DNA of 64,000 nt from positions 1,758,001-1,822,000 of the forward strand of contig NZ_CP011393.1 in NCBI RefSeq assembly GCF_001644665.1, in the 5' to 3' direction. How positions within the stretch are numbered: the first letter of the stretch is position 1; each line of letters starts with the position of its first letter. This stretch comes from Fervidobacterium pennivorans. GTDB taxonomy: Bacteria > Thermotogota > Thermotogae > Thermotogales > Fervidobacteriaceae. Positions 1 through 64,000 of the stretch are shown here, in pieces. The notes beneath the pieces were generated by a model. The model worked only from the letters and a program-made list of their open reading frames with translations, did not search any database and was not told the DNA's origin. The translations under genes and the position numbers were made by a program.

Positions 1-126
1 CATGGTGAGGACCCAAAAATGCAAGTCCCCAAACAGTTCAGCACTTGGCATAGTTAACGAAAGGATTATCGAGGCCAAAATTAATATATTTCTTAGTGTT
101 TCATTCATCTTCTTGTACTTTCCCAT
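1..126 (-). CDS. N-terminal fragment of a membrane protein, cut by the window edge
   Basis: The reverse strand opens a frame with ATG at 129 or 126 that stays open to base 1 (42-43 codons). ATG 126 is preferred because GAGGTGA (131-137) lies 4 nt upstream of it and only 1 nt upstream of ATG 129. After a short basic stretch there is one hydrophobic segment (NILILASIILSLTM), consistent with a first membrane helix. It starts 25 nt after the stop of the DUF58 gene, so the two are co-transcribed. By inference from the common MoxR - DUF58 - transglutaminase order it may be a TgpA/transglutaminase-like membrane protein, but too little is visible to prove this. Confidence 0.6.
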   Translation of the reverse strand, partial: MGKYKKMNETLRNILILASIILSLTMPSAELFGDLHFWVLTM

Positions 127-151
127 CATTTCACCTCAGTTAAGTTCTGAA

Positions 152-1444
152 CTAAATCTGTGCACTGTCCGTGAGTTTCAATAAGCCTTCCATAAAGCTC
201 GTATTTTCATGCCACACTTGAACGATAACATTTTCTTCCCGCAAGACCTTCGCGTACTGGTACAATTCCCTTATTTCAATCGGAACGTCAAAATACGACT
301 TGAACTTCTTACTCGTTGCCTCTCTGTATCCATATGGCATAATCAAAACGATAACTCTTCCGCACCTTGTCCTTAATCTCAGCAGGCGGTCAACCTCAGA
401 CTTTGTTAAGAACATACCTATTAACAAGACCGTATCCGTTGGTTGAACAACATCTATGACGTGCTCTAAGAGTTCAGAAGTGTACTGTTCATTTTCGAGT
501 GTTCCTTCGACTTCCGCCAAGTAATCGAAGTAAAGTACGTAATCTGCAAATGAAAGGTCGTACGTCCCCTTTGCATGAGATATCAGCAAATTAGTTTTTT
601 CGTGCCTGTCAGAGAAGTACTTAAGTAGTCCTGCAGTCGCTTTTATTGCTTCTTCTTGGTACTTTTTGTGTATGAACTCCCAAGCCGCTTTTGAATATAT
701 GCCAGCAGGAAGATTTAAATCGAGCAGGATGAAATTTCTTGTAGTCCCTGCGTATTCGTATTCTTTAACCATCAATTCTCCCATCTTGGCACTTTGCTTC
801 CAGTGGATCCTGTTTAGCGGCTCGCGCTCGTACTCTCGCACGTTTCTGATGTACGAGATATCTTCAACAAGCTTGTGTTTACTCTTCACAACAGGGAGCA
901 TTTCCAAAATCCTTTCCACTTCAGCTTCAGCGTGTTCAAGTCTTGGAAAGACCTTGACTTTGAAAGGCATCGGTTCTGTGATCATAATCTGAAATAGCCG
1001 TGTGAAACTCTCGATTTTTATCGTGTAATAGCCCAAATCTTTCGTTCCACGTGTTCCAAAGAACGTGTCAAATGCAAGTGAAACGCGTTCATTAGAATTT
1101 ATGACAAGACGCACAGGAGCTTTCTTAACAACTGCTGGCGGAACAACTTCTACGGTCAGTGCCTTTTTACTTTCGGAAGAGATTGTTATCACTACATCAA
1201 ATCGTTCATTGATAAACACACGCGTTCTTCCAGTAACGTTGGTTTTCAGGGCTTTGGAATGGAATTTTAGGGCCAAATAATCAAAAATCAGCCAACCTGA
1301 TAAAATATCAAGTAACCACACGTATTTGTTGTAAACAAAAGCGCTCAGAAAAATGGAAAGAATGATTATAACATAAAACGCCGGACTCACCTTTGACCAT
1401 GTTCTTCGATTTTCCTTCTTTTCCGTGCTTTTCATATCCTCCAC
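152..1444 (-). CDS. DUF58 domain protein, membrane anchored
   Basis: A 430-residue protein of the DUF58 family, which usually accompanies a MoxR-type AAA ATPase and a transglutaminase-like membrane protein. The biochemical role of DUF58 is poorly known. Two hydrophobic segments lie near residues 22-60, followed by a beta-rich region. The family core is visible at about residues 200-230: an arginine-rich VREYEREPLNRIHWKQSA stretch, matching the family pattern VREYxxGDxxRxIxWxxSA, and then MVKEYE. A von Willebrand A-like C-terminal region follows (ILLDLN). Start: GTG 1444 and ATG 1435 both sit close behind purine-rich GGAGG/GAGG, and the sequence does not decide between them. Downstream is the partial membrane protein. 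The divergent neighbour is the WD40 gene. Confidence 0.85.
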   Translation of the reverse strand: MEDMKSTEKKENRRTWSKVSPAFYVIIILSIFLSAFVYNKYVWLLDILSGWLIFDYLALKFHSKALKTNVTGRTRVFINERFDVVITISSESKKALTVEVVPPAVVKKAPVRLVINSNERVSLAFDTFFGTRGTKDLGYYTIKIESFTRLFQIMITEPMPFKVKVFPRLEHAEAEVERILEMLPVVKSKHKLVEDISYIRNVREYEREPLNRIHWKQSAKMGELMVKEYEYAGTTRNFILLDLNLPAGIYSKAAWEFIHKKYQEEAIKATAGLLKYFSDRHEKTNLLISHAKGTYDLSFADYVLYFDYLAEVEGTLENEQYTSELLEHVIDVVQPTDTVLLIGMFLTKSEVDRLLRLRTRCGRVIVLIMPYGYREATSKKFKSYFDVPIEIRELYQYAKVLREENVIVQVWHENTSFMEGLLKLTDSAQI

Positions 1445-1549
1445 AACCTCGCGTCAAGCTATTATTTGTACATTTCTAATGATATTAAACCACGATTTTT
1501 TGAAAAGTTCAAACCGACATAATAAATAAGTTTTCGCCACAGATGGGAG

Positions 1550-1555
1550 TATAAT
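1550..1555 (+). promoter_or_regulatory. Candidate -10 box for the WD40 gene
   Basis: TATAAT lies 81 nt before the chosen start of the WD40 gene, in the roughly 190-nt divergent gap with the DUF58 gene. No good -35 is seen at the usual distance, so the call is tentative. The rest of the gap shows no gene or hairpin. Confidence 0.4.
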
Positions 1556-1635
1556 AGTGATAAAGAATAGTTTGCGCAAATCACATTTCAACGTTGCGTG
1601 GTGACTCATATATTAGTCACAAAGGAAGTGAAAGT

Positions 1636-4227
1636 TTGAAAGCTATTCTCTTCTATATCGGATTATTCAGTGTCTTATTCTTTGAAATGTTCCAGAATGT
1701 AGTTTTTACATTAGACTTTACTCTTTACGGTCACAGCTCTGCGGTTTGGGATTTGAAAATCGATAACGACAAGCTTTATTCAGTTGGTGCAGATGGAACA
1801 CTAAAAGTGTGGAACAAAGAGCTCCTGCCACTACAGAGTATCACAACTCACGGTAGTTGGGCAAGGTGCGTTGCCGTTAACGACAAATACGTTGCTGTAG
1901 GAGGCTATAAGCCTGATAACATGATCAAGGTTTACGACAAACATACGATGAAGCTACTCCACACTCTGAAAGGGCACGCTGGATCGGTCTTTTCTCTCAA
2001 TTTTTATAACACCATGCTTATCTCCGCTGGTTCTGACAATACAATAATCATCTGGAAGGATTTCAAATTGTTCAAATCTCTTAAAATCCACGACGGATGG
2101 ATTAGAAAAATTGTCGTCTTCGGTAACTACCTCATCTCAGGTGATGAGAATGGAAGAATCGCTTTTTCTTCACTCGAAGACTTCAATCTTAAGCAGTCCT
2201 TCGAATTTGGTTCACAGGTGCTATCACTTCACGCGTTTAAAAATGTTTTGTATTCTGGGCTTTCTGATGGTTCGATGTATAGATTTCGCATAGAAAAGAA
2301 CACAATAAGAGCTGAGAAGGTTTTATCTTTTCAATCCGCTGTTCAATCGATAGTTGATGATGGGAAATTTTTGTACGTATCGGTCGGAGGTAAGGTTATA
2401 GTTATCAGCGATGAGAGAAATATTCTTAAAACAGTGAAAGATTTGGACATTTCCGTTTCGGAGATCACAGCATTGCAGATAACTGACAACATGATATTTG
2501 CTTCGAACAGGGAAGGAGAAATACTCAAGTACTCAACTGACGGAAAATATATAAAAAAAGCTCCCAAGCATTTTTTGTCATCTGCGAAAATTCACGCAAA
2601 CAAAGATACACTCGTTGTTGGTAGAGAAGATGGAACTATTGAAAGCTACAACGTATTCAGCGGTTTGATGAGGTGGAACTACAAGAATGACGGTAGTTTG
2701 AGATGTATCCTCGCACTGAATGAATCAGTTATCGTTGGAGATGCGCTTGGGAAATTGCTTGTATTAAGAAATGGCAAAGTCGAAGCCTCCTTTAGCAACG
2801 AAGATGCGATTATAAGCTGTACTCCTGATTCATCAGGAAAGAACGTAATCTACCTTGGCAGCCGTGGAAAGATCTTAACTTTGGAAAACATCAAAGGCAA
2901 ATGGACACTGAGGACGATTTCGAAAATTTCAGAAGAATGGAGCACGTCAATACACGATGATGGAGAAATCCTTTACTTTGGCACCAACATCGGTAATGTT
3001 TACATGCTCGACAAAAAGAATTACCAAGCGAAATTGATAAAGTTTTACCCCAGCGCGGTTGTAAAGATCGCCAAAATTAGCAATCGTATTGTCGTCTTCT
3101 ATTTTGATGGGACGTATGCTTTATTTGATGGTAAGTCTTGGAACTTTCAAAAAAGTGATGTATTTCCGTTATACACTGGGTTGGTTGGGGATTCACAGAT
3201 GTACTTAGGTGGTTCGAAATTAAAAATTGGCAATGAAGCTTTAGAATTTGAAGCCTTTGTAGTCGACCTTGCAAATTTACCGGGAACTCGTCACAGTTTC
3301 TTTGCAAGCTTATCAAACGGTGTTGTTCTTCAAATTGAAAATGGGAATGTAGTTCGAAGATTTTCAGGTCAATTAGGTGCAATTTCAACGATTTACGCAA
3401 ATGGTGTGGTTGCTTGCGGTCATGAAGACGGAAAGGTGACATTGTGGACTTACAATGTTAAGCAAAACACATTTCAGTTAACGATGGTCCTTGATGACCA
3501 CATTGATTCAGTGAAGAGTGTTGCAAGCTACAAAAACTATGTAATATCTGCTTCGAACGATAGAACTATTAAGATATGGGATTTCAAAACCGGAAAGCTG
3601 GTCAATATGCTTATAGGTCATAGTGGTTATGTGTGGAGTATATTAGTAGTTGGTGATATACTTGTAAGTGGTGGGTGGGATGGAAAAGTCATCTTGTGGG
3701 ATTTGAAGACCTTTCAAAAGCTGAAAACTTACGAATTCCCAAAACTTTCTTTCACCGATATTTTTGCTCTGTCGGAAGAGGAGATATATTTAACAACACT
3801 GGAAGGTTTCGTTGTTAGGATTTACAAAGGTCAAACGAAGAAGGTTAAAATCTCCGAACAAACCTTATGGTCTATTGACAGTAACTACGTGGGCAATTTG
3901 GCATCATCTAAAGTCAGGATATACACTGCTGGTTGGGATGGCAGGGTGTATATTCTCGATAAGGAACTAAAGAAAATTGGTGAATTCAGATGTCATAACT
4001 CGACTATATTTAAAGTCATACATTTTGACCAAAAACTTTTCACAGCTGGGACTGACAATCTGATTAAAGTATGGGACTTGACTGGAGATGAACCAAAAAA
4101 TATTGGTGTTTATTCGAAATTCCGGCAGTCGATACTCTCCGTTGCACTTTCGAAAACGCTTGGAAAATTGATAACAACCGATGGCGAGAATCTAATTTCC
4201 GTGGATTTGGGAGACATTCCTAAATAA
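1636..4227 (+). CDS. Secreted WD40 beta-propeller repeat protein
   Basis: About 863 residues, almost all WD40-like repeats. The N-terminus (MKAILFYIGLFSVLFFEMF) is a signal peptide or membrane anchor. TTG 1636 is chosen because GGAAGTGA (1624-1631) sits just upstream; an in-frame TTG at 1594 would put 14 polar residues before the signal. Blade-ending motifs are obvious: DGTLKVWN, DNTIIIWK, DGKVTLWTY, DRTIKIWDF, DGKVILWDL, DGRVYILD and DNLIKVWDL. Strong GH...WD-type repeats cluster at both ends and weaker ones fill the middle. Some 14 or more blades imply at least two propellers. Such proteins are scaffolds for protein contacts, so a role outside the membrane (toga or periplasm) is likely but no partner is identified. 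The gene is followed 32 nt later by a NUDIX gene. Confidence 0.85.
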   Translation: MKAILFYIGLFSVLFFEMFQNVVFTLDFTLYGHSSAVWDLKIDNDKLYSVGADGTLKVWNKELLPLQSITTHGSWARCVAVNDKYVAVGGYKPDNMIKVYDKHTMKLLHTLKGHAGSVFSLNFYNTMLISAGSDNTIIIWKDFKLFKSLKIHDGWIRKIVVFGNYLISGDENGRIAFSSLEDFNLKQSFEFGSQVLSLHAFKNVLYSGLSDGSMYRFRIEKNTIRAEKVLSFQSAVQSIVDDGKFLYVSVGGKVIVISDERNILKTVKDLDISVSEITALQITDNMIFASNREGEILKYSTDGKYIKKAPKHFLSSAKIHANKDTLVVGREDGTIESYNVFSGLMRWNYKNDGSLRCILALNESVIVGDALGKLLVLRNGKVEASFSNEDAIISCTPDSSGKNVIYLGSRGKILTLENIKGKWTLRTISKISEEWSTSIHDDGEILYFGTNIGNVYMLDKKNYQAKLIKFYPSAVVKIAKISNRIVVFYFDGTYALFDGKSWNFQKSDVFPLYTGLVGDSQMYLGGSKLKIGNEALEFEAFVVDLANLPGTRHSFFASLSNGVVLQIENGNVVRRFSGQLGAISTIYANGVVACGHEDGKVTLWTYNVKQNTFQLTMVLDDHIDSVKSVASYKNYVISASNDRTIKIWDFKTGKLVNMLIGHSGYVWSILVVGDILVSGGWDGKVILWDLKTFQKLKTYEFPKLSFTDIFALSEEEIYLTTLEGFVVRIYKGQTKKVKISEQTLWSIDSNYVGNLASSKVRIYTAGWDGRVYILDKELKKIGEFRCHNSTIFKVIHFDQKLFTAGTDNLIKVWDLTGDEPKNIGVYSKFRQSILSVALSKTLGKLITTDGENLISVDLGDIPK

Positions 4228-4259
4228 AAACAAATAAAGTATGGGAGGTAAAGACAGCT

Positions 4260-4796
4260 ATGGAAAGGACGATAACAACAGAGGTGATTTTCAACGGCAT
4301 GTTGCTTACAGTACTGAGAGATGAAGTAGTTTTAGAAAACGGTGCGATGAGTATTCGCGAACATGTTCTTCATCCCGGTGCGGTCGCGGTGGTTCCTGTA
4401 ACAAGCGATGGAAAAGTTATTCTTGTTGAGCAATATCGGTATCCGATAAAGCAAAAGCTCTTGGAAATTCCCGCTGGAAAATTTGACAAACCAGGTGAAG
4501 ATGTATTAGAATGCGCTAAGCGCGAGCTGGCAGAGGAGACTGGATACACAGCAAGAAGGTACACGTACTTGGGGTATATCTACACGACACCGGGTTTTTC
4601 AAACGAAATCATTCATCTTTACCTGGCACAAGACCTAGTTCCCGGACATTCGAATCCAGACGAAGACGAAATTCTTGAAGTTCGAATTGAGGATTTGGAA
4701 GAGGTCGTGAAGAAATGTATAAATGGGGAGATAACGGATGCAAAAACAGTGGCTGGAGTCTTAAGAGCCTATTTCAAGTTAAGAGGTGAAAAGTGA
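4260..4796 (+). CDS. NUDIX hydrolase, ADP-ribose pyrophosphatase type
   Basis: A 178-residue cytoplasmic NUDIX hydrolase, the usual length for ADP-ribose pyrophosphatases, which cleave ADP-ribose to AMP and ribose 5-phosphate. The Nudix box is at about residues 73-96 (GKFDKPGE ... KRELAEETGY), with the REL-x-EE-x-G core that binds Mg2+. The stretch EIPAGK just before it is typical of the ADP-ribose subfamily. SD GGGAGG lies upstream of the ATG. The stop overlaps the next start as TGATG, so the following gene is translationally coupled. The exact substrate cannot be proven from sequence. Confidence 0.88.
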   Translation: MERTITTEVIFNGMLLTVLRDEVVLENGAMSIREHVLHPGAVAVVPVTSDGKVILVEQYRYPIKQKLLEIPAGKFDKPGEDVLECAKRELAEETGYTARRYTYLGYIYTTPGFSNEIIHLYLAQDLVPGHSNPDEDEILEVRIEDLEEVVKKCINGEITDAKTVAGVLRAYFKLRGEK

Positions 4797-5389
4797 TGGT
4801 AAAAGTTGTCGTAAACGGTGAAGAAAAGCTTTTCAACGCACAAGATTTTGAGAACTTCAGCGCTTTACTAAAAACTATCGTCACTGAAGGGAAAGTTTTG
4901 AAAAGCTTAAAGATTAACGGTAAAGAAATTCCTGTTGCCTACGTAGAGGAACTCAAAAGCGCAAAGTTAGATGAAGAATTACTAATAGAAATTGAGACAC
5001 AAGATGCGGTTTCTTTTTTAAAAGAGACATTACAGGATGTATTAGGTTATATCCGACATGTTAAGGAACTCTTGCCACAAGTAGCGAATAGCATAATTAC
5101 GGGGAATGAAGCTGGATGGAAGGCAATAAAGGACTTATCAGAAGGTTTAGCAGCGGTTGAAAACTTAAGAAGTTCGACAAATCAGATAACGAAATTAAAC
5201 GAAAGCGAACTGGCTCTTACAATAGAAAGAAACGAAGTATCAAACATTCTCAGAGAAATGTTGGAAGCGCTTGATAAAAGAGATGTATTTGAAATCTCCG
5301 ATGTTGTGGAAAATAAAATACCAATAGTCTTAGACTACTATATTGAGTATTTCACAAAGGTATTGGAAGCAATAGCAAAGGTAAATTGA
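4796..5389 (+). CDS. Unknown protein upstream of fliS
   Basis: A 197-residue protein I do not recognise. ATG 4796 overlaps the NUDIX stop by 1 nt (TGATG) and has AGAGGTGA upstream. Residues 1-75 look like a small beta-rich domain (VKVVVNGEEKLFNAQDF, LLIEIETQDA). The remainder is predicted helical and rich in Leu, Glu and Lys (LLPQVANSIITGNEAGWKAI, SNILREMLEALDK). There is no signal peptide or membrane segment. It lies 46 nt before fliS, so a flagellar-export or chaperone-related role is possible from context only. Confidence 0.75.
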   Translation: MVKVVVNGEEKLFNAQDFENFSALLKTIVTEGKVLKSLKINGKEIPVAYVEELKSAKLDEELLIEIETQDAVSFLKETLQDVLGYIRHVKELLPQVANSIITGNEAGWKAIKDLSEGLAAVENLRSSTNQITKLNESELALTIERNEVSNILREMLEALDKRDVFEISDVVENKIPIVLDYYIEYFTKVLEAIAKVN

Positions 5390-5435
5390 TTCATCCATTA
5401 GTTAATTCGCGAAATATTAAAGGGAGGTATTCTGA

Positions 5436-5843
5436 ATGGACTATATTGAACAGATGGTTTTAACTGCGAGTCCTGCCAAGCTTATAGAACTGCTCTTGCA
5501 AAAGGCAATAAGTGTCATAGATGAGGCAAAGAACTACATAGACGAAAAAGACTACAACAATGCGAATGCAAAGATTGTTAGGGCTCAAGATATAGTAATG
5601 GAACTAAATTTGGCACTCGATATGGAAAAAGGTGGAGAAATAGCCAAGAATCTTAGAGCTCTTTACAATTACATGTACAGAACACTAGTTGAGGCAAACA
5701 TCAAAAAAGATAAAAAGATGCTTGATGATGTGAAATCGTTGCTCGAGGATTTACTCTCAACTTGGAGAGAAGCTATGAAATTGGCAGGAAGCACCGCTAG
5801 TCAGATTGATGTTAACAAACCAAGGATAAATCTAACTTACTGA
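5436..5843 (+). CDS. fliS: Flagellin export chaperone FliS
   Basis: A 135-residue, all-helical protein with the FliS hallmark near the N-terminus (ASPAKLIELLLQKAISVIDEA) and the later helix NLRALYNYMYRTLVEANIKK, which matches family members. FliS binds the C-terminal helix of flagellin in the cytoplasm, prevents premature polymerisation and delivers flagellin to the export apparatus. SD GGGAGG lies 8 nt before the ATG. Neither fliD nor the flagellin gene is adjacent in this window. Its close neighbours are the unknown 197-aa protein, a small membrane protein and cheW. Confidence 0.92.
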   Translation: MDYIEQMVLTASPAKLIELLLQKAISVIDEAKNYIDEKDYNNANAKIVRAQDIVMELNLALDMEKGGEIAKNLRALYNYMYRTLVEANIKKDKKMLDDVKSLLEDLLSTWREAMKLAGSTASQIDVNKPRINLTY

Positions 5844-5887
5844 TTTTTCGGAGAATATGTTATCAATACCAAAGGACGGATGTGAAA

Positions 5888-6100
5888 ATGAAGATATCGT
5901 ATATTCTTTCAAACGTGCTTTTTTTAGGGTTTGTTGTTAGCCTTGTTGTAGCTATTGTTTTTTTCGAAATCGGATTAAGGGCTTTTAGAAACTCAAACGA
6001 AAAGAAATCAAAAGAAAGCAATTCTTTAGGGTTTAGATGGCTTTTTTATGCAGGAATATTACTTGCTCTTTCTGTCGTATTTTCTTTAATTAAATTCTGA
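5888..6100 (+). CDS. Small membrane protein, two predicted helices
   Basis: A 70-residue hypothetical protein with two hydrophobic segments (SNVLFLGFVVSLVVAIVFF and FYAGILLALSVVFSLI) separated by a charged loop (NEKKSKESN). ATG 5888 is chosen over GTG 5882 because purine-rich AAAGGACGG lies at a better distance. It sits between fliS and cheW, and no family is recognised. Confidence 0.65.
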   Translation: MKISYILSNVLFLGFVVSLVVAIVFFEIGLRAFRNSNEKKSKESNSLGFRWLFYAGILLALSVVFSLIKF

Positions 6101-6125
6101 TGCTATTTTTCTTCGTAGATTGTGA

Positions 6126-6131
6126 TATAAT
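6126..6131 (+). promoter_or_regulatory. Candidate -10 box for cheW
   Basis: TATAAT is placed 36 nt upstream of the cheW ATG and about 25 nt after the stop of the small membrane protein. The -35 region is AT-rich but has no clear TTGACA-like hexamer. Confidence 0.4.
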
Positions 6132-6166
6132 GAAATAGTAGTCAAGAAAAACTTGGGGGTGAACCT

Positions 6167-6622
6167 ATGGAACTCAAGTTCCTTACTTTTTACCTAGGCG
6201 AAGAAGTTTTTGCAATTAATATCATGAAGGTTGAGCGTGTTAAAGAGTACGAAAAGACGACCAAAATACCAAACATTGCGGATTTTGTAGAAGGAATTAT
6301 TAACCTCATGGGTGAAATCGTTCCTATTATTAATTTGAGAAAAAAGTTCTTGATGAGTGACTTTACAAACAAAGAGAAGTCAAAGATTATTGTTGTTAAA
6401 CTCGAAAATGGTAAGAAAGTAGGATTACTTGTAGACGATGTCAGAGAAGTGTTAACGGTTACCGAGGATATGATCGATGAACCTCCTGCACACGTAGCGG
6501 GTATGGCTAGTGCAAAATTCATATCGGGTGTTATAAAGCTGGAAAACGAGATGGTGTTAACCCTTGAAGTTGATAATTTGTTGACAACCGAAGAAAAGAT
6601 TGCGTTGGCAAATGTAGGATAA
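6167..6622 (+). CDS. cheW: Chemotaxis coupling protein CheW
   Basis: A 151-residue CheW, the SH3-like adaptor that links chemoreceptors to the histidine kinase CheA at the membrane. Typical family sequence is present: FYLGEEVFAINIMKVERV near the start, a central GIINLMGEIVPIINLRKK, the KSKIIVVKLENGKKVGLLVDDV stretch and a VLTLEVDNLL ending. SD GGGGGTGA lies 6 nt before the ATG. cheA and receptor genes are not in the window. The tRNA-Val gene follows after about 95 nt. Confidence 0.95.
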   Translation: MELKFLTFYLGEEVFAINIMKVERVKEYEKTTKIPNIADFVEGIINLMGEIVPIINLRKKFLMSDFTNKEKSKIIVVKLENGKKVGLLVDDVREVLTVTEDMIDEPPAHVAGMASAKFISGVIKLENEMVLTLEVDNLLTTEEKIALANVG

Positions 6623-6660
6623 AACATTTTATCTCAAAATTCTTTGGTTCAACCCACGAC

Positions 6661-6688
6661 TTGAAAAAATACAAAGATATGATAAAAT
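6661..6688 (+). promoter_or_regulatory. Promoter of tRNA-Val
   Basis: TTGAAA (6661-6666) and TAAAAT (6683-6688), spaced 16 nt, lie about 28 nt before the mature tRNA 5' end. Confidence 0.5.
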
Positions 6689-6716
6689 CTATCATGCGCA
6701 TTTTAGAAATAAAAAT

Positions 6717-6791
6717 GGGTGTGTAGCTCAGTGGAAGAGCACTTCCCTCACGAGGAAGGGGTCGTAGGTTCAATTCCTACCACACCCACCA
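6717..6791 (+). tRNA. tRNA-Val (anticodon CAC)
   Basis: A complete cloverleaf can be folded by eye. The acceptor GGGTGTG pairs with CACACCC. The D stem GCTC/GAGC has a 7-nt loop. The anticodon stem is CTTCC/GGAAG with loop CTCACGA, giving anticodon CAC (reads GTG, valine). The variable loop is GGGTC, and the T stem GTAGG/CCTAC has loop TTCAATT. The discriminator is A73 and the 3' CCA is encoded. A hairpin terminator follows at once. Confidence 0.95.
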
Positions 6792-6799
6792 CAACTGAA

Positions 6800-6827
6800 A
6801 AGAGCGGCTTTTAAGCCGCTCTTTTTC
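6800..6827 (+). terminator. Rho-independent terminator after tRNA-Val
   Basis: Inverted repeat AGAGCGGCT (6801-6809) / AGCCGCTCT (6814-6822) with a 4-nt loop, followed by TTTTCT. The A-run on the other side means it may also serve the convergent DUF5693-like gene. Confidence 0.88.
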
Positions 6828-6856
6828 TATAATTGATGAGTTTTTACCTGTTTTCT

Positions 6857-8125
6857 TCATTTCTTATTCGTCCACACGAGCCAAAGGTTTCTTATCACAG
6901 AAAAGATAAGATAAATGACCAACGCGACAAGGAGAGTTGTAATTTCTCTATAAAACACGATATAAATTGGAGCTTTTATGTGACAAAACGAATTGAAAAT
7001 AGATATAAACCCGAACGTCCCAAAGAATGTCAATATACCACTAATAAATTCATTCTCGATATCGCCGGCGACAAAAAACATCGGTAAAAAGATGAGTTCT
7101 TTTATTCTTGGTCTTATTATAAATATGTTCTCGAGAGTAAGACGTATCTTTTCCTCAATATCAAGGACATAGCCGTAATTACCGCTACGCATAAGCATAT
7201 ACACTATAGCAACTCCACCAATGATACCCGTGGTAACAATATGCCATCGTTTAATCGAACTTTTTTGATAAAGTTCTCTAAATGTAAGTAATCCAACCAC
7301 TAAAGGTAACAGAACAAGGGAGACTTTAACCCCCCTATAGACTTCTAAATCGTTCAAATACTCGTATGAATATAGCGAAAAGTTAGTGAGTAACCCCAGC
7401 ATAAAAACGCTTGCTACCTTTGTAAACCTGTTATTGGATGAAAAGTAAGCCGCTAATGTTCCAAAAATGCTGATGATAGAAACAAACAGCCAGTATTGTT
7501 TGAAAAGTGCGAATCCAAGAATTGTAAAAGGTGCTTGGAGAGCAACAAATACACCCAGAAGTATTCCTGAGATTTTTGAATTCCAATTTGTGTTATCAGG
7601 CATCGGGATTTCTGACTGCACCTGGAAAAAATTACCAAAAGATTCTAAAGCCTCTTCTGTGATTTGTGATTTTGGTAAAACTATGACATCAACGCTTCTT
7701 TCCATAACGGCTCGCCAGAGTCGTTTGAAAAGCGAATAAGAGTCATATCTGGACAGTTCTTTTGGCTTTACGTAATGAACTTTCACAATCTTTTTGTAGC
7801 CTGTTGTTTTGTAGAAATTTCTGACAAAGTCTGCATCTCCATAAAACTCCATAATCCCTACATACCTTGACTCTACCTTTTTGTAAAATTCTTCGGGTTT
7901 TTCTTTCATTCCTTCCAGCGGTATGATAATTTTTACTTTATCATTGATTTTTTCGCTTCCGGTGTAAAACAATATTGAAGGGTCGTCATCAAAAAACACA
8001 GAAACGGTTAAGTTATTTTTATCATTTGGTATCCTAAGGAATATAAACACCGATAGAACAAGAGCAAAAACTGTGAGAATTATATTAATATAAGTCTCAT
8101 TTTTTGCAAATAGTGGAAGTTTCAA
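6857..8125 (-). CDS. DUF5693-like polytopic membrane protein
   Basis: A 422-residue membrane protein. One N-terminal helix (residues about 14-31) is followed by a roughly 140-residue soluble region with a TIM-barrel-like strand pattern, then about seven hydrophobic helices. The stretch MRSGNYG ... LTLENIFIIRPRIKELIFLP resembles the signature of the DUF5693 family (RxGN ... LR..L....VRPRTKEFLxGxP). In Firmicutes such genes often sit beside csaB, for which a homolog lies elsewhere in this window. TTG 8125 is the start: GAAGGTGA precedes it by 6 nt and it begins 2 nt after the upstream stop. Function unknown; a cell-surface polysaccharide role is inferred only from that family context. Confidence 0.7.
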   Translation of the reverse strand: MKLPLFAKNETYINIILTVFALVLSVFIFLRIPNDKNNLTVSVFFDDDPSILFYTGSEKINDKVKIIIPLEGMKEKPEEFYKKVESRYVGIMEFYGDADFVRNFYKTTGYKKIVKVHYVKPKELSRYDSYSLFKRLWRAVMERSVDVIVLPKSQITEEALESFGNFFQVQSEIPMPDNTNWNSKISGILLGVFVALQAPFTILGFALFKQYWLFVSIISIFGTLAAYFSSNNRFTKVASVFMLGLLTNFSLYSYEYLNDLEVYRGVKVSLVLLPLVVGLLTFRELYQKSSIKRWHIVTTGIIGGVAIVYMLMRSGNYGYVLDIEEKIRLTLENIFIIRPRIKELIFLPMFFVAGDIENEFISGILTFFGTFGFISIFNSFCHIKAPIYIVFYREITTLLVALVIYLIFSVIRNLWLVWTNKK

Positions 8126-8127
8126 AA

Positions 8128-9084
8128 CTAATCACCTTCCGCTTCCAGAAGTTTTAAAACGACTTTCAAGTCTTGGCTCAGGGGTGCTTCAAATCTATAA
8201 TGTTTCCCATGAAAATCGAAAGCCATCTCCTTGCAATGTAAAAAGTGCCTTTTCAAGCCGTATTTTTTTGAAAAGGCTCTGTTCAATCTAAAATCACCAT
8301 AATCGTTGTCACAGACTATCGGGAACCCTTTCATCGAAAGATGCTTTCGTATTTGATGCTTCCTACCAGTTTCGATGTTAACATCAAGCAGCGTTAGACT
8401 GATATCTTTTCCTTCGAGCTTAGTGGTAAATTTACGGACCGGTCTTATATGCGTAACTGCTTCTTGGTCGTCAATTGGTATATCTATTGTTGTAGATTTT
8501 GGGGAACCAAATACTAAAGCCACGTAATTCTTCTCCACATCACGAGACGAAATCATTTCACTGATTTCCCTTGCTACTTGCCTACTTTTTGCAACAATCA
8601 TGACACCTGATGTTTCTTTATCCAATCTATGCACCAGAAAAGGTTCAAAACCTTTCGTCGTTCCATAATGTTTTAAACCTTCTATCAACGAAGGTTTGTG
8701 AACATTCTTTCCAGGATGTACAGAAACACCGGCTGGTTTGTTGATGGCTATAATGTTCTCGTCTTCGAATATGATATCTAAGTTCATTTTTACTGGCTTG
8801 ATTTCTTTATATTCACGTGTATATTTGGACAAATCTTCGTTTCTGATTTCCACTCTATCCCCTATCTCTATCTTCACAGAAGGTTCTTTAACCCTTCTCT
8901 CATTTAGATAAACTTTTCCTGTTCTTATGAGTTTGTATATTGCACTTAAAGGCACATTTTTCAGGACATTCCTCAAAAATTTATCAATTCTCGAGAAATA
9001 GTTATCTTCGTTTACTATCCATGAGTTCTTTACCAAGACATTTGGTAAGCTGTCTTTTCGGGATGCGTTTTCCATACTTTTCAT
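8128..9084 (-). CDS. RluD-family 23S rRNA pseudouridine synthase
   Basis: About 318 residues with an N-terminal S4 RNA-binding domain (RIDKFLRNVL ... IRTGKVYLNERRV, about residues 30-75) and a pseudouridine synthase domain. The catalytic motif is HRLDKETSGVMIVAKS, whose Asp attacks the uridine. INKPAGVSVHPG and GRKHQIRKHLSMKGFPIVCD are also family-typical. The ATG at 9084 is chosen because GAGAGGGG precedes it by 4 nt; the longer frame to 9120 would overlap the upstream gene. Overall it resembles RluD/RluC-type enzymes that modify 23S rRNA, but the precise uridine targets cannot be assigned. Confidence 0.88.
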   Translation of the reverse strand: MKSMENASRKDSLPNVLVKNSWIVNEDNYFSRIDKFLRNVLKNVPLSAIYKLIRTGKVYLNERRVKEPSVKIEIGDRVEIRNEDLSKYTREYKEIKPVKMNLDIIFEDENIIAINKPAGVSVHPGKNVHKPSLIEGLKHYGTTKGFEPFLVHRLDKETSGVMIVAKSRQVAREISEMISSRDVEKNYVALVFGSPKSTTIDIPIDDQEAVTHIRPVRKFTTKLEGKDISLTLLDVNIETGRKHQIRKHLSMKGFPIVCDNDYGDFRLNRAFSKKYGLKRHFLHCKEMAFDFHGKHYRFEAPLSQDLKVVLKLLEAEGD

Positions 9085-9100
9085 TTGCCCCTCTCTACGC

Positions 9101-9748
9101 TTACAATAGATGTTTATCAAGAAGTTCGGAAACTATTGTTGATGGTAAACTTGAAAATTTCCTAAAATTTTGTTCGTATTCAATTTGCGCGTGTTCCTCA
9201 CTTGTGTCAACAATAACCTTTAGAGCGCAGAATTCCACACCGTTTTGGTAACACACTTTTGCTATTGCAGCGCTATCCATATCAACAGCAAATGCCCCGT
9301 ATTTTTCAAATAGCCTTCTTTTAAGCTCCCTATCACTAACTATAAGGTCCCCGCTTACGATGGGACCGAAATGTATCTTGTCGTAAACATCCGCAATCTT
9401 TTCCAAAAGTTTTGAAGAACTTTCTATCCCAAATGTGTTGGGGGATTGAAAATCGTGTTCATAAAAAACGGTACCACAAATTAAATCTCCTATTCTTAGC
9501 TCCGGATGAATTGCTCCGGCAGAACCACAATGAATTATGTAGCTGGGCCTAAATCTATCAATTATAGCTTGCGCTATCATAGCACTCTCAACTTTACCGA
9601 CAAAACCATATATTGTGACTACTTCGTTACCTCCAACAATCCCCCTTGAAAAATTTCTCTTCACAAGTTCACCATTTTCGAGTAGTGGTAGCATTTCTCG
9701 AAAAACTCCAATTATCTCTTCTTTTAAAACACCGGTAACAACCACCAT
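9101..9748 (-). CDS. Methylthioadenosine/S-adenosylhomocysteine nucleosidase-like protein
   Basis: A 215-residue member of the phosphorylase/nucleosidase fold (PNP_UDP_1), near the usual 230 residues of MTA/SAH nucleosidases. These split MTA or SAH to adenine and a thioribosyl or ribosyl-homocysteine product. The conserved GSAGAIHPELRIGDL matches the family GSAG motif. DMDSAAIAKVC corresponds to the EMEATAIAHVC region of MtnN, and SGDLIVSD to its catalytic SGDxFI segment. The first acid of the ME-A motif is Asp here, so specificity is not certain. ATG 9748 is used because GAGGTGA lies 5 nt upstream; GTG 9757 falls inside that SD. Confidence 0.8.
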   Translation of the reverse strand: MVVVTGVLKEEIIGVFREMLPLLENGELVKRNFSRGIVGGNEVVTIYGFVGKVESAMIAQAIIDRFRPSYIIHCGSAGAIHPELRIGDLICGTVFYEHDFQSPNTFGIESSSKLLEKIADVYDKIHFGPIVSGDLIVSDRELKRRLFEKYGAFAVDMDSAAIAKVCYQNGVEFCALKVIVDTSEEHAQIEYEQNFRKFSSLPSTIVSELLDKHLL

Positions 9749-9771
9749 AAAAATCACCTCAACAAACCATT

Positions 9772-9790
9772 GACCTAAAGATTTTAGGTC
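9772..9790. repeat. Small perfect inverted repeat in the leader of the nucleosidase gene
   Basis: GACCTAAA (9772-9779) and TTTAGGTC (9783-9790) are separated by GAT. There is no T-run on either side, so it is not a classic terminator. It lies 24-42 nt upstream of the nucleosidase start, between its SD and the cheX stop, and could be a weak leader hairpin. Confidence 0.45.
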
Positions 9791-9841
9791 CGTTTCTGAT
9801 TATCTCTTTAACCTACTGAACCTAATTCTTCCACCCATCAT

Positions 9842-10309
9842 TTATTTTCCGCCCCTAATAGCTATGTGGAGCTCTACATCCTCAGTAATGAATAAACTAA
9901 CTGGAAGTTTTATTATCAAACCTTCGGCAGTAATCTTCATGTCCCTACCAGTAATCACCGTTGGAGGTGTGATATCTATTTTGTATCCAAGCTTTTCAAG
10001 ATTCATAGCGATACTCCCGGAAGTCATGTTTCCTAATTCGCCTATAGCACTTAATGACAGCTCATCAAGAGTGTTGTATTCCATTCCCATCATTTTCGAG
10101 ACAATTTTTAGAGCAGTTTCTTCGTTAAATGAATAAACAAAGTTTCCTTCAATGTCGCCGAGAAAACCAATTACTGTAACTATATTGTACTTTGGGGTTA
10201 TATCTTTTACAGCTTGAGGTTTACCAAATTGTGCTTGCATCTGCAAGACTGCCTCGTATGTACCCTGTGCCGCTGCCAAAACTGAGTTAACAATCCTCAC
10301 ATCAACCAT
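9842..10309 (-). CDS. cheX: CheY-P phosphatase CheX
   Basis: A 155-residue CheC/CheX/FliY-family protein. CheX dephosphorylates CheY-P and resets chemotaxis signalling. The catalytic ExxN motif is present once in SAIGELGNMTSG (Glu and Asn), as expected for CheX; CheC and FliY carry two. The N-terminus MVDVRIVNSVLAAAQGTYEAV and the beta-strand GFLGDIEGNFVYSF fit the family. GGAGGTG is 7 nt upstream of the ATG. The gene overlaps the upstream rbgA by 8 nt and is translationally coupled to it. Confidence 0.9.
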   Translation of the reverse strand: MVDVRIVNSVLAAAQGTYEAVLQMQAQFGKPQAVKDITPKYNIVTVIGFLGDIEGNFVYSFNEETALKIVSKMMGMEYNTLDELSLSAIGELGNMTSGSIAMNLEKLGYKIDITPPTVITGRDMKITAEGLIIKLPVSLFITEDVELHIAIRGGK

Positions 10310-11114
10310 TTTTCAGCACCTCCCAAAACTTCTCAAAATCAGTATCGTAAGTTAACTTACCATGCTTACCCTCTGAAACTTCCTTGAAAAAGAGTGTCTT
10401 TGCTTTTTCATAATCAACTTGCCCGCCTTTTTTCAATAGCCCTCGAGAACGTCCGTATTCCTCCAAGAATTGAACGATATCTTTTTGGACCCCTGCCGCA
10501 GAAGCATAAATTTTAAAAGCGTAGTCAAAGATTTCATCATCGACGTTTTCAATAGGTAAAGAACCTATAAGCAATAGTTTGGCTGCTATATCTTTTGAAA
10601 ATATCTCTGAAAACAGTATCCCGGGTGAATCCAAAACAGTAAGTCCTTCGACATTGACCCATTGGACACCACGAGTAATACCAGGCTGAGCTCCTGTTTT
10701 TGCTTTGTGCCTGCCAAGTATCTTATTTATTATTGTTGATTTTCCAACATTCGGAACACCGACAACTGCTATCCTTGGATTTGCATACTTTGTGGGGACA
10801 GATTTTAGAAAGGTCAGTAGTTCTTTTCTTTTCGTATCCTTGTTAACAAGAAGTGTCGGATACAACTTCGCTATCTCACAAGCCCATTTCTTATTATATT
10901 CAGAATCCGCTAAGTCTGTTTTATTAAGCAAAAAGACTCGCTGTTTATCTTTGAAGATTTTCATCTCAAAACTCGTGGTTGCAACAGGTGCACGTGCATC
11001 AAGCACAATAACAACGATATCTATCTTTTTCAGATTTTCTCTGATTTGTCTTTTAGCTTTTTGAACGTGACCCGGATACCAAGCTCTGACATGTTCATTG
11101 GACTGATTGCTCAC
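10302..11114 (-). CDS. rbgA: Ribosome biogenesis GTPase RbgA/YlqF
   Basis: A 270-residue circularly permuted GTPase needed for late 50S subunit assembly. The G motifs occur in permuted order: G4 NKTD (about residue 64) comes before G1 GVPNVGKST (about 118) and G3 DSPG (about 162, usually DTPG). The start region HVRAWYPGHVQKAKRQI is highly typical. The GTG start has GGAGG 9 nt upstream. It lies between pyrH and cheX in the minus-strand run. Confidence 0.93.
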   Translation of the reverse strand: MSNQSNEHVRAWYPGHVQKAKRQIRENLKKIDIVVIVLDARAPVATTSFEMKIFKDKQRVFLLNKTDLADSEYNKKWACEIAKLYPTLLVNKDTKRKELLTFLKSVPTKYANPRIAVVGVPNVGKSTIINKILGRHKAKTGAQPGITRGVQWVNVEGLTVLDSPGILFSEIFSKDIAAKLLLIGSLPIENVDDEIFDYAFKIYASAAGVQKDIVQFLEEYGRSRGLLKKGGQVDYEKAKTLFFKEVSEGKHGKLTYDTDFEKFWEVLKNG

Positions 11115-11156
11115 TTACTTTAACCTCCATCTTCTGTAATCTCATCGCTTAATTAT

Positions 11157-11861
11157 CTACTTACTCGGGACAACGAGAGTCCCTACATTTTCACCACGAA
11201 TAGCCCTAAGTAAGTTGTTATCCTCGAAAAAGTTCATAACAAGGATTTTCATTTGATACCGTTTACAAATAGAAAATGCTTCCGTGTCCATGATTTTTAA
11301 ATCTTTCTCGATAGCCTCATCGTAGGTTATTACATTATATTTTACTGCATCGTTATATATCTTCGGGTCCTTGTCGTAAATTCCCGAAACTTTTGTCCCC
11401 TTTATCAGCAATTCCGCTTTCATCTCAACCGCCCTGAGTGCAGCTCCAGTGTCCGTCGTAAAGAATGGGTTACTTGTTCCACCAGCAAAAATAACAATAT
11501 ACCCCGCATCAAAGTAAAGATCAATATCATCGTAGTTTATCAACTTTACACTTGGTAAGGTGACAATTTGAGAAACCACCACAGTTCTGATACCTGCGTT
11601 TTCAAATCTATCTTTCAAATACAATGCATTAATAACCGTACCTAACATTCCAATCTGATCTGATATCGTTGGTCTTACACCTTCGAAATCCCTTCCTCTA
11701 AAAAGATTGCCTGCACCAATCACAATTCCCAGTTTCACTCCGTATTCAGAAACTTTCTTTATTTCTCTGATAAGGTAATTAACATGCTCTTCGTTAAAAC
11801 CTTTCTGCGCTTCTCCACTGAGTACCTCGCCACTTAACTTGAGAAGAACTCGTTTGTACAT
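11157..11861 (-). CDS. pyrH: UMP kinase PyrH
   Basis: A 234-residue bacterial UMP kinase of the amino-acid kinase fold. It phosphorylates UMP to UDP for pyrimidine nucleotide synthesis and is normally hexameric. Visible motifs are VLLKLSGEVLSG at the N-terminus, GIVIGAGNLFRGR, the DTGAALRAVEMKAELLIKGTKVSGIYDKDP region, and the C-terminal IRGENVGTLV. GGAGGGATG precedes the ATG. Unlike many bacteria, there is no tsf or frr neighbour; it lies between the SMC-like ATPase and rbgA. Confidence 0.96.
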   Translation of the reverse strand: MYKRVLLKLSGEVLSGEAQKGFNEEHVNYLIREIKKVSEYGVKLGIVIGAGNLFRGRDFEGVRPTISDQIGMLGTVINALYLKDRFENAGIRTVVVSQIVTLPSVKLINYDDIDLYFDAGYIVIFAGGTSNPFFTTDTGAALRAVEMKAELLIKGTKVSGIYDKDPKIYNDAVKYNVITYDEAIEKDLKIMDTEAFSICKRYQMKILVMNFFEDNNLLRAIRGENVGTLVVPSK

Positions 11862-11864
11862 TCA

Positions 11865-14324
11865 TCATCCCTCCAAGAGTATGACGTTCTTTTTATCGCT
11901 GAAAAATTCGAGCACCCTTCTATCGCTCGTCATCAATATTATCTGCCTCAATTCCGATTCTTCATTTAAGTATTCACACACTCTTTTCAGTCTGTCGTCA
12001 TCCAAACGTATCAAAGTGTTATCTATGACCAATGGTAAACTCCCATCATAGAACGTCTTATAAAGAGCATTTTTAATACAAAATATCAGTAAGTCCTTCG
12101 TAGAACCGCTTAAAAATTCGTTGGGGTCCTTCATATCCCCTTCAACAATTAGTCTCACAGTCAAATCTGGTAATACTACAAAATTCTTCTCAACACCTGA
12201 AACTTTTACAAACAGTCTGGCAAATTCATCACTGAATATTTTATGGTAACTTTCGATGAAATTTGTAAGCCTTTCGTTAAGGAACTTATTTATCTCCGGT
12301 ATTTCGTTAATCAAATTCGATATTATTTTCGCCTTCAACTTAGACTCGTCCAATTTTTCAATTAACGCTTGGAGTTGCTTGAAGTCAATTTCGATACCTT
12401 CATAAAGGTTTTTCATCTCTTTGAACTCATTCAAGAGGGTATCTTTAGCTAAATAAAGTTCACGAAGTGCGGCTTTTGTCTGACTTATGGAAGGATCAAG
12501 GTCCTCATTTTCTCTCTCTTCAACAGCTTTTTGCAATTCGACACTTAACGTTTTTTTAGCATTCTTTAATTCTTGGTAGTGCTCAAAGTGAGATTTAAAA
12601 GTTTCAACCTGTTCCTTGGTTATGCCAAATTTACCTAAAATCTCGTCCAAATTTTCGGCTACAGTCTTATATTCTCTTTGAACAGACAAATATTCCCCAC
12701 GAAGCTGGGACAGTCTTCTCTCGAGCGATTCCTTTTCGTAAAGTAACTCTTGAACTTCGCCAAATGTTCTTTGCAAATTTTCAACAGCGGAAACTATCAT
12801 CTGTGCTGCACCTGTGACACCAAACTTCAAAAGTTCTTTGATAACTTCCTGCTCGATATCTTTGAGTTCATTGAGCATCCTTTGTCTCTCTACATTCTGT
12901 GCCTTCCATTCTAAAAACTCTGTATATTTTTTCCTCAGTTGCTTAATGTTGGTTATACCGTAATTTGCAAGCACTTTCCAAACGGACGGTTGCTGTGGCT
13001 GTTTCATTGACACTTCAACTAAGCGTTCTTGAAGTACCTCTACGAAAGCCATCTTTCTCTTCCAATTGAACATAAGGAAGACGGCTAATGCCAAGAACAC
13101 TACGGCAGGAGTATACATGAAGAGTGATATTCCTTTAAAAAGAAGTCCAAGAACAAACAAAACAATACCCGCACTTGCTGAAACTATTGACAAATCTTTC
13201 GAATATTTAGCCGTCTGCTCATTTCTCTCTATTTCGTTTTGCAGGCTCAGTTTAGTAGATTCTATTTCGTTTATAGCTTCTTTGTATCTTTGTTCCTCTT
13301 CTTCTGCTCGTTCTAAAATGTTCTCATTTTCAAGAAACAGTTTCCAAAGCGGGTCCTCATCAACCACGTTTCTGACTCTTTCATTGTACATCTTGGTAAG
13401 CAACGAAAGATGTTTCAAGCGTAAGCCAACGCTTTCTAAATCATCAACGGAAGACACTCCAAGTTGTTTGAGCTTTTCCTCAATGCTTCTGTCTTTCTTC
13501 TGAAGTACTTCCTTCAATTTTTCTTGCTCTGTTTCCAAAGCTTTCAAACGAGCCTTTATGGAATTTAATTTGTAAATAAGATTCTGAGCTTCTTCGACGA
13601 CAGCAGTATCTAACGATTCAATCCATAGATACTTCGTTAGTTCTGTTTCTATAGCCTCTATGTTCCTTTTAAGCTGTGATATCTTTGTCTCAAGTTCTGA
13701 TTTCTTTGCAGTTCTAAGTTTTTCCAAATTGTTTTCTGAAGCATTAATCTGTTCTTCCAAGTCTTTTATTCGCTTCTCCACATTCTTCATCTTCACAAAC
13801 AATGTATTCTTCTTATTTATCTTTTCCTCAACACCCGATATCATTTCCTCCGTTTTACGAATCTCTTCCGAGAGCGCTACCAAACATTTGTTCAAGTCCA
13901 GCGTCTGAATTCTTTTTATTGCCTCTCTTAGGATACGTCCTTCAGATGTTTTCTCGGTCTTTTTCTTAAGTGTGCTCTCCAAAATGCCTCTATCAACTTT
14001 TACAGCTTCAAGCTCGTCATCTTCCATTATAAACGCTACACTTTCAAGCAAGTTGATATCGTACTTTGGTACTTCTGAGTTATCTTCACCAAACACATAC
14101 TTCCCATCGGACGTTTCTAAATACCCACCAAAGATGTTATGCCCCCATGGCCTGTATTTGAGCGCTTCGTTGCTGGGTTTTCCCAGCGTGTATAACAAAA
14201 ATTTTGCTAGAGTGGTTTTACCACTCTCGTTAGGTCCAAAGACGATGTTCAACCCTGGTCCGAATTTGAATGAAGTATTAACAAATTTTCCGAATCCGTC
14301 TATTTGTGCTTTTTTTATAAGCAT
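11865..14324 (-). CDS. Membrane-anchored SMC/Rad50-like ATPase (YhaN type)
   Basis: An 819-residue ABC-type ATPase with split heads and long coiled coils. Walker A GPNESGKTT is near residue 33. Coiled-coil stretches run about 140-375 and 425-690. Between them sits a hydrophobic hairpin (SASAGIVLFVLGLLF and YTPAVVFLALAVFLMF) that should place the hinge in the membrane, as in Bacillus YhaN. The signature region reads FLSGSTKDLLIFCIKNAL and Walker B LPLVIDNTLIRLDDDRL, with Asn where the second acidic residue is expected. GGGGTGA is 6 nt before the ATG. The start overlaps the stop of the 182-residue upstream gene by 10 nt, so the two are coupled. No Mre11/YhaO-type nuclease is adjacent. Confidence 0.8.
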   Translation of the reverse strand: MLIKKAQIDGFGKFVNTSFKFGPGLNIVFGPNESGKTTLAKFLLYTLGKPSNEALKYRPWGHNIFGGYLETSDGKYVFGEDNSEVPKYDINLLESVAFIMEDDELEAVKVDRGILESTLKKKTEKTSEGRILREAIKRIQTLDLNKCLVALSEEIRKTEEMISGVEEKINKKNTLFVKMKNVEKRIKDLEEQINASENNLEKLRTAKKSELETKISQLKRNIEAIETELTKYLWIESLDTAVVEEAQNLIYKLNSIKARLKALETEQEKLKEVLQKKDRSIEEKLKQLGVSSVDDLESVGLRLKHLSLLTKMYNERVRNVVDEDPLWKLFLENENILERAEEEEQRYKEAINEIESTKLSLQNEIERNEQTAKYSKDLSIVSASAGIVLFVLGLLFKGISLFMYTPAVVFLALAVFLMFNWKRKMAFVEVLQERLVEVSMKQPQQPSVWKVLANYGITNIKQLRKKYTEFLEWKAQNVERQRMLNELKDIEQEVIKELLKFGVTGAAQMIVSAVENLQRTFGEVQELLYEKESLERRLSQLRGEYLSVQREYKTVAENLDEILGKFGITKEQVETFKSHFEHYQELKNAKKTLSVELQKAVEERENEDLDPSISQTKAALRELYLAKDTLLNEFKEMKNLYEGIEIDFKQLQALIEKLDESKLKAKIISNLINEIPEINKFLNERLTNFIESYHKIFSDEFARLFVKVSGVEKNFVVLPDLTVRLIVEGDMKDPNEFLSGSTKDLLIFCIKNALYKTFYDGSLPLVIDNTLIRLDDDRLKRVCEYLNEESELRQIILMTSDRRVLEFFSDKKNVILLEG

Positions 14325-14863
14325 ATTTCTTCACCCCGGATAAGTTTCAGCACAATGTAACGTTGATTAGCAGTTTTGAGAGAATTAACCAATTCGGATT
14401 CAAAGAAACTCTTAGGAAGGATTTCTACTTTAAATCCTCTAAACTTATCTTCTAAATCTTTTTCCGTAAGGTTTTCGAGCAAATATAGGCATGTAGTGTA
14501 GTCACATTTAAGAGCATTTTCGCTTTCCACTTTAACCAAACCTATTGTTTCAACAGAATCAACAGCAGTTACTCTTCCATCAATACGAACATGAGGGAGA
14601 TTGTTAATAGGAGAGCTGTTGAAATCGAGGAGCTTATTTTCCAAGTCAATGTCAAAGTTTTCGAAGATATTTTCAAGGATTTTATATACTTCTTCCAAAA
14701 GTCCAAAGCGACCAAGAGCATTGTAAAACACAAATTTCGAGTTCGGATACATTTTCGCAAGCTGGACCAAGAATTTCAGTTTGCATTGAAATATCTGTTC
14801 TTGAAATTCTGAAAATCCTTCGTAATACTCAAAAAGAGAAATGTTGTTGACCTCGACGACCAC
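14315..14863 (-). CDS. Unknown 182-aa protein coupled to the SMC-like ATPase
   Basis: I do not recognise this protein. It starts at GTG 14863 (GGGAGG 8 nt upstream) and overlaps the ATPase start by 10 nt, suggesting a shared complex. It begins MVVEVNNISLFEYYEGFSEF, includes FVFYNALGRFGLLEEVYKIL, and has a beta-rich second half (HVRIDGRVTAVDSVETIGLV). No metal-binding histidines or nuclease motif are visible, so it is not an Mre11/SbcD homolog in any obvious way. No signal peptide or membrane segment. Confidence 0.7.
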   Translation of the reverse strand: MVVEVNNISLFEYYEGFSEFQEQIFQCKLKFLVQLAKMYPNSKFVFYNALGRFGLLEEVYKILENIFENFDIDLENKLLDFNSSPINNLPHVRIDGRVTAVDSVETIGLVKVESENALKCDYTTCLYLLENLTEKDLEDKFRGFKVEILPKSFFESELVNSLKTANQRYIVLKLIRGEEICL

Positions 14864-14898
14864 TTTGTATTCCTCCCAACGAAATGTTTTGTTCAGAC

Positions 14899-16137
14899 TT
14901 ACAAAAGTTCAGCGGCTAAGCTTGCTAATTCCGACCTCTCACCTTTTTTCAAAAAGATATGGGCTGCGATAGGTTTTCCTAGAAATCTTGAAGCAGCGTA
15001 AACCAATCCATTACTACTTTCGTCAAGATAAGGTGTGTCTATCTGGTACGGGTCACCGGTTAGAACCACTTTTGTCCCTTCCCCCGCTCTTGTGAGTATA
15101 GTCTTAACCTCCAAAGGAGTTAAGTTTTGAGCCTCGTCGATGATTATAAACTGGTTTGGAATAGACCTTCCTCTTATGTACGTTAGCGCCTCGAGCTCAA
15201 CAATTTCTTTTTTCATAATTTCTTTTAAACTAACATTGTTCAATCTACATAAATACTCGAGGTTGTCCATAACACCACTCATCCAAGGAGAAATCTTCTC
15301 TTCAAGAGCACCTGGAAGATACCCTATGTCCTTACCACCCATCGGTATCAATGGCCTTGCGACTATTATTCGCTCGTACAAACCCTCCACAAGCGTTTTT
15401 TGCAGTGCGGCTGCAAGCGTAAGGAATGTTTTTCCTGTTCCTGCTATACCAATCAACGAAACTAGCTTTATATCATCATCTAATAGTGCGTCTAAAGCAA
15501 AGAGCTGTTCTTTGTTTCTTGGACTGACACCAAACACTTTTGATTTAAGGTTTATCTGCACAAAATCTTGACCACTGAACCTGAAGAAACCTTCTTTGCT
15601 TTCAACGTACTCGTTAACATAAAGTTTTTCTACATTCAGTTCTTTCAAAGAATCAACAGAAACATAACCTACGGGCAAAAGAGATAAATCACTTTTGTCC
15701 GTTAGATAGTCTTCCGCCTGTAAACCGAGAGCTAATGCCTTTAAACGTAAGCTTATGTCTTTTGATACTATTATCGTGGGTTCTGTTCTTGTGGTTTTTA
15801 AAAACATTGCGTAGCTCAATATCCAATTGTCCACATACTTTTCAAATAAAAATTTCACCTGGTGTCTATCAAAATCACTCTCACTAAGCACCGGTATTAT
15901 TATTCTGCCACCGCTTTCTAACTTAACTCCATCGTGAAGGTTACCTTTCTTGCGTAGTTCCTCCAAGACCCTAATAGCCGTTCTAGCGCTTTTCCCAACT
16001 CGGCCTTGTTCCTTTTTGAGCTTATCTAACTCTTCTATGACAGGCAGAGGGATAAAAACGTTGTTATCCTCAAAAGAATATATAGCTTCCGGGTCATGTA
16101 TCAAAACATTAGTGTCTAAAACGTAATTTTTGACCAT
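14899..16137 (-). CDS. PIN domain-PhoH ATPase fusion (PhoH2/YlaK type)
   Basis: About 412 residues. The N-terminal PIN nuclease domain starts NYVLDTNVLIHDPEAI, with the conserved Asp near residue 7, and continues to about residue 150. The C-terminal PhoH-type P-loop ATPase has Walker A GIAGTGKTF (about 240) and Walker B FIIIDEAQNLTPLEVK, plus IPMGGKDIGYLPG. PhoH2 proteins are reported as RNA helicase/RNase enzymes. ATG 16137 overlaps the upstream stop as TAATG and has GGAGGG 8 nt upstream, so the longer frame to 16158 is not used. A separate single-domain PhoH lies at 56761. Confidence 0.9.
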   Translation of the reverse strand: MVKNYVLDTNVLIHDPEAIYSFEDNNVFIPLPVIEELDKLKKEQGRVGKSARTAIRVLEELRKKGNLHDGVKLESGGRIIIPVLSESDFDRHQVKFLFEKYVDNWILSYAMFLKTTRTEPTIIVSKDISLRLKALALGLQAEDYLTDKSDLSLLPVGYVSVDSLKELNVEKLYVNEYVESKEGFFRFSGQDFVQINLKSKVFGVSPRNKEQLFALDALLDDDIKLVSLIGIAGTGKTFLTLAAALQKTLVEGLYERIIVARPLIPMGGKDIGYLPGALEEKISPWMSGVMDNLEYLCRLNNVSLKEIMKKEIVELEALTYIRGRSIPNQFIIIDEAQNLTPLEVKTILTRAGEGTKVVLTGDPYQIDTPYLDESSNGLVYAASRFLGKPIAAHIFLKKGERSELASLAAELL

Positions 16138-16706
16138 TAGTATTCCCTCCCCATCCACCGCCTCAAAAACTCGTGGATTCTCTCCCAGCCAAACATATCA
16201 AAAAACTTTATAAACACATTTGCGGTCACTAGTGCATCATCATATGCTCTGTGTGTAACCTTGTGTGCAATCCCCATTTCCATTGCCAATGTCTCCAGCT
16301 TTTTCCCCCTGCCGTAGACCGTTTTTGAAATCTCCAGGGTATCTATGTAATATACATCTAATGGTAACTGTCCGACTTCTTTTGCAGCATAATCAAGAAA
16401 AGTCAAATCAAAACGTGCGTTATGGAAGACTAGCACAGTATCTCTGGAATACTTTCTAACAACGGCCAGTATATCCTCTAACCCAGGAGCACTTTGTATG
16501 TCCTTTATTGAAATTTTGTGTACACTCTGTGCGTAAGTTTGTATACCGACTTTTGGATTGACCAAAGATGTGTAAATCCAATCTTTAACTATTTTTCCCT
16601 TGTATATTGGCACAATTGCAATTTCGATAATACGGTCTCCACCAGACGGGTCTATTCCCGTCGTTTCTATATCAACAGCGCAATACACGTTGTCATCCCA
16701 TGCCAC
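16137..16706 (-). CDS. DEDDh 3'-5' exonuclease (DNA Pol III epsilon-like)
   Basis: A 189-residue DnaQ-fold exonuclease. ExoI is CAVDIETTGID (Asp-Glu), ExoII is LVFHNARFDLTFLD, and ExoIII is HRAYDDALVT with the His of the DEDDh type. This is the catalytic domain size only, so it could be a stand-alone proofreading subunit or an RNase T-like enzyme. The GTG start at 16706 has AAGGAG 9 nt upstream. It sits directly after fliG and is translationally coupled (TAATG) to the PIN-PhoH gene. Confidence 0.88.
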   Translation of the reverse strand: MAWDDNVYCAVDIETTGIDPSGGDRIIEIAIVPIYKGKIVKDWIYTSLVNPKVGIQTYAQSVHKISIKDIQSAPGLEDILAVVRKYSRDTVLVFHNARFDLTFLDYAAKEVGQLPLDVYYIDTLEISKTVYGRGKKLETLAMEMGIAHKVTHRAYDDALVTANVFIKFFDMFGWERIHEFLRRWMGREY

Positions 16707-16772
16707 GACTCGGTTCTCCTTTTCATTTTAGTTCATTTTAATCTTTCCACTACTACTGTTGCAGCATTTCTT

Positions 16773-17777
16773 TTATGTAATTAACTCTTCTCCTCCGCCT
16801 CTTGCGATTACAATTTCTCCCGCTTCTTCAAGTCTTCTTATAATATTAATTATCTTTTGCTGAGCTTCCTCAACGTCTTTTACGCGAACAGGTCCCATGA
16901 ACTCAATTTCATCTTTTAGTAACTGCTGGGCGCGTTTCGACATATTGTTGAATATCTTTTGTTTTAGTTCTTCTGATGCACCTTTAAGAGCTACAGCAAG
17001 GTCTTGAGTGTTAACCTCCCTGAGAACAAGTTGTACAGACCTGTCGTCGAGTTTAAGAATATCTTCAAAGACAAACATCCTTCTTCTGATTTCTTCGGCA
17101 AGTTCTGGTGATTCATATGTGAGTCTTTCCATAATGTTCTTTTCGGTTGACCTATCAAGGTTATTCATAATCTCAGCTGCTGTGTCCAATCCGCCAACAG
17201 CACTAAGTGTTTGAGTCGCGACACCTGCAAATTTCTTTTCAAGCAACTTTTCAACTTCTTTGACAACGTCAGGAGACGCGCGTTCCAAAAGAGATATTCG
17301 CTTGATAACCTCTATTTGTAAATTCTCAGGGAGAGCACCTAAAACTTGTGCAGCGATGCGAGGTTCAAGAAAGCTGAGAACCAATGCAATAGTCTGTGGA
17401 TGCTCAGATTGCAGGAAGTTAACAATTTGCACAACATCTGCATTACGCATAAACTCAAATGGCTTCACAGATAGGTTCGAAACAAGTCTTTCAATAATCT
17501 GCATTGCCTTTTCTGGTCCGAAAGCTTTTATAAGCATTTCCTTGGCATATTCGATACCTCCGGATATTATCATTTCTCTTGCCTTCGTCAAATTCTGGAA
17601 TTCTTCAAGGACTGCCTTGCGTTCTTCGTTTGTAACCTTACCAAGATTCGCAATCTCTATTGTCAGCATCTCTACCTCTGATTCTTCAAGGTTTTTCAAT
17701 ACTCTTGCCGCCTTCTCAGGACCCATAGTGACCAACAATATGGCTGCTTTACGCCTTCCTGTCAGCTTTCCAGCCAT
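16773..17777 (-). CDS. fliG: Flagellar motor switch protein FliG
   Basis: A 334-residue FliG, the C-ring protein that binds FliF at its N-terminus and interacts with the stator through its C-terminal charged helix. Typical stretches are GRRKAAILLVTMGPEKAARV, EHPQTIALVLSFLEP (the EHPQ motif, about residue 127) and the C-terminal torque region LDDRSVQLVLREVNTQDLAV with MSKRAQQLLKDEIEFMGPV. The ATG is 4 nt after the fliF stop and has GGATGAG upstream. Full length. Confidence 0.97.
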   Translation of the reverse strand: MAGKLTGRRKAAILLVTMGPEKAARVLKNLEESEVEMLTIEIANLGKVTNEERKAVLEEFQNLTKAREMIISGGIEYAKEMLIKAFGPEKAMQIIERLVSNLSVKPFEFMRNADVVQIVNFLQSEHPQTIALVLSFLEPRIAAQVLGALPENLQIEVIKRISLLERASPDVVKEVEKLLEKKFAGVATQTLSAVGGLDTAAEIMNNLDRSTEKNIMERLTYESPELAEEIRRRMFVFEDILKLDDRSVQLVLREVNTQDLAVALKGASEELKQKIFNNMSKRAQQLLKDEIEFMGPVRVKDVEEAQQKIINIIRRLEEAGEIVIARGGGEELIT

Positions 17778-17781
17778 AATC

Positions 17782-19389
17782 TCATCCTTTCTCAGATATC
17801 CAAACTTTTAAAACTGTAGCCACATCTTCAGGGGAGGTATCCGCAACTTGTTGCAAATAAGATTTGAGTTGTTCCAAAAGCGCTTCTTCCTCCGCACCAG
17901 CTGGCATTTCCTCTTCTGTAATTGCTTCCAGTGTTCTTTGAGCCTCTTCCTGTAAAGCCCTGTATCTTTGTTCCATTAACTTTCTCGCTTTCACTTTCTT
18001 GAACTGTATTAATCCAAGGTAGGTTGCAAAGAATATCAGCACAGACGCCAGCAACAAAAGAACCAATCTGGTTCGTAACTTTTGCAGTTCCGTAGTTGCT
18101 TGCACCTGCTTGTAGAATTCTTGTTCAAATTCTCTACTGAATGGTAGGAACGCAACAGCGTAAGTTACTGAGCCTTCTGGAGTATTTGCGTCTATGCTTT
18201 TTTGAATTATCGAACTGATAAGTTTTTCAACTTGGTCTTTTGATGTCCTCTCAAGAACGGTAGAGGAAGAATCGATTATAACAGACAGTGTTATGTTCTC
18301 TATCTCGCCCTCGGAGTTTTTCACAATATTCTCAACAATTTGGTTCAGTTCGTAGTTGACTATTTCATGGCTTTTTTGATAATACCCTTGAGTTGTAGGG
18401 GATGTTGATTCATAAGTGGTTGGTGGAATATTTGATTCCGTTCCCACAGGACCTCCAGTAGTTGGTTGACTAGTCGAATATTCTTGCTCGGTTTCTTTGC
18501 TCCTCACCAGTCCTTCCTTTTTGTTCGGTGCTGTGTAGGTTGTTATTTGCTTTTCTATCTTTTCCCAGTTCAACTTAATGTCCGGTATAACTTCTACACG
18601 TCCTGGTCCAAAGACATTCTCGAGGGGAACCTTTATTTTTTGCTTATAGTAATTTTCCAAGCTCACCTTAAGTTCCATCTTTGTCGAAGCCAAAGCTGTT
18701 GATGTATCCAAATTCAAAACACTTGTCAGATCGCGCCCGGTTTGATCTATAACCCTTATATTCTCAGGTTTGATTCCTTCAACGGCACCCTGGACCAAAG
18801 AACCAATACCTTTGACTTGTTCTTTCGTTAAAGACTGTCCAGGTTTCATAACCACCATTACGGAAGCCCTTGGTTCTGACATTTCTCCACGGACATAATA
18901 GGTGTACTTTGGTAGAGTTAAAACCACCCTTGCACTGTCTACACCTTGAATTGTGGAGATAGTTCTTTCCAGCTCTCCCTGAAGAGCTATCTGGTATCTT
19001 ACTTGTTTATCAAAACTTGTTGCACCAAGATTGTTTTGGTCAAGAATTTCAAACCCTCGAGACGTTCCCGCAAGCACACCAGCTGATGCTAATCGCATAC
19101 GCACTTCGTAAACATTGTAATTCGAAGGTATCAATATCTTATTTCCAGCTTCGACCTTATAGGGGATGCCCAAAGATTCTAGCTGCTGCAAGATAGGACC
19201 AGCATCTTCTTCTGTCTTTGTGGTGAGTAACAAGACATATTTAGGAGCATTTATTACAGCAAGTAAAATGATAGCCATTATGACAGAAACGGCCACCATA
19301 ATAATTATTAATTTTTGAGATTTTGGTGCTTCTTTCCACTTTTGGGGTATCTTGGAAAACCAGTCCAAAAATTTTCTAAACCACTCCAT
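17782..19389 (-). CDS. fliF: Flagellar MS-ring protein FliF
   Basis: A 535-residue FliF, which forms the MS ring in the cytoplasmic membrane. It has an N-terminal helix (LIIIMVAVSVIMAIILLAVI), a YscJ/FliF ring-building region (TFDKQVRYQIALQGELERTI-like segment, RVVLTLPKYTYYVRGE), a periplasmic Ser/Thr/Gly-rich linker and a second helix (LVLLLLASVLIFFATYLGL). A short cytoplasmic C-terminus ends VATVLKVWISEKG, the FliG-binding element. A TATAAT box on the minus strand (19410-19415) lies upstream. fliG follows after 4 nt. fliE, flgB and flgC are not present before it. Confidence 0.96.
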   Translation of the reverse strand: MEWFRKFLDWFSKIPQKWKEAPKSQKLIIIMVAVSVIMAIILLAVINAPKYVLLLTTKTEEDAGPILQQLESLGIPYKVEAGNKILIPSNYNVYEVRMRLASAGVLAGTSRGFEILDQNNLGATSFDKQVRYQIALQGELERTISTIQGVDSARVVLTLPKYTYYVRGEMSEPRASVMVVMKPGQSLTKEQVKGIGSLVQGAVEGIKPENIRVIDQTGRDLTSVLNLDTSTALASTKMELKVSLENYYKQKIKVPLENVFGPGRVEVIPDIKLNWEKIEKQITTYTAPNKKEGLVRSKETEQEYSTSQPTTGGPVGTESNIPPTTYESTSPTTQGYYQKSHEIVNYELNQIVENIVKNSEGEIENITLSVIIDSSSTVLERTSKDQVEKLISSIIQKSIDANTPEGSVTYAVAFLPFSREFEQEFYKQVQATTELQKLRTRLVLLLLASVLIFFATYLGLIQFKKVKARKLMEQRYRALQEEAQRTLEAITEEEMPAGAEEEALLEQLKSYLQQVADTSPEDVATVLKVWISEKG

Positions 19390-19409
19390 AGATTCACCAC
19401 CAAAGAATG

Positions 19410-19415
19410 ATTATA
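19410..19415 (-). promoter_or_regulatory. Candidate -10 box for the fliF operon
   Basis: On the minus strand TATAAT (reverse of 19410-19415) lies about 20 nt before the fliF ATG. No clear -35 is seen at 16-18 nt. The short distance implies a short leader with GGTGGTGA as SD. Confidence 0.45.
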
Positions 19416-19459
19416 TCACATAATCGACGAAAATTTACACTAAAGTAAAGATTTTTGTA

Positions 19460-19487
19460 TTAACAAAACGAAAAAAGGTACTATAAT
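19460..19487 (+). promoter_or_regulatory. Promoter of the DUF177-rpmF-plsX-glmS operon
   Basis: TTAACA (19460-19465) and TATAAT (19482-19487) with a 16-nt spacer, about 30 nt before the DUF177 start. It faces away from the fliF promoter in the same 118-nt divergent gap. Confidence 0.6.
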
Positions 19488-19516
19488 TATAATACCAAAG
19501 TTCTGAGGTGATTGCA

Positions 19517-20059
19517 ATGTGGAAAGTCAATGTGAAAGACTTAATAAAAGAACGCAGAAAAGTTATTGAAGGGATATACGCTCCAGAATTCGTTGAACTA
19601 CACACTGGAACGTACAAGGTTTTGCATGGCGGATTCAAAGTAAAAATGGTTCTTACATATGCCGACAACAAAATATTACTTGGTGGCTATGCACGTGGAT
19701 ATGTCGAAAGACCTTGCGACAGGTGTTTAAAACTTTCAGAAATGTACATTGACGGAATCATAGAAGCAGTGTATACTTTTGAGAAGAAACCACTTTCAAA
19801 AAATGAAGAACTGAAAGATTTGGCTAACGAAATATTGTTGACTGGTGATATAATTGACCTTGAAGAACGTATCGTAGAAGGGATAGTTAGTAGTGCGCCT
19901 GATGTTTTTGTTTGTAGTCCAGATTGTAAAGGTCTATGTCCATATTGTGGTGCGGATTTAAACGAAGAATCAAACCACACATGTAAGGCTATGGAGGAAG
20001 AACAGATAGACCCAAGATTCGCAAAATTACTGAAAATAAAGCATACACAGGAGGGATAA
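19517..20059 (+). CDS. DUF177 (YceD) protein
   Basis: About 180 residues. DUF177 proteins are almost always encoded just before rpmF and are implicated in 23S rRNA or ribosomal protein homeostasis. Cysteine pairs suggest a zinc site: CDRC near the middle and CSPDCKGLCPYCGADL near the C-terminus, the latter highly conserved in the family. ATG 19517 is chosen over GTG 19508, which falls within the SD GAGGTGA. rpmF begins 2 nt after the stop. Confidence 0.9.
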   Translation: MWKVNVKDLIKERRKVIEGIYAPEFVELHTGTYKVLHGGFKVKMVLTYADNKILLGGYARGYVERPCDRCLKLSEMYIDGIIEAVYTFEKKPLSKNEELKDLANEILLTGDIIDLEERIVEGIVSSAPDVFVCSPDCKGLCPYCGADLNEESNHTCKAMEEEQIDPRFAKLLKIKHTQEG

Positions 20060-20061
20060 GT

Positions 20062-20244
20062 ATGGCTGTACCAAAACAGAAGCGTTCAAGAAGCAGAACA
20101 CATCACAAAAGGGCAAAGATTTACAGAGCTTTCAGCGTTGCGGTAACAACTTGTCCAAATTGTGGAGCTCCAAAACAACCACACAGAGTTTGCTTGAACT
20201 GTGGTTACTACGGAAAGAAGCAGGTGTTTGAGGTAGCAAAATGA
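20062..20244 (+). CDS. rpmF: 50S ribosomal protein L32
   Basis: A 60-residue L32. The N-terminus MAVPKQKRSRSRTHHKRAK is diagnostic. It carries a zinc-binding CPNCGAPKQPHRVCLNCGYY ribbon, so it is the Cys4 form. CAGGAGGGATAAGT just before the ATG provides the SD. It overlaps plsX by 4 nt (ATGA). Confidence 0.98.
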   Translation: MAVPKQKRSRSRTHHKRAKIYRAFSVAVTTCPNCGAPKQPHRVCLNCGYYGKKQVFEVAK

Positions 20245-21242
20245 TACGAGTAGCACTGGATGTAATGGGTGGAGACAAAGCGCCGGAAGAAATAAAAGCC
20301 GGCGCTTTAATGTTTGCGGAAGAGATTAAAAGTTATAAGAAAAGCGTTCACTTAGTGCTCATCGGAACGGAAGATGCAATATCTGACTTGAAAAATCATA
20401 AACTGGCAGATTATTTCACGTTGAAAATAGTCAAAGACTACTTACCAATGGACATAAAACCCACTGAAGCCCTACGAAGAAAAGAAAGCTCAATGTATGT
20501 TGGTGCTCAAATGTTGAAAGAGCGCCAGGTTGATGCTTTTGTTAGTGCAGGAAACACAGGAGCATTGTTAGCTTGTGCAACCCTTGTCGTCGGGAGGATT
20601 GAAGGAATAGACCGTCCTGCGTTAGCCGTTCCTATTCCTTCTCTCAATGGGTTTACTGTCTTGATAGACGGTGGTGCAAATGCAGAAGTGCGCCCAGATT
20701 ACTTGATTCAATTTGCAGCGATGGGTGTTGAATACGCAAGAATACTTGGCAAAAATTCACCTAAAGTTGGATTATTAAACGTCGGAACGGAAGAGAACAA
20801 GGGAACAGATATGCATAAATTAGCTTATCAAATATTGAAAGAGAAATTAGGTCCCATGTTCCACGGAAATGTTGAGGGGAACGACATAAATCTTGGAACC
20901 GTTGATGTTGTAGTCACCGACGGGTTTACAGGAAACGTTGCAATGAAAACAATGGAGGGTGTTGCAAAACTAATTTCTCAAACAATAAAAGATGAAGCAA
21001 AGAAAAGCATAGATGGTATCATAGGCGCACTTATTTTCTCCAGAGTACTGAAAAAATTGAAAGAAAAGTTGGATCCTAGAACCTATGGTGGAACGTTCTT
21101 CTTAGGAGTCGATGGGATAGTTGTAAAAGCTCACGGTAATTCTGATAGAGTTGCTATAAAAAACGCACTAAAAGTTGCAACTCAAGGTGTTGAAAAACAG
21201 TTAATTAAAAACTTGGAAGCACAATTAGCGAGGTGGAAATAA
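20241..21242 (+). CDS. plsX: Phosphate acyltransferase PlsX
   Basis: A 333-residue PlsX, which converts acyl-ACP to acyl-phosphate for phosphatidic acid synthesis and works peripherally at the membrane. It begins IRVALDVMGGDKAPEE (family hallmark). Other conserved stretches are SSMYVGAQMLKERQVDAFVS, SAGNTGALLA, VGTEENKGTD and VDVVVTDGFTGNVAMKTMEG. The order rpmF-plsX is widely conserved. It overlaps rpmF by 4 nt, indicating coupling. Confidence 0.97.
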   Translation: MIRVALDVMGGDKAPEEIKAGALMFAEEIKSYKKSVHLVLIGTEDAISDLKNHKLADYFTLKIVKDYLPMDIKPTEALRRKESSMYVGAQMLKERQVDAFVSAGNTGALLACATLVVGRIEGIDRPALAVPIPSLNGFTVLIDGGANAEVRPDYLIQFAAMGVEYARILGKNSPKVGLLNVGTEENKGTDMHKLAYQILKEKLGPMFHGNVEGNDINLGTVDVVVTDGFTGNVAMKTMEGVAKLISQTIKDEAKKSIDGIIGALIFSRVLKKLKEKLDPRTYGGTFFLGVDGIVVKAHGNSDRVAIKNALKVATQGVEKQLIKNLEAQLARWK

Positions 21243-21246
21243 ACTT

Positions 21247-23058
21247 ATGTGTGGAATAGTTGGCATCATTGGTCATGAATTCAAAGTGGCAGAACTTATA
21301 GAAGGTCTGAAAAAGTTGGAATACAGAGGCTACGATTCTGCTGGTATAGCAGCCACTAACGGCAGTCAACTGCTTGTTACAAAAAGCGTTGGCCGTGTTG
21401 ACTCATTAAAAAATGTCATTGAAGAAGAAAAAGTAGTAAAGAGCGGTATAGCGCATACTCGATGGGCAACACACGGTGCGCCCAACGACACAAACGCTCA
21501 CCCACATACAGATTGCAGTGGAAAAATTGCAGTAGTTCATAATGGAATCATTGAAAACTATCAAGAACTAAAAACGGAACTTATCAAAAGAGGCCATAAA
21601 TTTAAATCAGAAACCGATACAGAAGTCATAAGTCACTTAATTGAAGAGAACTTCAAAGGTAACTTATTCCAAGCTGTCCTTGACACTTTAAAAATCCTAA
21701 AAGGCGCCTTTGCAATTGCTGTTATCCATTCTGATATTCCCAACGTGATGGTTGGGGCAAGAAAAGGTAGTCCACTTGTAGTTGGTTGCAACGACAAATA
21801 CTGTGTTTTAGCATCTGATGTCACCCCAATAATCAAATACACACGCGATGTTATATTCCTTGAAGATGGAGATGTCGTTTATATTGAAGGTAATAAAATA
21901 AAAATCACCGACTTTTCAGGAAACACACTCATTAGAAAACATACACACATCACTTGGGATGAATCTGCAGCGGAAAAGGGTGGATTTAAACATTTCATGT
22001 TAAAAGAAATACACGAGATTCCAGAAGCTATAGAAAGTGCACTTGTCGGAAGAATAGATTCTAACTACACTCCGAGCTTACATGAACTTGATGAATTCAA
22101 CCTGGAAAGAGTAAAAAGGATACTACTTGTTGCGTGTGGAACAAGCTATCACGCAGGGCTTGTTTTCAAATACTTTGCCGAAAAATACTTAGATGTTGAC
22201 GTCCTGATAGATGTGGCTTCCGAATTTAGGTACAGACCTATTAAAATCACTGAAGATACTATAACAATCGCCATTTCTCAATCCGGAGAAACAGCCGACA
22301 CACTTGAGAGTGTTAGAGCTGTAAAAAAGGCCGGAGGAAAGGTTATCGCTATTTCAAATGTTGTAGGTTCGACAATTACAAGAGAAAGCGATGTGACCTT
22401 GTATATGAACGCAGGTCCGGAAATTGGAGTTGCAGCATCGAAAACTTACGTGAACCAGCTTGTATTACTTTATTTGCTTGGTTTGTACATAATTAAAAAG
22501 CGAGACCTTTGGAACCAGGAGTACAGCGAAATTGTCAAACAAATTGTCGAATCACCAAAAACACTTAAAGGAATAATCTCAAACAAAGAAATAGAAGATG
22601 TAGCAGATAATTATAAAAACTACCATCACTTCATGTACATAGGCAGAGGTATAAATACAGCAACAGCACTTGAAGGTGCACTTAAACTAAAAGAAATTAG
22701 TTATATAAATGCGGTCGGTTATCCAGCTGGCGAGCTAAAACACGGCCCGATTGCTCTTTTGGACCCGAAATTTCCAGTCTTTGCCTTTGCGCCAAAAGAC
22801 AGCCTCTATGAAAAGATGCGAAGTAATATCGAAGAAACAAGAGCAAGAAATGCAAGAATAGTCGCAGTTGCGACCCAAGGAGATGAAGAAATAAAGAAAA
22901 TAGCACATGATGTCATTTACGTGCCAGAAGCCCATGAAGACCTCTATCCTTTGATATTTGCACCTGTAATCCAACTGTTCGCTTACTACATAGCCGACAA
23001 ACGCGGTTATGACCCAGATAAACCCAGGAATTTGGCAAAGAGCGTTACCGTAGAATAA
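21247..23058 (+). CDS. glmS: Glutamine-fructose-6-phosphate aminotransferase GlmS
   Basis: A 603-residue GlmS that makes glucosamine 6-phosphate, the first step to UDP-GlcNAc and peptidoglycan. The N-terminal Ntn glutaminase domain begins MCGIVGIIG with catalytic Cys2, and has RWATHGAPNDTNAHPH. The C-terminal half carries two SIS domains (ACGTSYHAGL, AISQSGETADTLE, GAASKTY-like VAASKTYVNQ) and the ending DKPRNLAKSVTVE. It starts 4 nt after plsX. No glmS ribozyme is possible in that gap. A strong terminator follows. Confidence 0.98.
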   Translation: MCGIVGIIGHEFKVAELIEGLKKLEYRGYDSAGIAATNGSQLLVTKSVGRVDSLKNVIEEEKVVKSGIAHTRWATHGAPNDTNAHPHTDCSGKIAVVHNGIIENYQELKTELIKRGHKFKSETDTEVISHLIEENFKGNLFQAVLDTLKILKGAFAIAVIHSDIPNVMVGARKGSPLVVGCNDKYCVLASDVTPIIKYTRDVIFLEDGDVVYIEGNKIKITDFSGNTLIRKHTHITWDESAAEKGGFKHFMLKEIHEIPEAIESALVGRIDSNYTPSLHELDEFNLERVKRILLVACGTSYHAGLVFKYFAEKYLDVDVLIDVASEFRYRPIKITEDTITIAISQSGETADTLESVRAVKKAGGKVIAISNVVGSTITRESDVTLYMNAGPEIGVAASKTYVNQLVLLYLLGLYIIKKRDLWNQEYSEIVKQIVESPKTLKGIISNKEIEDVADNYKNYHHFMYIGRGINTATALEGALKLKEISYINAVGYPAGELKHGPIALLDPKFPVFAFAPKDSLYEKMRSNIEETRARNARIVAVATQGDEEIKKIAHDVIYVPEAHEDLYPLIFAPVIQLFAYYIADKRGYDPDKPRNLAKSVTVE

Positions 23059-23105
23059 TAAATGTTTATATTCTGACAAAGAAAACGTACTGTCAATAAA
23101 AAATT

Positions 23106-23139
23106 AAGAGGGGATGAAATTGTCAGGTCCCCTCTTTTT
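23106..23139 (+). terminator. Rho-independent terminator after glmS
   Basis: AAGAGGGGA (23106-23114) pairs with TCCCCTCTT (23128-23136), with a 13-nt loop, followed by TTT. It closes the DUF177-rpmF-plsX-glmS transcript. Confidence 0.88.
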
Positions 23140-23181
23140 GTCAAAAAACATAAAGTTTATATACTCTTAACTTAATTTGCT

Positions 23182-23209
23182 TTGTAAAAAAGACTTTTTG
23201 GTATATAAT
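23182..23209 (+). promoter_or_regulatory. Promoter of clpX
   Basis: TTGTAA (23182-23187) and TATAAT (23204-23209) with a 16-nt spacer, leaving an 80-nt leader before clpX. No heat-shock operator could be recognised. Confidence 0.55.
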
Positions 23210-23291
23210 AAAAAAGAGCATGAACATTAAAACGGTTAATACTCTTTAAAACCGAACCGAAAAATCTAACAGGAGCACAGGGAGGTAAAGT

Positions 23292-24524
23292 ATGGCACAA
23301 AAGTTTTGTTCATTTTGTGGACGAGCAGCAGACAAAGTAGAAAAGCTTATCGCGGGACCCGGGAACGTCTATATTTGCAGTGAGTGTGTCGAGTTATTCC
23401 ACGATATCCTCCAGAGTGATAAGAAGATAAAACCAACAAGTTTTGGCTCAAGAGATAGAAAGGAACTACCAACCCCATCACAGATAAAAAGTGAGCTTGA
23501 CAAATACGTTATCGGTCAAGAGCGAGTTAAGAGAATACTTTCAGTAGCGGTTTATAACCACTACAAACGCGTATTCTTTGGTAGAGACACTGCAGACGTT
23601 GAGATTGAAAAGTCAAACATAATTCTTATCGGTCCAACGGGTAGTGGTAAGACACTTATGGCAAGGATTCTTGCAAAAATTCTCGATGTGCCTTTTGCTA
23701 TAGCCGATGCCACACCCCTTACAGAAGCAGGTTACGTTGGTGAGGATGTTGAAAACGTAGTTCTTAGATTACTTGAAGTCACGAATTTTGATGTTGAGCG
23801 TGCGCAGTACGGTATTATATATATCGATGAAATTGACAAAATAGCAAGGAAGTCTCCGAATCCTTCGATAACAAGAGACGTAAGTGGCGAAGGTGTCCAG
23901 AAAGGATTGTTGAAAATCGTTGAAGGAACGATAGCTAACGTGCCACCACAGGGCGGAAGAAAACACCCATACCAAGAGTTTATCAAAGTGGATACAACAA
24001 ACATCCTCTTCATTGTTGGTGGAGCGTTCGACGGATTGGATGAGATAATCAAAAGAAGAATAGAAGGTAGTGCGATTGGTTTCAACGCACCTGTGAAAAG
24101 TAAAGAACAGATGAGGCTTGGTGAAATCTTGAGGCATGTCACCCCTGATGATTTGGTCCAGTATGGTCTAATGCCAGAGTTCGTTGGAAGATTCCCAGTA
24201 ATCGGTACACTTGACGATTTGACCGTCGATGACTTAGTCAGGATACTCAAAGAACCGAAGAACGCAGTTCTTAAACAATACAAGAAACTCTTTGAGATAG
24301 ATGGCGTCGAACTGGAAGTTGAGGAAAGTGCATTGTATGCCATAGCCAAAGAAGCTCTGAGACGTGGCACAGGAGCAAGGGCTCTCAAGAGTGTATTTGA
24401 AGAGGTTATGATAGATATCATGTTCGATATTCCTGATTTGAAAGCCGTTGAAAAGGTTGTCGTGACCGAAGAATGTGTCACTAAGCGCGAAAGACCTAAG
24501 ATATACATGAAAGAATCGGCTTAA
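23292..24524 (+). CDS. clpX: ATP-dependent protease ATPase subunit ClpX
   Basis: A 410-residue ClpX, the hexameric unfoldase that feeds ClpP. The N-terminal zinc-binding domain ([15 protein letters not shown], then [10 protein letters not shown]) is followed by the AAA+ module: Walker A GPTGSGKT, Walker [12 protein letters not shown], a pore loop GYVGEDVE and sensor-2 [17 protein letters not shown] lies before the ATG. clpP is not adjacent. tsaD follows in the same direction after 51 nt. Confidence 0.98.
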
Positions 24525-24575
24525 CCAAATTTCAACAAATGCATCTCAAGCTTAAACAAGATGAAGGTGTTGTAG

Positions 24576-25595
24576 ATGATAGTACTCGGAATTGAGACAA
24601 GCTGCGACGAGACATCAATTGCTTTGGTTGAAGACAACAAAGTTATAGCAAATCTTGTTTATTCACAAATACTTACGCACAAAAAGTTTGGTGGAGTTGT
24701 GCCAGAAATAGCAGCGAGGGAGCATTTAAAAAAGCTCCCCGCTCTTTTTAATCAGTTGTTATCTGAAACTCAGGTGGATATTTCACAAATAGACGGTATT
24801 GCCGTCACAAAAGGACCTGGACTCATAGGTGCTTTACTTGTCGGTGTATCTTTCGCTAAGGGATTGGCATTGAGATACAATAAAAAACTTGTTGGGGTAA
24901 ATCACATAGTTGGACATGTTTATGCAAATTATTTAGCATATTCTGAGCTGAAACCTCCGTACATCGTTCTGATGGTTTCAGGTGGTCATACACTCATACT
25001 GAAAGTCGAAAGAGAAGGGAACATAAGACTCATAGGCAGAAGTGTTGATGATGCTGTTGGTGAAGCTTTTGATAAAATAGCAAGGCTTTTAAATTTGGGT
25101 TATCCCGGTGGTCCCGAAATCGATAGAGTCGCCAAATTAGGGAATCCTAAGGCTTTCCACTTTCCAAGACCAAAGATGTACGATGCGGACTACGATTTCA
25201 GCTTTTCTGGACTTAAGACTGCCGTGCTCTATGAGATTGAAAAACTCAAAAAAAGCGGTATTTCCGAACTACCAACCAACGACCTTGCCGCAAGTGCCCA
25301 GGAAGCGATGATAGATGTGTTGCTTTACAAAGTAACAAAAGCGGCAAAGGACAACAATGTAGATAAAATAGTCTTAGCGGGTGGTGTTGCTGCAAACAGT
25401 AGACTCAGGGAAAAACTGAATGAATTCGCTTCTGAAATTGAGTTTTATATACCTCCTCTTGAATTTTGCTCGGACAACGCAGCCATGATAGCAAGGGCCG
25501 GGATGGAGCTACTGAAAAAAGGTATCGACGATGGATTGATGCTTGAGCCTGTTCCAAATTTATTTGAGATGAATGAAATTATCGTCGGTTCATAA
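24576..25595 (+). CDS. tsaD: tRNA N6-threonylcarbamoyladenosine transferase TsaD
   Basis: A 339-residue TsaD (Kae1/Gcp), which transfers threonylcarbamoyl to A37 of ANN-decoding tRNAs with TsaB and TsaE. It starts VLGIETSCDETSIALVED. The metal-binding HxxxH is in NHIVGHVYANYL. Also typical are MVSGGHTLI, DDAVGEAFDKIARLL, YPGGPEIDR and the C-terminal CSDNAAMIARAG. The enzyme acts in the same t6A37 pathway as MtaB at 35034. SD GAAGGTG lies before the ATG. Confidence 0.97.
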   Translation: MIVLGIETSCDETSIALVEDNKVIANLVYSQILTHKKFGGVVPEIAAREHLKKLPALFNQLLSETQVDISQIDGIAVTKGPGLIGALLVGVSFAKGLALRYNKKLVGVNHIVGHVYANYLAYSELKPPYIVLMVSGGHTLILKVEREGNIRLIGRSVDDAVGEAFDKIARLLNLGYPGGPEIDRVAKLGNPKAFHFPRPKMYDADYDFSFSGLKTAVLYEIEKLKKSGISELPTNDLAASAQEAMIDVLLYKVTKAAKDNNVDKIVLAGGVAANSRLREKLNEFASEIEFYIPPLEFCSDNAAMIARAGMELLKKGIDDGLMLEPVPNLFEMNEIIVGS

Positions 25596-25617
25596 CCTAA
25601 GTAGTGGTGATACAAGT

Positions 25618-26733
25618 GTGAATTATATCGTTGAAGTCGAGGCAGAAGTATTGAAGGACATAATCAAGAAAGCTGACAAAGTTTGTGGCACGTTAGAACC
25701 ATCGATGAGAAAATTAGTATTCCTCTCAGAAGATGAGAGGTTGTATGTTATTGCATCGGACGGTTGTCTCAGCGGATATTTTCCTGTTGTCCCATTCTAC
25801 TCCAAGATAACCTCTCCTTTTGAAGTTCCTCTTGATGTTGTAAAACATTTTGTATCAGAGCTCAGCGGAAAAATCATCTTGCATTTCCAAGATGGTGTGC
25901 TTAGTTTAAAATCTCAGAATGAAATGATGAGACTTAGGATTACACCGTTTCAAAAAGATAGAGAAGAGAAAATCTTTGTTCCAAAACATCCAGAAGGTGC
26001 TATTTTTTCGAAAAGAAAACTTTTATCCGAGTTAGATTTCGCATCATCTTTTCTCGAAGAAGGGAGTTATGTAGACCTATATTTTTCTCGAAGCGCTCTC
26101 GAGGTTATATCGCAGCACTACGGACTTGTTGCCTACTCGCGCTTAGACGTTGAAAGGAATACAGATAATTCTGAGATGGTCTCTGAAAATGATGTGGTGA
26201 GTTTTTCAATTCGTATACCATACGTATCCACGAGGCATTTGATAAAAGTTCTTGAAATCGAAGAGACTAACCAAGTGCAGTTTTCGTTCAACCCAATCAG
26301 GAATAAGGTAGTTATCTTCTCAGGTGATACGTTCACAATGTGTGCAGATATTCCCGAAGAAACACCTCACGTGCTTAGGAGCCTGTGTAGCAGATTTGAA
26401 CCAAAAATTAGAATATTGTCTTCTTTACTCCAAAGATTGTTGAGAAGGTCGTTGATTGCAGGAAGGTTTTCGGATGTGGAAATATACTCAAGACACGGGG
26501 AAATTGTTGTTGTCTCTCAACACGGTCCAATTGCATACAAAGGTTCGATACCAATCCAAAGAGAAAGTGAAGAAGTACGATTCTCTTTTCAAACCAAAGC
26601 ATTCATGCTCAGAAGTGTATTGAATCGAATAGGTAGCCAACATGTGCTCATCGATAATGTAGATGAATATGTTCTTTTGGCTCCACCATCACTCTCCAGA
26701 TTCCTGGTTGTTAGAAATCAGAGAATTCAATAA
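25618..26733 (+). CDS. Divergent DNA sliding clamp (beta clamp-like) protein
   Basis: About 371 residues, close to the 366 of beta clamps. By eye it matches the DnaN pattern throughout: MNYIVEVEAEVLKDIIKKA for the first helix, RLYVIASDG for the ATDLE strand, FEVPLDVVKHFVSEL for the FxVPxxxxxxIxxxL segment, FSIRIPYVSTRHLIKVLE for the domain 2-3 linker and helix, and a C-terminal SRFLVVRNQRIQ where DnaN ends YxVMPMRL. GTG 25618 gives this N-terminus and has GTGGTGATA upstream; the longer ATG 25573 would overlap tsaD by 23 nt. It is too divergent to be the main clamp, and a normal dnaN is expected elsewhere. Its 3' end overlaps flgJ tail to tail by 45 nt. Confidence 0.65.
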   Translation: MNYIVEVEAEVLKDIIKKADKVCGTLEPSMRKLVFLSEDERLYVIASDGCLSGYFPVVPFYSKITSPFEVPLDVVKHFVSELSGKIILHFQDGVLSLKSQNEMMRLRITPFQKDREEKIFVPKHPEGAIFSKRKLLSELDFASSFLEEGSYVDLYFSRSALEVISQHYGLVAYSRLDVERNTDNSEMVSENDVVSFSIRIPYVSTRHLIKVLEIEETNQVQFSFNPIRNKVVIFSGDTFTMCADIPEETPHVLRSLCSRFEPKIRILSSLLQRLLRRSLIAGRFSDVEIYSRHGEIVVVSQHGPIAYKGSIPIQRESEEVRFSFQTKAFMLRSVLNRIGSQHVLIDNVDEYVLLAPPSLSRFLVVRNQRIQ

Positions 26734-27144
26734 TTGCAATGCTTCTAACCTTTTCTCCACGTTGTTTTCAGATTTAGTTTCTTGCGTGATTACCTTCCCT
26801 CCAAGACTTTTGTAAATCATATCGCTCAGTTCCTTTAAATCTGTCCTTGCCGCCTTTAGCGCATACTGTTGCAAAAGCATCTCTCTAAACCATCTTTCAC
26901 CAAAACTCTCCTGTATAAGTCCACTCTTTGGGACTGTATTGTACATCTTCTTGAAAACTTCGTATATATACCACGCTGCGAACTCCTCAGAAACTTTTCT
27001 GAGCTGTTTTTGATATTCTTCCGAATTTGTATCTATACTGAGGTTCTTTTTCGTATTCAAACTATTTCCACTTTCAGGCTTTTGTTTACCCAAATTGATA
27101 ATTCTATTCACATTGTTGTTGACCTTATTGAGTTCTATACCCAT
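26689..27144 (-). CDS. flgJ: FlgJ-type rod-binding protein (no muramidase domain)
   Basis: About 151 residues with the FlgJ N-terminal rod-binding domain: VSEEFAAWYIYEVFKKMYNT and ERWFREMLLQQYALKAARTD. There is no C-terminal peptidoglycan hydrolase, as is common outside the gamma-proteobacteria. The protein caps rod assembly. ATG 27144 is used because AAGAGGGG (27151-27158) precedes it by 6 nt. It is the last gene of flgA-flgH-flgI-flgJ. An IS copy now separates it from flgI, ending 3 nt upstream of the flgJ SD. It overlaps the convergent clamp-like gene by 45 nt. Confidence 0.85.
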   Translation of the reverse strand: MGIELNKVNNNVNRIINLGKQKPESGNSLNTKKNLSIDTNSEEYQKQLRKVSEEFAAWYIYEVFKKMYNTVPKSGLIQESFGERWFREMLLQQYALKAARTDLKELSDMIYKSLGGKVITQETKSENNVEKRLEALQLLNSLISNNQESGE

Positions 27145-27187
27145 GTTCAACCCCTCTTGAATAAATTGATAATGTTAACTAAAAGTA

Positions 27188-27216
27188 TTGAAACTTTCCA
27201 AAAACCGCATTATCCT
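27188..27216 (+). promoter_or_regulatory. Candidate transposase promoter inside IS copy 1
   Basis: TTGAAA (27188-27193) and TATCCT (27211-27216), 17-nt spacer, start 20 nt inside the left end and point toward the transposase. The same elements are present in the other copies at the matching offset. Confidence 0.5.
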
Positions 27217-27268
27217 TATAAAGAGGGGACACCCCCCAACCAACTCTCGACAAAGGAGGTATCCCGAT

Positions 27269-28216
27269 ATGAACAACTCAACGCTCTCTTGTCCAAAATG
27301 CGGTTCCACCAGCTTATACAAAAACGGTCATGACAAATACGGTAACCAACAATTCCTTTGCAAACTCTGCCATCATTCTTTCAAACTCTCCCATTCTCAC
27401 AAACGCAAAAACTTCTCTTTCCCTTATCCCAAATGCCCTTCTTGTGGTAAATCTATGGAAATTTACAAAGTCCGTCGCTCTTTCGTCGTCTTCCGTTGTA
27501 GAACTTGTCGTACCAAAGATAGAGTACCTTTTAACCTCCCCGAACCAGTCACCCTTATTCCTGAGAAATTTAAATATTTCCGTTTTCCTATCTACTTCAT
27601 CTTAAAAGCTTTCGTTTTGTATATGAAACACAATATGTCTTATCGCTCTCTTGCTCATTCTCTTAATATCAAAGTATCTCATGTCACCATATATAAATGG
27701 GTTATTAAATTGTGTACTTTATTCTCTGTACTTTTCCCAACATTTACCATCGAAAATGTTTTCTCAGTTCATGCTGATGAAACTGTTCTTGTGTTCAAAG
27801 AACAAAAGTACTATGTTTGGCTATTAGTTGATCACGAAACTAACTTAATTCTTTGTTGGCATGTCTCAAAGTACCGTGATATGGGACAAGTCAAAGTATT
27901 GCTCGAGAAGTTCTTTGGTAATTCAAAACCTAGAAACATTGAACTTATTACTGATGGACTTGGTGCATATGAAAGTGCAGTAAAGCTGTTGTTCAGAAAT
28001 ATCAATCACGTAGTGGTACCGCTCGGTAAAAACATGTGTGAATCTAAGTTTTCATTACTGAAAGACTTTTTCCGACTCAAGCGAGGGCTGAAGAATACGA
28101 AGAACTTAGCGAAATATATTCAAGGATTTTGTGTAGTGAAGAATCTTTGGAAAACGCACAATGGCAATATCAATCGCATTCTTTCACAATTACACTCTTT
28201 CATCACTACAAGTTAA
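27269..28216 (+). CDS. Transposase, double zinc ribbon plus IS6-like DDE domain (copy 1)
   Basis: 315 residues. The true start is ATG 27269, with AAAGGAGGT (27252-27260) 8 nt upstream; the longer open frame from 27188 begins in the promoter. Two N-terminal zinc ribbons: CPKC/CKLC (residues 8-34) and CPSC/CRTC (56-80). A helix-turn-helix-like region follows (MSYRSLAHSLNIKVSHVTIY, 123-142). The DDE catalytic triad is D170 (VHADETVLVF), D229 (ELITDGLGAYESAV) and E258 (CESKFSLLKDFFRLKRG). Near-identical proteins occur at 33062 and 42920. It looks intact, so it may be active. Confidence 0.93.
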   Translation: MNNSTLSCPKCGSTSLYKNGHDKYGNQQFLCKLCHHSFKLSHSHKRKNFSFPYPKCPSCGKSMEIYKVRRSFVVFRCRTCRTKDRVPFNLPEPVTLIPEKFKYFRFPIYFILKAFVLYMKHNMSYRSLAHSLNIKVSHVTIYKWVIKLCTLFSVLFPTFTIENVFSVHADETVLVFKEQKYYVWLLVDHETNLILCWHVSKYRDMGQVKVLLEKFFGNSKPRNIELITDGLGAYESAVKLLFRNINHVVVPLGKNMCESKFSLLKDFFRLKRGLKNTKNLAKYIQGFCVVKNLWKTHNGNINRILSQLHSFITTS

Positions 28217-28229
28217 CACTATCAATAAA

Positions 28230-29237
28230 TTACATAATTCTCAGTTGCGCGTAAATCACGCCAGCTTTGTGCAACTCTTGGATAATCGCTATGATATCCT
28301 GGGGTGTTGCGCCAACTGATTTTAAGGCCGTTATGAGATTACCAATCGTAGCTTGCTTATCACCAATCTGCCCGTTAGATATAACAATAACAAAATTACC
28401 ATACGAAAGCACAAAATCAGCAATTTTCACATCTCCACCGAACACCACAGTTCCAGTTCGTTCGTTTATTACTACCTGTGCTGGAGTATCTACAGGAACT
28501 TCAATCTCCTCAAGTAACGCTAGAAAAGCTATAACGTCGTCGGCAAAAGCGTTTGGAACAGTTACCCTTACACTTGCCCCATCGATAGCTTTCGCAATGT
28601 TTGTTTTGAATGTAGTATTTATAGCTGTGGCTGTTCGTGCAGCCGTTGTGAAGTCCGGTTTATCTAACAATATCGTTATGGTATTTCCATCGACTATATT
28701 CATGGGTATTTCCCTTTCAACAAGTGCACCGTTTGGGATGTAGCCAACGACTGTGAACCGTTTTTGCAAGCTCGCAGAGCCTTTTGCATCCTCTCCACCA
28801 ACAGATATTGGTCCTTGCGCAACCGCATAGATATTACCATCGGCACCGTAAAGTGGGGTTTGTAAAAGAACACCGTTACGCAAACTCTTCGCATCGTTTA
28901 TACTCGCTACAACAACATCCAGCCTCATCCCAGGCTTGTAAAACGGTGGTATATCGGCAATAACCATAACAAGCGCCGCGTTTCTACTCTTCAGGTCATT
29001 GGGATTGACCGCTATTCCGAAGTTCTTCATCATATTTGCCAAAAGCGAAGAACTGAGTGTTCCACTATCACCCGTCCCATTCAAACCGACAACAAGCCCT
29101 ATACCAAACAACTGGTTATCCCTGGCACCACGAAATTTAGCAAAATCCTTTATTCTAACAGTTGCTGAGAACGAAATTGTTGAAATTAAAACTAAGAAAA
29201 GCATAACAACTATCGCCTTTCTCACCATACGCATCAT
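28230..29237 (-). CDS. flgI: Flagellar P-ring protein FlgI
   Basis: A 335-residue FlgI with an N-terminal signal peptide (AIVVMLFLVLISTISFSA), which builds the P ring around the rod in the peptidoglycan layer. Typical stretches are RIKDFAKFRGARDNQLFGIG, LVVGLNGTGDSG, KNFGIAVNP, ADIPPFYKPGMRLDVVVASI and VVINERTGTVVFGGDVKIA. GGAGG lies 8 nt before the ATG. The stop codon abuts IS copy 1. The original spacing to the flgJ ATG, without the IS, was about 20 nt. Confidence 0.97.
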   Translation of the reverse strand: MMRMVRKAIVVMLFLVLISTISFSATVRIKDFAKFRGARDNQLFGIGLVVGLNGTGDSGTLSSSLLANMMKNFGIAVNPNDLKSRNAALVMVIADIPPFYKPGMRLDVVVASINDAKSLRNGVLLQTPLYGADGNIYAVAQGPISVGGEDAKGSASLQKRFTVVGYIPNGALVEREIPMNIVDGNTITILLDKPDFTTAARTATAINTTFKTNIAKAIDGASVRVTVPNAFADDVIAFLALLEEIEVPVDTPAQVVINERTGTVVFGGDVKIADFVLSYGNFVIVISNGQIGDKQATIGNLITALKSVGATPQDIIAIIQELHKAGVIYAQLRIM

Positions 29238-29273
29238 ACCCTATGCCTCCACCAAGTCTCAGATACACTGAAT

Positions 29274-29906
29274 CTAAAATCTAAACAAGTTTGCAATTGC
29301 AGAAAGGAGTAATCCTAGCCACGAGCTCTGTTGTGGGTCATCTTGAAAAACGATTTTGCCATTTTCCCAAATTTGTGCATTAATAAGGTCTGTTGAATTA
29401 ACAATATTACCAGGCTTTATTGCATCAGGATGGACCCAACCAGTTATAATAATCTCCCTGAGGTCATTCCCAACTTTAATCTGTTTGCGTCCTTCGAGGA
29501 ATAACTTTCCCTGTTCATCCACTTGCTTTACAACAGCAGTTAACTCCAAAACGGCATTTGCCTGGCTTTTGTTGTCGCGCTTATCCGTAGTTGAACCACT
29601 TGCTGGTAGATACTTGCTTAAATCAAGCCCTACGAGTTTTGTTCCAGTGTTTATCGCGTTTAGAAAGGCATTTGTCAAAGAATTGACTTGCGATGACGTT
29701 GAAATCCTCGGCGATTCGTAGACCATTATCGTAACGTAATCTCCAACCCTGGAAGGTTTGTATGTTCCTATAAGATTTTTAAACTGGGGGTTGGTCGAAG
29801 ATGTGTAAAGAGAAGTTGCGTATAGACTGGATGCTAAGAAAAATATCGCAAAAAGTGATATTACTAAAATCCTATTTGAAATGCATATCCAGAACCCTTT
29901 CTTCAT
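29274..29906 (-). CDS. flgH: Flagellar L-ring protein FlgH, no lipobox cysteine
   Basis: A 210-residue FlgH. Conserved features are GDYVTIMVYESPRISTSSQV (the GDxxTVxxxE region), LELTAVVKQVDEQGKLFLEG and the IITGWVHPDAIKPGNIVNST block. The protein forms the L ring in the outer membrane. In proteobacteria FlgH is a lipoprotein with a cleavage-site Cys. Here the signal segment (ILVISLFAIFFLASSLYA) has no Cys at the expected place, so it is probably cleaved by signal peptidase I. It lies 2 nt after flgA. Confidence 0.93.
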   Translation of the reverse strand: MKKGFWICISNRILVISLFAIFFLASSLYATSLYTSSTNPQFKNLIGTYKPSRVGDYVTIMVYESPRISTSSQVNSLTNAFLNAINTGTKLVGLDLSKYLPASGSTTDKRDNKSQANAVLELTAVVKQVDEQGKLFLEGRKQIKVGNDLREIIITGWVHPDAIKPGNIVNSTDLINAQIWENGKIVFQDDPQQSSWLGLLLSAIANLFRF

Positions 29907-29908
29907 CT

Positions 29909-30865
29909 CTACTTCACCTCCAACACCATTACAGTTCCATCTTGTTGAACAGTTCCTTTTATGATACTTCCATTGTCTAAATTCTTCACAGATATCACAT
30001 TGCCAGCATAACCGTGTTCCAACGCTTGGGCGAGAACAGAGACTGTGACGCCTCCTACGATGCTGTAAGCTTTTACCACCTGACCTTTTATAACGATGGG
30101 AACGTCTTTTGTGTATCGCATATCGAGTATTTCACCTTTCGTAAAGACCTTATCTGCAAGCAAAGGCAAATCTTCTTCAAAAATAGGAACTTTATTCAAT
30201 GCCAGTACGTTCACTTCGTTGTAAACCACATCTGTAGCCCCTATAACCTCTCCCCTCTCTATCTTTCTACTCGCAACTGCAACTTTCCTTAAAAGAATCG
30301 CTTCATACATGAGTGAAACATATCCAACCGTTCTACTTCCTTTCTTCAGTGTAACTCTGACGTATGGAGAACTCTTATTCGATACTTGAACAAAGATGGA
30401 ATAATTATCATGGTCGATGATTTGTCCAACTTGATTTTTCAACCTGAACTGCGTCCCTTCAGGGTATCGTTTTGAAAGCTCATTTAAAACTATTAAACTC
30501 ATATTTTCAACAGTTAAAACCTCTCCGAAAGCACTTTGACTTGCGCTCTCTTGTGGCTTAGCTTCAATTACAATTGGGATATCATCTATTTGAGCCTCGA
30601 CGTTACCAACGCGCTTTTTGACTAAATTGACAAGGTAACGCTTATTTAAAGAAAGCGAACTATTAGCAGGCACATACGCAACGATTATCTTTTCAAGCAC
30701 CTCTTTTGGAACATCTGTCTGCGAAGCTTCAACAAGCTCGAGCATAGTAACTGGTCCACCGGAAGTTGTAACGGAAGATTTGAATGAGACAAAATAGGAA
30801 TAACTTGTGGATACAATGAATAAAAAGAAAAATATTATCGCTACTAATAACTTTTTACAAGTCAC
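29909..30865 (-). CDS. flgA: Flagellar P-ring assembly chaperone FlgA
   Basis: A 318-residue secreted protein (signal LLVAIIFFFLFIVSTSYS) with a C-terminal SAF/FlgA domain: ASRKIERGEVIGATDVVYNEV, FTKGEILDMRYTKDVPIVIKGQVVKAYSIVGGVTVSV, and the ending RVxNLxSGxxVxGxV-like VKNLDNGSIIKGTVQQDGTV. FlgA acts in the periplasm as a chaperone for FlgI. GTG start with GAGGTGA upstream. First gene of the flgAHIJ run, behind a candidate promoter. Confidence 0.93.
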   Translation of the reverse strand: MTCKKLLVAIIFFFLFIVSTSYSYFVSFKSSVTTSGGPVTMLELVEASQTDVPKEVLEKIIVAYVPANSSLSLNKRYLVNLVKKRVGNVEAQIDDIPIVIEAKPQESASQSAFGEVLTVENMSLIVLNELSKRYPEGTQFRLKNQVGQIIDHDNYSIFVQVSNKSSPYVRVTLKKGSRTVGYVSLMYEAILLRKVAVASRKIERGEVIGATDVVYNEVNVLALNKVPIFEEDLPLLADKVFTKGEILDMRYTKDVPIVIKGQVVKAYSIVGGVTVSVLAQALEHGYAGNVISVKNLDNGSIIKGTVQQDGTVMVLEVK

Positions 30866-30928
30866 TGCTTTGTCACCTCGTTTACTTCAGTTTTTCTCGT
30901 TCCGTACTTAAACTCAACTTACTATTCC

Positions 30929-30956
30929 ATAATAAACTTCGAGTATCCTTAAACAA
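30929..30956 (-). promoter_or_regulatory. Promoter of the flgA-flgH-flgI-flgJ run
   Basis: On the minus strand TTGTTT (reverse of 30951-30956) and TATTAT (reverse of 30929-30934) are separated by 16 nt, about 65 nt before flgA. It resembles a sigma-70 rather than a flagellar sigma-28 promoter. Confidence 0.5.
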
Positions 30957-30961
30957 TTAAA

Positions 30962-30990
30962 TAAAAAAGCGCACAATGTGTGCGCTTCTT
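30962..30990 (-). terminator. Terminator downstream of gyrB
   Basis: AAGCGCACA (30967-30975) pairs with TGTGCGCTT (30979-30987) around a 3-nt loop. On the minus strand it is followed by a T-run. It separates gyrB from the flgA promoter. Confidence 0.88.
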
Positions 30991-31011
30991 TTGGTTTCAC
31001 AGAGCAACATA

Positions 31012-32937
31012 TTACACATCCAAATCGACTAAACTCAGCTGTCTTGCATGTCTCATTATGTATCCTCTACGTTCTTCTGCATCTTTACCCATAAGGATTT
31101 CAAATAGATTGTCCGCTTCTTCTGCATCTTCTATGCTTATTCTCATTATCTTTCTCGTTTCTGGATTCATCGTTGTCTCCCACAGTTGTTCTGGATTCAT
31201 TTCCCCAAGACCTTTGTATCTTTGAATTTCATACCGTTTTCCGTTTATGCTCGCAAGTTTGGCTTTCAGCTCCTCATCGGAATACAGGTAAACAGGCTTC
31301 TCTCCACTGACGGTTAGTTTGTAAAGTGGTGGCATTGCAACGTATATTCTTCCGTTCTCAAGTAATGGTCTCATGTACCTGTAAAAGAGCGCCAAAAGCA
31401 GTGTTCTTATATGTGCACCATCAACGTCGGCATCGGTCATTATTATTATCTTTCCATATCTCAACTTCGACTCGTCGAAGTTATCTCCAGTTCCGGTTCC
31501 AATAGCTGTAATGATATCTCTAATCTGTTCGTTTTTAAGAAGTTTTAGTTCGTTGCTTTTTTCAACGTTAAGTATCTTTCCTCTCAATGGCAAGATTGCT
31601 TGGAAATTTCTATCCCTTGCCTGCTTAGCACTTCCACCTGCTGAGTCACCCTCAACAATGAAAAGTTCTGATTCTTCCAAGTTTTTGGTTATGCAGTCTG
31701 CAAGCTTTCCTGGTAATGTCGATGCACCAAGACTACTTTTCCTTTTTACAGCTTCTCTTGCACGTTTTGCTGCCTCTCTTGCCTCACGCGTTTGCTGTGC
31801 CTTTTGGATTATAACCTTCAACACAGACTCGTTGACTTCGAAGTAATCTGTTAACTTGTCTCTAACAACTTTTGCAACGGCTTCTTGGACCTCTTCGTTA
31901 CCGAGTTTCGATTTCGTCTGTCCTTCGAATTGCGGTGTTCCCATCATCAGAACAGATATTACCACCGTCATCCCTTCACGCAGGTCCTCGCCTCTAAACG
32001 GTTCACCTTTTATCATATTTTTCTTCTTTCCAAGCTCGTTTACAACCCTTGTAAATGCCGTTTTAAAGCCTGTCACATGTGTTCCACCGTCGACAGTCTT
32101 TATGTTGTTTACGAATGAGATAATTTCCTCGGTGTCACCATCAGTATACTGGAAAGCTACTTGGACCTGGACATCCTGGACACTACCTTCTATAAAAACC
32201 ACTTCATGAAGAGTTTTTTCACCTCTATTTAAATAGGATACAAATTCTTTCAATCCTCCGGAGTAATGGAGGGTTCTCTGAATATTGTTTCTCTCATCAA
32301 TAAATTCAATAGTGACATTTGGATTTAAGAATGCCAAATCCCTAAGTCGTGTGAGTATTGTGTCTGAATCAAATTCAACGGTCGTGAATATGGTTTTGTC
32401 CGGTTTGAATCGAACTATTGTTCCTCGTTTCGTAGTTTCACCAATAACTTCTACTTCCGTTACTTTTTGACCTCGCGCGTAGCGTTGGCGGTAGATTTTA
32501 CCATCTCTGTGAACCTCAACTTCCATCCATTCTGAAAGTGCGTTCACAACAGAAGCACCAACGCCATGTAAACCTCCACTTACTTTGTAGCTCTCTTTTG
32601 AGAATTTACCACCAGCATGGAGTGTAGTCATCACAACTTCCAGTGCACTGGTTCCTGTTTCAGGATGTATATCAACAGGTATTCCTCGTCCGTTGTCTTC
32701 AACTTCAACAGAACCATCAGCCTTTATTGTAACTCTTACCTTGTCACAGTAACCCTGGATGGCTTCGTCTATACTGTTATCAACAATTTCATACACAAGA
32801 TGGTGTAAACCCGTCTTTCCTGTGGACCCGATGTACATGCCGGGTCTCTCGCGAACGGGCTCAAGACCTTTTAAAACCTTTATGTTTTGTGCTGTGTATT
32901 GATTTGTCATTTCTTCTTTGTTTACCATGTTATTCAC
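31012..32937 (-). CDS. gyrB: DNA gyrase subunit B
   Basis: About 641 residues. The GHKL ATPase domain has KVLKGLEPVRERPGMYIGS, EIVDNSIDEA and SGGLHGVGASVVNALSEW. The TOPRIM domain has FIVEGDSAGGSAKQARDR, LRGKILNVEK and the DADVDGAHIRTLLL metal site. The C-terminal QRYKGLGEMNPEQLWETTM is also present. Gyrase B drives ATP-dependent negative supercoiling with GyrA, which is not in the window. GTG 32937 is preferred: GGAGG (32946-32950) is 8 nt upstream. IS copy 2 ends only a few nt before this SD and cuts gyrB off from the DUF721 gene. Confidence 0.97.
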   Translation of the reverse strand: MNNMVNKEEMTNQYTAQNIKVLKGLEPVRERPGMYIGSTGKTGLHHLVYEIVDNSIDEAIQGYCDKVRVTIKADGSVEVEDNGRGIPVDIHPETGTSALEVVMTTLHAGGKFSKESYKVSGGLHGVGASVVNALSEWMEVEVHRDGKIYRQRYARGQKVTEVEVIGETTKRGTIVRFKPDKTIFTTVEFDSDTILTRLRDLAFLNPNVTIEFIDERNNIQRTLHYSGGLKEFVSYLNRGEKTLHEVVFIEGSVQDVQVQVAFQYTDGDTEEIISFVNNIKTVDGGTHVTGFKTAFTRVVNELGKKKNMIKGEPFRGEDLREGMTVVISVLMMGTPQFEGQTKSKLGNEEVQEAVAKVVRDKLTDYFEVNESVLKVIIQKAQQTREAREAAKRAREAVKRKSSLGASTLPGKLADCITKNLEESELFIVEGDSAGGSAKQARDRNFQAILPLRGKILNVEKSNELKLLKNEQIRDIITAIGTGTGDNFDESKLRYGKIIIMTDADVDGAHIRTLLLALFYRYMRPLLENGRIYVAMPPLYKLTVSGEKPVYLYSDEELKAKLASINGKRYEIQRYKGLGEMNPEQLWETTMNPETRKIMRISIEDAEEADNLFEILMGKDAEERRGYIMRHARQLSLVDLDV

Positions 32938-32960
32938 ACTTGCCACCTCCGGCTTAAAAA

Positions 32961-34019
32961 GATAATGTTAACTAAAAGTATTGAAACTTTCCAAAAACCG
33001 CATTATCCTTATAAAGAGGGGACACCCCCCAACCAACTCTCGACAAAGGAGGTATCCCGATATGAACAACTCAACGCTCTCTTGTCCAAAATGCGGTTCC
33101 ACCAGCTTATACAAAAACGGTCATGACAAATACGGTAACCAACAATTCCTTTGCAAACTCTGCCATCATTTTTTCAAACTCTCCCATTCTCACAAACGCA
33201 AAAACTTCTCTTTCCCTTATCCCAAATGCACTTCTTGTGGTAAATCTATGCAAATTTACAAAGTCCGTCGCTCTTTCGTTGTCTTCCGTTGTAGAGCTTG
33301 TCGTACCAAAGATAGAGTACCTTTTAACCTCCCCGAACCAGTCACCCTTATTCCTGAGAAATTTAAATATTTCCGCTTCCCTATCTTTTTCGTCTTAAAG
33401 GCTTTTGTTTTGTATATGAAACACAATATGTCTTATCGCTCTCTTGCTCATTCTCTTAATATCAAAGTATCTCATGTCACCATATACAAATGGGTTATTA
33501 AATTGTGTACTTTATTCTCTGTACTTTTCCCAACATTTACCATCGAAAATGTTTTCTCAGTTCATGCTGATGAAACTGTTCTTGTGTTCAAAGAACAAAA
33601 GTACTATGTTTGGCTATTAGTTGATCACGAAACTAACTTAATTCTTTGTTGGCATGTCTCAAAGTATCGTGATATGGGACAAGTCAAAGTATTGCTCGAG
33701 AAGTTCTTTGGTAATTCAAAACCTAAAAACATTGAACTTATTACTGATGGACTTGGTGCATATGAAAGTGCAGTAAAGCTGTTGTTCAGAAATATCAATC
33801 ACGTAGTGGTACCGCTCGGTAAAAACAATCAATGTGAATCTAAGTTTTCATTGTTGAAAGACTTTTTCCGACTCAAGCGAGGGCTGAAGAATACGAAGAA
33901 CTTAGCGAAATATATTCAAGGATTTTGTGTAGTGAAGAATCTTTGGAAAACGCACAATGGCAATATCAATCGCATTCTTTCACAATTACACTCTTTCATC
34001 ACTACAAGTTAACACTATC
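32961..34019 (+). mobile_element. Insertion sequence copy 2 (1059 bp)
   Basis: Same element as copy 1, with the same terminal repeats (GATAATG... and ...CACTATC). The 8-bp target duplication is CTTAAAAA (32953-32960 and 34020-34027). It lies between the DUF721 gene and gyrB, 2 nt from the gyrB SD. It is 3 nt longer than copy 1 because of one extra codon before the catalytic Glu. Its left end shares CCTTATAAAG with copy 1, against CCTTTAAAG in copies 3 and 4. Confidence 0.95.
33062..34012 (+). CDS. Transposase, double zinc ribbon plus IS6-like DDE domain (copy 2)
   Basis: 316 residues, near-identical to copy 1. Both zinc ribbons are intact (CPKC/CKLC, CTSC/CRAC). The catalytic segment reads KNNQCESKFSLLKDF, keeping NN before the catalytic Glu as in other IS6-type enzymes, where copies 1 and 3 read KNMCESK. 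This may therefore be the ancestral form. ATG 33062 has AAAGGAGGT upstream. Appears intact. Confidence 0.93.
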   Translation: MNNSTLSCPKCGSTSLYKNGHDKYGNQQFLCKLCHHFFKLSHSHKRKNFSFPYPKCTSCGKSMQIYKVRRSFVVFRCRACRTKDRVPFNLPEPVTLIPEKFKYFRFPIFFVLKAFVLYMKHNMSYRSLAHSLNIKVSHVTIYKWVIKLCTLFSVLFPTFTIENVFSVHADETVLVFKEQKYYVWLLVDHETNLILCWHVSKYRDMGQVKVLLEKFFGNSKPKNIELITDGLGAYESAVKLLFRNINHVVVPLGKNNQCESKFSLLKDFFRLKRGLKNTKNLAKYIQGFCVVKNLWKTHNGNINRILSQLHSFITTS

Positions 34020-34034
34020 CTTAAAAAAATCTTT

Positions 34035-34325
34035 TTAACCCCTGCGTTCTATTTCAATCTTTACATCTGAGACCGTCAAACCTAAGTGCTGTTCTATCCT
34101 TTTTTTGACCTGACGTTTCATCTTCCTCAGTTCGTTTACCCACATTATATCGTCACACGCAATCGTTACTATCCCTGAATCAAAGTTTTTGAAAGTGCAG
34201 TGCTTTGAAACTGCACTGCCAAGTATCTGCGTGGTTTCATCATCCAACAAAGCCATAATAAGCAACTTCCTGAAAAATTCGTTGCTCTTTGCTAAATCTT
34301 CAAATGCTTTTTTCAGAGTAAGCAT
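34035..34325 (-). CDS. DUF721 protein (DciA-like)
   Basis: A 96-residue DUF721 protein. DUF721 includes DciA, which loads the replicative helicase in bacteria lacking DnaC/DnaI-type loaders. The conserved pattern is visible: LVGSAVSKHC-like ILGSAVSKHCTFKNFDSG, then GIVTIACDDIMWVNELRKMK, matching L.V...sp.Wa.eL. The order PLP enzyme - DUF721 - gyrB is also known from Thermotoga. It overlaps the upstream gene by 13 nt. IS copy 2 lies directly downstream. Confidence 0.85.
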   Translation of the reverse strand: MLTLKKAFEDLAKSNEFFRKLLIMALLDDETTQILGSAVSKHCTFKNFDSGIVTIACDDIMWVNELRKMKRQVKKRIEQHLGLTVSDVKIEIERRG

Positions 34326-35083
34326 TTTATATACTCCTCAAATTGTTTGGCAAGATTCTCAGAAAGGCTTGTACTAAGAGTTTTTAACGTACCAACCTGA
34401 TGAACAGGGACAATACCTCTGCTTGTGTGTGTTAAGAAAACTTCGTCAGCGTAGAAAATTTCGCATGGTTCAACGTACCTTTCCTCAACGCTATATCCGT
34501 TCTCTTTCAAAAATTTTAATACGTACATACGTGTAATTCCGTCTAAAATACCAGAATCTAATGACGGCGTTACAATTTTGTTGTTCTTCACCAAAAAGAC
34601 GTTACTGAATGTTCCTTCACAAAGTTGACCTTTACTACCAAGTAAGAGCACATCGTAATTATCACCTTTTGTAAGTCTTGCAAGGTATATATCTGGTCTT
34701 CCAATGGATTTCAAATCTGGAGGAATGCTACTTGCATCCGCTCGTCGAACAGTTGTAAAATCGACCTTAACGTAATCAACCTCAAAATTCTCGGTAGATT
34801 CCTGCAAGACATAACTGATTAATCTACCATCGTATATGTATACCACTCTTATTCGTTCCGAAAGATTGTCATATATTAACTTTTCAAAATCCTTATAAGT
34901 AGGTGGTTCTATCCTTAAGTATCCCAATGACTTACAGAGTCTACGGTAGTGTTCATTAATCGCAAACGGTTTCCCGTTGTAAGTCCTTAGAGTTTCGTAA
35001 ACAGCTATTCCCCGTGTTAATCCTTCGAGAATTTCATTCATTTGATGCGTGCTTTTGAACAACTTTCGACACCACACCTTCAT
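34313..35083 (-). CDS. Class IV PLP aminotransferase / aminodeoxychorismate lyase-like
   Basis: A 256-residue fold-type IV PLP enzyme. It matches the Thermotoga protein at the same locus from the first residues (MKVWCRKLFKS ... AVYETLRTYNGKPFAINEHYRRL). The probable catalytic Lys is in PPDLKSIGRPDIYLAR, and the cofactor-phosphate motif is LCEGTFSNVFLV. TPSLDSGILDGITR is also typical. Branched-chain aminotransferases, D-amino acid transaminases and PabC share this fold, so the substrate is open. ATG 35083 lies inside mtaB (50-nt overlap). It is supported by the N-terminal match rather than by a good SD. Confidence 0.85.
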   Translation of the reverse strand: MKVWCRKLFKSTHQMNEILEGLTRGIAVYETLRTYNGKPFAINEHYRRLCKSLGYLRIEPPTYKDFEKLIYDNLSERIRVVYIYDGRLISYVLQESTENFEVDYVKVDFTTVRRADASSIPPDLKSIGRPDIYLARLTKGDNYDVLLLGSKGQLCEGTFSNVFLVKNNKIVTPSLDSGILDGITRMYVLKFLKENGYSVEERYVEPCEIFYADEVFLTHTSRGIVPVHQVGTLKTLSTSLSENLAKQFEEYIKCLL

Positions 35084-36338
35084 TCGTAACGGAACATATT
35101 TTTACTTTTGAAAATTCTCCAGTAACACCACAACTACTTTCGTGAAGTAAGTAGTATTCATCATATCCGTAAGCAATTCCATTCTGGACACCTTCGACCA
35201 ACACGACAGTCGTCTTACCTACGAGCTTCTTTCTATACTCGTATGCAACATTATCTGCATGCTTTATAAGAATCTCTGCACGTTCTTTCTTGATATTTCC
35301 CGGTATTTGGTTTTCGAAACGTGCAGCAGGTGTATTTGGCCTTTGTGAATATCTAAAGGTATGTACTTTGCTGAACTCTACGGTTTTAATAAAATCTAAA
35401 GTTTCTTTGAATTCTTCTTCTGTTTCTCCAGGAAAACCAACCATTATATCGGTTGTGATAGAGAAGAATGGATCAAATTCTCTGAGTTTGACAACTCGAG
35501 AGATGAAATAATCCGCCGTATAGTTTCTACCCATCCTTCGCAATACACTTGTGCTTCCGCTTTGAGCAGGGATATGCAAATGATTACAAATTCTCTCTTC
35601 TTGAGCAATGACTTCTATCAACTCGTCTGTCAAATCCTCAGGATTTATCGAGCTCAACCTGATTCTGAAATCTCCTTCAAGCTTTGCAATCGTTCTGAGT
35701 AATTGTGCAAGATTTAAACCTAAATCTGCACCGTATTTTCCTAAGTTTAAACCTGTTATCACTATTTCCCTGTGTCTTTTGCTAACAAGCTTTTCTATCT
35801 CCTTAACGACAACTTCCATCGGTTTGCTCCTAATCTTTGTTCCTCTCAGCGAACGTATAACGCAGTATGTACATCCATTGTTACAACCATCTTCTACTTT
35901 TACGAAGGCTCGGGAGCGCTCAGTTACGGAGTTTTCAACGATTTCGAACGATATATCATCCTCTTCCCAGTAACGCGAGTTGAAATAACCCCCTACTTCG
36001 TTTATGAAGCTCAGTATACGTTTTTTCTCAAGGTTCCCTAGTACTAGGTCAACACCCAAATTTTTGTATTCTTCAACCGTTCTTGGGACCTGAACATAGC
36101 AACCTGTGAGTATTATCTTAGCATCTGGATTAAGCTTTCTTAGATGTCTTACCGTTTGTCTAACTTTTCTCTCTGCTTCGCTTGTAACAGCACAACTGTT
36201 AAGTATATAAACCTCTGCTCCTCTGTCTTCGCCATAAAGTACCACATAACCCGCATTTTCAAGCATTTCTATCATTAATTCACTTTCGTATTGATTAATC
36301 TTGCAACCATGAGTAATTACGGAAACTCTCATCAGCAT
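35034..36338 (-). CDS. mtaB: tRNA (t6A37) methylthiotransferase MtaB
   Basis: About 434 residues, a MiaB-family radical SAM enzyme that converts t6A37 to ms2t6A37 in tRNA. The N-terminal UPF0004 domain has GCKINQYESELM, NSCAVTSEAERKVRQ and LTGCYVQVP, supplying three cluster Cys. The radical SAM CxxxCxxC is DGCNNGCTYCVI. A C-terminal TRAM domain follows. The GCKxNQxE start fits MtaB rather than MiaB. ATG 36338 has AGGAG 6 nt upstream; the track frame to 36353 is longer than needed. TsaD at 24576 makes its t6A substrate. Confidence 0.93.
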   Translation of the reverse strand: MLMRVSVITHGCKINQYESELMIEMLENAGYVVLYGEDRGAEVYILNSCAVTSEAERKVRQTVRHLRKLNPDAKIILTGCYVQVPRTVEEYKNLGVDLVLGNLEKKRILSFINEVGGYFNSRYWEEDDISFEIVENSVTERSRAFVKVEDGCNNGCTYCVIRSLRGTKIRSKPMEVVVKEIEKLVSKRHREIVITGLNLGKYGADLGLNLAQLLRTIAKLEGDFRIRLSSINPEDLTDELIEVIAQEERICNHLHIPAQSGSTSVLRRMGRNYTADYFISRVVKLREFDPFFSITTDIMVGFPGETEEEFKETLDFIKTVEFSKVHTFRYSQRPNTPAARFENQIPGNIKKERAEILIKHADNVAYEYRKKLVGKTTVVLVEGVQNGIAYGYDEYYLLHESSCGVTGEFSKVKICSVTNEGVVSKVVQKHASNE

Positions 36339-36365
36339 TTCACACTCCTGCATAATTAACTGCTT

Positions 36366-36836
36366 TTATCTAACTTCATAAGGTATTTCGGCATTAATAG
36401 CACGTTGTAAAATTGAAACCCTTGTAACATAACCAAGCAGCACGTTGTTCGCGTCAACAACAGGAATCATCTTGTAACCTTTCCTCATTATCATGTCTGC
36501 TACGTAAAGCAAAGTATCATTAGGTTTAACTGTGAATACAGGCTTTGTTGCGTATTTACCAATGGGATGCTTGGCTATCTTCTTCAAATTTGTTATGAAT
36601 AAATTCGTGTCTGGCAAGAATGCCGCTGTCTGCAGCAAGTTAAAGTAGCTTGGTAAACACGCCTTGATTATATCGTCCTCGCTTACAAATCCGACAACTT
36701 TCAAGTCCGTGTCTACAACACAAACACCTGATAGCCCCGTTTTGTTAAGTATTTCTATAACCTCTTCAACGGTGTCACTTTCGAAAACGAAAGTCAAATC
36801 GTAGGTCATGAAATCCTTGACCTTGAGATTTTGCAT
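36366..36836 (-). CDS. CBS domain pair protein
   Basis: A 156-residue protein made of two CBS motifs: KVKDFMTYDLTFVFESDTVEE ... GVCVVDTDLKVVGFVSEDDI and KYATKPVFTVKPNDTLLYVA ... IPVVDANNVLLGYVTRVSIL. An insert of about 30 residues lies between them (LPSYFNLLQTAAFLPDTN), as in a known Thermotoga CBS pair. CBS pairs bind adenine nucleotides and act as sensors. No catalytic domain is attached. It starts right after the pfkB-type gene stop. Confidence 0.9.
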   Translation of the reverse strand: MQNLKVKDFMTYDLTFVFESDTVEEVIEILNKTGLSGVCVVDTDLKVVGFVSEDDIIKACLPSYFNLLQTAAFLPDTNLFITNLKKIAKHPIGKYATKPVFTVKPNDTLLYVADMIMRKGYKMIPVVDANNVLLGYVTRVSILQRAINAEIPYEVR

Positions 36837-36837
36837 G

Positions 36838-37791
36838 TTACTCCACCCTCTCAGTTGTGATATGGGCTAAGAATTCTTCTATTTGCCCTACTGACGGCGG
36901 TTCTTTACCCAAATAACTCGTCTTTGCAACAGCTGCCGCGTAACCATACCTTGCCATATCAAGACAACACTTATTTTGAAGATGCGCATACACCATCGCA
37001 GCAACAAACGTGTCTCCGCTACCAAGTAAATATGAGTGGTCTATCTGAACCTTTGGTGAGAACTTCCAAACACCATCCTCATTCGCAACAAAATCATGTA
37101 TCGTTTTGTAGGATAGTATAACCAGTTTTGCTCCTTGTTTAATAAAGTCTTTCGCCGCCTTTATATATTCCTGCTCGGTGCTCAAAATATTCCCAAGTAC
37201 CTTTTCACTCCTTCGCATGTCATATTTCAGAACATCTGGGAATGCAATTTTTATGGAATCGGTTATGATCTCATCACGCGCTTCCCAAAAAACAAATTTA
37301 TTGTATTTCTTAGCTATCTTCGTCAGCTCGCCGTAGATACTATTTGGAACACCTCTTGGAATGCTACCTGAAATCACAACTACCTTTACCTTTTGCACCA
37401 GTACTTCGTATCTTTTTATAAACTTTTTAACGTCTTCCTCACTTACAGTTGGACCTTCCGAGTTTATCTCTGTCAGTGTATGGTTTATCGTATCCGCGAT
37501 AGCTATATTCTCTCGAGTTTCATCGTTTATTCTCAAAAAGCTTGTGGTTATAAGTGTGCTTTTTTTTCTGAGTTCTGAAAGAAGTACATTCCCTACGTAA
37601 CCACCGAGAAAACCTGTCGCGATAGAACTAACACCGTAATGAGACAGGATAACAGCAACATTAACTCCTTTTCCACCGGGGCTCATCGTATTTTTTTCAT
37701 TCGGAACAATATTCAGTTTGTCGATTTTAAAATTGTCAATTACAAATTCACGGTCTAAAGCTGGGTTGAGACATACCGCCAAAACCTCCAT
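36838..37791 (-). CDS. PfkB-family sugar kinase (FruK/LacC type)
   Basis: A 317-residue ribokinase-fold kinase of the 1-phosphofructokinase/tagatose-6-phosphate kinase group. The start is VLAVCLNPALDREFVI, a hallmark of FruK/LacC, followed by SPGGKGVNVAVILSHYG. SGSIPRGVP and the C-terminal catalytic LGSGDTFVAAMVYAH (general base Asp) are present. The GSGD form occurs in LacC, while FruK usually has GAGD. No PTS or sugar-transport genes lie nearby, so the substrate is unassigned. It is followed by the CBS gene and preceded by the ABC-like ATPase, in one run. Confidence 0.87.
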   Translation of the reverse strand: MEVLAVCLNPALDREFVIDNFKIDKLNIVPNEKNTMSPGGKGVNVAVILSHYGVSSIATGFLGGYVGNVLLSELRKKSTLITTSFLRINDETRENIAIADTINHTLTEINSEGPTVSEEDVKKFIKRYEVLVQKVKVVVISGSIPRGVPNSIYGELTKIAKKYNKFVFWEARDEIITDSIKIAFPDVLKYDMRRSEKVLGNILSTEQEYIKAAKDFIKQGAKLVILSYKTIHDFVANEDGVWKFSPKVQIDHSYLLGSGDTFVAAMVYAHLQNKCCLDMARYGYAAAVAKTSYLGKEPPSVGQIEEFLAHITTERVE

Positions 37792-37794
37792 AAT

Positions 37795-38523
37795 TTATAC
37801 CCCCAATACGTATTCTTTGGGATCACCATAAAACTTTACCTGTCCGCTTTTCATCACAATTAGCACATCACCTAAACCTATAAACCTTTTCAGCGTCCTT
37901 GTTGCTAATATTATAACCTTGTATTCGGAAAGTCCTTTAAGCATTCTTGTAACCGATTCTACGTGCTCGTCATCAAGATGGTCAAGCAAACAATCGAGTA
38001 TAAGGACTGAAGATTGTCTAAGAGATGAAACAAAAAGAAGCAGTCCGATTTTTTCCAGCACATACAAAGAAGAAAGGGGTGTCTTTTCGAATTTATAAAG
38101 AGCCTTCAACACTCCAAAATTATCAAGCCCACTAGCATGGTCTTCTATTTTGAATTTATAACTTGAACCAAAAACAAGTCTTATGAGCTCTTTGAAATTC
38201 AGATAATCAAGTGATTCGAGAAAGTTTGTATCCAAGTAAGTAACTATCTGCCTAACTTCTTTTTCATCCATTTTAAAAATGCTATGGTCATCAAAATATA
38301 CATTCCCTGTGTACTCAATGTTTGGATAAACCTCTTGGTTCAGCATAGCAAAGCTTCTGAGGAACGCAGACTTACCTGAACCCCTAGGACCATACAAAAC
38401 TGCAAGTTGACCGACGTTGAGAGATACATTCACATTTTCAAACAGTACACTGTCTTGTACTTTCGCACTAAATTTTTCACAGGTTAGCTTTGTTATCTTA
38501 CTTTGAATCTTTCTTTTTCTCAT
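37795..38523 (-). CDS. Degenerate ABC ATPase (PstB-like), probably catalytically dead
   Basis: A 242-residue protein aligning with PstB-type ATPases across its length (VLYGPRGSGKSAFLRSFAMLN ... YTGNVYFDDHSIF). Walker A GPRGSGKS is intact. Elsewhere the catalytic motifs are gone: no Gln in the Q-loop region (TYLDTNFLESLDY), signature LSGGQ replaced by LSSLY, Walker B LLMDE replaced by LILDC (no catalytic Glu), and the H-loop His replaced by Arg (LATRTLK). It may bind nucleotide without turning it over. No permease gene is nearby. Its ATG overlaps the 51-aa upstream gene by 26 nt. Confidence 0.75.
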   Translation of the reverse strand: MRKRKIQSKITKLTCEKFSAKVQDSVLFENVNVSLNVGQLAVLYGPRGSGKSAFLRSFAMLNQEVYPNIEYTGNVYFDDHSIFKMDEKEVRQIVTYLDTNFLESLDYLNFKELIRLVFGSSYKFKIEDHASGLDNFGVLKALYKFEKTPLSSLYVLEKIGLLLFVSSLRQSSVLILDCLLDHLDDEHVESVTRMLKGLSEYKVIILATRTLKRFIGLGDVLIVMKSGQVKFYGDPKEYVLGV

Positions 38524-38653
38524 CCTTCTTCACCGTGTCTTTTAATCTTTCTTCCAGTTCTGACTTTGCCTTTTCATCACCCAAGTTGGCAAGTTTTATC
38601 AGTTCGTATTGAGAAAGGGTTTTTTCTTTCTTCAATCTGACGACTTTTTGCAC
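38498..38653 (-). CDS. Small charged protein, 51 aa
   Basis: A short open frame with GTG 38653 and SD AAGGAGC (38661-38667) 7 nt upstream. It encodes a Lys/Glu-rich protein with a helix-forming middle (LSQYELIKLANLGDEKAKSE) and a poly-charged tail (KKDEKKKDS). It overlaps the ABC-like gene by 26 nt in another frame and is the first gene after a TATAAT box. No family is recognised. The SD, its operon position and a helical composition support it as real. Confidence 0.6.
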   Translation of the reverse strand: MQKVVRLKKEKTLSQYELIKLANLGDEKAKSELEERLKDTVKKDEKKKDSK

Positions 38654-38692
38654 TCTACCAGCTCCTTCTGATTAGTTCTTCTTTTCATTTGT

Positions 38693-38698
38693 ATTATA
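38693..38698 (-). promoter_or_regulatory. Candidate -10 box for the small protein - ABC - pfkB - CBS run
   Basis: TATAAT on the minus strand, 39 nt before the GTG of the 51-aa gene. The -35 region has no clear TTGACA. The run downstream is closely spaced. Confidence 0.45.
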
Positions 38699-38773
38699 CC
38701 ATAAAACCCAGGTTCTTGCACGAACTGACAGATTAATATTCTTAGGCTCAGGTTAAGAAAGGTGAACAAAAAG

Positions 38774-38806
38774 TAAAAAATGGGCTACGCTAACCGTAGC
38801 CCGTTT
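38774..38806 (-). terminator. Terminator after the aspartate aminotransferase gene
   Basis: GGGCTACG (38782-38789) pairs with CGTAGCCC (38795-38802). On the minus strand the hairpin is followed by ATTTTTTA. It ends the glycine cleavage/aminotransferase transcript before the next promoter. Confidence 0.88.
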
Positions 38807-38856
38807 TAATCCTGTCTTGCTTTGTTACTTTACGTTCTTTGCTACTTGATGTTGTT

Positions 38857-39987
38857 TTATTCTTGCTGTTTAATAAATTCTCCCAATCTTCTCATACCCT
38901 CTTCTATCTTTTCCACTGATGTAGCAAAACTGATTCTCACAAACCCCGGCATCTCAAACGCGCTACCTGGAACTGTTGCAACCAATTTTTCTGAAAGTAG
39001 CTGCTTACAGAATTCTTCATCGCTACCATTGACTTTGAAGAAAAGGTAAAATGCACCTTTTGGTTCAACAAATTTTAATCCGTAATCTTTTGCAAATTTC
39101 AGTATAACCTCTCTTCGCTTTTTAAATTCCTCAATCATTGGAGCGTTATCTGTGTTACATGCCTCTATCGCCGCGTATTGTGCTGGAGTATTTATATTCG
39201 AACTAACATGACTCTGAATTTTGGAAATCCTCTTTTTTATCTCTTTGTTCTTAGTTGCCGTGTACCCCACACGCCAACCTGTCATCGCATGGGATTTACT
39301 GAACGCGTTGACGTATATAAGTAGTTCATCCTTCACAAGCCCATACATAGAAATGTGTTTTCCTTCGTAAACGAGATCATCATATACTTCATCACTAATA
39401 ACAAATATGTTTCTCTCATTGGCTATCGTAGCGATAAGTTCGAGCGTTTCTTTATCATATATACCACCCGTTGGATTGTTTGGTGAATTCACAAGTATGG
39501 CTTTGGTCCTTTCCGTTATGTGCGAGATAATTTCTTCCTTTGTAGGGACAAAACCGTTTTCGAATCTTGTTCTGACAATCACAGGTTTACCTCTTGCTAG
39601 CAACACCTGCGGGACGTAACTAACCCATAATGGAGCAAACATCACGACCTCATCATTTTCTTCAAGTATAGCAGAAAAGGCGTTGAAGAGTGCCTGCTTA
39701 CCACCATTGCTAACAACAATTTCATCGGGAGAATACGACACGCCTTTCTTTTCTTTCAGGTATTTCGATATCGCTTCCCGTAGTTGAGGTATACCGTTAC
39801 TGTCTGTGTATTTTGTAAACCCTTTTTGTAAAGCTTCAATAGCTTTATCAACGATATTTTTCGGTGTTGGAAAATCTGGCTCTCCAACGGTAAAGTTAAT
39901 TACGTCTTTCCCTTCAGATAAGAGTTTTTTTGCCAGTGCATCAATTTCCAATGTTTTTGACGGTGCTATACATTCTGTAGGATGCAT
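38857..39987 (-). CDS. Class I aspartate aminotransferase
   Basis: About 376 residues of fold-type I. The enzyme swaps the amino group between aspartate and 2-oxoglutarate or related acids using PLP. APSKTLEIDALAKKL and GEPDFPTPKNIVDKA mark the AspB/Ib subgroup. NSPNNPTGGIY, SDEVYDDLVY and the PLP Lys in NAFSKSHAMTGWRVGYTA are present, with FVRISFATS near the end. ATG 39987 matches family N-termini and has GGTGGTG upstream; the open frame to 40086 would overlap gcvPB by 50 nt. Confidence 0.9.
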   Translation of the reverse strand: MHPTECIAPSKTLEIDALAKKLLSEGKDVINFTVGEPDFPTPKNIVDKAIEALQKGFTKYTDSNGIPQLREAISKYLKEKKGVSYSPDEIVVSNGGKQALFNAFSAILEENDEVVMFAPLWVSYVPQVLLARGKPVIVRTRFENGFVPTKEEIISHITERTKAILVNSPNNPTGGIYDKETLELIATIANERNIFVISDEVYDDLVYEGKHISMYGLVKDELLIYVNAFSKSHAMTGWRVGYTATKNKEIKKRISKIQSHVSSNINTPAQYAAIEACNTDNAPMIEEFKKRREVILKFAKDYGLKFVEPKGAFYLFFKVNGSDEEFCKQLLSEKLVATVPGSAFEMPGFVRISFATSVEKIEEGMRRLGEFIKQQE

Positions 39988-40036
39988 TTGAATAACACCA
40001 CCCAATTTGCACGTTCTGTGTGTTTTACTGTTTGAC

Positions 40037-41473
40037 TTACTTTCTTGTATATCTGAATATTGGGAATTTCGTTGCTGAGACATCATCTAACCTTCTAACA
40101 GGCGTTGTGTATGGAGCCTTCTTAACAAGCTTTGGATTGTTGTGAGCTTCTTCGTAAATTTTTTCCAGGATTTCCACAAACCTGTCGAGAGTCATTTTGC
40201 TTTCGGTTTCGGTCGGTTCTATCATCATCGCTTCGTGAACAATAAGTGGGAAGTAAATAGTAGGAGCGTGCATTCCGTAATCAAGTATTCTCTTTGCAAT
40301 ATCTAAGGTCTTCACACCTGTTTTCCTTGAGAATTCTTCGTTGTCGATTACAAATTCATGCATACAGGTTCTGTCGTATGCAACTTTGTAAAGCCTTGAA
40401 AGCTTCTTTCTCAAATAATTTGCGTTAAGAACAGCCATATCACTTACGTGTTTAAGCCCTTTATTCCCCATGGTTAGGATATACGTGTACGCCTTAACCA
40501 TCACTAAGAAATTACCGTAGAAGCTACGCACCATTCCTATGGATTTCGGTAAATTGTAGTCCAAATCATATCCATTTTCCGTCTTTCTTACAACAGGCAC
40601 AGGTAAATAGGGGGCCAAATGTTTTTTAACACCTATCGGACCACTTCCGGGTCCACCCATACCATGTGGTGTGCTGAACGTTTTGTGGAGATTTAAATGA
40701 ACAATATCAAATCCCATATCTCCGGGACGGGTTCTACCCATTATTGCATTCAGGTTCGCTCCATCGTAATAAAGTAGTGCACCAACTTCGTGTGCCATCT
40801 TGGCTATTTCAAGTATGTCTTTTTCAAAGAGGCCCAATGTGTTTGGGTTCGTAAGCATTATTACAGCAACGCTATCATCCAAGTGTGCTTTTAATTCATC
40901 AAGATTTACACATCCATCTTCGCCAGATTTTAATTCGATAACCTCGAATCCTGCCATCGCAGCGGATGCAGGGTTCGTTCCGTGTGCACTATCTGGAACG
41001 AGTACTTTTCTTCTCTTTTCAAGTTCACCCTTATCTTCGAAATAAGCCCTCGCAAGCAAGAGTCCAGTTAGTTCTCCATGTGCGCCCGCTGCCGGTTGGA
41101 GTGTCATATCATCAGTCCCTGTTATTTCACAAAGCAGTTCTTTTAAATGTCCCATGAGTTTTATTGCACCGGTAATTGTTTCCCTTGGTTGGAATGGATG
41201 GAAGTTTGCAAAAAGTGCTGCCATGTCTTCGTTAATCTTTGGATTGTACTTCATTGTGCAAGAACCGAGAGGATAGAAACCTCTATCAACGGAATAATTC
41301 TTAAGTGCAAGGTCTGTGTAATGCCTTACAACATCCACTTCGGATACTTCAGGAAGCATTGGAGGTTCTTTCCTTAGTAAGTGTTCTGGGATTTCACATT
41401 TAACTTCTTCGATATCGTAAACAGGTAATTCGTAACCTTTTCTCCCTGGAACGGATTTTTCAAAGATTGTCAT
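40037..41473 (-). CDS. gcvPB: Glycine dehydrogenase (decarboxylating) subunit 2, GcvPB
   Basis: A 478-residue C-terminal-half subunit of the split P-protein. It holds the PLP Lys in [49 protein letters not shown] and [12 protein letters not shown] are diagnostic. With GcvPA it decarboxylates glycine and passes aminomethyl to the lipoyl arm of GcvH. GAGGTGA is upstream of the ATG, and the gene overlaps gcvPA by 4 nt. Confidence 0.97.
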
Positions 41474-42795
41474 TTTGACATCACCTCAACAAGTTTCATC
41501 ATAGATGTCTTGGTGTTAACTTCCGTCGCACACACAAGTGCACTCGGTCCAAGTGATTTGTATACCCTATCTATTGGTATCGGACCAAGGATACCTTCCC
41601 TAACCATAGCATGCCACTTTTCCCTATAATTCTCCGGAACCTTTACCACAAATTCGTTGAAGAATTCACCTTTGAAAACCCTCTGGAACCCTTTTTCTTC
41701 GAGCATCTTGGCAAGAACGTGTGCGTTGTTATAAGACCTCCAAGCGACTTCTTTTAACCCCTGTGGGCCCATCGTGGAAAGATAAATTGCATTAATCAAG
41801 GCTATATAAGCTTGGTTAGAACAGATGTTTGATGTGGCTTTTTCTCTTCTGATATGTTGTTCTCTTGTTTGAAGTATCATTACATACCCTTTCTTCCCCT
41901 CTATATCTTTTGTTTCTCCAATGAGCCTTCCAGGCATCTTCCGTACGTGCTTTTCAAGTGTTGCGAAAAAGCCTATACCAGGTCCTCCAAGGTTTGGAGT
42001 AACACCAAGTGCTTGCCCTTCACCAACTACGATATCAGCTCCGAACTTTCCTGGTGCTTCCAGTAACGCTAAAGATACCGGTTCTGCCACGACTATAAAT
42101 ACAACGTTCTGAGGCACAAGTTCTCTGATAGCCTTTAAATCTTCGATAATTCCAAAGAAGTTTGGATAAGCAACTGCTACTGCTGCAACATCCTCGGAAA
42201 GCAAACTCTTCAAGTTGGTCATATCTACTTTTCCAGTCTCATCGTATTTAACTTCCAGAATTTCAATCCCCTGAGGTTTTGTGTAAGTTTTAGCAACCGT
42301 TCTGTATTCTGGATTTATCGACTGTGCAACAAGCATTTTGGTTTTTCCAGTTATCCTCGTTGCCATTAACAAGCTTTCTGCAAAGGCACTTGCACCATCG
42401 TACATGGAAGAATTTGCTACTTCCATACCAGTTAATTCACACATCATCGTCTGGTATTCAAATAACATTTGGAGGGTGCCTTGCGAGACTTCTGCCTGAT
42501 AAGGAGTGTAAGCGGTAACAAAGTTAGGATTTGAAGCCAAGTGTTTAACAACCGTAGGAATGTAGTGGTAGTACACACCTGCACCTAGGAACACGTTCTC
42601 AGGGTCAAACGATACATTTTCTTTGGCAAGCCCTTCCACTATCTTCCGTACTGTAAATTCGTCCTTACCTTCGGGTATGTTGTAACCATCTATTGTCTTG
42701 GGCACATCAACGAATAAATCCTCGATACTGTTAACACCTATCTCTTGGAGCATTTGTTTGATTTCTTCCTCAGTGTGCGGTATATACCTGTGCAC
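41470..42795 (-). CDS. gcvPA: Glycine dehydrogenase (decarboxylating) subunit 1, GcvPA
   Basis: About 441 residues, the N-terminal-half subunit of the split P-protein: [58 protein letters not shown] and [26 protein letters not shown] 42795 is preferred, with AAGGGAG (42804-42810) 8 nt upstream; GTG 42804 overlaps that SD. IS copy 3 lies next to the SD, its target duplication starting 1 nt beyond. gcvPA transcription must therefore cross or start in the IS. Confidence 0.96.
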
Positions 42796-42819
42796 GTAAC
42801 TCACTCCCTTCTGAGTTCT

Positions 42820-43868
42820 GATAATGTTAACTAAAAGTATTGAAACTTTCCAAAAACCGCATTATCCTTTAAAGAGGGGACACCCCCCAACCATCTCTTG
42901 AAAAAGGAGGTATCCCGGTATGAACAACTCAACGCTCTCTTGTCCTAAATGCGGTTCTACCAGCTTGTACAAAAACGGTCATGACAAATACGGTAACCAA
43001 CAATTCCTTTGCAAACTCTGCCATCATTCTTTCAAACTTTCCCATTCTCACAAACGCAAAAACTTCTCTTTCCCTTATCCCAAATGCACTTCTTGTGGTA
43101 AATCTATGCAAATTTACAAAGTCCGTCGCTCTTTCGTTGTCTTCCGTTGTAGAACCCGTCATACCAAAGATAGAGTACCTTTTAACCTCCCCGAACCAGT
43201 CACTTTTATTCCTGAGAAATTTAAATATTTCCGTTTTCCTATCTACTTCATCTTAAAAGCTTTCGTTTTGTATATGAAACACAATATGTCTTATCGCTCT
43301 CTTGCTCATTCTCTTAATATCAAAGTATCTCATGTCACCATATACAAATGGGTTATTAAATTGTGTACTTTATTCTCTGTACTTTTTCCAACATTTACCA
43401 TCGAAAATGTTTTCTCAGTTCATGCTGATGAAACTGTTCTTGTGTTCAAAGAACAAAAGTACTATGTTTGGCTATTAGTTGATCACGAAACTAACTTAAT
43501 TCTTTGTTGGCATGTCTCAAAGTATCGTGATATGGGACAAGTCAAAGTGTTGCTCGAGAAGTTCTTTGGTAATTCAAAACCTAAAAACATTGAACTTATT
43601 ACTGATGGACTTGGTGCATATGAAAGTGCAGTAAAGCTGTTGTTTAGAAATATCAATCACGTAGTAGTACCGCTCGGTAAAAACATGTGTGAATCTAAGT
43701 TTTCATTACTGAAAGACTTTTTCCGACTCAAGCGAGGGCTGAAGAATACGAAGAATTTAGCGAAATATATTCAAGGATTTTGTGTAGTGAAGAATCTTTG
43801 GAAAATGCACAATGGTAATCTCATTCTTTCACAACTGCATTCTTTCATCACTACAAGTTAACACTATC
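42820..43868 (+). mobile_element. Insertion sequence copy 3 (1049 bp)
   Basis: Same element family. Target duplication TGAGTTCT (42812-42819 and 43869-43876). Inserted between gcvT and gcvPA, 1 nt from the gcvPA SD. It shares the left-end form CCTTTAAAG and CCATCTCTTG with copy 4. The right end of the transposase gene is a few codons shorter than in copies 1 and 2. Confidence 0.95.
42920..43861 (+). CDS. Transposase (copy 3), second zinc ribbon altered
   Basis: 313 residues from ATG 42920 (AAAGGAGGT upstream). The catalytic DDE residues are all present. In the second zinc ribbon the last Cys is lost: FRCRTRHTKD replaces FRCRTCRTKD, although the neighbouring His might substitute. Near the C-terminus HNGNLILSQLHS replaces HNGNINRILSQLHS, a 2-residue loss. 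It may be less active than copies 1 and 2. Confidence 0.9.
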   Translation: MNNSTLSCPKCGSTSLYKNGHDKYGNQQFLCKLCHHSFKLSHSHKRKNFSFPYPKCTSCGKSMQIYKVRRSFVVFRCRTRHTKDRVPFNLPEPVTFIPEKFKYFRFPIYFILKAFVLYMKHNMSYRSLAHSLNIKVSHVTIYKWVIKLCTLFSVLFPTFTIENVFSVHADETVLVFKEQKYYVWLLVDHETNLILCWHVSKYRDMGQVKVLLEKFFGNSKPKNIELITDGLGAYESAVKLLFRNINHVVVPLGKNMCESKFSLLKDFFRLKRGLKNTKNLAKYIQGFCVVKNLWKMHNGNLILSQLHSFITTS

Positions 43869-43894
43869 TGAGTTCTTGCCTGATTTCAAATTAT

Positions 43895-45187
43895 TCACTT
43901 TCGTGACCTCACACTACCACGGTAGAATGGAGTCTTAACAACCGTTCCGTCTACGTATTTGTCTCTTATCAACACTTGAACAATATCCCCAAGTTTGATA
44001 TTCGCATCTGCTAGAGCAAAGGCTATAGGCTTATTCAACGTTGGTGAGAACGTTCCGCTTGTTATGTAACCTATCTTCTGTCCATCTTTATAGACTTCCA
44101 TTCCATGTCTTGGGACAAGCTTTGATTCAAATGTCAACCCTCTGAGTCTTCTTTTTAGGCCCTCTTCTTTTTGTTTTAGCAGTGCTTCCTTACCGTAGAA
44201 ATCACCTTTTTCAAACTTCACTGCCCATGAAATGCCCGCCTCAAGCGGAGTTACCGTGTCATCCATATCGTTCCCGTACAATAAAAGTCCTGCTTCAAGC
44301 CTAAGAACGTCCCTAGCACCCAAACCCGCCGGTTTTATGCCAATCTCAAGTAACTTACGCCAAACAAAAGGTGTTTCGTTAGCAGGCAGGTAGAGCTCAA
44401 AACCATCTTCGCCTGTGTAGCCAGTTCGTGAGATAATACCTTTCACTCCAAATATTTCACCTTCTGCGAAGGAGTAATATCCTATATCTTCGAGATTCAG
44501 ATTTGTATGTGGCTGGAGCTTTTCTTGAGCCTTTGGACCCTGGACGGCAATCAAACCTGTCTCGTCCGATATGTCCTTAAGGGTGATGTTGAATTTCTGT
44601 GCCAGGTTTGACAAGTGATTGAAATCTTTCGTTATATTTGCTGCGTTTACTACAAACATTACCTTCTCAGGTGCAATTTTGTACACAAGTAAATCATCTA
44701 CGAATCCACCATTTTCATTACACATTGCTGTATAGATGACATCTCCAAATCCAATCGAACCAAAATCATTAGTTACTACATAATTTGCAAAGTTTATAGC
44801 ATCTGGTCCTTCACACAAAAATTCTCCCATGTGAGACACATCAAACATTCCAACTTCTTTTCTTACCATGTTTACCTCAGCAACGATTCCCTCGTATTGC
44901 AACGGCATGTAATAGCCTGCAAATTCTACCATCTTTGCTCCTAACTTTACGTGGTCTTCATAGAGTGGTGTGTATTTCACCTTGGTTCCCTCCTTTTGAA
45001 TTAGATTACAAGCTTCTTCGTAGTACTCCTCAGGCACTAATACCTCGCATTGAGCACTACTTCCAAAAATTGGATGCACGAAAACATCCGTTTTTTGGAC
45101 AATTACCGGAATACCATATGCCTCTAAAAACTTCTCGACAAGTTTCGCTTCTACTTCTCCTATTGTACTTTTGATTATTTTCCACAT
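43895..45187 (-). CDS. gcvT: DUF2007 domain fused in frame to aminomethyltransferase GcvT
   Basis: One open frame of 430 residues. Residues about 70-430 are GcvT, the T-protein that takes the methylene group to tetrahydrofolate: TPLYEDHVKLGAKMVEFAGY, VGMFDVSHMGEF, RTGYTGEDGFELYLP and LGARDVLRLEAGLLLYGNDM. Residues 1-65 look like a DUF2007 domain (EAKLVEKFLEAYGIPVIVQ ... EVLVPEEYYEEACNLIQ), normally a stand-alone roughly 70-aa protein. Exactly at the join lies a full SD GGAGGG and a GTG (44980) from which a normal 361-aa GcvT would start. Both a fusion and a free GcvT may be made. No gcvH is present here, and IS copy 3 follows. Confidence 0.9.
   Translation of the reverse strand: MWKIIKSTIGEVEAKLVEKFLEAYGIPVIVQKTDVFVHPIFGSSAQCEVLVPEEYYEEACNLIQKEGTKVKYTPLYEDHVKLGAKMVEFAGYYMPLQYEGIVAEVNMVRKEVGMFDVSHMGEFLCEGPDAINFANYVVTNDFGSIGFGDVIYTAMCNENGGFVDDLLVYKIAPEKVMFVVNAANITKDFNHLSNLAQKFNITLKDISDETGLIAVQGPKAQEKLQPHTNLNLEDIGYYSFAEGEIFGVKGIISRTGYTGEDGFELYLPANETPFVWRKLLEIGIKPAGLGARDVLRLEAGLLLYGNDMDDTVTPLEAGISWAVKFEKGDFYGKEALLKQKEEGLKRRLRGLTFESKLVPRHGMEVYKDGQKIGYITSGTFSPTLNKPIAFALADANIKLGDIVQVLIRDKYVDGTVVKTPFYRGSVRSRK
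44978..44993 (-). promoter_or_regulatory. Internal SD and start codon of gcvT inside the fusion frame
   Basis: GGAGGG (44988-44993) and GTG (44978-44980), 7-nt spacing, are positioned where family GcvT proteins begin (KYTPLYEDH). This decides the start of a free GcvT of 361 residues. Confidence 0.75.
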
Positions 45188-45269
45188 GACTTATACCATC
45201 TCCAAAACAGATTTAATCTTCTCTTCAAAATCTATTTTATTTTGCAATTGCAAGTTTTTCAAAACACCT

Positions 45270-46580
45270 TTATTCTTCCCAGTAACGTTTAGGAACGATT
45301 TTTAAGTGTGAAGCGTCTTTTTTGTATCGTCCCACCTTCGCACACGGTCTTCCGTTAACTTCCACAATGTCTGCGGTTATATCTATTTTCTTCTTCAAAA
45401 GTTTCGAACCAACCCCATAGACATCCACAGGAACTCCTAATGACTCGAAGAGTTTTATTTTTTCCTCGTCGAACCCGCCCGAAACAACTATCTTCAAATC
45501 CTTTAACCCAACCCTATCGAATTCATTTCTTGCTTTCCAAACAAGCTCAGGGCACACACCAAACGATTGAGGACCAATTGGAGTAACGGATTTGTCTCTT
45601 AGATTACCCGATGTGTCAAATCTAACTCCCCAGATTTTGTTCTTGCCCGGTCCTATTATCGGTGATGGATCCGTTTCTCCAAGGATAAATGGTTTCCTCA
45701 TCACGTGTTCGTAATGTTTTTTAACAACCCTGAACGTTGTCCCGATAACATCGTTGTCCCAGTCTACAAGAACTATCCTGTTCACATTTTCGGGCATGTA
45801 TTTGTCAAACGCAATAGCCGCATCTTCAGTGCTACCATCGTATGCTGCAATTAATGCGTGCGGTATAGTTCCCATGGATTCAACACCCCAGTAATCCGCA
45901 TTCGCATCGGTTGATACACCAAACGCACCTGCCTTCAGCGCCGCGTATCCATCCGTTGCTTGTACCCAATAATGGTCAAAACGAGCACTAAAGAAAAGTA
46001 TGGGCTTACCGTTTGCTGCTTCAACAACTTTTTTGACAGCAGTTGCTGTACTCGTTGCGCGGGCTATAACTCCGAGTAAGACAGTTTCTAAGTAACCAAA
46101 GTAGACAGGGTCACCCTCAATAGTCATCAGTGGCTCACCTTCAGGAACAAATTCCCCATCGTAAACTGCTCGGACTTCTATCTCATTCCACTTATCAACC
46201 CAAAGGTCGTTCAATTTCAGTCTGATGTCCCATTTTTTTCTTGTAAGTTCAACAATCTCTTCCACATTCCCTTCAACAGACAAGCTTTGCATCGCTTTGT
46301 CCAGGCTGAGTATTTCGTTGTAAAGTTCTTTTGCTTTTTCTTCATCCTTGTAATAACCTGTACAATACCTAAGGATAGCCAACGCTTCGTCAACTCCACA
46401 AACTATCGCGTTGTCACGTGGAAAGAATTGGTAATACACTCTCGGATGTCTGTTGTCTTTTTTCAAAACCTCAACGTATCTAGTGAAGTATTTATCCGAA
46501 TAATATCCCATCCTTATTCTATCTATAGGCACCTTAAAAACCTTGGGATGTAATCTTTTAAAATTTTTATTCTCACTCAT
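45270..46580 (-). CDS. pncB: Nicotinate phosphoribosyltransferase
   Basis: A 436-residue NAPRTase that joins nicotinate and PRPP to nicotinate mononucleotide in NAD salvage. MGYYSDKYFTRYVEVL, FFSARFDHYWVQATDGYAAL, ESMGTIPHALIAAY, LVDWDNDVIGTTFRV, GVRFDTSGNLRDKSV and ISGGFDEEKI-like VVSGGFDEEKIKLFE are all typical of the longer archaeal/Thermotoga-type enzyme. SD AAAGGAGG precedes the ATG. It lies 4 nt downstream of the radical SAM gene and 82 nt before the DUF2007-gcvT frame. Confidence 0.92.
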   Translation of the reverse strand: MSENKNFKRLHPKVFKVPIDRIRMGYYSDKYFTRYVEVLKKDNRHPRVYYQFFPRDNAIVCGVDEALAILRYCTGYYKDEEKAKELYNEILSLDKAMQSLSVEGNVEEIVELTRKKWDIRLKLNDLWVDKWNEIEVRAVYDGEFVPEGEPLMTIEGDPVYFGYLETVLLGVIARATSTATAVKKVVEAANGKPILFFSARFDHYWVQATDGYAALKAGAFGVSTDANADYWGVESMGTIPHALIAAYDGSTEDAAIAFDKYMPENVNRIVLVDWDNDVIGTTFRVVKKHYEHVMRKPFILGETDPSPIIGPGKNKIWGVRFDTSGNLRDKSVTPIGPQSFGVCPELVWKARNEFDRVGLKDLKIVVSGGFDEEKIKLFESLGVPVDVYGVGSKLLKKKIDITADIVEVNGRPCAKVGRYKKDASHLKIVPKRYWEE

Positions 46581-46584
46581 CGTC

Positions 46585-48378
46585 TTACCTCCTTTTCAGT
46601 GTATTACTTACTTTGTAATCAATGCAGACTCTGCATAACGTGCAACGCGCACGACAATCTATGGTAGTCTCGCCTGAGAAGTATTTCTGGTACTCACTCC
46701 AAAGGAAGTTTTTATCAACTCCGCTATCAAGATGGTCCCAAGGAAAATCTTCTAATCCATAAGGTCCCGTATAGCGCGATATATCTATTTCTTGAAAAAG
46801 TTTTGACCATTTTTCGTACGAGAAATATTCACCCCATTCATCATAGTACCCAATTTTATATGCCTTTTCAATGACTGGGAAGAGTAATCTATCACCACGA
46901 GAGAGTATACCCTCAACGAAACTTTTTTTCCCGTCGTTAATGTCCAATTTTCCGAATTTTTTGTACGGATTCAATATGTCTTTCACGATGTCCATGTATT
47001 CTGGCGGTTGGAGTTTTGCAAACTGGAATGCCGTGTGTGGTTTTGGAATAAGCAGGTTTATCGATGCTGTTATGTCCATGAACCCGACTTTCTTGATAGC
47101 CTTTACAAGTTCACCTATTTCTCTTATATCTTCTTCAGTTTCATCTGGAAAACCAACCATGAAGTACAGTTTTATCCTCCTCCAACCTGCTTTTTTAGCT
47201 GCTTGAGCGGTTTTTAATATTTCTTCGTATGAGATTTGCTTGTTTATCGCATCTCTCATCCTCTGACTTCCAGCTTCCGGTGCAAAAGTTAGACCCGTTT
47301 TCCGAATTGTGGAAATTTTCTCAGCCAATTGTATATTGAAAGCATCAACACGAGTCGATGGTATCGAGAGCGATATTTTCTTATCTTTTACGTACGGAAG
47401 AAATTCGTCGACTAATTCGTTAATCTGAGAGTGGTCCAACGCAGAAAGTGATAATAGTGAAATTTCGTCATACCCTGTACTTTCTATTAGCTTTTTTGCA
47501 ATCTCAACAACTGTATTGGCGCTTCTTTCCCTCACAGGTCTATACACATATCCAGCATGACAAAACCTACATCCACGAGTGCAACCCCTGCTGATTTCTA
47601 CAACAACCCTATCATGAACACTCTCAACATGCGGAACTATTTTTCTCTCAAAATGTTTTGCAGTATCCAAGTCCTTCAGTATGTTCCTCTTGACTTTCGC
47701 TGGCACAAAATCGTATTTTGGTATAACCTTTCGACCAGTGTATGAATAAAAGATAGGGACGTAAATTCCTTCAATCTTTGCAAGTTCTTTTAGGCGCGAT
47801 TCTCTGTCGAGCCCTTTTGTTTCTTTTACTACTCTCAAAAAATCTTTAAAATGCACTTCTCCATCACCTAAGTAGATAGCATCAAATGCTTCAGCAATTG
47901 GTTCACAGTTAAACGCTACGGGTCCGCCACCAACAACTATTGGGTCATTATCCCTTCTATCGTAGCAACGAATAGGAATACGAGAAAGCTCTAATAATTT
48001 GAGCACATTTGTGTAAGATAATTCGTATTCAAGAGAAATTCCAAGCACGTCCATTTCATAAATAGGAGTTTTGGTTTCAAGTGTAAAGAGTGGGATGTCG
48101 TAGGCTTCCATTTTTTCAATCATATCGGTCCAAGGTAGGAATGTCCGTTCTGCGTAAACAAAGTCCAGTTCGTTCGCAAGCCAATATAGTATTTCAAGTC
48201 CATAGTGTGACATTCCAACTTCGTAGACATCCGGAAAAGCTAAAGCGACACGGAGAGTATCCTTTTTAATTTCTTTAACCACAGCGTTGTATTCTCCACC
48301 AATGTATCGTGCAGGCTTAGAGACGGTGTTTAAATGTTCAGAAAGAAATCTAAGAATTTTATTATTCAAACGTACCAC
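46585..48378 (-). CDS. B12-binding-like radical SAM protein, TIGR03960 type
   Basis: A 597-residue protein. The N-terminal half has a cobalamin-binding-like fold (VALAFPDVYEVGMSHYGLEI, DVLGISLEYELSYTNVLKLL, IVVGGGPVAFNCEPIAEAFD). The radical SAM CxxxCxxC is SRGCTRGCRFCHAGYVYRP (about residue 270). The C-terminal stretch DCRARCTLCRVC provides further Cys. This matches the uncharacterised TIGR03960 family, often paired with a TIGR03936/DUF2344 protein. No such partner is next to it here. GTG start with GGAGG 6 nt upstream. Reaction unknown. Confidence 0.87.
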   Translation of the reverse strand: MVRLNNKILRFLSEHLNTVSKPARYIGGEYNAVVKEIKKDTLRVALAFPDVYEVGMSHYGLEILYWLANELDFVYAERTFLPWTDMIEKMEAYDIPLFTLETKTPIYEMDVLGISLEYELSYTNVLKLLELSRIPIRCYDRRDNDPIVVGGGPVAFNCEPIAEAFDAIYLGDGEVHFKDFLRVVKETKGLDRESRLKELAKIEGIYVPIFYSYTGRKVIPKYDFVPAKVKRNILKDLDTAKHFERKIVPHVESVHDRVVVEISRGCTRGCRFCHAGYVYRPVRERSANTVVEIAKKLIESTGYDEISLLSLSALDHSQINELVDEFLPYVKDKKISLSIPSTRVDAFNIQLAEKISTIRKTGLTFAPEAGSQRMRDAINKQISYEEILKTAQAAKKAGWRRIKLYFMVGFPDETEEDIREIGELVKAIKKVGFMDITASINLLIPKPHTAFQFAKLQPPEYMDIVKDILNPYKKFGKLDINDGKKSFVEGILSRGDRLLFPVIEKAYKIGYYDEWGEYFSYEKWSKLFQEIDISRYTGPYGLEDFPWDHLDSGVDKNFLWSEYQKYFSGETTIDCRARCTLCRVCIDYKVSNTLKRR

Positions 48379-48396
48379 GATATACCTCCTGTAAGC

Positions 48397-49530
48397 TCAA
48401 TCTATTTGATAACTAAAGGATATAGAAATCTTCGCCACACCGGACACATTTAGCTCGACCTCGGCGTAATCTGCCGACTGTTTGATAATAGTCCCTGACG
48501 TGATAGAGAGGTTTGAAATACCTTTTGCTTGTATAACGATCTTTGCGAGTCCATACCCTTTTAAATTTAAGTCTCCGGTTATATAAACCCTTCCACCGAC
48601 TTTTGCCGATCTACTGAGTGTCCAAGAATGAAAAACCTGCCAGCTCTTTGAAATAAAGACACTTCCTTCTTTGTTCAAATCGGGCATTTGTGCAACTCCA
48701 ATGGGAACAATATAGCCAAGGATATTACCGTAAACATACAACTCTCCAGCGGGGAGTTCTTCGCCTGTTTTCAGCTCAACAACGTAATCGGCGGGTTGCC
48801 AGTCGTAACTATAATTGTAAGCTAAATATATCCTATTGACATCCTTTCTAACTACTTTGGTGGTCTTATTTTTGATATTAATACCCTTATCCAAGCCTAC
48901 CATGTTTCCCAAGATGAAAATCTTTCTACCAGCTGAAGTTGTTTCGACCGCTCCTGCTGACTGAGCTAGGGACATTTTGCTAAAAGTCGTTGCTCTGGTT
49001 TCCTCTGGAGCTGTTGACAGAATTACAAACGCCTTTTCGATAGGTGCTCTGAGCTCAAAAAACTGTTCAAGTGTGTCTTCTTTTAAACTGTAGTATATCC
49101 TGTATGAACCCGGAATTCTGAAAAGCACATCCGACTTTTCACTAAGCCTTAGAACATTTTCAGTTTTTCCTTTTTCAAGCACCCTTGCAAGTCCAAAAGC
49201 GGTATTTGTGAACATATCTCCTGTCTCAGAAATAAGATAATTTTCCAGTATCTTGTAAGTTCCAAGCGGTAATGTTGTAGGCAGTTCGTATTTTGTTTTG
49301 GTTACCTTCGATTCAACGTACCATTTCGATGCCGATGTGTGTAAAACCTGCCAGTTCTCTGGGATAACGAAACCATCTGCGACATCTTTGACCAACCAAC
49401 CATATGAATTGAATAAGACAAGCACATCAGCAAATAGATTGGCTGAGAATACGACCAGCATAACTAACATAATTAACAAGGTTAACAAGAATCTCGATAC
49501 TTTTCGAGAGATCAAAAATCTTTGGATCAT
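48397..49530 (-). CDS. Secreted protein of unknown function with a repeated motif
   Basis: About 377 residues starting with a signal peptide or anchor (FLLTLLIMLVMLVVFSANLFA). The rest is beta-rich and probably outside the cytoplasmic membrane. A motif recurs: IPENWQVLHTSASKWYVE near residue 60 and ISKSWQVFHSWTLSRSAK near residue 310, suggesting an internal duplication. RIYLAYNYSYDWQPADY ... LPAGELYVYG resembles DUF4139-type sequences, which is only a weak hint. ATG 49530 is preferred (GGTGGT 5 nt upstream) over GTG 49563. It follows rhomboid after about 180 nt and precedes the TIGR03960 gene. Confidence 0.7.
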   Translation of the reverse strand: MIQRFLISRKVSRFLLTLLIMLVMLVVFSANLFADVLVLFNSYGWLVKDVADGFVIPENWQVLHTSASKWYVESKVTKTKYELPTTLPLGTYKILENYLISETGDMFTNTAFGLARVLEKGKTENVLRLSEKSDVLFRIPGSYRIYYSLKEDTLEQFFELRAPIEKAFVILSTAPEETRATTFSKMSLAQSAGAVETTSAGRKIFILGNMVGLDKGINIKNKTTKVVRKDVNRIYLAYNYSYDWQPADYVVELKTGEELPAGELYVYGNILGYIVPIGVAQMPDLNKEGSVFISKSWQVFHSWTLSRSAKVGGRVYITGDLNLKGYGLAKIVIQAKGISNLSITSGTIIKQSADYAEVELNVSGVAKISISFSYQID

Positions 49531-49707
49531 ACCAGACCACCCTTTCCTTTTAGCGTTCTTCACGCCATATACAAACTATGTGCCCGAAACCTTATTAATC
49601 ATGATAATTGAACTCAATGTAGATATTTTCTTCTCCTTCAAATTTCAGCTCTAATTCCACCTTTTGGAAATGTGAAGTGGAGCCCCGTCAAATGAATTAA
49701 TGAGACG

Positions 49708-50409
49708 TTATAGAATTAATAACACATTAGAGTATATCAACATTACAAAACTTACTCCAACGAGCATCAAAAGCAAAATTGCTATTACTTTCCAAAATCT
49801 CTCAGAACGATACGATGAATAAATAGGAAGCGTGTATCCAAGGAGCATACCTGAGAGTAACCCACCTATATGTGCCGCGTTGTTTATACCGGAACCTGGG
49901 ATAAATCCAAGTGCGACATTCAATATTATCATCGGTAGCAGAGCGCTCCCCGTTATCGGTTTCAAAAAGAAAGGTGTATCTTTTCTAAAACCAGATGCAA
50001 AGAGAGCCCCGACCAATCCAAAGATAGCACCGCTTGCACCTACAGACATTGAATCATGGTAGAAAAAGTGTGTAGCTATATTACCCGCTATACCGGTTAA
50101 AATAAAATAGGAGAGGAAACGGTATGTACCGTAAATCCCCTCCGCATAGCTACCGAGTATGTAAAGAGCATACATATTGAACGCTAAGTGCAAAAAACCG
50201 CCATGCATGAACATTGCTGTTACGATTCTCCACCACTCACCTTGGTCAACTAATGGACCATATTGTGCACCGAACAAGAGATAAGCACTCTCACCAATTC
50301 CAAAAAACGTTTGAGCAATGTAAAATGCAAGCAAGATTATGGAATCTACCAGTATGATATACATGTATAGCTGCCTTCGTGAAGCTATTTTATCGAGAAA
50401 TCTGAACAT
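49708..50409 (-). CDS. Rhomboid-family intramembrane serine protease
   Basis: About 233 residues with six or more hydrophobic helices. The family motifs are clear: GEWWRIVTAMFMHGGFLHLAFNM (loop L1 and TM2), the nucleophile in SVGASGAIFGLVGAL, and the catalytic His in NNAAHIGGLLSGMLLG. Rhomboids cleave membrane protein substrates within the bilayer. ATG 50409 is chosen because CGGAGGAG precedes it by 4 nt; the frame to 50457 would run into ybaB. Substrate unknown. Confidence 0.92.
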   Translation of the reverse strand: MFRFLDKIASRRQLYMYIILVDSIILLAFYIAQTFFGIGESAYLLFGAQYGPLVDQGEWWRIVTAMFMHGGFLHLAFNMYALYILGSYAEGIYGTYRFLSYFILTGIAGNIATHFFYHDSMSVGASGAIFGLVGALFASGFRKDTPFFLKPITGSALLPMIILNVALGFIPGSGINNAAHIGGLLSGMLLGYTLPIYSSYRSERFWKVIAILLLMLVGVSFVMLIYSNVLLIL

Positions 50410-50431
50410 ACTACTCCTCCGATAGATGAGA

Positions 50432-50794
50432 TTAAGCCAGTGGATTGTATTTCGCAATTATCTCGTTTGTTTTTTCTTCTCTTATACTTTCGACTTTTTG
50501 CCATACTTCGCTCATAGCTGTTTTGAGCATATCGTTGAACATTTCCAAATCATCTAACAAATCCTTATCGTATACGATGTCCCGTATTTGCCTATCACAC
50601 GTTGCCACAATTTTGAGTGCACCACCACCGACTTCGACCTCTACCTGTTCTTGTGCGAATGACTCTTCCAAGTTTTTAAGTTCTTCCTCCATCTTCATCT
50701 GTAGCCTCTGAAGTTCCGCAAAGTTTTTTGGAATTCCTGGTGTACCTCCGCCACCACCAAGGTTTCTTCCACCAAAACTTTTCAACTTTTTCAT
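50432..50794 (-). CDS. YbaB/EbfC family nucleoid-associated protein
   Basis: A 120-residue YbaB/EbfC protein, a small dimeric DNA-binding factor often encoded with dnaX and recR. Typical sequence: LQRLQMKMEEELKNLEESFAQE, VEVGGGALKIVATCDRQI and DDLEMFNDMLKTAMSEVWQK. The N-terminus (KSFGGRNLGGGGGTPGIP) is longer and Gly-rich. SD GGAGG (50803-50807) is 8 nt upstream. The truncated IS copy 4 lies 4 nt beyond that SD. dnaX and recR are absent here. Confidence 0.92.
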   Translation of the reverse strand: MKKLKSFGGRNLGGGGGTPGIPKNFAELQRLQMKMEEELKNLEESFAQEQVEVEVGGGALKIVATCDRQIRDIVYDKDLLDDLEMFNDMLKTAMSEVWQKVESIREEKTNEIIAKYNPLA

Positions 50795-50819
50795 GCTGTT
50801 ATCCTCCTTTTTGTGATTT

Positions 50820-51207
50820 GATAATGTTAACTAAAAGTATTGAAACTTTCCAAAAACCGCATTATCCTTTAAAGAGGGGACACCCCCCAACCATCTCTTG
50901 ACAAAGGAGGTATCCCGATATGAACAACTCAACGCTCTCTTGTCCAAAATGCGGTTCTACCAGCTTGTACAAAAACGGTCATGACAAATACGGTAACCAA
51001 CAATTCCTTTGCAAACTCTGCCATCATTCCTTCAAACTTTCCCATTCTCACAAACGCAAAAACTTCTCTTTCCATTATCCCAAATGCACTTCTTGTGGTA
51101 GGTCTAAGGCTTTTGTGTAGTGAAGAATCTTTGGAAAACGCACAATGGTAATATCAATCTCATTCTTTCACACTTACACTCTTTCATCACTACAAGTTAA
51201 CACTATC
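50820..51207 (+). mobile_element. Internally deleted IS copy 4 (388 bp, MITE-like)
   Basis: Both terminal repeats are present with an exact 8-bp target duplication TGTGATTT (50812-50819 and 51208-51215), but about 0.66 kb of the transposase gene is missing. The breakpoint is near 51100-51110, where TGGTAGGTCTA joins AGGCTTTTGTGTAG. The left half is closest to copy 3. The element can move only with transposase supplied by another copy. It sits between apbE and ybaB. Confidence 0.93.
50920..51120 (+). pseudogene. Truncated transposase fragment in IS copy 4
   Basis: A 66-codon frame from ATG 50920 with the usual SD. It keeps the first zinc ribbon (CPKC/CKLC) and the first half of the second (CTSCG), then runs out as RSKAFV-stop after the deletion. 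The whole DDE domain is absent. If expressed it could only bind DNA. Confidence 0.9.
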
Positions 51208-51225
51208 TGTGATTTTTAAGCAATA

Positions 51226-52266
51226 TTATCTGTCCGACATCTCGTATATCTTGAAGTTATCAGTTCTAAGCAACCGCTTTTTCGGTGTAACTAAAAGAAC
51301 CTCTGCACCGTACTTTGGGAAAACGGTTCGCGTAAATAACCACCTATCTTCTCCAAGGACAAATGCAGCTGTTGAAAACGCATCAGCAATAACAGGGTCA
51401 TTAGATATCACGGTTGCACTGATTGCTTTATTTGCAGGATAACCCGTTCTTGGGTCCAGTATATGGTGGTACCTCACGTTATCAACGATAAAGAATCTCT
51501 CGTAATCGCCACTTGTGGCTACGGAACCTTCACTCAGGTAGACTATCGTTATATTTTCTCCTGGCTGTCCACGTGGGTCTCTGACACCTATAACCCAATT
51601 TGTTTTGTTGTATTTTGGACCAAGAATCATTATCTGCCCACCCGTTTCCACAAACCCATGGCAAGATTTATCGAATTCCTTAGCTATTTGGTAAGCACGT
51701 TTCAGTGCGTATCCTTTTAATATACCGCCAAGGTCGATCCATGCACCGTTTGTTTTAATTTTCTTGTTAACATAATCAATTGCTATCTTTTGATAACCAG
51801 ACTTTGAAGCTGCCTCTGCTATCTCACTGGCGCTTGGAACTGTGAATGTTCCCGTTGCCTCCCTTTCTGTAAACTTGCTGAATCCCCATAGCTGGATAAG
51901 ACGTCCTAATGCAGGGTCAAACGCACCTTCCGTATCACGCGCAATCTTAAGTGCTAAATCTATCACCGATAATGTTTCGTCATCAACTTCAACCCAATCT
52001 TCTGAGTGGTTCAGCTTGTATATAATAGATGACTCGACGTATGGATCAAATTTCTTTTCTAATCGTTTCATTTCGGCAAATATCGCTTTGGAAATGGTCG
52101 AAGGATTGATCTTCGAAGAAATTCTGATGCGAACATAAGTTCCAAATATGTAATCTTCAAAGTCTGAATACTGACCTGTTTTTCCAGAAATAAAAAGCAA
52201 ATAGATAGCTGCGATAATTATGAAAAAAACAATAACTGAAAACACAACAATTCTGTTGAGTATCAT
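51226..52266 (-). CDS. apbE: FAD:protein FMN transferase ApbE
   Basis: About 346 residues with an N-terminal membrane anchor (IVVFSVIVFFIIIAAIYLLF). ApbE attaches FMN covalently to Thr/Ser of flavoproteins such as RnfG, RnfD and NqrC. Family motifs: GAFDPALGRLIQLWGF, IDLGGILKGYALKRA, FVETGGQIMILG, HHILDPRTGYPANK and DAFSTAAFVLG, the last two near the Mg2+ site. ATG 52266 overlaps the amrS stop by 4 nt (ATGA). The Rnf genes it might serve are not in the window. Confidence 0.95.
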   Translation of the reverse strand: MILNRIVVFSVIVFFIIIAAIYLLFISGKTGQYSDFEDYIFGTYVRIRISSKINPSTISKAIFAEMKRLEKKFDPYVESSIIYKLNHSEDWVEVDDETLSVIDLALKIARDTEGAFDPALGRLIQLWGFSKFTEREATGTFTVPSASEIAEAASKSGYQKIAIDYVNKKIKTNGAWIDLGGILKGYALKRAYQIAKEFDKSCHGFVETGGQIMILGPKYNKTNWVIGVRDPRGQPGENITIVYLSEGSVATSGDYERFFIVDNVRYHHILDPRTGYPANKAISATVISNDPVIADAFSTAAFVLGEDRWLFTRTVFPKYGAEVLLVTPKKRLLRTDNFKIYEMSDR

Positions 52267-53306
52267 GATTTCTTTAGGATCTGGTTGTTGCACACCTTAC
52301 ACCGCCCTTCTTCATCCAGATTTATGATTCTCACATCATAGCCTCTTCTTATTATAACAAGACTTCCACACTTTGGACAATATGTACTTTCGTATCGCTC
52401 ATCCCAGACATTCCCCAGGTATACGTAATTAAGATATTTTTTGGCAAGTTTGTAAGCTTCTATCAGGAATTCCACTCTCGTTGGAGGTTCATCGTATCTA
52501 TATGCAGGATGGTAACGAGACAGATGGAGAGGAATATCGCTGGATATCCTTGCCAATGTCCGGAATTCTTCTTCAAGTTCATCGAAATTGTCGTTCCCTC
52601 CCGTAACTATCAGCGTAGTAACCTCCACATGAACACCCGCGTTATGAACCTTTTCTATAGCCCTCAGTACATCCTCATACCTTCCACCACAAACTTTTTG
52701 ATAAAATTCGTTGTTAAAGGCTTTAAGGTCTATGTTCATTGCATCGATGAAAGGTATCAATTCCTCAAGTGGCTGGTCGTTGATGTAACCATTTGTAACC
52801 AACACGTTCTTGAGATTTTTAGCTTTTGCCAATTTGGCTGTTTCATACACAAACTCATACCATACTATTGGTTCACTGTATGTGTAAGCGATACCTATGT
52901 TCCCTTCGTGTATGTATTCTTTTGCTATATCGACTAAATCCTCAGGAGTTATCTTTTTAACGTACGACGGTCTTTGTTGGGAAATCTCCCAATTTTGACA
53001 AAACAGACATCGAAAGTTGCAACCCCAAGTGCCTACGGATATTATTGAACCCCCCGGGTAGAAATGGAAAAGAGGTTTTTTCTCTATGGGGTCAAGTGCT
53101 ATCGAACTGACTTCACCGTAGTTTAGGGAATAAAGCTTACCGTTTACGTTTTTTCTAACTTTGCAAACTCCGACACTGTTTTCTTTTATCACACAATTAT
53201 GTGGACACAAGCCGCATTTAACCATGTTATTTCCAAGTTGTTCGTAAAACATCGCCTCTTTGAGTTTTATGAACTCATGCACACTACCATATTCGTTGGT
53301 GCTCAT
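52263..53306 (-). CDS. amrS: AmmeMemoRadiSam system radical SAM enzyme AmrS
   Basis: A 347-residue radical SAM protein. An N-terminal Cys region (CGLCPHNCVIKENSVGVC) precedes the SAM-cluster motif GTWGCNFRCLFCQNWEISQ (about residue 97). The middle has LVTNGYINDQPLEELIPF and MNIDLKAFNNEFY. The C-terminal CPKC ... CKVC pair suggests a zinc ribbon. This matches AmrS of the AmmeMemoRadiSam group, whose substrate is not settled. The Memo and AMMECR1 partners are not adjacent. It is coupled to apbE by a 4-nt overlap. Confidence 0.92.
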   Translation of the reverse strand: MSTNEYGSVHEFIKLKEAMFYEQLGNNMVKCGLCPHNCVIKENSVGVCKVRKNVNGKLYSLNYGEVSSIALDPIEKKPLFHFYPGGSIISVGTWGCNFRCLFCQNWEISQQRPSYVKKITPEDLVDIAKEYIHEGNIGIAYTYSEPIVWYEFVYETAKLAKAKNLKNVLVTNGYINDQPLEELIPFIDAMNIDLKAFNNEFYQKVCGGRYEDVLRAIEKVHNAGVHVEVTTLIVTGGNDNFDELEEEFRTLARISSDIPLHLSRYHPAYRYDEPPTRVEFLIEAYKLAKKYLNYVYLGNVWDERYESTYCPKCGSLVIIRRGYDVRIINLDEEGRCKVCNNQILKKS

Positions 53307-53324
53307 TCAGACTTACCACCTCTA

Positions 53325-55889
53325 TTAATTTTTAACAAATAACGTCTTAAAAGAATTTTTGAGAGGTCTTACATTCTGTATCACTTCACCATTTGGTAAA
53401 ACGATTCTTTCATATCCATTTCCGACTGTTGTCTTGGATATCTCACTTTTCAAAGGTTCCTCATCAAGTACATAATCTATTTTTAGCTTTCCTAATTCGT
53501 ATGTGTTTGGATATATTAGTGTATAATCACCGTCTGGAATATGAGCCTTAAAAACACTCTTGCCATCTGTTCCAAAACCTGCCTTTACTGCTACATGTAT
53601 ACCGAATGGTAGTTCCAAGGAATATGCAAGGGAGTACGGGGCTAACAGATTTTCAACCTTTGTTGGAGGAGTCAACGCTATCTTCAAAATATCGTACTCC
53701 ATCTGGGTCCGTTCCCAATCATCTTCAACCTTTACCTCTTCCTTTTGTATCACCTTTCCGAAAAGTTTGCTACCGATTTTAACAACCTCTGGGTTAATAC
53801 CACTTTTTAAAGAGCGTAACTTTTGGATAGCTTTTCTTCTGCTTCCAAATATATCATCGAATGTTCCTATCTTTATTAGTGCTTCTATTGTGGAAAGTGA
53901 AAATCCAGATTTCTCTACAAACTCTTCAAATGAATCGAATGTTTGATTTTGCAGGATTTCTGCCTTTTCTGGAGAAATTCCAGGGACAACATAGAGTGGC
54001 ATTATATACGTCTTTTCTTCTGCCTCTCTGCCACTTTGAACAGGTGAAGACCCAATATACACCTTAGGTGGATGTATCGTGAAACCGAGCGCCTGTAAAT
54101 TGTAAACAGCTGTAGGTAGAATCGTTGTGTCGTACTTTAGATAGACGTCGTAAAAGAGCTTTGGATAATTGACTTTGAAATATGCCATAAGGTATGTAAT
54201 GTGCGCATATGCTACTGCGTGGGACTTGTTAAATGCGTACTCTCCTAAACTAAGTATAATTCTTGCAAGTTCTTTACCATCGTTGCCGTAAATTTCTACA
54301 AGTTTCTTCGTGAGTATTTCATATATTTCTTTGACCTTGGTTACATCCTTTTTTGCTATCGCCTTTCTTAGTTCGTCTGCCTGAACACTTGTCAACCCTG
54401 CTAAGTCCATAGCAATTTTCATTACCTGCTCTTGGTAAATTGGGAAGCCGTAAGTGTCATTTAATTGCGGGACTTTGAATTTTAGCTCTTTTTTGAATTT
54501 AAGTTCCTTTATTTCCCTGGTTACACCAGCTTTAATAGGTCCTGGTCTGTTGAGTGAAATTGCTAAAACGAGTTCTTCAAACTTTCTGGGTTTTAAGTCT
54601 CGAACAACTTGCTTGGCTATAAAACTGTCAAGCTGGAAAACGTTATCCGTAAAACCGACAGATATATACTTGTACGTCTTTTTACCTTCGTTGGTTCTCT
54701 CAAATTCGGGGAGCATTTCGTATAAATCATTCAAATCACTATTCTTAGAAATAACTGAAAAATTCCATAATTGTTTTGCTTCTTCTTTTATGTGCTTTAG
54801 GATGGTCAGCGTCTTTAAACCAAGGATATCGAACTTAACATATCCAAGCTTTTCTAAATCCTTCATATCCCACTCTACCGTTTCCGTGCCGGGAGTGAGT
54901 GGAAGGTCCATTGGGGTCGTTGAGATTATAACGCCCGCTGCATGTGTTGTTTTTTGAACGGGGATATCGCACAGGTAATCTGATAAAGCTCCATACTCAT
55001 TTAATATCTTTTCTGGCATTGCTGCGAACGCACTTATGTTGAAGACATTTGCAAATTTCTCTCTTAGGATACTTATCAGTCTTTGGCGTTGCATATCTTC
55101 AACGTCTAAATCAATATCTGGATAATCTCTCCTGCCCTCGTTCAAAAACCTTTCAAATAACAACCCGAATTTCATAGGGTTTATCTTCGTAATTCCAAGT
55201 CTGTAAGCGAGTAAACTACCAACAGCACTTCCCCTTCCGGGTCCCACCTCTATGTCATTTTCCTTTGCTAAATCCACTATGCGTTTAATTGTGTAAAAAT
55301 ACCCCTCAAATCCAAATTTCTTGACTAATTCAATTTCGTGTCTGAGTCTGTTGTAATATTCTTTCTCATTTTCCAAAAGTTCGAGGAACACATCTTTTGA
55401 GTCATTATAATACAGCGTTTGAGTACTTTTCAAATCGTATAAAAATTCGCCTTTGACGTTCAGTTCAAAACCTTTGAAATCCGCTACCGAAGAGACTTTT
55501 TCAGGAGCTTTTCCAAAATATTCTACCAATGCCTTAAAGTAATCTTCTTGACCAGGCAGATAGTAAATCGGTGGCTGAGAGATGGACTCGAAGTTGTGCT
55601 TGAGAAGTTCCACAAGCTTTGGAGTCTTTCCATAGTTATTGTATATGCTAAACATCTTTTTCAAATCGTTTGTGTCTTTGGCAATGTAAGTCTCCGTACC
55701 AACTCTAAGTCCTACGATACCTTTCAATTTGTAAGTCTTAGCCGTTTCCAAAAATTTAACGACACCACAGAATGTAGTATCAGAAAGCACTACCTGGTCA
55801 AACCCGTTTTCCAGGCACCATTTGAACAATTCTTCAAATTTTATCACGGAACCTTCAAAAGAATAAGGTGAAGCAACGCAAATAGTTAT
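53325..55889 (-). CDS. dnaE: DNA polymerase III alpha subunit DnaE (short form), apparent ATA start
   Basis: A short DnaE (854 aa from ATA 55889, 840 from GTG 55847), like the roughly 842-aa Thermotoga DnaE. The polymerase core is clear: GPGRGSAVGSLLAYRLGI, the catalytic PDIDLDVEDMQR, VKFDILGLKTLTIL (third Asp), SLNRPGPIKAG, YGFPIYQEQVM and NKSHAVAYAHITYLMAYFKVNYP. Codons upstream of GTG encode ITICVASPYSFEGS, aligning with the conserved HVHSEYSLLDG strand of the PHP domain. GAGGTGG (55897-55903) sits 7 nt before ATA. The PHP metal ligands are lost. T. maritima also has a PolC; none is seen here. Confidence 0.92.
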   Translation of the reverse strand: MTICVASPYSFEGSVIKFEELFKWCLENGFDQVVLSDTTFCGVVKFLETAKTYKLKGIVGLRVGTETYIAKDTNDLKKMFSIYNNYGKTPKLVELLKHNFESISQPPIYYLPGQEDYFKALVEYFGKAPEKVSSVADFKGFELNVKGEFLYDLKSTQTLYYNDSKDVFLELLENEKEYYNRLRHEIELVKKFGFEGYFYTIKRIVDLAKENDIEVGPGRGSAVGSLLAYRLGITKINPMKFGLLFERFLNEGRRDYPDIDLDVEDMQRQRLISILREKFANVFNISAFAAMPEKILNEYGALSDYLCDIPVQKTTHAAGVIISTTPMDLPLTPGTETVEWDMKDLEKLGYVKFDILGLKTLTILKHIKEEAKQLWNFSVISKNSDLNDLYEMLPEFERTNEGKKTYKYISVGFTDNVFQLDSFIAKQVVRDLKPRKFEELVLAISLNRPGPIKAGVTREIKELKFKKELKFKVPQLNDTYGFPIYQEQVMKIAMDLAGLTSVQADELRKAIAKKDVTKVKEIYEILTKKLVEIYGNDGKELARIILSLGEYAFNKSHAVAYAHITYLMAYFKVNYPKLFYDVYLKYDTTILPTAVYNLQALGFTIHPPKVYIGSSPVQSGREAEEKTYIMPLYVVPGISPEKAEILQNQTFDSFEEFVEKSGFSLSTIEALIKIGTFDDIFGSRRKAIQKLRSLKSGINPEVVKIGSKLFGKVIQKEEVKVEDDWERTQMEYDILKIALTPPTKVENLLAPYSLAYSLELPFGIHVAVKAGFGTDGKSVFKAHIPDGDYTLIYPNTYELGKLKIDYVLDEEPLKSEISKTTVGNGYERIVLPNGEVIQNVRPLKNSFKTLFVKN

Positions 55890-55903
55890 AAATCAACCAC
55901 CTC
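55887..55903 (-). promoter_or_regulatory. SD and candidate non-canonical start (ATA) of dnaE
   Basis: GAGGTGG (55897-55903) and ATA (55887-55889) at 7-nt spacing. The only in-frame alternatives before GTG 55847 are ATT (55883) and no ATG/GTG/TTG, and a TGA closes the frame 6 nt upstream. GTG 55847 has a weaker GAAGG 4 nt upstream. Confidence 0.5.
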
Positions 55904-55929
55904 AAACAACCGGTATCACTGATATATTT

Positions 55930-56583
55930 TCACTGGTCAGATGCATTCAAAATTTCTTGTCTCAACTCTGGAAGCCTCGGATTTCTGAACACGCCGTATC
56001 CCATCACCAAAATATCAACGCCTGCTTTAACAAGTTCTACGGCGTTTTCATTTCCAACTCCTCCATCAACCGCAATTTTGAAGTTTAGTTCTCTTCCCTT
56101 TCTAATGTCATTAAGCCTTTTTATTTTGTCCAGCATTGTTGGAATGAACTTTTGCCCAGAAAAGCCTGGATTGACTGTCATCACCAATATACCATCCACG
56201 TATGGTAAAATTTCATCTAATGTGAACAACGGCGTTGCCGGATTGATAGCAACGAACGCTTCCACACCCAAAGACTTCATATACTCGACCGTTCTGTGGA
56301 GATGATAACATACCTCTTGATGGACAGTGATTCTTGTAGCTCCTCTTTCAACGAAACCTTTGATAAGTTCTGTTGGATTAGTAACCATAAGGTGTGCATC
56401 AATTGGCAAATTGGTGAATGTTCTAAGAGCCTCTATCATCGGAAATCCAAAAGTTAAATTCGGAACAAAGTGCCCATCCATAACGTCAAGATGTATTTCG
56501 TCTATCATCTCCTCCACTCTTTTAACCTCTTCACTTAGGTATGCCAAGTTGGCTGCAAGTATAGATGCGCTTACAATAGCCAT
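55930..56583 (-). CDS. rpe: Ribulose-phosphate 3-epimerase
   Basis: A 217-residue TIM-barrel epimerase that interconverts ribulose 5-phosphate and xylulose 5-phosphate. VSASILAANLAYLSEEV, IHLDVMDGHFVPNLTFG, DAHLMVTNP, MTVNPGFSGQKFI and AVDGGVGNENA carry the metal-binding His/Asp residues and the phosphate-binding C-terminus (VMGYGVFRN). SD GGAGGATAAA lies before the ATG. dnaE follows on the same strand. It diverges from phoH. Confidence 0.97.
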   Translation of the reverse strand: MAIVSASILAANLAYLSEEVKRVEEMIDEIHLDVMDGHFVPNLTFGFPMIEALRTFTNLPIDAHLMVTNPTELIKGFVERGATRITVHQEVCYHLHRTVEYMKSLGVEAFVAINPATPLFTLDEILPYVDGILVMTVNPGFSGQKFIPTMLDKIKRLNDIRKGRELNFKIAVDGGVGNENAVELVKAGVDILVMGYGVFRNPRLPELRQEILNASDQ

Positions 56584-56708
56584 AGTTTATCCTCCTTTTC
56601 AAACAATTATTACCCTCATTATGGTTATTAAATCTAAATTGAACCTTCACGATACACATCGGAAAAATAAAACGTCATATTTTAACAGAAATCTTTCATC
56701 TTTTCTGA

Positions 56709-56714
56709 TATAAT
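56709..56714 (+). promoter_or_regulatory. Candidate -10 box for the phoH-HD-ybeY operon
   Basis: TATAAT, 47 nt before the phoH start. TTAACA (56682-56687) lies upstream but 21 nt away, longer than ideal. Confidence 0.4.
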
Positions 56715-56760
56715 TATACACGTGGAAACTAAAAATACAAACAATTTGCGAGGTGAAGGT

Positions 56761-57726
56761 GTGTCGGTAAGGAGAATTGTTGTGCCTGATGATGTGGCTA
56801 TGATAGAAGTGCTTGGACAATACGATAACAAGGCGCGGTATCTGAGAAGGAGATACAATGTGGAAATCTCTGTTGTAGACAACGAAATCAGGGTAAAAGG
56901 AGAGGATGAAAGGTCCCTCGATATTGTCGAAAAAGTTTTAAGGGAAGTTATCAATATAACACGCGATGGACACTTGCTTGACTGGACAGAATTTGAATAC
57001 ATAGTTGAAGAAAACGAGAAGATAGAAAACCCAAGGGAAGTATACAAAAAATCTGTCGGAAAGGTAAAAGCCAAGACAGAAGGTCAGAAAAGATATTTAG
57101 AAGCCATAGAGAAAAACGATATAGTCTTTGCGATAGGTCCCGCGGGAACAGGTAAGACGTATCTTGCATCGGCTGTGGCTGTAGATTATCTAAAATCAGG
57201 AAAAGTGCAAAGAATTGTCCTCACAAGGCCCGCGGTTGAAGCTGGAGAAAAACTTGGATTTCTGCCAGGTGACTTGACAGAGAAGGTAGATCCTTATCTC
57301 AGACCTTTGTACGATGCACTTATAGATATGCTTGGAATCGAAAAATTTATCTCTCTCAGGGAGAAAAACGTAATAGAAATAGCGCCTCTGGCGTATATGC
57401 GTGGGCGAACCCTGAATAACGCTTTTATCATACTGGATGAAGCACAAAATACAACATACGAGCAAATGAAAATGTTCCTGACACGTATGGGGTTTGGTTC
57501 AAAAGTTATAGTTACCGGCGATATTACGCAAATAGATATCGAAGAAAGGTCGGGACTTGTAGTAGCGCAAGAGATACTCAAAGATATAGAAGGAATCGCG
57601 TTTGTTTACTTAACCGATGCCGACGTAGTAAGACATCCTCTTGTTAAGAAAATCATAAGAGCATACGATAACTTTGAAAGAATGGAAAAACAAGAAAAAA
57701 AGGAAAAGCAGAAAACAAGCAGGTAA
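56761..57726 (+). CDS. PhoH-like ATPase
   Basis: About 321 residues. A small N-terminal domain (VVPDDVAMIEVLGQYDNKAR, KH-like) precedes the P-loop domain with Walker A GPAGTGKTYLA (about residue 125), RPAVEAGEKLGFLPGDL, MRGRTLNNAFIILDEAQNTT (Walker B) and GDITQIDI. It is normally found next to ybeY, as here (one gene between), and is linked to RNA metabolism. GTG 56761 has GAGGTG 5 nt upstream; an in-frame GTG at 56722 has no SD. Confidence 0.93.
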   Translation: MSVRRIVVPDDVAMIEVLGQYDNKARYLRRRYNVEISVVDNEIRVKGEDERSLDIVEKVLREVINITRDGHLLDWTEFEYIVEENEKIENPREVYKKSVGKVKAKTEGQKRYLEAIEKNDIVFAIGPAGTGKTYLASAVAVDYLKSGKVQRIVLTRPAVEAGEKLGFLPGDLTEKVDPYLRPLYDALIDMLGIEKFISLREKNVIEIAPLAYMRGRTLNNAFIILDEAQNTTYEQMKMFLTRMGFGSKVIVTGDITQIDIEERSGLVVAQEILKDIEGIAFVYLTDADVVRHPLVKKIIRAYDNFERMEKQEKKEKQKTSR

Positions 57727-57774
57727 ATATCAGAGCATCAAAAATAGTGTTCACGCGAGGAGAGAACGAGAAGA

Positions 57775-59157
57775 ATGGAACAACGAGCTCATAAGTCAGA
57801 AGTAATGTTAAGTGAATCTTTCATGTACGATGGAGTTATTATAGCACTTATCATAAGCGTTGCAAATAACCTCTACGACCTCGGAGTCCTTGACCTTGCA
57901 AATGAGTTTATTTTGATACTCATAATATGGTATGGCATTATTGAACATTTCATCCGGAACTCTAATGTCATCAACTTTGATATCAGGTATAGATTACTTT
58001 TCTACACAACCCTGCTTGGTGGAGCAGCCTTAAATACTATAGTTTATAAAACATACGGTATTAGCTACATACCAATTATAATTGCTCCAATGATTATTAC
58101 ACTCCTTGTTGACTACGAGTTCGGTGCTAGCGCTGGGTTGATTCTCTCACTTTCAACCGCTTTTCATCACCACGATTTCTTCATGTTCCTACACCTTTTC
58201 CCTCAAGTGGTTATCTCTACATACTTGCTAAAGAACACAAAGAATAGAATACAGGTCGCAAAAGCTGGTTTAGTATCGGGTATCGTTAGCTTGTTAATGA
58301 TTCTTTTACAAGAACCAGTTCGACATTTTTACTTCTCTCTGAAAGACTACATAGTGATATTCTTGAACCCCATATTCTCATCTATTGCCGTTGTTGGCAT
58401 TCTGCCGTATATCGAAATAACGACACGCATTTACTCCAACATTGGGCTTGCTGAAATTGCGACGATTAACCATCCTTTGCTTAAAACTCTTTCACTCCAT
58501 GCGCCTGGCACCTATCAACACAGCTTACGAGTTGCTGAACTAGCCGAACATGCTGCAGAAAGCATAGGTGCTAATTCAGTACTTGTCAGAGCCTGCGCGC
58601 TTTACCATGACATTGGTAAGGTAAGAAACCCTGAGTTTTTTGTAGAGAACTTAAAGTCACCTGAGGAAAACCCGCACAATACATTACCTCCTGACGTTAG
58701 CAAGAGTATCATTATGAAGCACGTTACCGATGGTATCGAAATTGCTCGGAAAAACAGATTACCTATCCAAATAGAACTAGCAATTCCTCAACACCATGGA
58801 ACAAGAGTACAGAAGTATTTCTATATAAAGGCTTTGACAGAAAACCAAAATACCCCTATAGAAGAATATCGATATCCAGGACCAAAACCAAAAAGTAAAG
58901 AAATGGGTATTCTGATGCTGGCTGATATTGTTGAGGCAACATCAAAGAGTCTTAAAAACACTTCAGTCGAAGAAATAAAAAAGGTCATAGAGAAGACTAT
59001 AATAGAGCTCTTTGAAGAGAATCAGCTCGACGAAACCGGTTTAACACTGGGTGAATTAAGAACCATAATGGATAGTTTCTTGGGTGTCTTTCAAAGTCTT
59101 TCAGCGCATAGGATAGAATACCCAACGATAAATAAGGAGATAGAAACTATAGGATAA
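57775..59157 (+). CDS. 7TM-like HD phosphohydrolase (PgpH type, short)
   Basis: A 460-residue membrane protein with about seven hydrophobic segments in residues 15-225, then a cytoplasmic HD domain. That domain has APGTYQHSLRVAELAEHAAE, ALYHDIGKVRNPEFFVEN, MKHVTDGIEIARK, IPQHHGTRVQKYFY and LMLADIVEATSKSL. PgpH enzymes degrade c-di-AMP. This protein is shorter than the usual roughly 700 residues because the large N-terminal extracellular domain (7TMR-HDED) is missing. The order phoH - pgpH - ybeY is a conserved cluster. GAGGAGAG lies before the ATG. Confidence 0.9.
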   Translation: MEQRAHKSEVMLSESFMYDGVIIALIISVANNLYDLGVLDLANEFILILIIWYGIIEHFIRNSNVINFDIRYRLLFYTTLLGGAALNTIVYKTYGISYIPIIIAPMIITLLVDYEFGASAGLILSLSTAFHHHDFFMFLHLFPQVVISTYLLKNTKNRIQVAKAGLVSGIVSLLMILLQEPVRHFYFSLKDYIVIFLNPIFSSIAVVGILPYIEITTRIYSNIGLAEIATINHPLLKTLSLHAPGTYQHSLRVAELAEHAAESIGANSVLVRACALYHDIGKVRNPEFFVENLKSPEENPHNTLPPDVSKSIIMKHVTDGIEIARKNRLPIQIELAIPQHHGTRVQKYFYIKALTENQNTPIEEYRYPGPKPKSKEMGILMLADIVEATSKSLKNTSVEEIKKVIEKTIIELFEENQLDETGLTLGELRTIMDSFLGVFQSLSAHRIEYPTINKEIETIG

Positions 59158-59180
59158 AAATAGAACAACGAAAAAACAGG

Positions 59181-59663
59181 ATGGTGATATTCTTGGAAGA
59201 GTTACTTAGGTTTTTCGAAGTACCTGAAGAAGTGGAGAAAATACTAAGTCCCTACAAAAAGAAACTTTCCGAAATCATTGAAAAAGAAATTGGAAGAGTT
59301 CTTATACACTTTATTTTCGTTGATACTGAAACAATCTCAGAGATGAATATGGATTACCGAGGCAAAGAAGGACCAACCGACGTACTAACATTTGTTTATG
59401 GGAACTCTCACGAAAAAGTTGAAAATCCAGGAGAGAAAGAATTTGAAACCACAACCGAACCGTATGCTGAAGGATATATATGCTTAGATATTGTTAAGAA
59501 AAATGCTGAGGAATACGGTAACACTTTCGAACAAGAACTCTTAACAGTGATCGTGCACTCGATTTTGCACATGGCTGGTTACGACCATGAATACGATACA
59601 ACAAATGCTGAGGAAATGTTCCAAAAGCAAGAAATGTACCTTAAGAACTTATTTGCTGAATAA
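59181..59663 (+). CDS. ybeY: Endoribonuclease YbeY
   Basis: A 160-residue YbeY, a zinc-dependent RNase involved in 16S rRNA maturation and ribosome quality control. The metal site HSILHMAGYDHEYD gives the H-x3-H-x5-H pattern. MNMDYRGKEGPTDVLTFVYG is also diagnostic. Start is uncertain: ATG 59181, or TTG 59193 with GGATGGTGA as SD. It is the third gene of the phoH-HD-ybeY run and ends 7 nt before the convergent MBL gene. Confidence 0.95.
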   Translation: MVIFLEELLRFFEVPEEVEKILSPYKKKLSEIIEKEIGRVLIHFIFVDTETISEMNMDYRGKEGPTDVLTFVYGNSHEKVENPGEKEFETTTEPYAEGYICLDIVKKNAEEYGNTFEQELLTVIVHSILHMAGYDHEYDTTNAEEMFQKQEMYLKNLFAE

Positions 59664-59670
59664 CCGTTAA

Positions 59671-60411
59671 CTATTCAGCCATAAGGTTTTTGATACCCCA
59701 TTCGAGCATCTCTGCGTGTTTTCGTTCGACGAAATTCGGGTCAGATTCGAGCTCATATGGGCTGAGTTCACCGTTTATAAGCCTTCTTATTTTATCGATG
59801 TAATCTCTCATTTTTTTCACACTATCATGGGAACCGTAATCACCATGACCTGGAATTACGTATTTCGCTTGTGGCATGCTATCTAAGGTCTTCAACCATA
59901 CGTTCAAGTTGCTGTCACTAACTATCTCTGGGTGTATATCATTAATCACACTATCACCGGTGATTAAGACTGATTCGCTAGGAATATATACATATGATGA
60001 GTCTGGGGTATGTCCTGGTCCGTGGATAAAGAGTATCTTTAAGCCATCTTCATATTCAAACAGGTCCTGAAAGAGTACATCGGGCAGTTTGGGTTCAGTG
60101 TACTCAATACCCAGACTCTCAAAATACGAAGCATCAAATTGCTCCATTTTTCTTCTTGTAAGTTCGTGTGCTAAAATAGGAACGTCGAAAGCGACATTTC
60201 CAAACGTATGGTCTGGATGGTAATGTGTATTAAAAACAAGGCTTATATTTTTCATCGTAAAGTCACGAACAAACTTTGCTATGCTCTTTGCCTTTTCTGG
60301 GAAAAGTGACGTATCAATCAAGACAACACCTTTTTTCCCTATGATTATTACGTTATTCGCAGCTTCTTCGTGCTCGATTAAATACACATTTTCAGTAACT
60401 TTTTTTACCAC
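59671..60411 (-). CDS. Metallo-beta-lactamase fold hydrolase
   Basis: About 246 residues of the MBL superfamily. The metal ligands are visible: HYHPDHTFGN (HxHxDH), GPGHTPDSS, ITGDSVIND and IPGHGDYGS. The group includes glyoxalase II, lactonases and others, so the substrate is open. GTG 60411 is preferred because GAGGTG lies 6 nt upstream; the open frame to 60468 would overlap the divergent csaB-like gene's upstream region. It stands alone. Confidence 0.85.
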   Translation of the reverse strand: MVKKVTENVYLIEHEEAANNVIIIGKKGVVLIDTSLFPEKAKSIAKFVRDFTMKNISLVFNTHYHPDHTFGNVAFDVPILAHELTRRKMEQFDASYFESLGIEYTEPKLPDVLFQDLFEYEDGLKILFIHGPGHTPDSSYVYIPSESVLITGDSVINDIHPEIVSDSNLNVWLKTLDSMPQAKYVIPGHGDYGSHDSVKKMRDYIDKIRRLINGELSPYELESDPNFVERKHAEMLEWGIKNLMAE

Positions 60412-60494
60412 ATCCAACACCTCGAACCAAGTTAAATTTGTGTTTTCAGATATTATCTTTCGAATCATATTTCTGCAAAGGAGCTGGTATTTCC

Positions 60495-61478
60495 TTGAAA
60501 GTACTGCTATCAGGTTACTATGGATATGGTAATTTAGGCGACGAACTAATGAGAATGGGAATGGAAGATTTTCTAAAAAGATACAAAATAGATTATACTA
60601 TTGCACTTCCAAAAAGAGTTAGCAAAGACTCTGTTTCACGTTTTAACTTGCTTGAAATCATAGGGGCTATATTTGACGCTGATGCACTCATATACGGCGG
60701 CGGTGGGCTACTTCAAGATGTAACAAGCACAAGAAGTTTTTTATACTACGTTACAACAATCTACATTAGCCTGTTAATGGGAAAGCCGGTTATACTGTTT
60801 GGTAACAGTTTTGGACCCGTAAAAAAGCCCCTCAACCGCTTCCTGCTCAGAAAGACCATAAAAAATGGTAAAGTATATCCTTTTCCGAGGGATTTGGTTT
60901 CTTACAGATACGCCAAAAGACTAAACAAACATACCGAACTCTCGTGCGACCCATCGGTTAGATACCTGGCAACTATTCAAACACTTCCTGAAAAAACATT
61001 TGAAGCGGTACTTGTGCCAAGAAAAGTAGAAAACATTGGAAAGTATGATTGCCTGAAAAGGCACTTTGAAAAGGTTATCGTCTGTCCGGTTCAGTACAGC
61101 GATGTTGAAACAGCCAAGAAAATAGCGCAAAGACTTGACGCAGAGGTTATTGATAACCCGAACGACATACAAAACGTTCTTTCAATAATTTTATCGTCCA
61201 AGTTTATCATATCTGAAAGGTTCCATCCCACACTTATTGCTGCTTACTTTGGCATTCCATTCATCTCATTGGAGAATTCAAAAGCAGAGAGGTTTTTCAA
61301 AAAATATACAGACAGAAGAGAGTTCTTTGCTAAAGATATGTTGGAGTTCCCGCAGAGGTATGAAAAAATTGTCTCAGCTCCTTTATATCTGAAAACGCAA
61401 ATGGATAAAGAATGCGAAGAATCGTTTAAAAAGTTGTATAAAATACTTATAAGAATCAAAACCTTAAACATAACATAG
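60495..61478 (+). CDS. csaB: Polysaccharide pyruvyl transferase, CsaB-like
   Basis: About 327 residues. The CsaB start MKVLLSGYYGYGNLGDELMR is clear and comes from TTG 60495 (AAAGGAG 11 nt upstream). ALIYGGGGLLQDVTSTRS, VILFGNSFGPVKKPLN, SERFHPTLIAAYFGIPFI and LEFPQRYEKI continue the family pattern. CsaB adds pyruvate to a cell-wall polysaccharide and thus anchors SLH-domain surface proteins. In Thermotogales SLH proteins link the toga to the wall, so the role fits by inference. A bidirectional terminator follows. Confidence 0.88.
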   Translation: MKVLLSGYYGYGNLGDELMRMGMEDFLKRYKIDYTIALPKRVSKDSVSRFNLLEIIGAIFDADALIYGGGGLLQDVTSTRSFLYYVTTIYISLLMGKPVILFGNSFGPVKKPLNRFLLRKTIKNGKVYPFPRDLVSYRYAKRLNKHTELSCDPSVRYLATIQTLPEKTFEAVLVPRKVENIGKYDCLKRHFEKVIVCPVQYSDVETAKKIAQRLDAEVIDNPNDIQNVLSIILSSKFIISERFHPTLIAAYFGIPFISLENSKAERFFKKYTDRREFFAKDMLEFPQRYEKIVSAPLYLKTQMDKECEESFKKLYKILIRIKTLNIT

Positions 61479-61481
61479 AAA

Positions 61482-61516
61482 AAAATCAAAGCCCCTTTGC
61501 AGGGGCTTTGATTTTT
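61482..61516. terminator. Bidirectional terminator between csaB-like gene and nuoF
   Basis: AAATCAAAGCCCC (61483-61495) pairs with GGGGCTTTGATTT (61502-61514) around a 6-nt loop. A-run and T-run flanks let it work for both convergent genes. Confidence 0.9.
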
Positions 61517-61552
61517 CCATTGCGATAAAAAGTAACGAAACCTAACAGAAAA

Positions 61553-63166
61553 TTATTTAACAGTTGCTTTCTTGGGCTTCACTTCTTTACAAAGTCCGAC
61601 TGCACACGTTTTATCTTTTACATGTGCAATGAATTCATCTCTGAAGTTGTTTATCAACGAAAGCAACGGCACATTAATGCTCTGCCCTAATCCACAGAAC
61701 GAGGCATCCGCCGTAACATAAGCTATCTGCTCAAGGTATTTCAAATCCTCTTCAGTTGCCTGGAATCTCGTCATTCTTTCAAGAATATCGCATGCAACTT
61801 TTGTTCCTTCCCTACACGGAGTACATTTACCACAAGATTCGTGTCTGAAGAATTCCATGACGTTCAAAGCGATATCCACAGCACAATGTGTATCATCAAT
61901 TGCAAGTATAACACCTGAGCCAAGGCTGACACCATAGTTTTTCATTGAATCATAATCGAGTGGTGTATCAAGTTTATCTGGTCGGATGAATGTTCCAGCT
62001 AGCCCTCCCGTTTGGACCATCTTCAATTCTCTTCCGCCTTTTATTCCTCCACCAAATCCATAGAGCACTTCTCTAACGGTAACACCCATGGGTAATTCCA
62101 CCATTCCACGCCTGTTAACATCCCCAGCAAGGCAGAAAACCTTTGTACCTGGCGAGTTAGGAGTTCCTATGCTTCTGAACCATTCCGCACCGTTCAGTAT
62201 TATCTGTGGAACATTCGCCAATGTCTCCACATTATTTATCACCGTAGGTTTGCCGAATAGACCTACCTGAGGTGGATAAGGAGGTTTCAACCTCGGCCTA
62301 CCTGCTTTACCTTCTATCGACTCGAGTAACGCAGTCTCTTCTCCACATACGTACGCACCAGCACCAAGTCTGACAGTCAAGTCGAAATTAAAACCACTGC
62401 CAAGGATGTTTTCACCAAGGAAACCGTATTCGTATGCGTCTTTAATCGCTTTTCTCAAGTTCTCCACGGAATTATAATACTCACCGCGTATGTATATGTA
62501 TCCTTTCGTTGCTCCAACAGCATATCCTGCTATAATCATTGCCTCGATTACTGTGTGTGGATCACCTTCCATTATCAACCTGTCTTTGAATGTTCCTGGT
62601 TCACCTTCGTCAGCGTTGCAGACTATGTATTTCTGGTCTGATTGAGCTTTTGCTGTGAACTCCCATTTCAATCCGGTCGGGAAGCCTGCACCACCACGGC
62701 CACGTAACCCACTTGCTTTTATTTCGTTTATGATTTCTTCGGGTTTCATTTGGAGCGCTTTGGAAAGCGCAAAGTAACCGTCTCTTGCAATGTACTCTTC
62801 TATGTTCTTGGGATCGATGACACCTATATTCCTTGTGACAATTCTATATTCTTTGACTTGGAATTTTTCACCGGGCTTTAGCTTAGATTTATCAACTGTC
62901 AAATCCCAAACCTGCCTACCTTTGAGTAAATGTTCTTCCACTATCTTTTTTACATGCTCTTTTGACTTGACGACGTAATAAACATCATCCGGTAGAACAT
63001 GCATAACAACACCATCGTATGCCCCTATTGCCACTGTTTCTAAAACACTCACAAGGGAATCGAGATTATAATCTTTTATCAATGTTCTCAAATAGTTTGC
63101 AAATTCTCTCGCTCCTAAAAGAATACTGTTACTATCTACAGAAACCAGAACGGTAATTGGTGTCAT
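61553..63166 (-). CDS. nuoF: NuoF-like NADH/FMN subunit (no C-terminal ferredoxin domain)
   Basis: A 537-residue flavoprotein subunit. A thioredoxin-like N-terminal part (residues 1-100) is followed by the NuoF core: SGLRGRGGAGFPTGLKW (FMN), GAGAYVCGEETALLESIEG (NADH) and HESCGKCTPCREGTKV, which with a later Cys binds a [4Fe-4S] cluster. The protein stops after CAVGLCKEVKPKK, where HydB-like paralogs continue into a 2x[4Fe-4S] ferredoxin domain. It overlaps nuoE by 4 nt. The partners could be an electron-bifurcating hydrogenase or other NADH-linked enzyme; not determinable here. Confidence 0.93.
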   Translation of the reverse strand: MTPITVLVSVDSNSILLGAREFANYLRTLIKDYNLDSLVSVLETVAIGAYDGVVMHVLPDDVYYVVKSKEHVKKIVEEHLLKGRQVWDLTVDKSKLKPGEKFQVKEYRIVTRNIGVIDPKNIEEYIARDGYFALSKALQMKPEEIINEIKASGLRGRGGAGFPTGLKWEFTAKAQSDQKYIVCNADEGEPGTFKDRLIMEGDPHTVIEAMIIAGYAVGATKGYIYIRGEYYNSVENLRKAIKDAYEYGFLGENILGSGFNFDLTVRLGAGAYVCGEETALLESIEGKAGRPRLKPPYPPQVGLFGKPTVINNVETLANVPQIILNGAEWFRSIGTPNSPGTKVFCLAGDVNRRGMVELPMGVTVREVLYGFGGGIKGGRELKMVQTGGLAGTFIRPDKLDTPLDYDSMKNYGVSLGSGVILAIDDTHCAVDIALNVMEFFRHESCGKCTPCREGTKVACDILERMTRFQATEEDLKYLEQIAYVTADASFCGLGQSINVPLLSLINNFRDEFIAHVKDKTCAVGLCKEVKPKKATVK

Positions 63167-63648
63167 TTCTCATCACCGCCCTTGAGGCTCTCGATAATCT
63201 CTTCAACTTTTTCTACTGTTAAATCGCCATAGTATTGGTCATTAATCATTATCACTGGAGACACCCCACACAATCCAAGACAACCGGTTTCTTCCAGTGT
63301 GAAGAGCCCATCTTTTGTAGTTTCACCGAAGTTCACACCGAGTTTCTTTTTCAAATACTCAACAATTTCCCGTCCTCCAGGTACATGGCAGGGCAAACTG
63401 GTGCAAACACGGATGATATACTTTCCTCTGGGTTTTGTGGAGAACATCGTGTAGAAGGTCAGCACTTCGTAGACCTTTGAAGGTGGGACGTTGAGTTCTT
63501 CAGCTATCATTTCGCCTACTTCAGGTGGTATGTAATGACTTTGGTAGTAATCTTGGACCTTATGAAGCAAGTAAATTAGTATATCTTGCTCTTCAAGTTG
63601 CTCACTTTTCAACTCATCGATGATATTTCTTAAAGTCGCGCGATCCAC
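63163..63648 (-). CDS. nuoE: NuoE-like [2Fe-2S] subunit
   Basis: A 161-residue thioredoxin-like ferredoxin subunit. The [2Fe-2S] ligands are CTSLPC (Cx4C) and CLGLC (Cx3C). The helical N-terminal region has YIPPEVGEMIAEELNVPPSKVYEVLTFYTMF, typical of NuoE/HydC. It passes electrons with NuoF. GTG 63648 has GGGGAGGGAAGG upstream and the gene overlaps nuoF by 4 nt. It lies after a terminator, so the pair has its own transcript or relies on read-through from the HydB-like gene. Confidence 0.93.
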   Translation of the reverse strand: MDRATLRNIIDELKSEQLEEQDILIYLLHKVQDYYQSHYIPPEVGEMIAEELNVPPSKVYEVLTFYTMFSTKPRGKYIIRVCTSLPCHVPGGREIVEYLKKKLGVNFGETTKDGLFTLEETGCLGLCGVSPVIMINDQYYGDLTVEKVEEIIESLKGGDEK

Positions 63649-63709
63649 ACACCTTCCCTCCCCGAAAGAAAATTAGAAAGCTTGCAAAAATCAAAAGGAC
63701 CAGTAAACA

Positions 63710-63735
63710 AAGGTGAGCCTCCCTCATAACGGGGG
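63710..63735 (-). terminator. Terminator after the HydB-like gene
   Basis: AGGTGAGCC-T-CCC pairs with GGG-GGCTCACCT (one bulged T), loop TCATAAC. On the minus strand it is followed by TTTGTTT. It separates the HydB-like gene from nuoE-nuoF. Confidence 0.8.
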
Positions 63736-63749
63736 CTCACCTTTCATTG

Positions 63750-64000
63750 TTACTTCGTAACGCTTCCCACTATTGCTGGCGTTACTTTGCTTATAGCTCC
63801 GAATCTACAAACTTCGATACAGCTACCGCACCTCACGCATGCTTCTTGGTCGATTTCGTGAACCTTTCTTACTTCACCGTGTATTGCATTTACTGGACAT
63901 ACTCTTGCACACGCGGTACAACCTACACACTTCTCTGAATCTATCACGTAGCTTATGAAAGCTTTACATTTCTTAGCCAGGCATTTCCCTTCTTTCACAT
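63750..64000 (-). CDS. C-terminal ferredoxin domain of a second NuoF/HydB-like protein, cut by the window edge
   Basis: 83 codons to the window end. Two [4Fe-4S] motifs are visible: CVGCTACARVCPVNAI and CVRCGSCIEVCRFGAI. The upstream residues VKEGKCLAKKCKAFISYVID match the segment that joins the NuoF core to the ferredoxin domain in HydB-type subunits, and align with HVKDKTCAVGLCKEV at the end of the downstream NuoF. The GTG at 63998 is therefore an internal codon, not a start. The full gene lies beyond base 64000. A HydB-type beta subunit of a bifurcating hydrogenase or related complex is likely. Confidence 0.8.
   Translation of the reverse strand, partial: VKEGKCLAKKCKAFISYVIDSEKCVGCTACARVCPVNAIHGEVRKVHEIDQEACVRCGSCIEVCRFGAISKVTPAIVGSVTK

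Follow-up and report, generated by a model that had tools for sequence, protein, structure and literature searches.

A candidate AUA start codon behind a strong Shine-Dalgarno sequence in dnaE of Fervidobacterium pennivorans, and AUH starts in related genomes

Non-canonical translation starts are already known from infC, pcnB, sigR and the ccpN gene of Staphylococcus aureus, and the combination of a weak start codon (AUA, AUC or AUU) with a strong ribosome-binding site is a known, seldom-seen route to a scarce protein. The infC gene, which encodes initiation factor IF3, starts at AUU, AUC or AUA and is autoregulated by IF3. In vitro, IF3 excludes weak third-base pairs and tolerates strong ones (PMC10158994). 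In S. aureus, AUA or AUU starts with an extended Shine-Dalgarno sequence gave about 10% of the AUG level in poor medium, and ccpN up to 30% of AUG in rich medium (PMC13009471). The GTC start of Streptomyces sigR is repressed by IF3 (PMC5472188).

The start of dnaE was analyzed in a window of 64,000 nucleotides from F. pennivorans (the features are collected in Table 1). The preliminary description had placed GAGGTGG 7 nt before an ATA codon, with no canonical codon in frame there and a TGA just upstream, and the sequence agrees on all three points. No in-frame ATG, GTG or TTG occurs between this TGA and GTG 55847, the closest TTG (55896-55894) lies in a different frame from dnaE, and no in-frame canonical codon able to start the conserved protein was found. 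The TGA excludes a dnaE start farther 5' unless it is read through. The 40-nt gap between the stop of the rpe-like gene (55930) and ATA contains GAGGTGG. No mRNA folding that would mask this Shine-Dalgarno sequence was detected, shuffled sequences folding equally well (z 0.14, -0.63 and 0.46).

Table 1. Features of the dnaE locus (positions in the window) and of two further genes with AUH starts (positions in the genome).
Feature	Position	Strand	Remarks
dnaE (DNA polymerase III alpha)	53325..55889	-	854 aa read from ATA; Pfam PHP, DNA_pol3_alpha, DNA_pol3_finger
Candidate start codon ATA	55887..55889	-	Best Shine-Dalgarno energy among in-frame codons, usual spacing; identical in G004
Shine-Dalgarno sequence GAGGTGG	55897..55903	-	Complementary to 16S 3' end ...GATCACCTCCTTTCT
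Spacer TTGATTT between GAGGTGG and ATA	55896-55890	-	7 nt
In-frame TGA	55893..55895	-	One codon (TTT) 5' of ATA
14 codons ITICVASPYSFEGS (ATA..TCC)	55848..55889	-	Start of PHP domain; end directly before GTG 55847
First canonical in-frame codon GTG	55845..55847	-	Weak Shine-Dalgarno; not kept as start in relatives
rpe-like gene upstream of dnaE	55930..56583	-	217 aa; stop 40 nt before ATA
mnmL/ytqA	G000:C1:657759-658682 (L252; L253-L269)	-	Strong Shine-Dalgarno, usually a stop codon just upstream
fliO	G000:C1:884157-884471 (L307; L308-L321, L334-L348)	-	

The 11 codons before the equivalent of GTG 55847 were compared in 28 pairs drawn from eight genomes of the genus; a ninth, G007, was left out because it holds only a partial gene. 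Codon positions 1, 2 and 3 differed 28, 29 and 172 times, respectively, with 141 synonymous and 50 nonsynonymous codon differences. In the 33 nt farther upstream, 21 of the 33 positions differed between the window and G002. The motif S-P-Y-S-F-x-G-S is kept throughout the order, where ATG, GTG or TTG stands about six codons before it, and the methionine of several genomes, including ATG-start relatives provisionally labelled Thermosipho-like, falls at the exact position of ATA here. The bias of change toward third positions and the order-wide motif with a start about six codons ahead indicate that the DnaE protein begins upstream of GTG 55847. The 14 codons before this GTG, earlier taken to encode the first strand of the PHP domain, are coding and conserved in the order.

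A start at GTG 55847, the first canonical codon and one with GAAGG directly before it, would yield a DnaE of 840 aa that lacks the first PHP strand and would make the upstream conservation a relic or a regulatory RNA. This is improbable, since the 11 codons ahead evolve as protein, the GAAGGT before the GTG corresponds to conserved Glu-Gly codons, its Shine-Dalgarno energy is just -4.2 kcal/mol, and the equivalent codon is GTA, GTT or ATT in relatives other than G004.

Shine-Dalgarno energies were calculated as pairing to the 3' end of the organism's own 16S rRNA, GATCACCTCCTTTCT, read from both rRNA copies. ATA 55889 reached -13.2 kcal/mol, in about the top third of genes, and lies 10 nt from GAGG. 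A spacer of 7-10 nt is found in 79% of the Shine-Dalgarno genes of this genome that carry GAGG, so that ATA, an AUH codon (AUA, AUC or AUU), stands at a usual distance from its strong Shine-Dalgarno sequence. The ATT two codons 3' of ATA shares the same Shine-Dalgarno sequence at 16 nt, a spacing seen in about 1% of these genes. The preliminary description had left the start at ATA or ATT. Of the two, ATA is preferred because its distance from GAGG fits the norm and because other genera have their ATG at this position; it is far better than ATT and is the likely start here. We conclude that dnaE very probably starts at the non-canonical AUA at 55889.

The codon with the best Shine-Dalgarno pairing was also AUA, AUC or AUU in most of the genus, namely in seven of the eight genomes, with TTG in the remaining one. 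The codons and energies (kcal/mol) were ATA -13.2 in the present genome (G000), ATA -13.2 in G004, ATC -13.2 in G002, ATA -10.4 in G001, ATC -10.5 in G005, ATT -15.8 in G006, ATA -13.0 in G003 and TTG -12.3 in G008. The preliminary description had left it to other genomes of the genus whether ATA is conserved or replaced by ATG: the ATA site is identical in the closest species, G004 (90% protein identity), and AUG is the dnaE start in none of the eight, though it is one third-base step to G away. Nor is the codon the isolated oddity that had been implied, as an AUH start, with the codon varying, is shared by most species of the genus, and similar starts recur in a few further genes. A sequencing or assembly error could conceal an ATG or TTG, and a single base change at ATA would indeed give a canonical start. 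Since the identical site is present in the complete genome of another species, G004, this is very unlikely, to the point of being negligible; further species are non-canonical too.

No canonical start was found near the dnaE N terminus in G001 (ATA) or G005 (ATC). In G006 (ATT) and G003 (ATA) an in-frame GTG occurs only within or adjoining the Shine-Dalgarno sequence. G002 reads GAGGTGGTTGATT-ATC, with one T fewer than G000 and G004, which places a TTG in frame two codons before ATC; this TTG is 3 nt from GAGG and pairs at -5.0 kcal/mol, against -13.2 for ATC. The extra T in G000 and G004 raises the prospect that the out-of-frame TTG 55896 initiates and a frameshift follows, the TTG being a relic of the in-frame codon of G002 shifted by one inserted T. 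Initiation of this kind is quite improbable: TTG 55896 is merely 3 nt from GAGG, as in about 0.7% of genes, no slippery run is evident near it, and the AUH codons of G001, G005, G003 and G006, which have no such TTG, would be left unexplained.

On the other hand, the TTG of G008 is well placed, the sister genus g2 has a GTG start for dnaE, and the rest of the family has ATG. In the DnaE tree G008 groups with G003, and g2 lies near G005 and G006, suggesting that canonical and AUH starts of dnaE have been swapped within the clade. The canonical starts of G008 and g2 count against an AUA start insofar as the trait is not indispensable, as do the in-frame TTG of G002 and the in-frame GTG in or beside the Shine-Dalgarno sequence of G006 and G003. 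In the Thermosipho-like genomes (L013-L024) the dnaE ATG seems to abut or overlap the stop of the rpe-like gene and has little Shine-Dalgarno sequence; in contrast, dnaE in the genus of the window is set apart, with its own strong Shine-Dalgarno sequence and a weak start codon.

The frequency of such starts was surveyed in 1,083 called genes, selected by codon usage, in 1.26 Mb of the genome. Genes were sought with an AUH or CUG codon, a good Shine-Dalgarno sequence and no canonical rival, and repeated hits from a multicopy element were removed by eye, as were those traceable to wrong frames or boundaries in gene calling. Of the 1,083 genes, 931 combined a canonical start with a well-paired Shine-Dalgarno sequence, and only a handful of real genes, dnaE among them, had AUH or CUG at the start position. 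This rarity indicates that the dnaE pattern is beyond chance. A multicopy element is seen in the window as near-identical open stretches on the minus strand at about 27316-27601, 33109-33394 and 42931-43252; its pattern, KVKRYSIFG[TM]T...ERATDFVN...EVFAFVRMG, has about a dozen copies in the 1.26 Mb.

The AUH set in the 1.26 Mb comprised dnaE, infC, mnmL/ytqA and fliO. The infC gene starts with AUU, as it does in E. coli, in each of the 19 family genomes that gave a match (loci L111-L129), so that AUH starts are evidently used here. In mnmL/ytqA (radical SAM, TIGR01212) ATT stands at the same position in 17 of the 17 family genomes keeping the N terminus; outside the family the codon is mostly ATG, GTG or TTG, with ATT in G080. 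The start of fliO (PF04347) is ATC, ATA or ATT in 15/15 family genomes, and among the other members of the order examined it is AUH in most, ATG in one and ambiguous in several. The conservation of the fliO and mnmL starts suggests that selection maintains such AUH starts and that genomes contain more of them than are counted. As a further AUH-start gene, an AI-2E-type transporter was discarded, its N terminus being unconserved and an ATG lying upstream in the nearest relative.

Apparent CUG starts were also observed. A DegV protein (G000:C1:717131-717961:+, L272) has CTG with a good Shine-Dalgarno sequence in three species and TTG in most other members of the genus, and a 186-aa protein (743601-744158:+, L292) has an apparent CTG start, also with a good Shine-Dalgarno sequence, in two species and TTG in most sister species. 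Genes named by eye as KsgA-like and LptF/G-like (866012:+ and 989682:-) have apparent CTG starts with good Shine-Dalgarno sequences.

We propose that the initiator fMet-tRNA would begin dnaE at AUA 55889, positioned by the strong Shine-Dalgarno sequence 10 nt from GAGG. The third base of AUA would pair weakly with the initiator anticodon CAU, a kind of pairing that IF3 selects against where this has been studied; initiation would be inefficient, and the resulting low synthesis of DnaE would probably be sensitive to IF3. Most of the genus would have retained an AUH start while codon identity and N-terminal length drifted. The parallels in infC, sigR and ccpN make it plausible that the start codon limits the DnaE level in an IF3-sensitive manner, a reading held tentatively, at a little under an even chance. 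The weak codon may instead be neutral drift allowed by the strong Shine-Dalgarno sequence, AUA being the start with no regulatory role. Such drift has an appreciable, though minority, probability: codon and position of the dnaE start vary between species, G008 and g2 have canonical starts, and CUG starts arose in a few genes, such as that of DegV; against it, AUG starts dnaE in none of the eight genomes of the genus though one step away, and fliO has AUA, AUC or AUU in each of the 15 family genomes and in the majority of the other order members examined. A wider proposal, that infC, dnaE, mnmL/ytqA and fliO form an IF3-responsive AUH regulon conserved in the order, is unlikely; if true, it would link the supply of a replication polymerase, tRNA modification and flagellum assembly to the level of an initiation factor.

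Thermotogae have PolC and DnaE3 (PMC3919608), and the label DnaE3 for the 854-aa protein is taken by phylum from that work. The genome holds a second, weak C-family match in a PolC-sized frame of 1,411 residues. We speculate that DnaE is a second polymerase beside PolC, whose scarcity could be tolerable.

Annotation limited to ATG, GTG and TTG would lose the polymerase's first 14 residues and with them the first PHP strand. A weak dnaE start across the genus makes limitation of the replication polymerase by its start codon directly testable. Genus-wide conservation of an AUH start in a DNA polymerase gene, or AUH starts in fliO or mnmL, were not found in the open-access papers searched, among which few subscription journals are covered.

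Among the known systems, infC resembles dnaE in combining an AUH start with a strong Shine-Dalgarno sequence, and infC of the same family starts with AUU. However, the product of dnaE is not the factor that discriminates between start codons, and no closed feedback loop is implied. The ccpN (AUA) and cvfC1 (AUU) genes of S. aureus share with dnaE an extended Shine-Dalgarno sequence and conservation in relatives; ribosome profiling and reporters located their starts (PMC13009471), whereas that of dnaE is predicted from sequence. In dnaE, unlike these two genes, the codon drifts among AUA, AUC and AUU. Streptomyces sigR likewise has a non-canonical start, an extensive ribosome-binding site and a limited protein level, but its codon is GTC rather than AUH, it encodes a sigma factor, and it was tested by genetics (PMC5472188). 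In E. coli pcnB, according to Binns and Masters (2002) as cited in PMC13009471, AUU keeps a nucleic-acid polymerase scarce; that enzyme is poly(A) polymerase, whereas dnaE encodes a replication polymerase.
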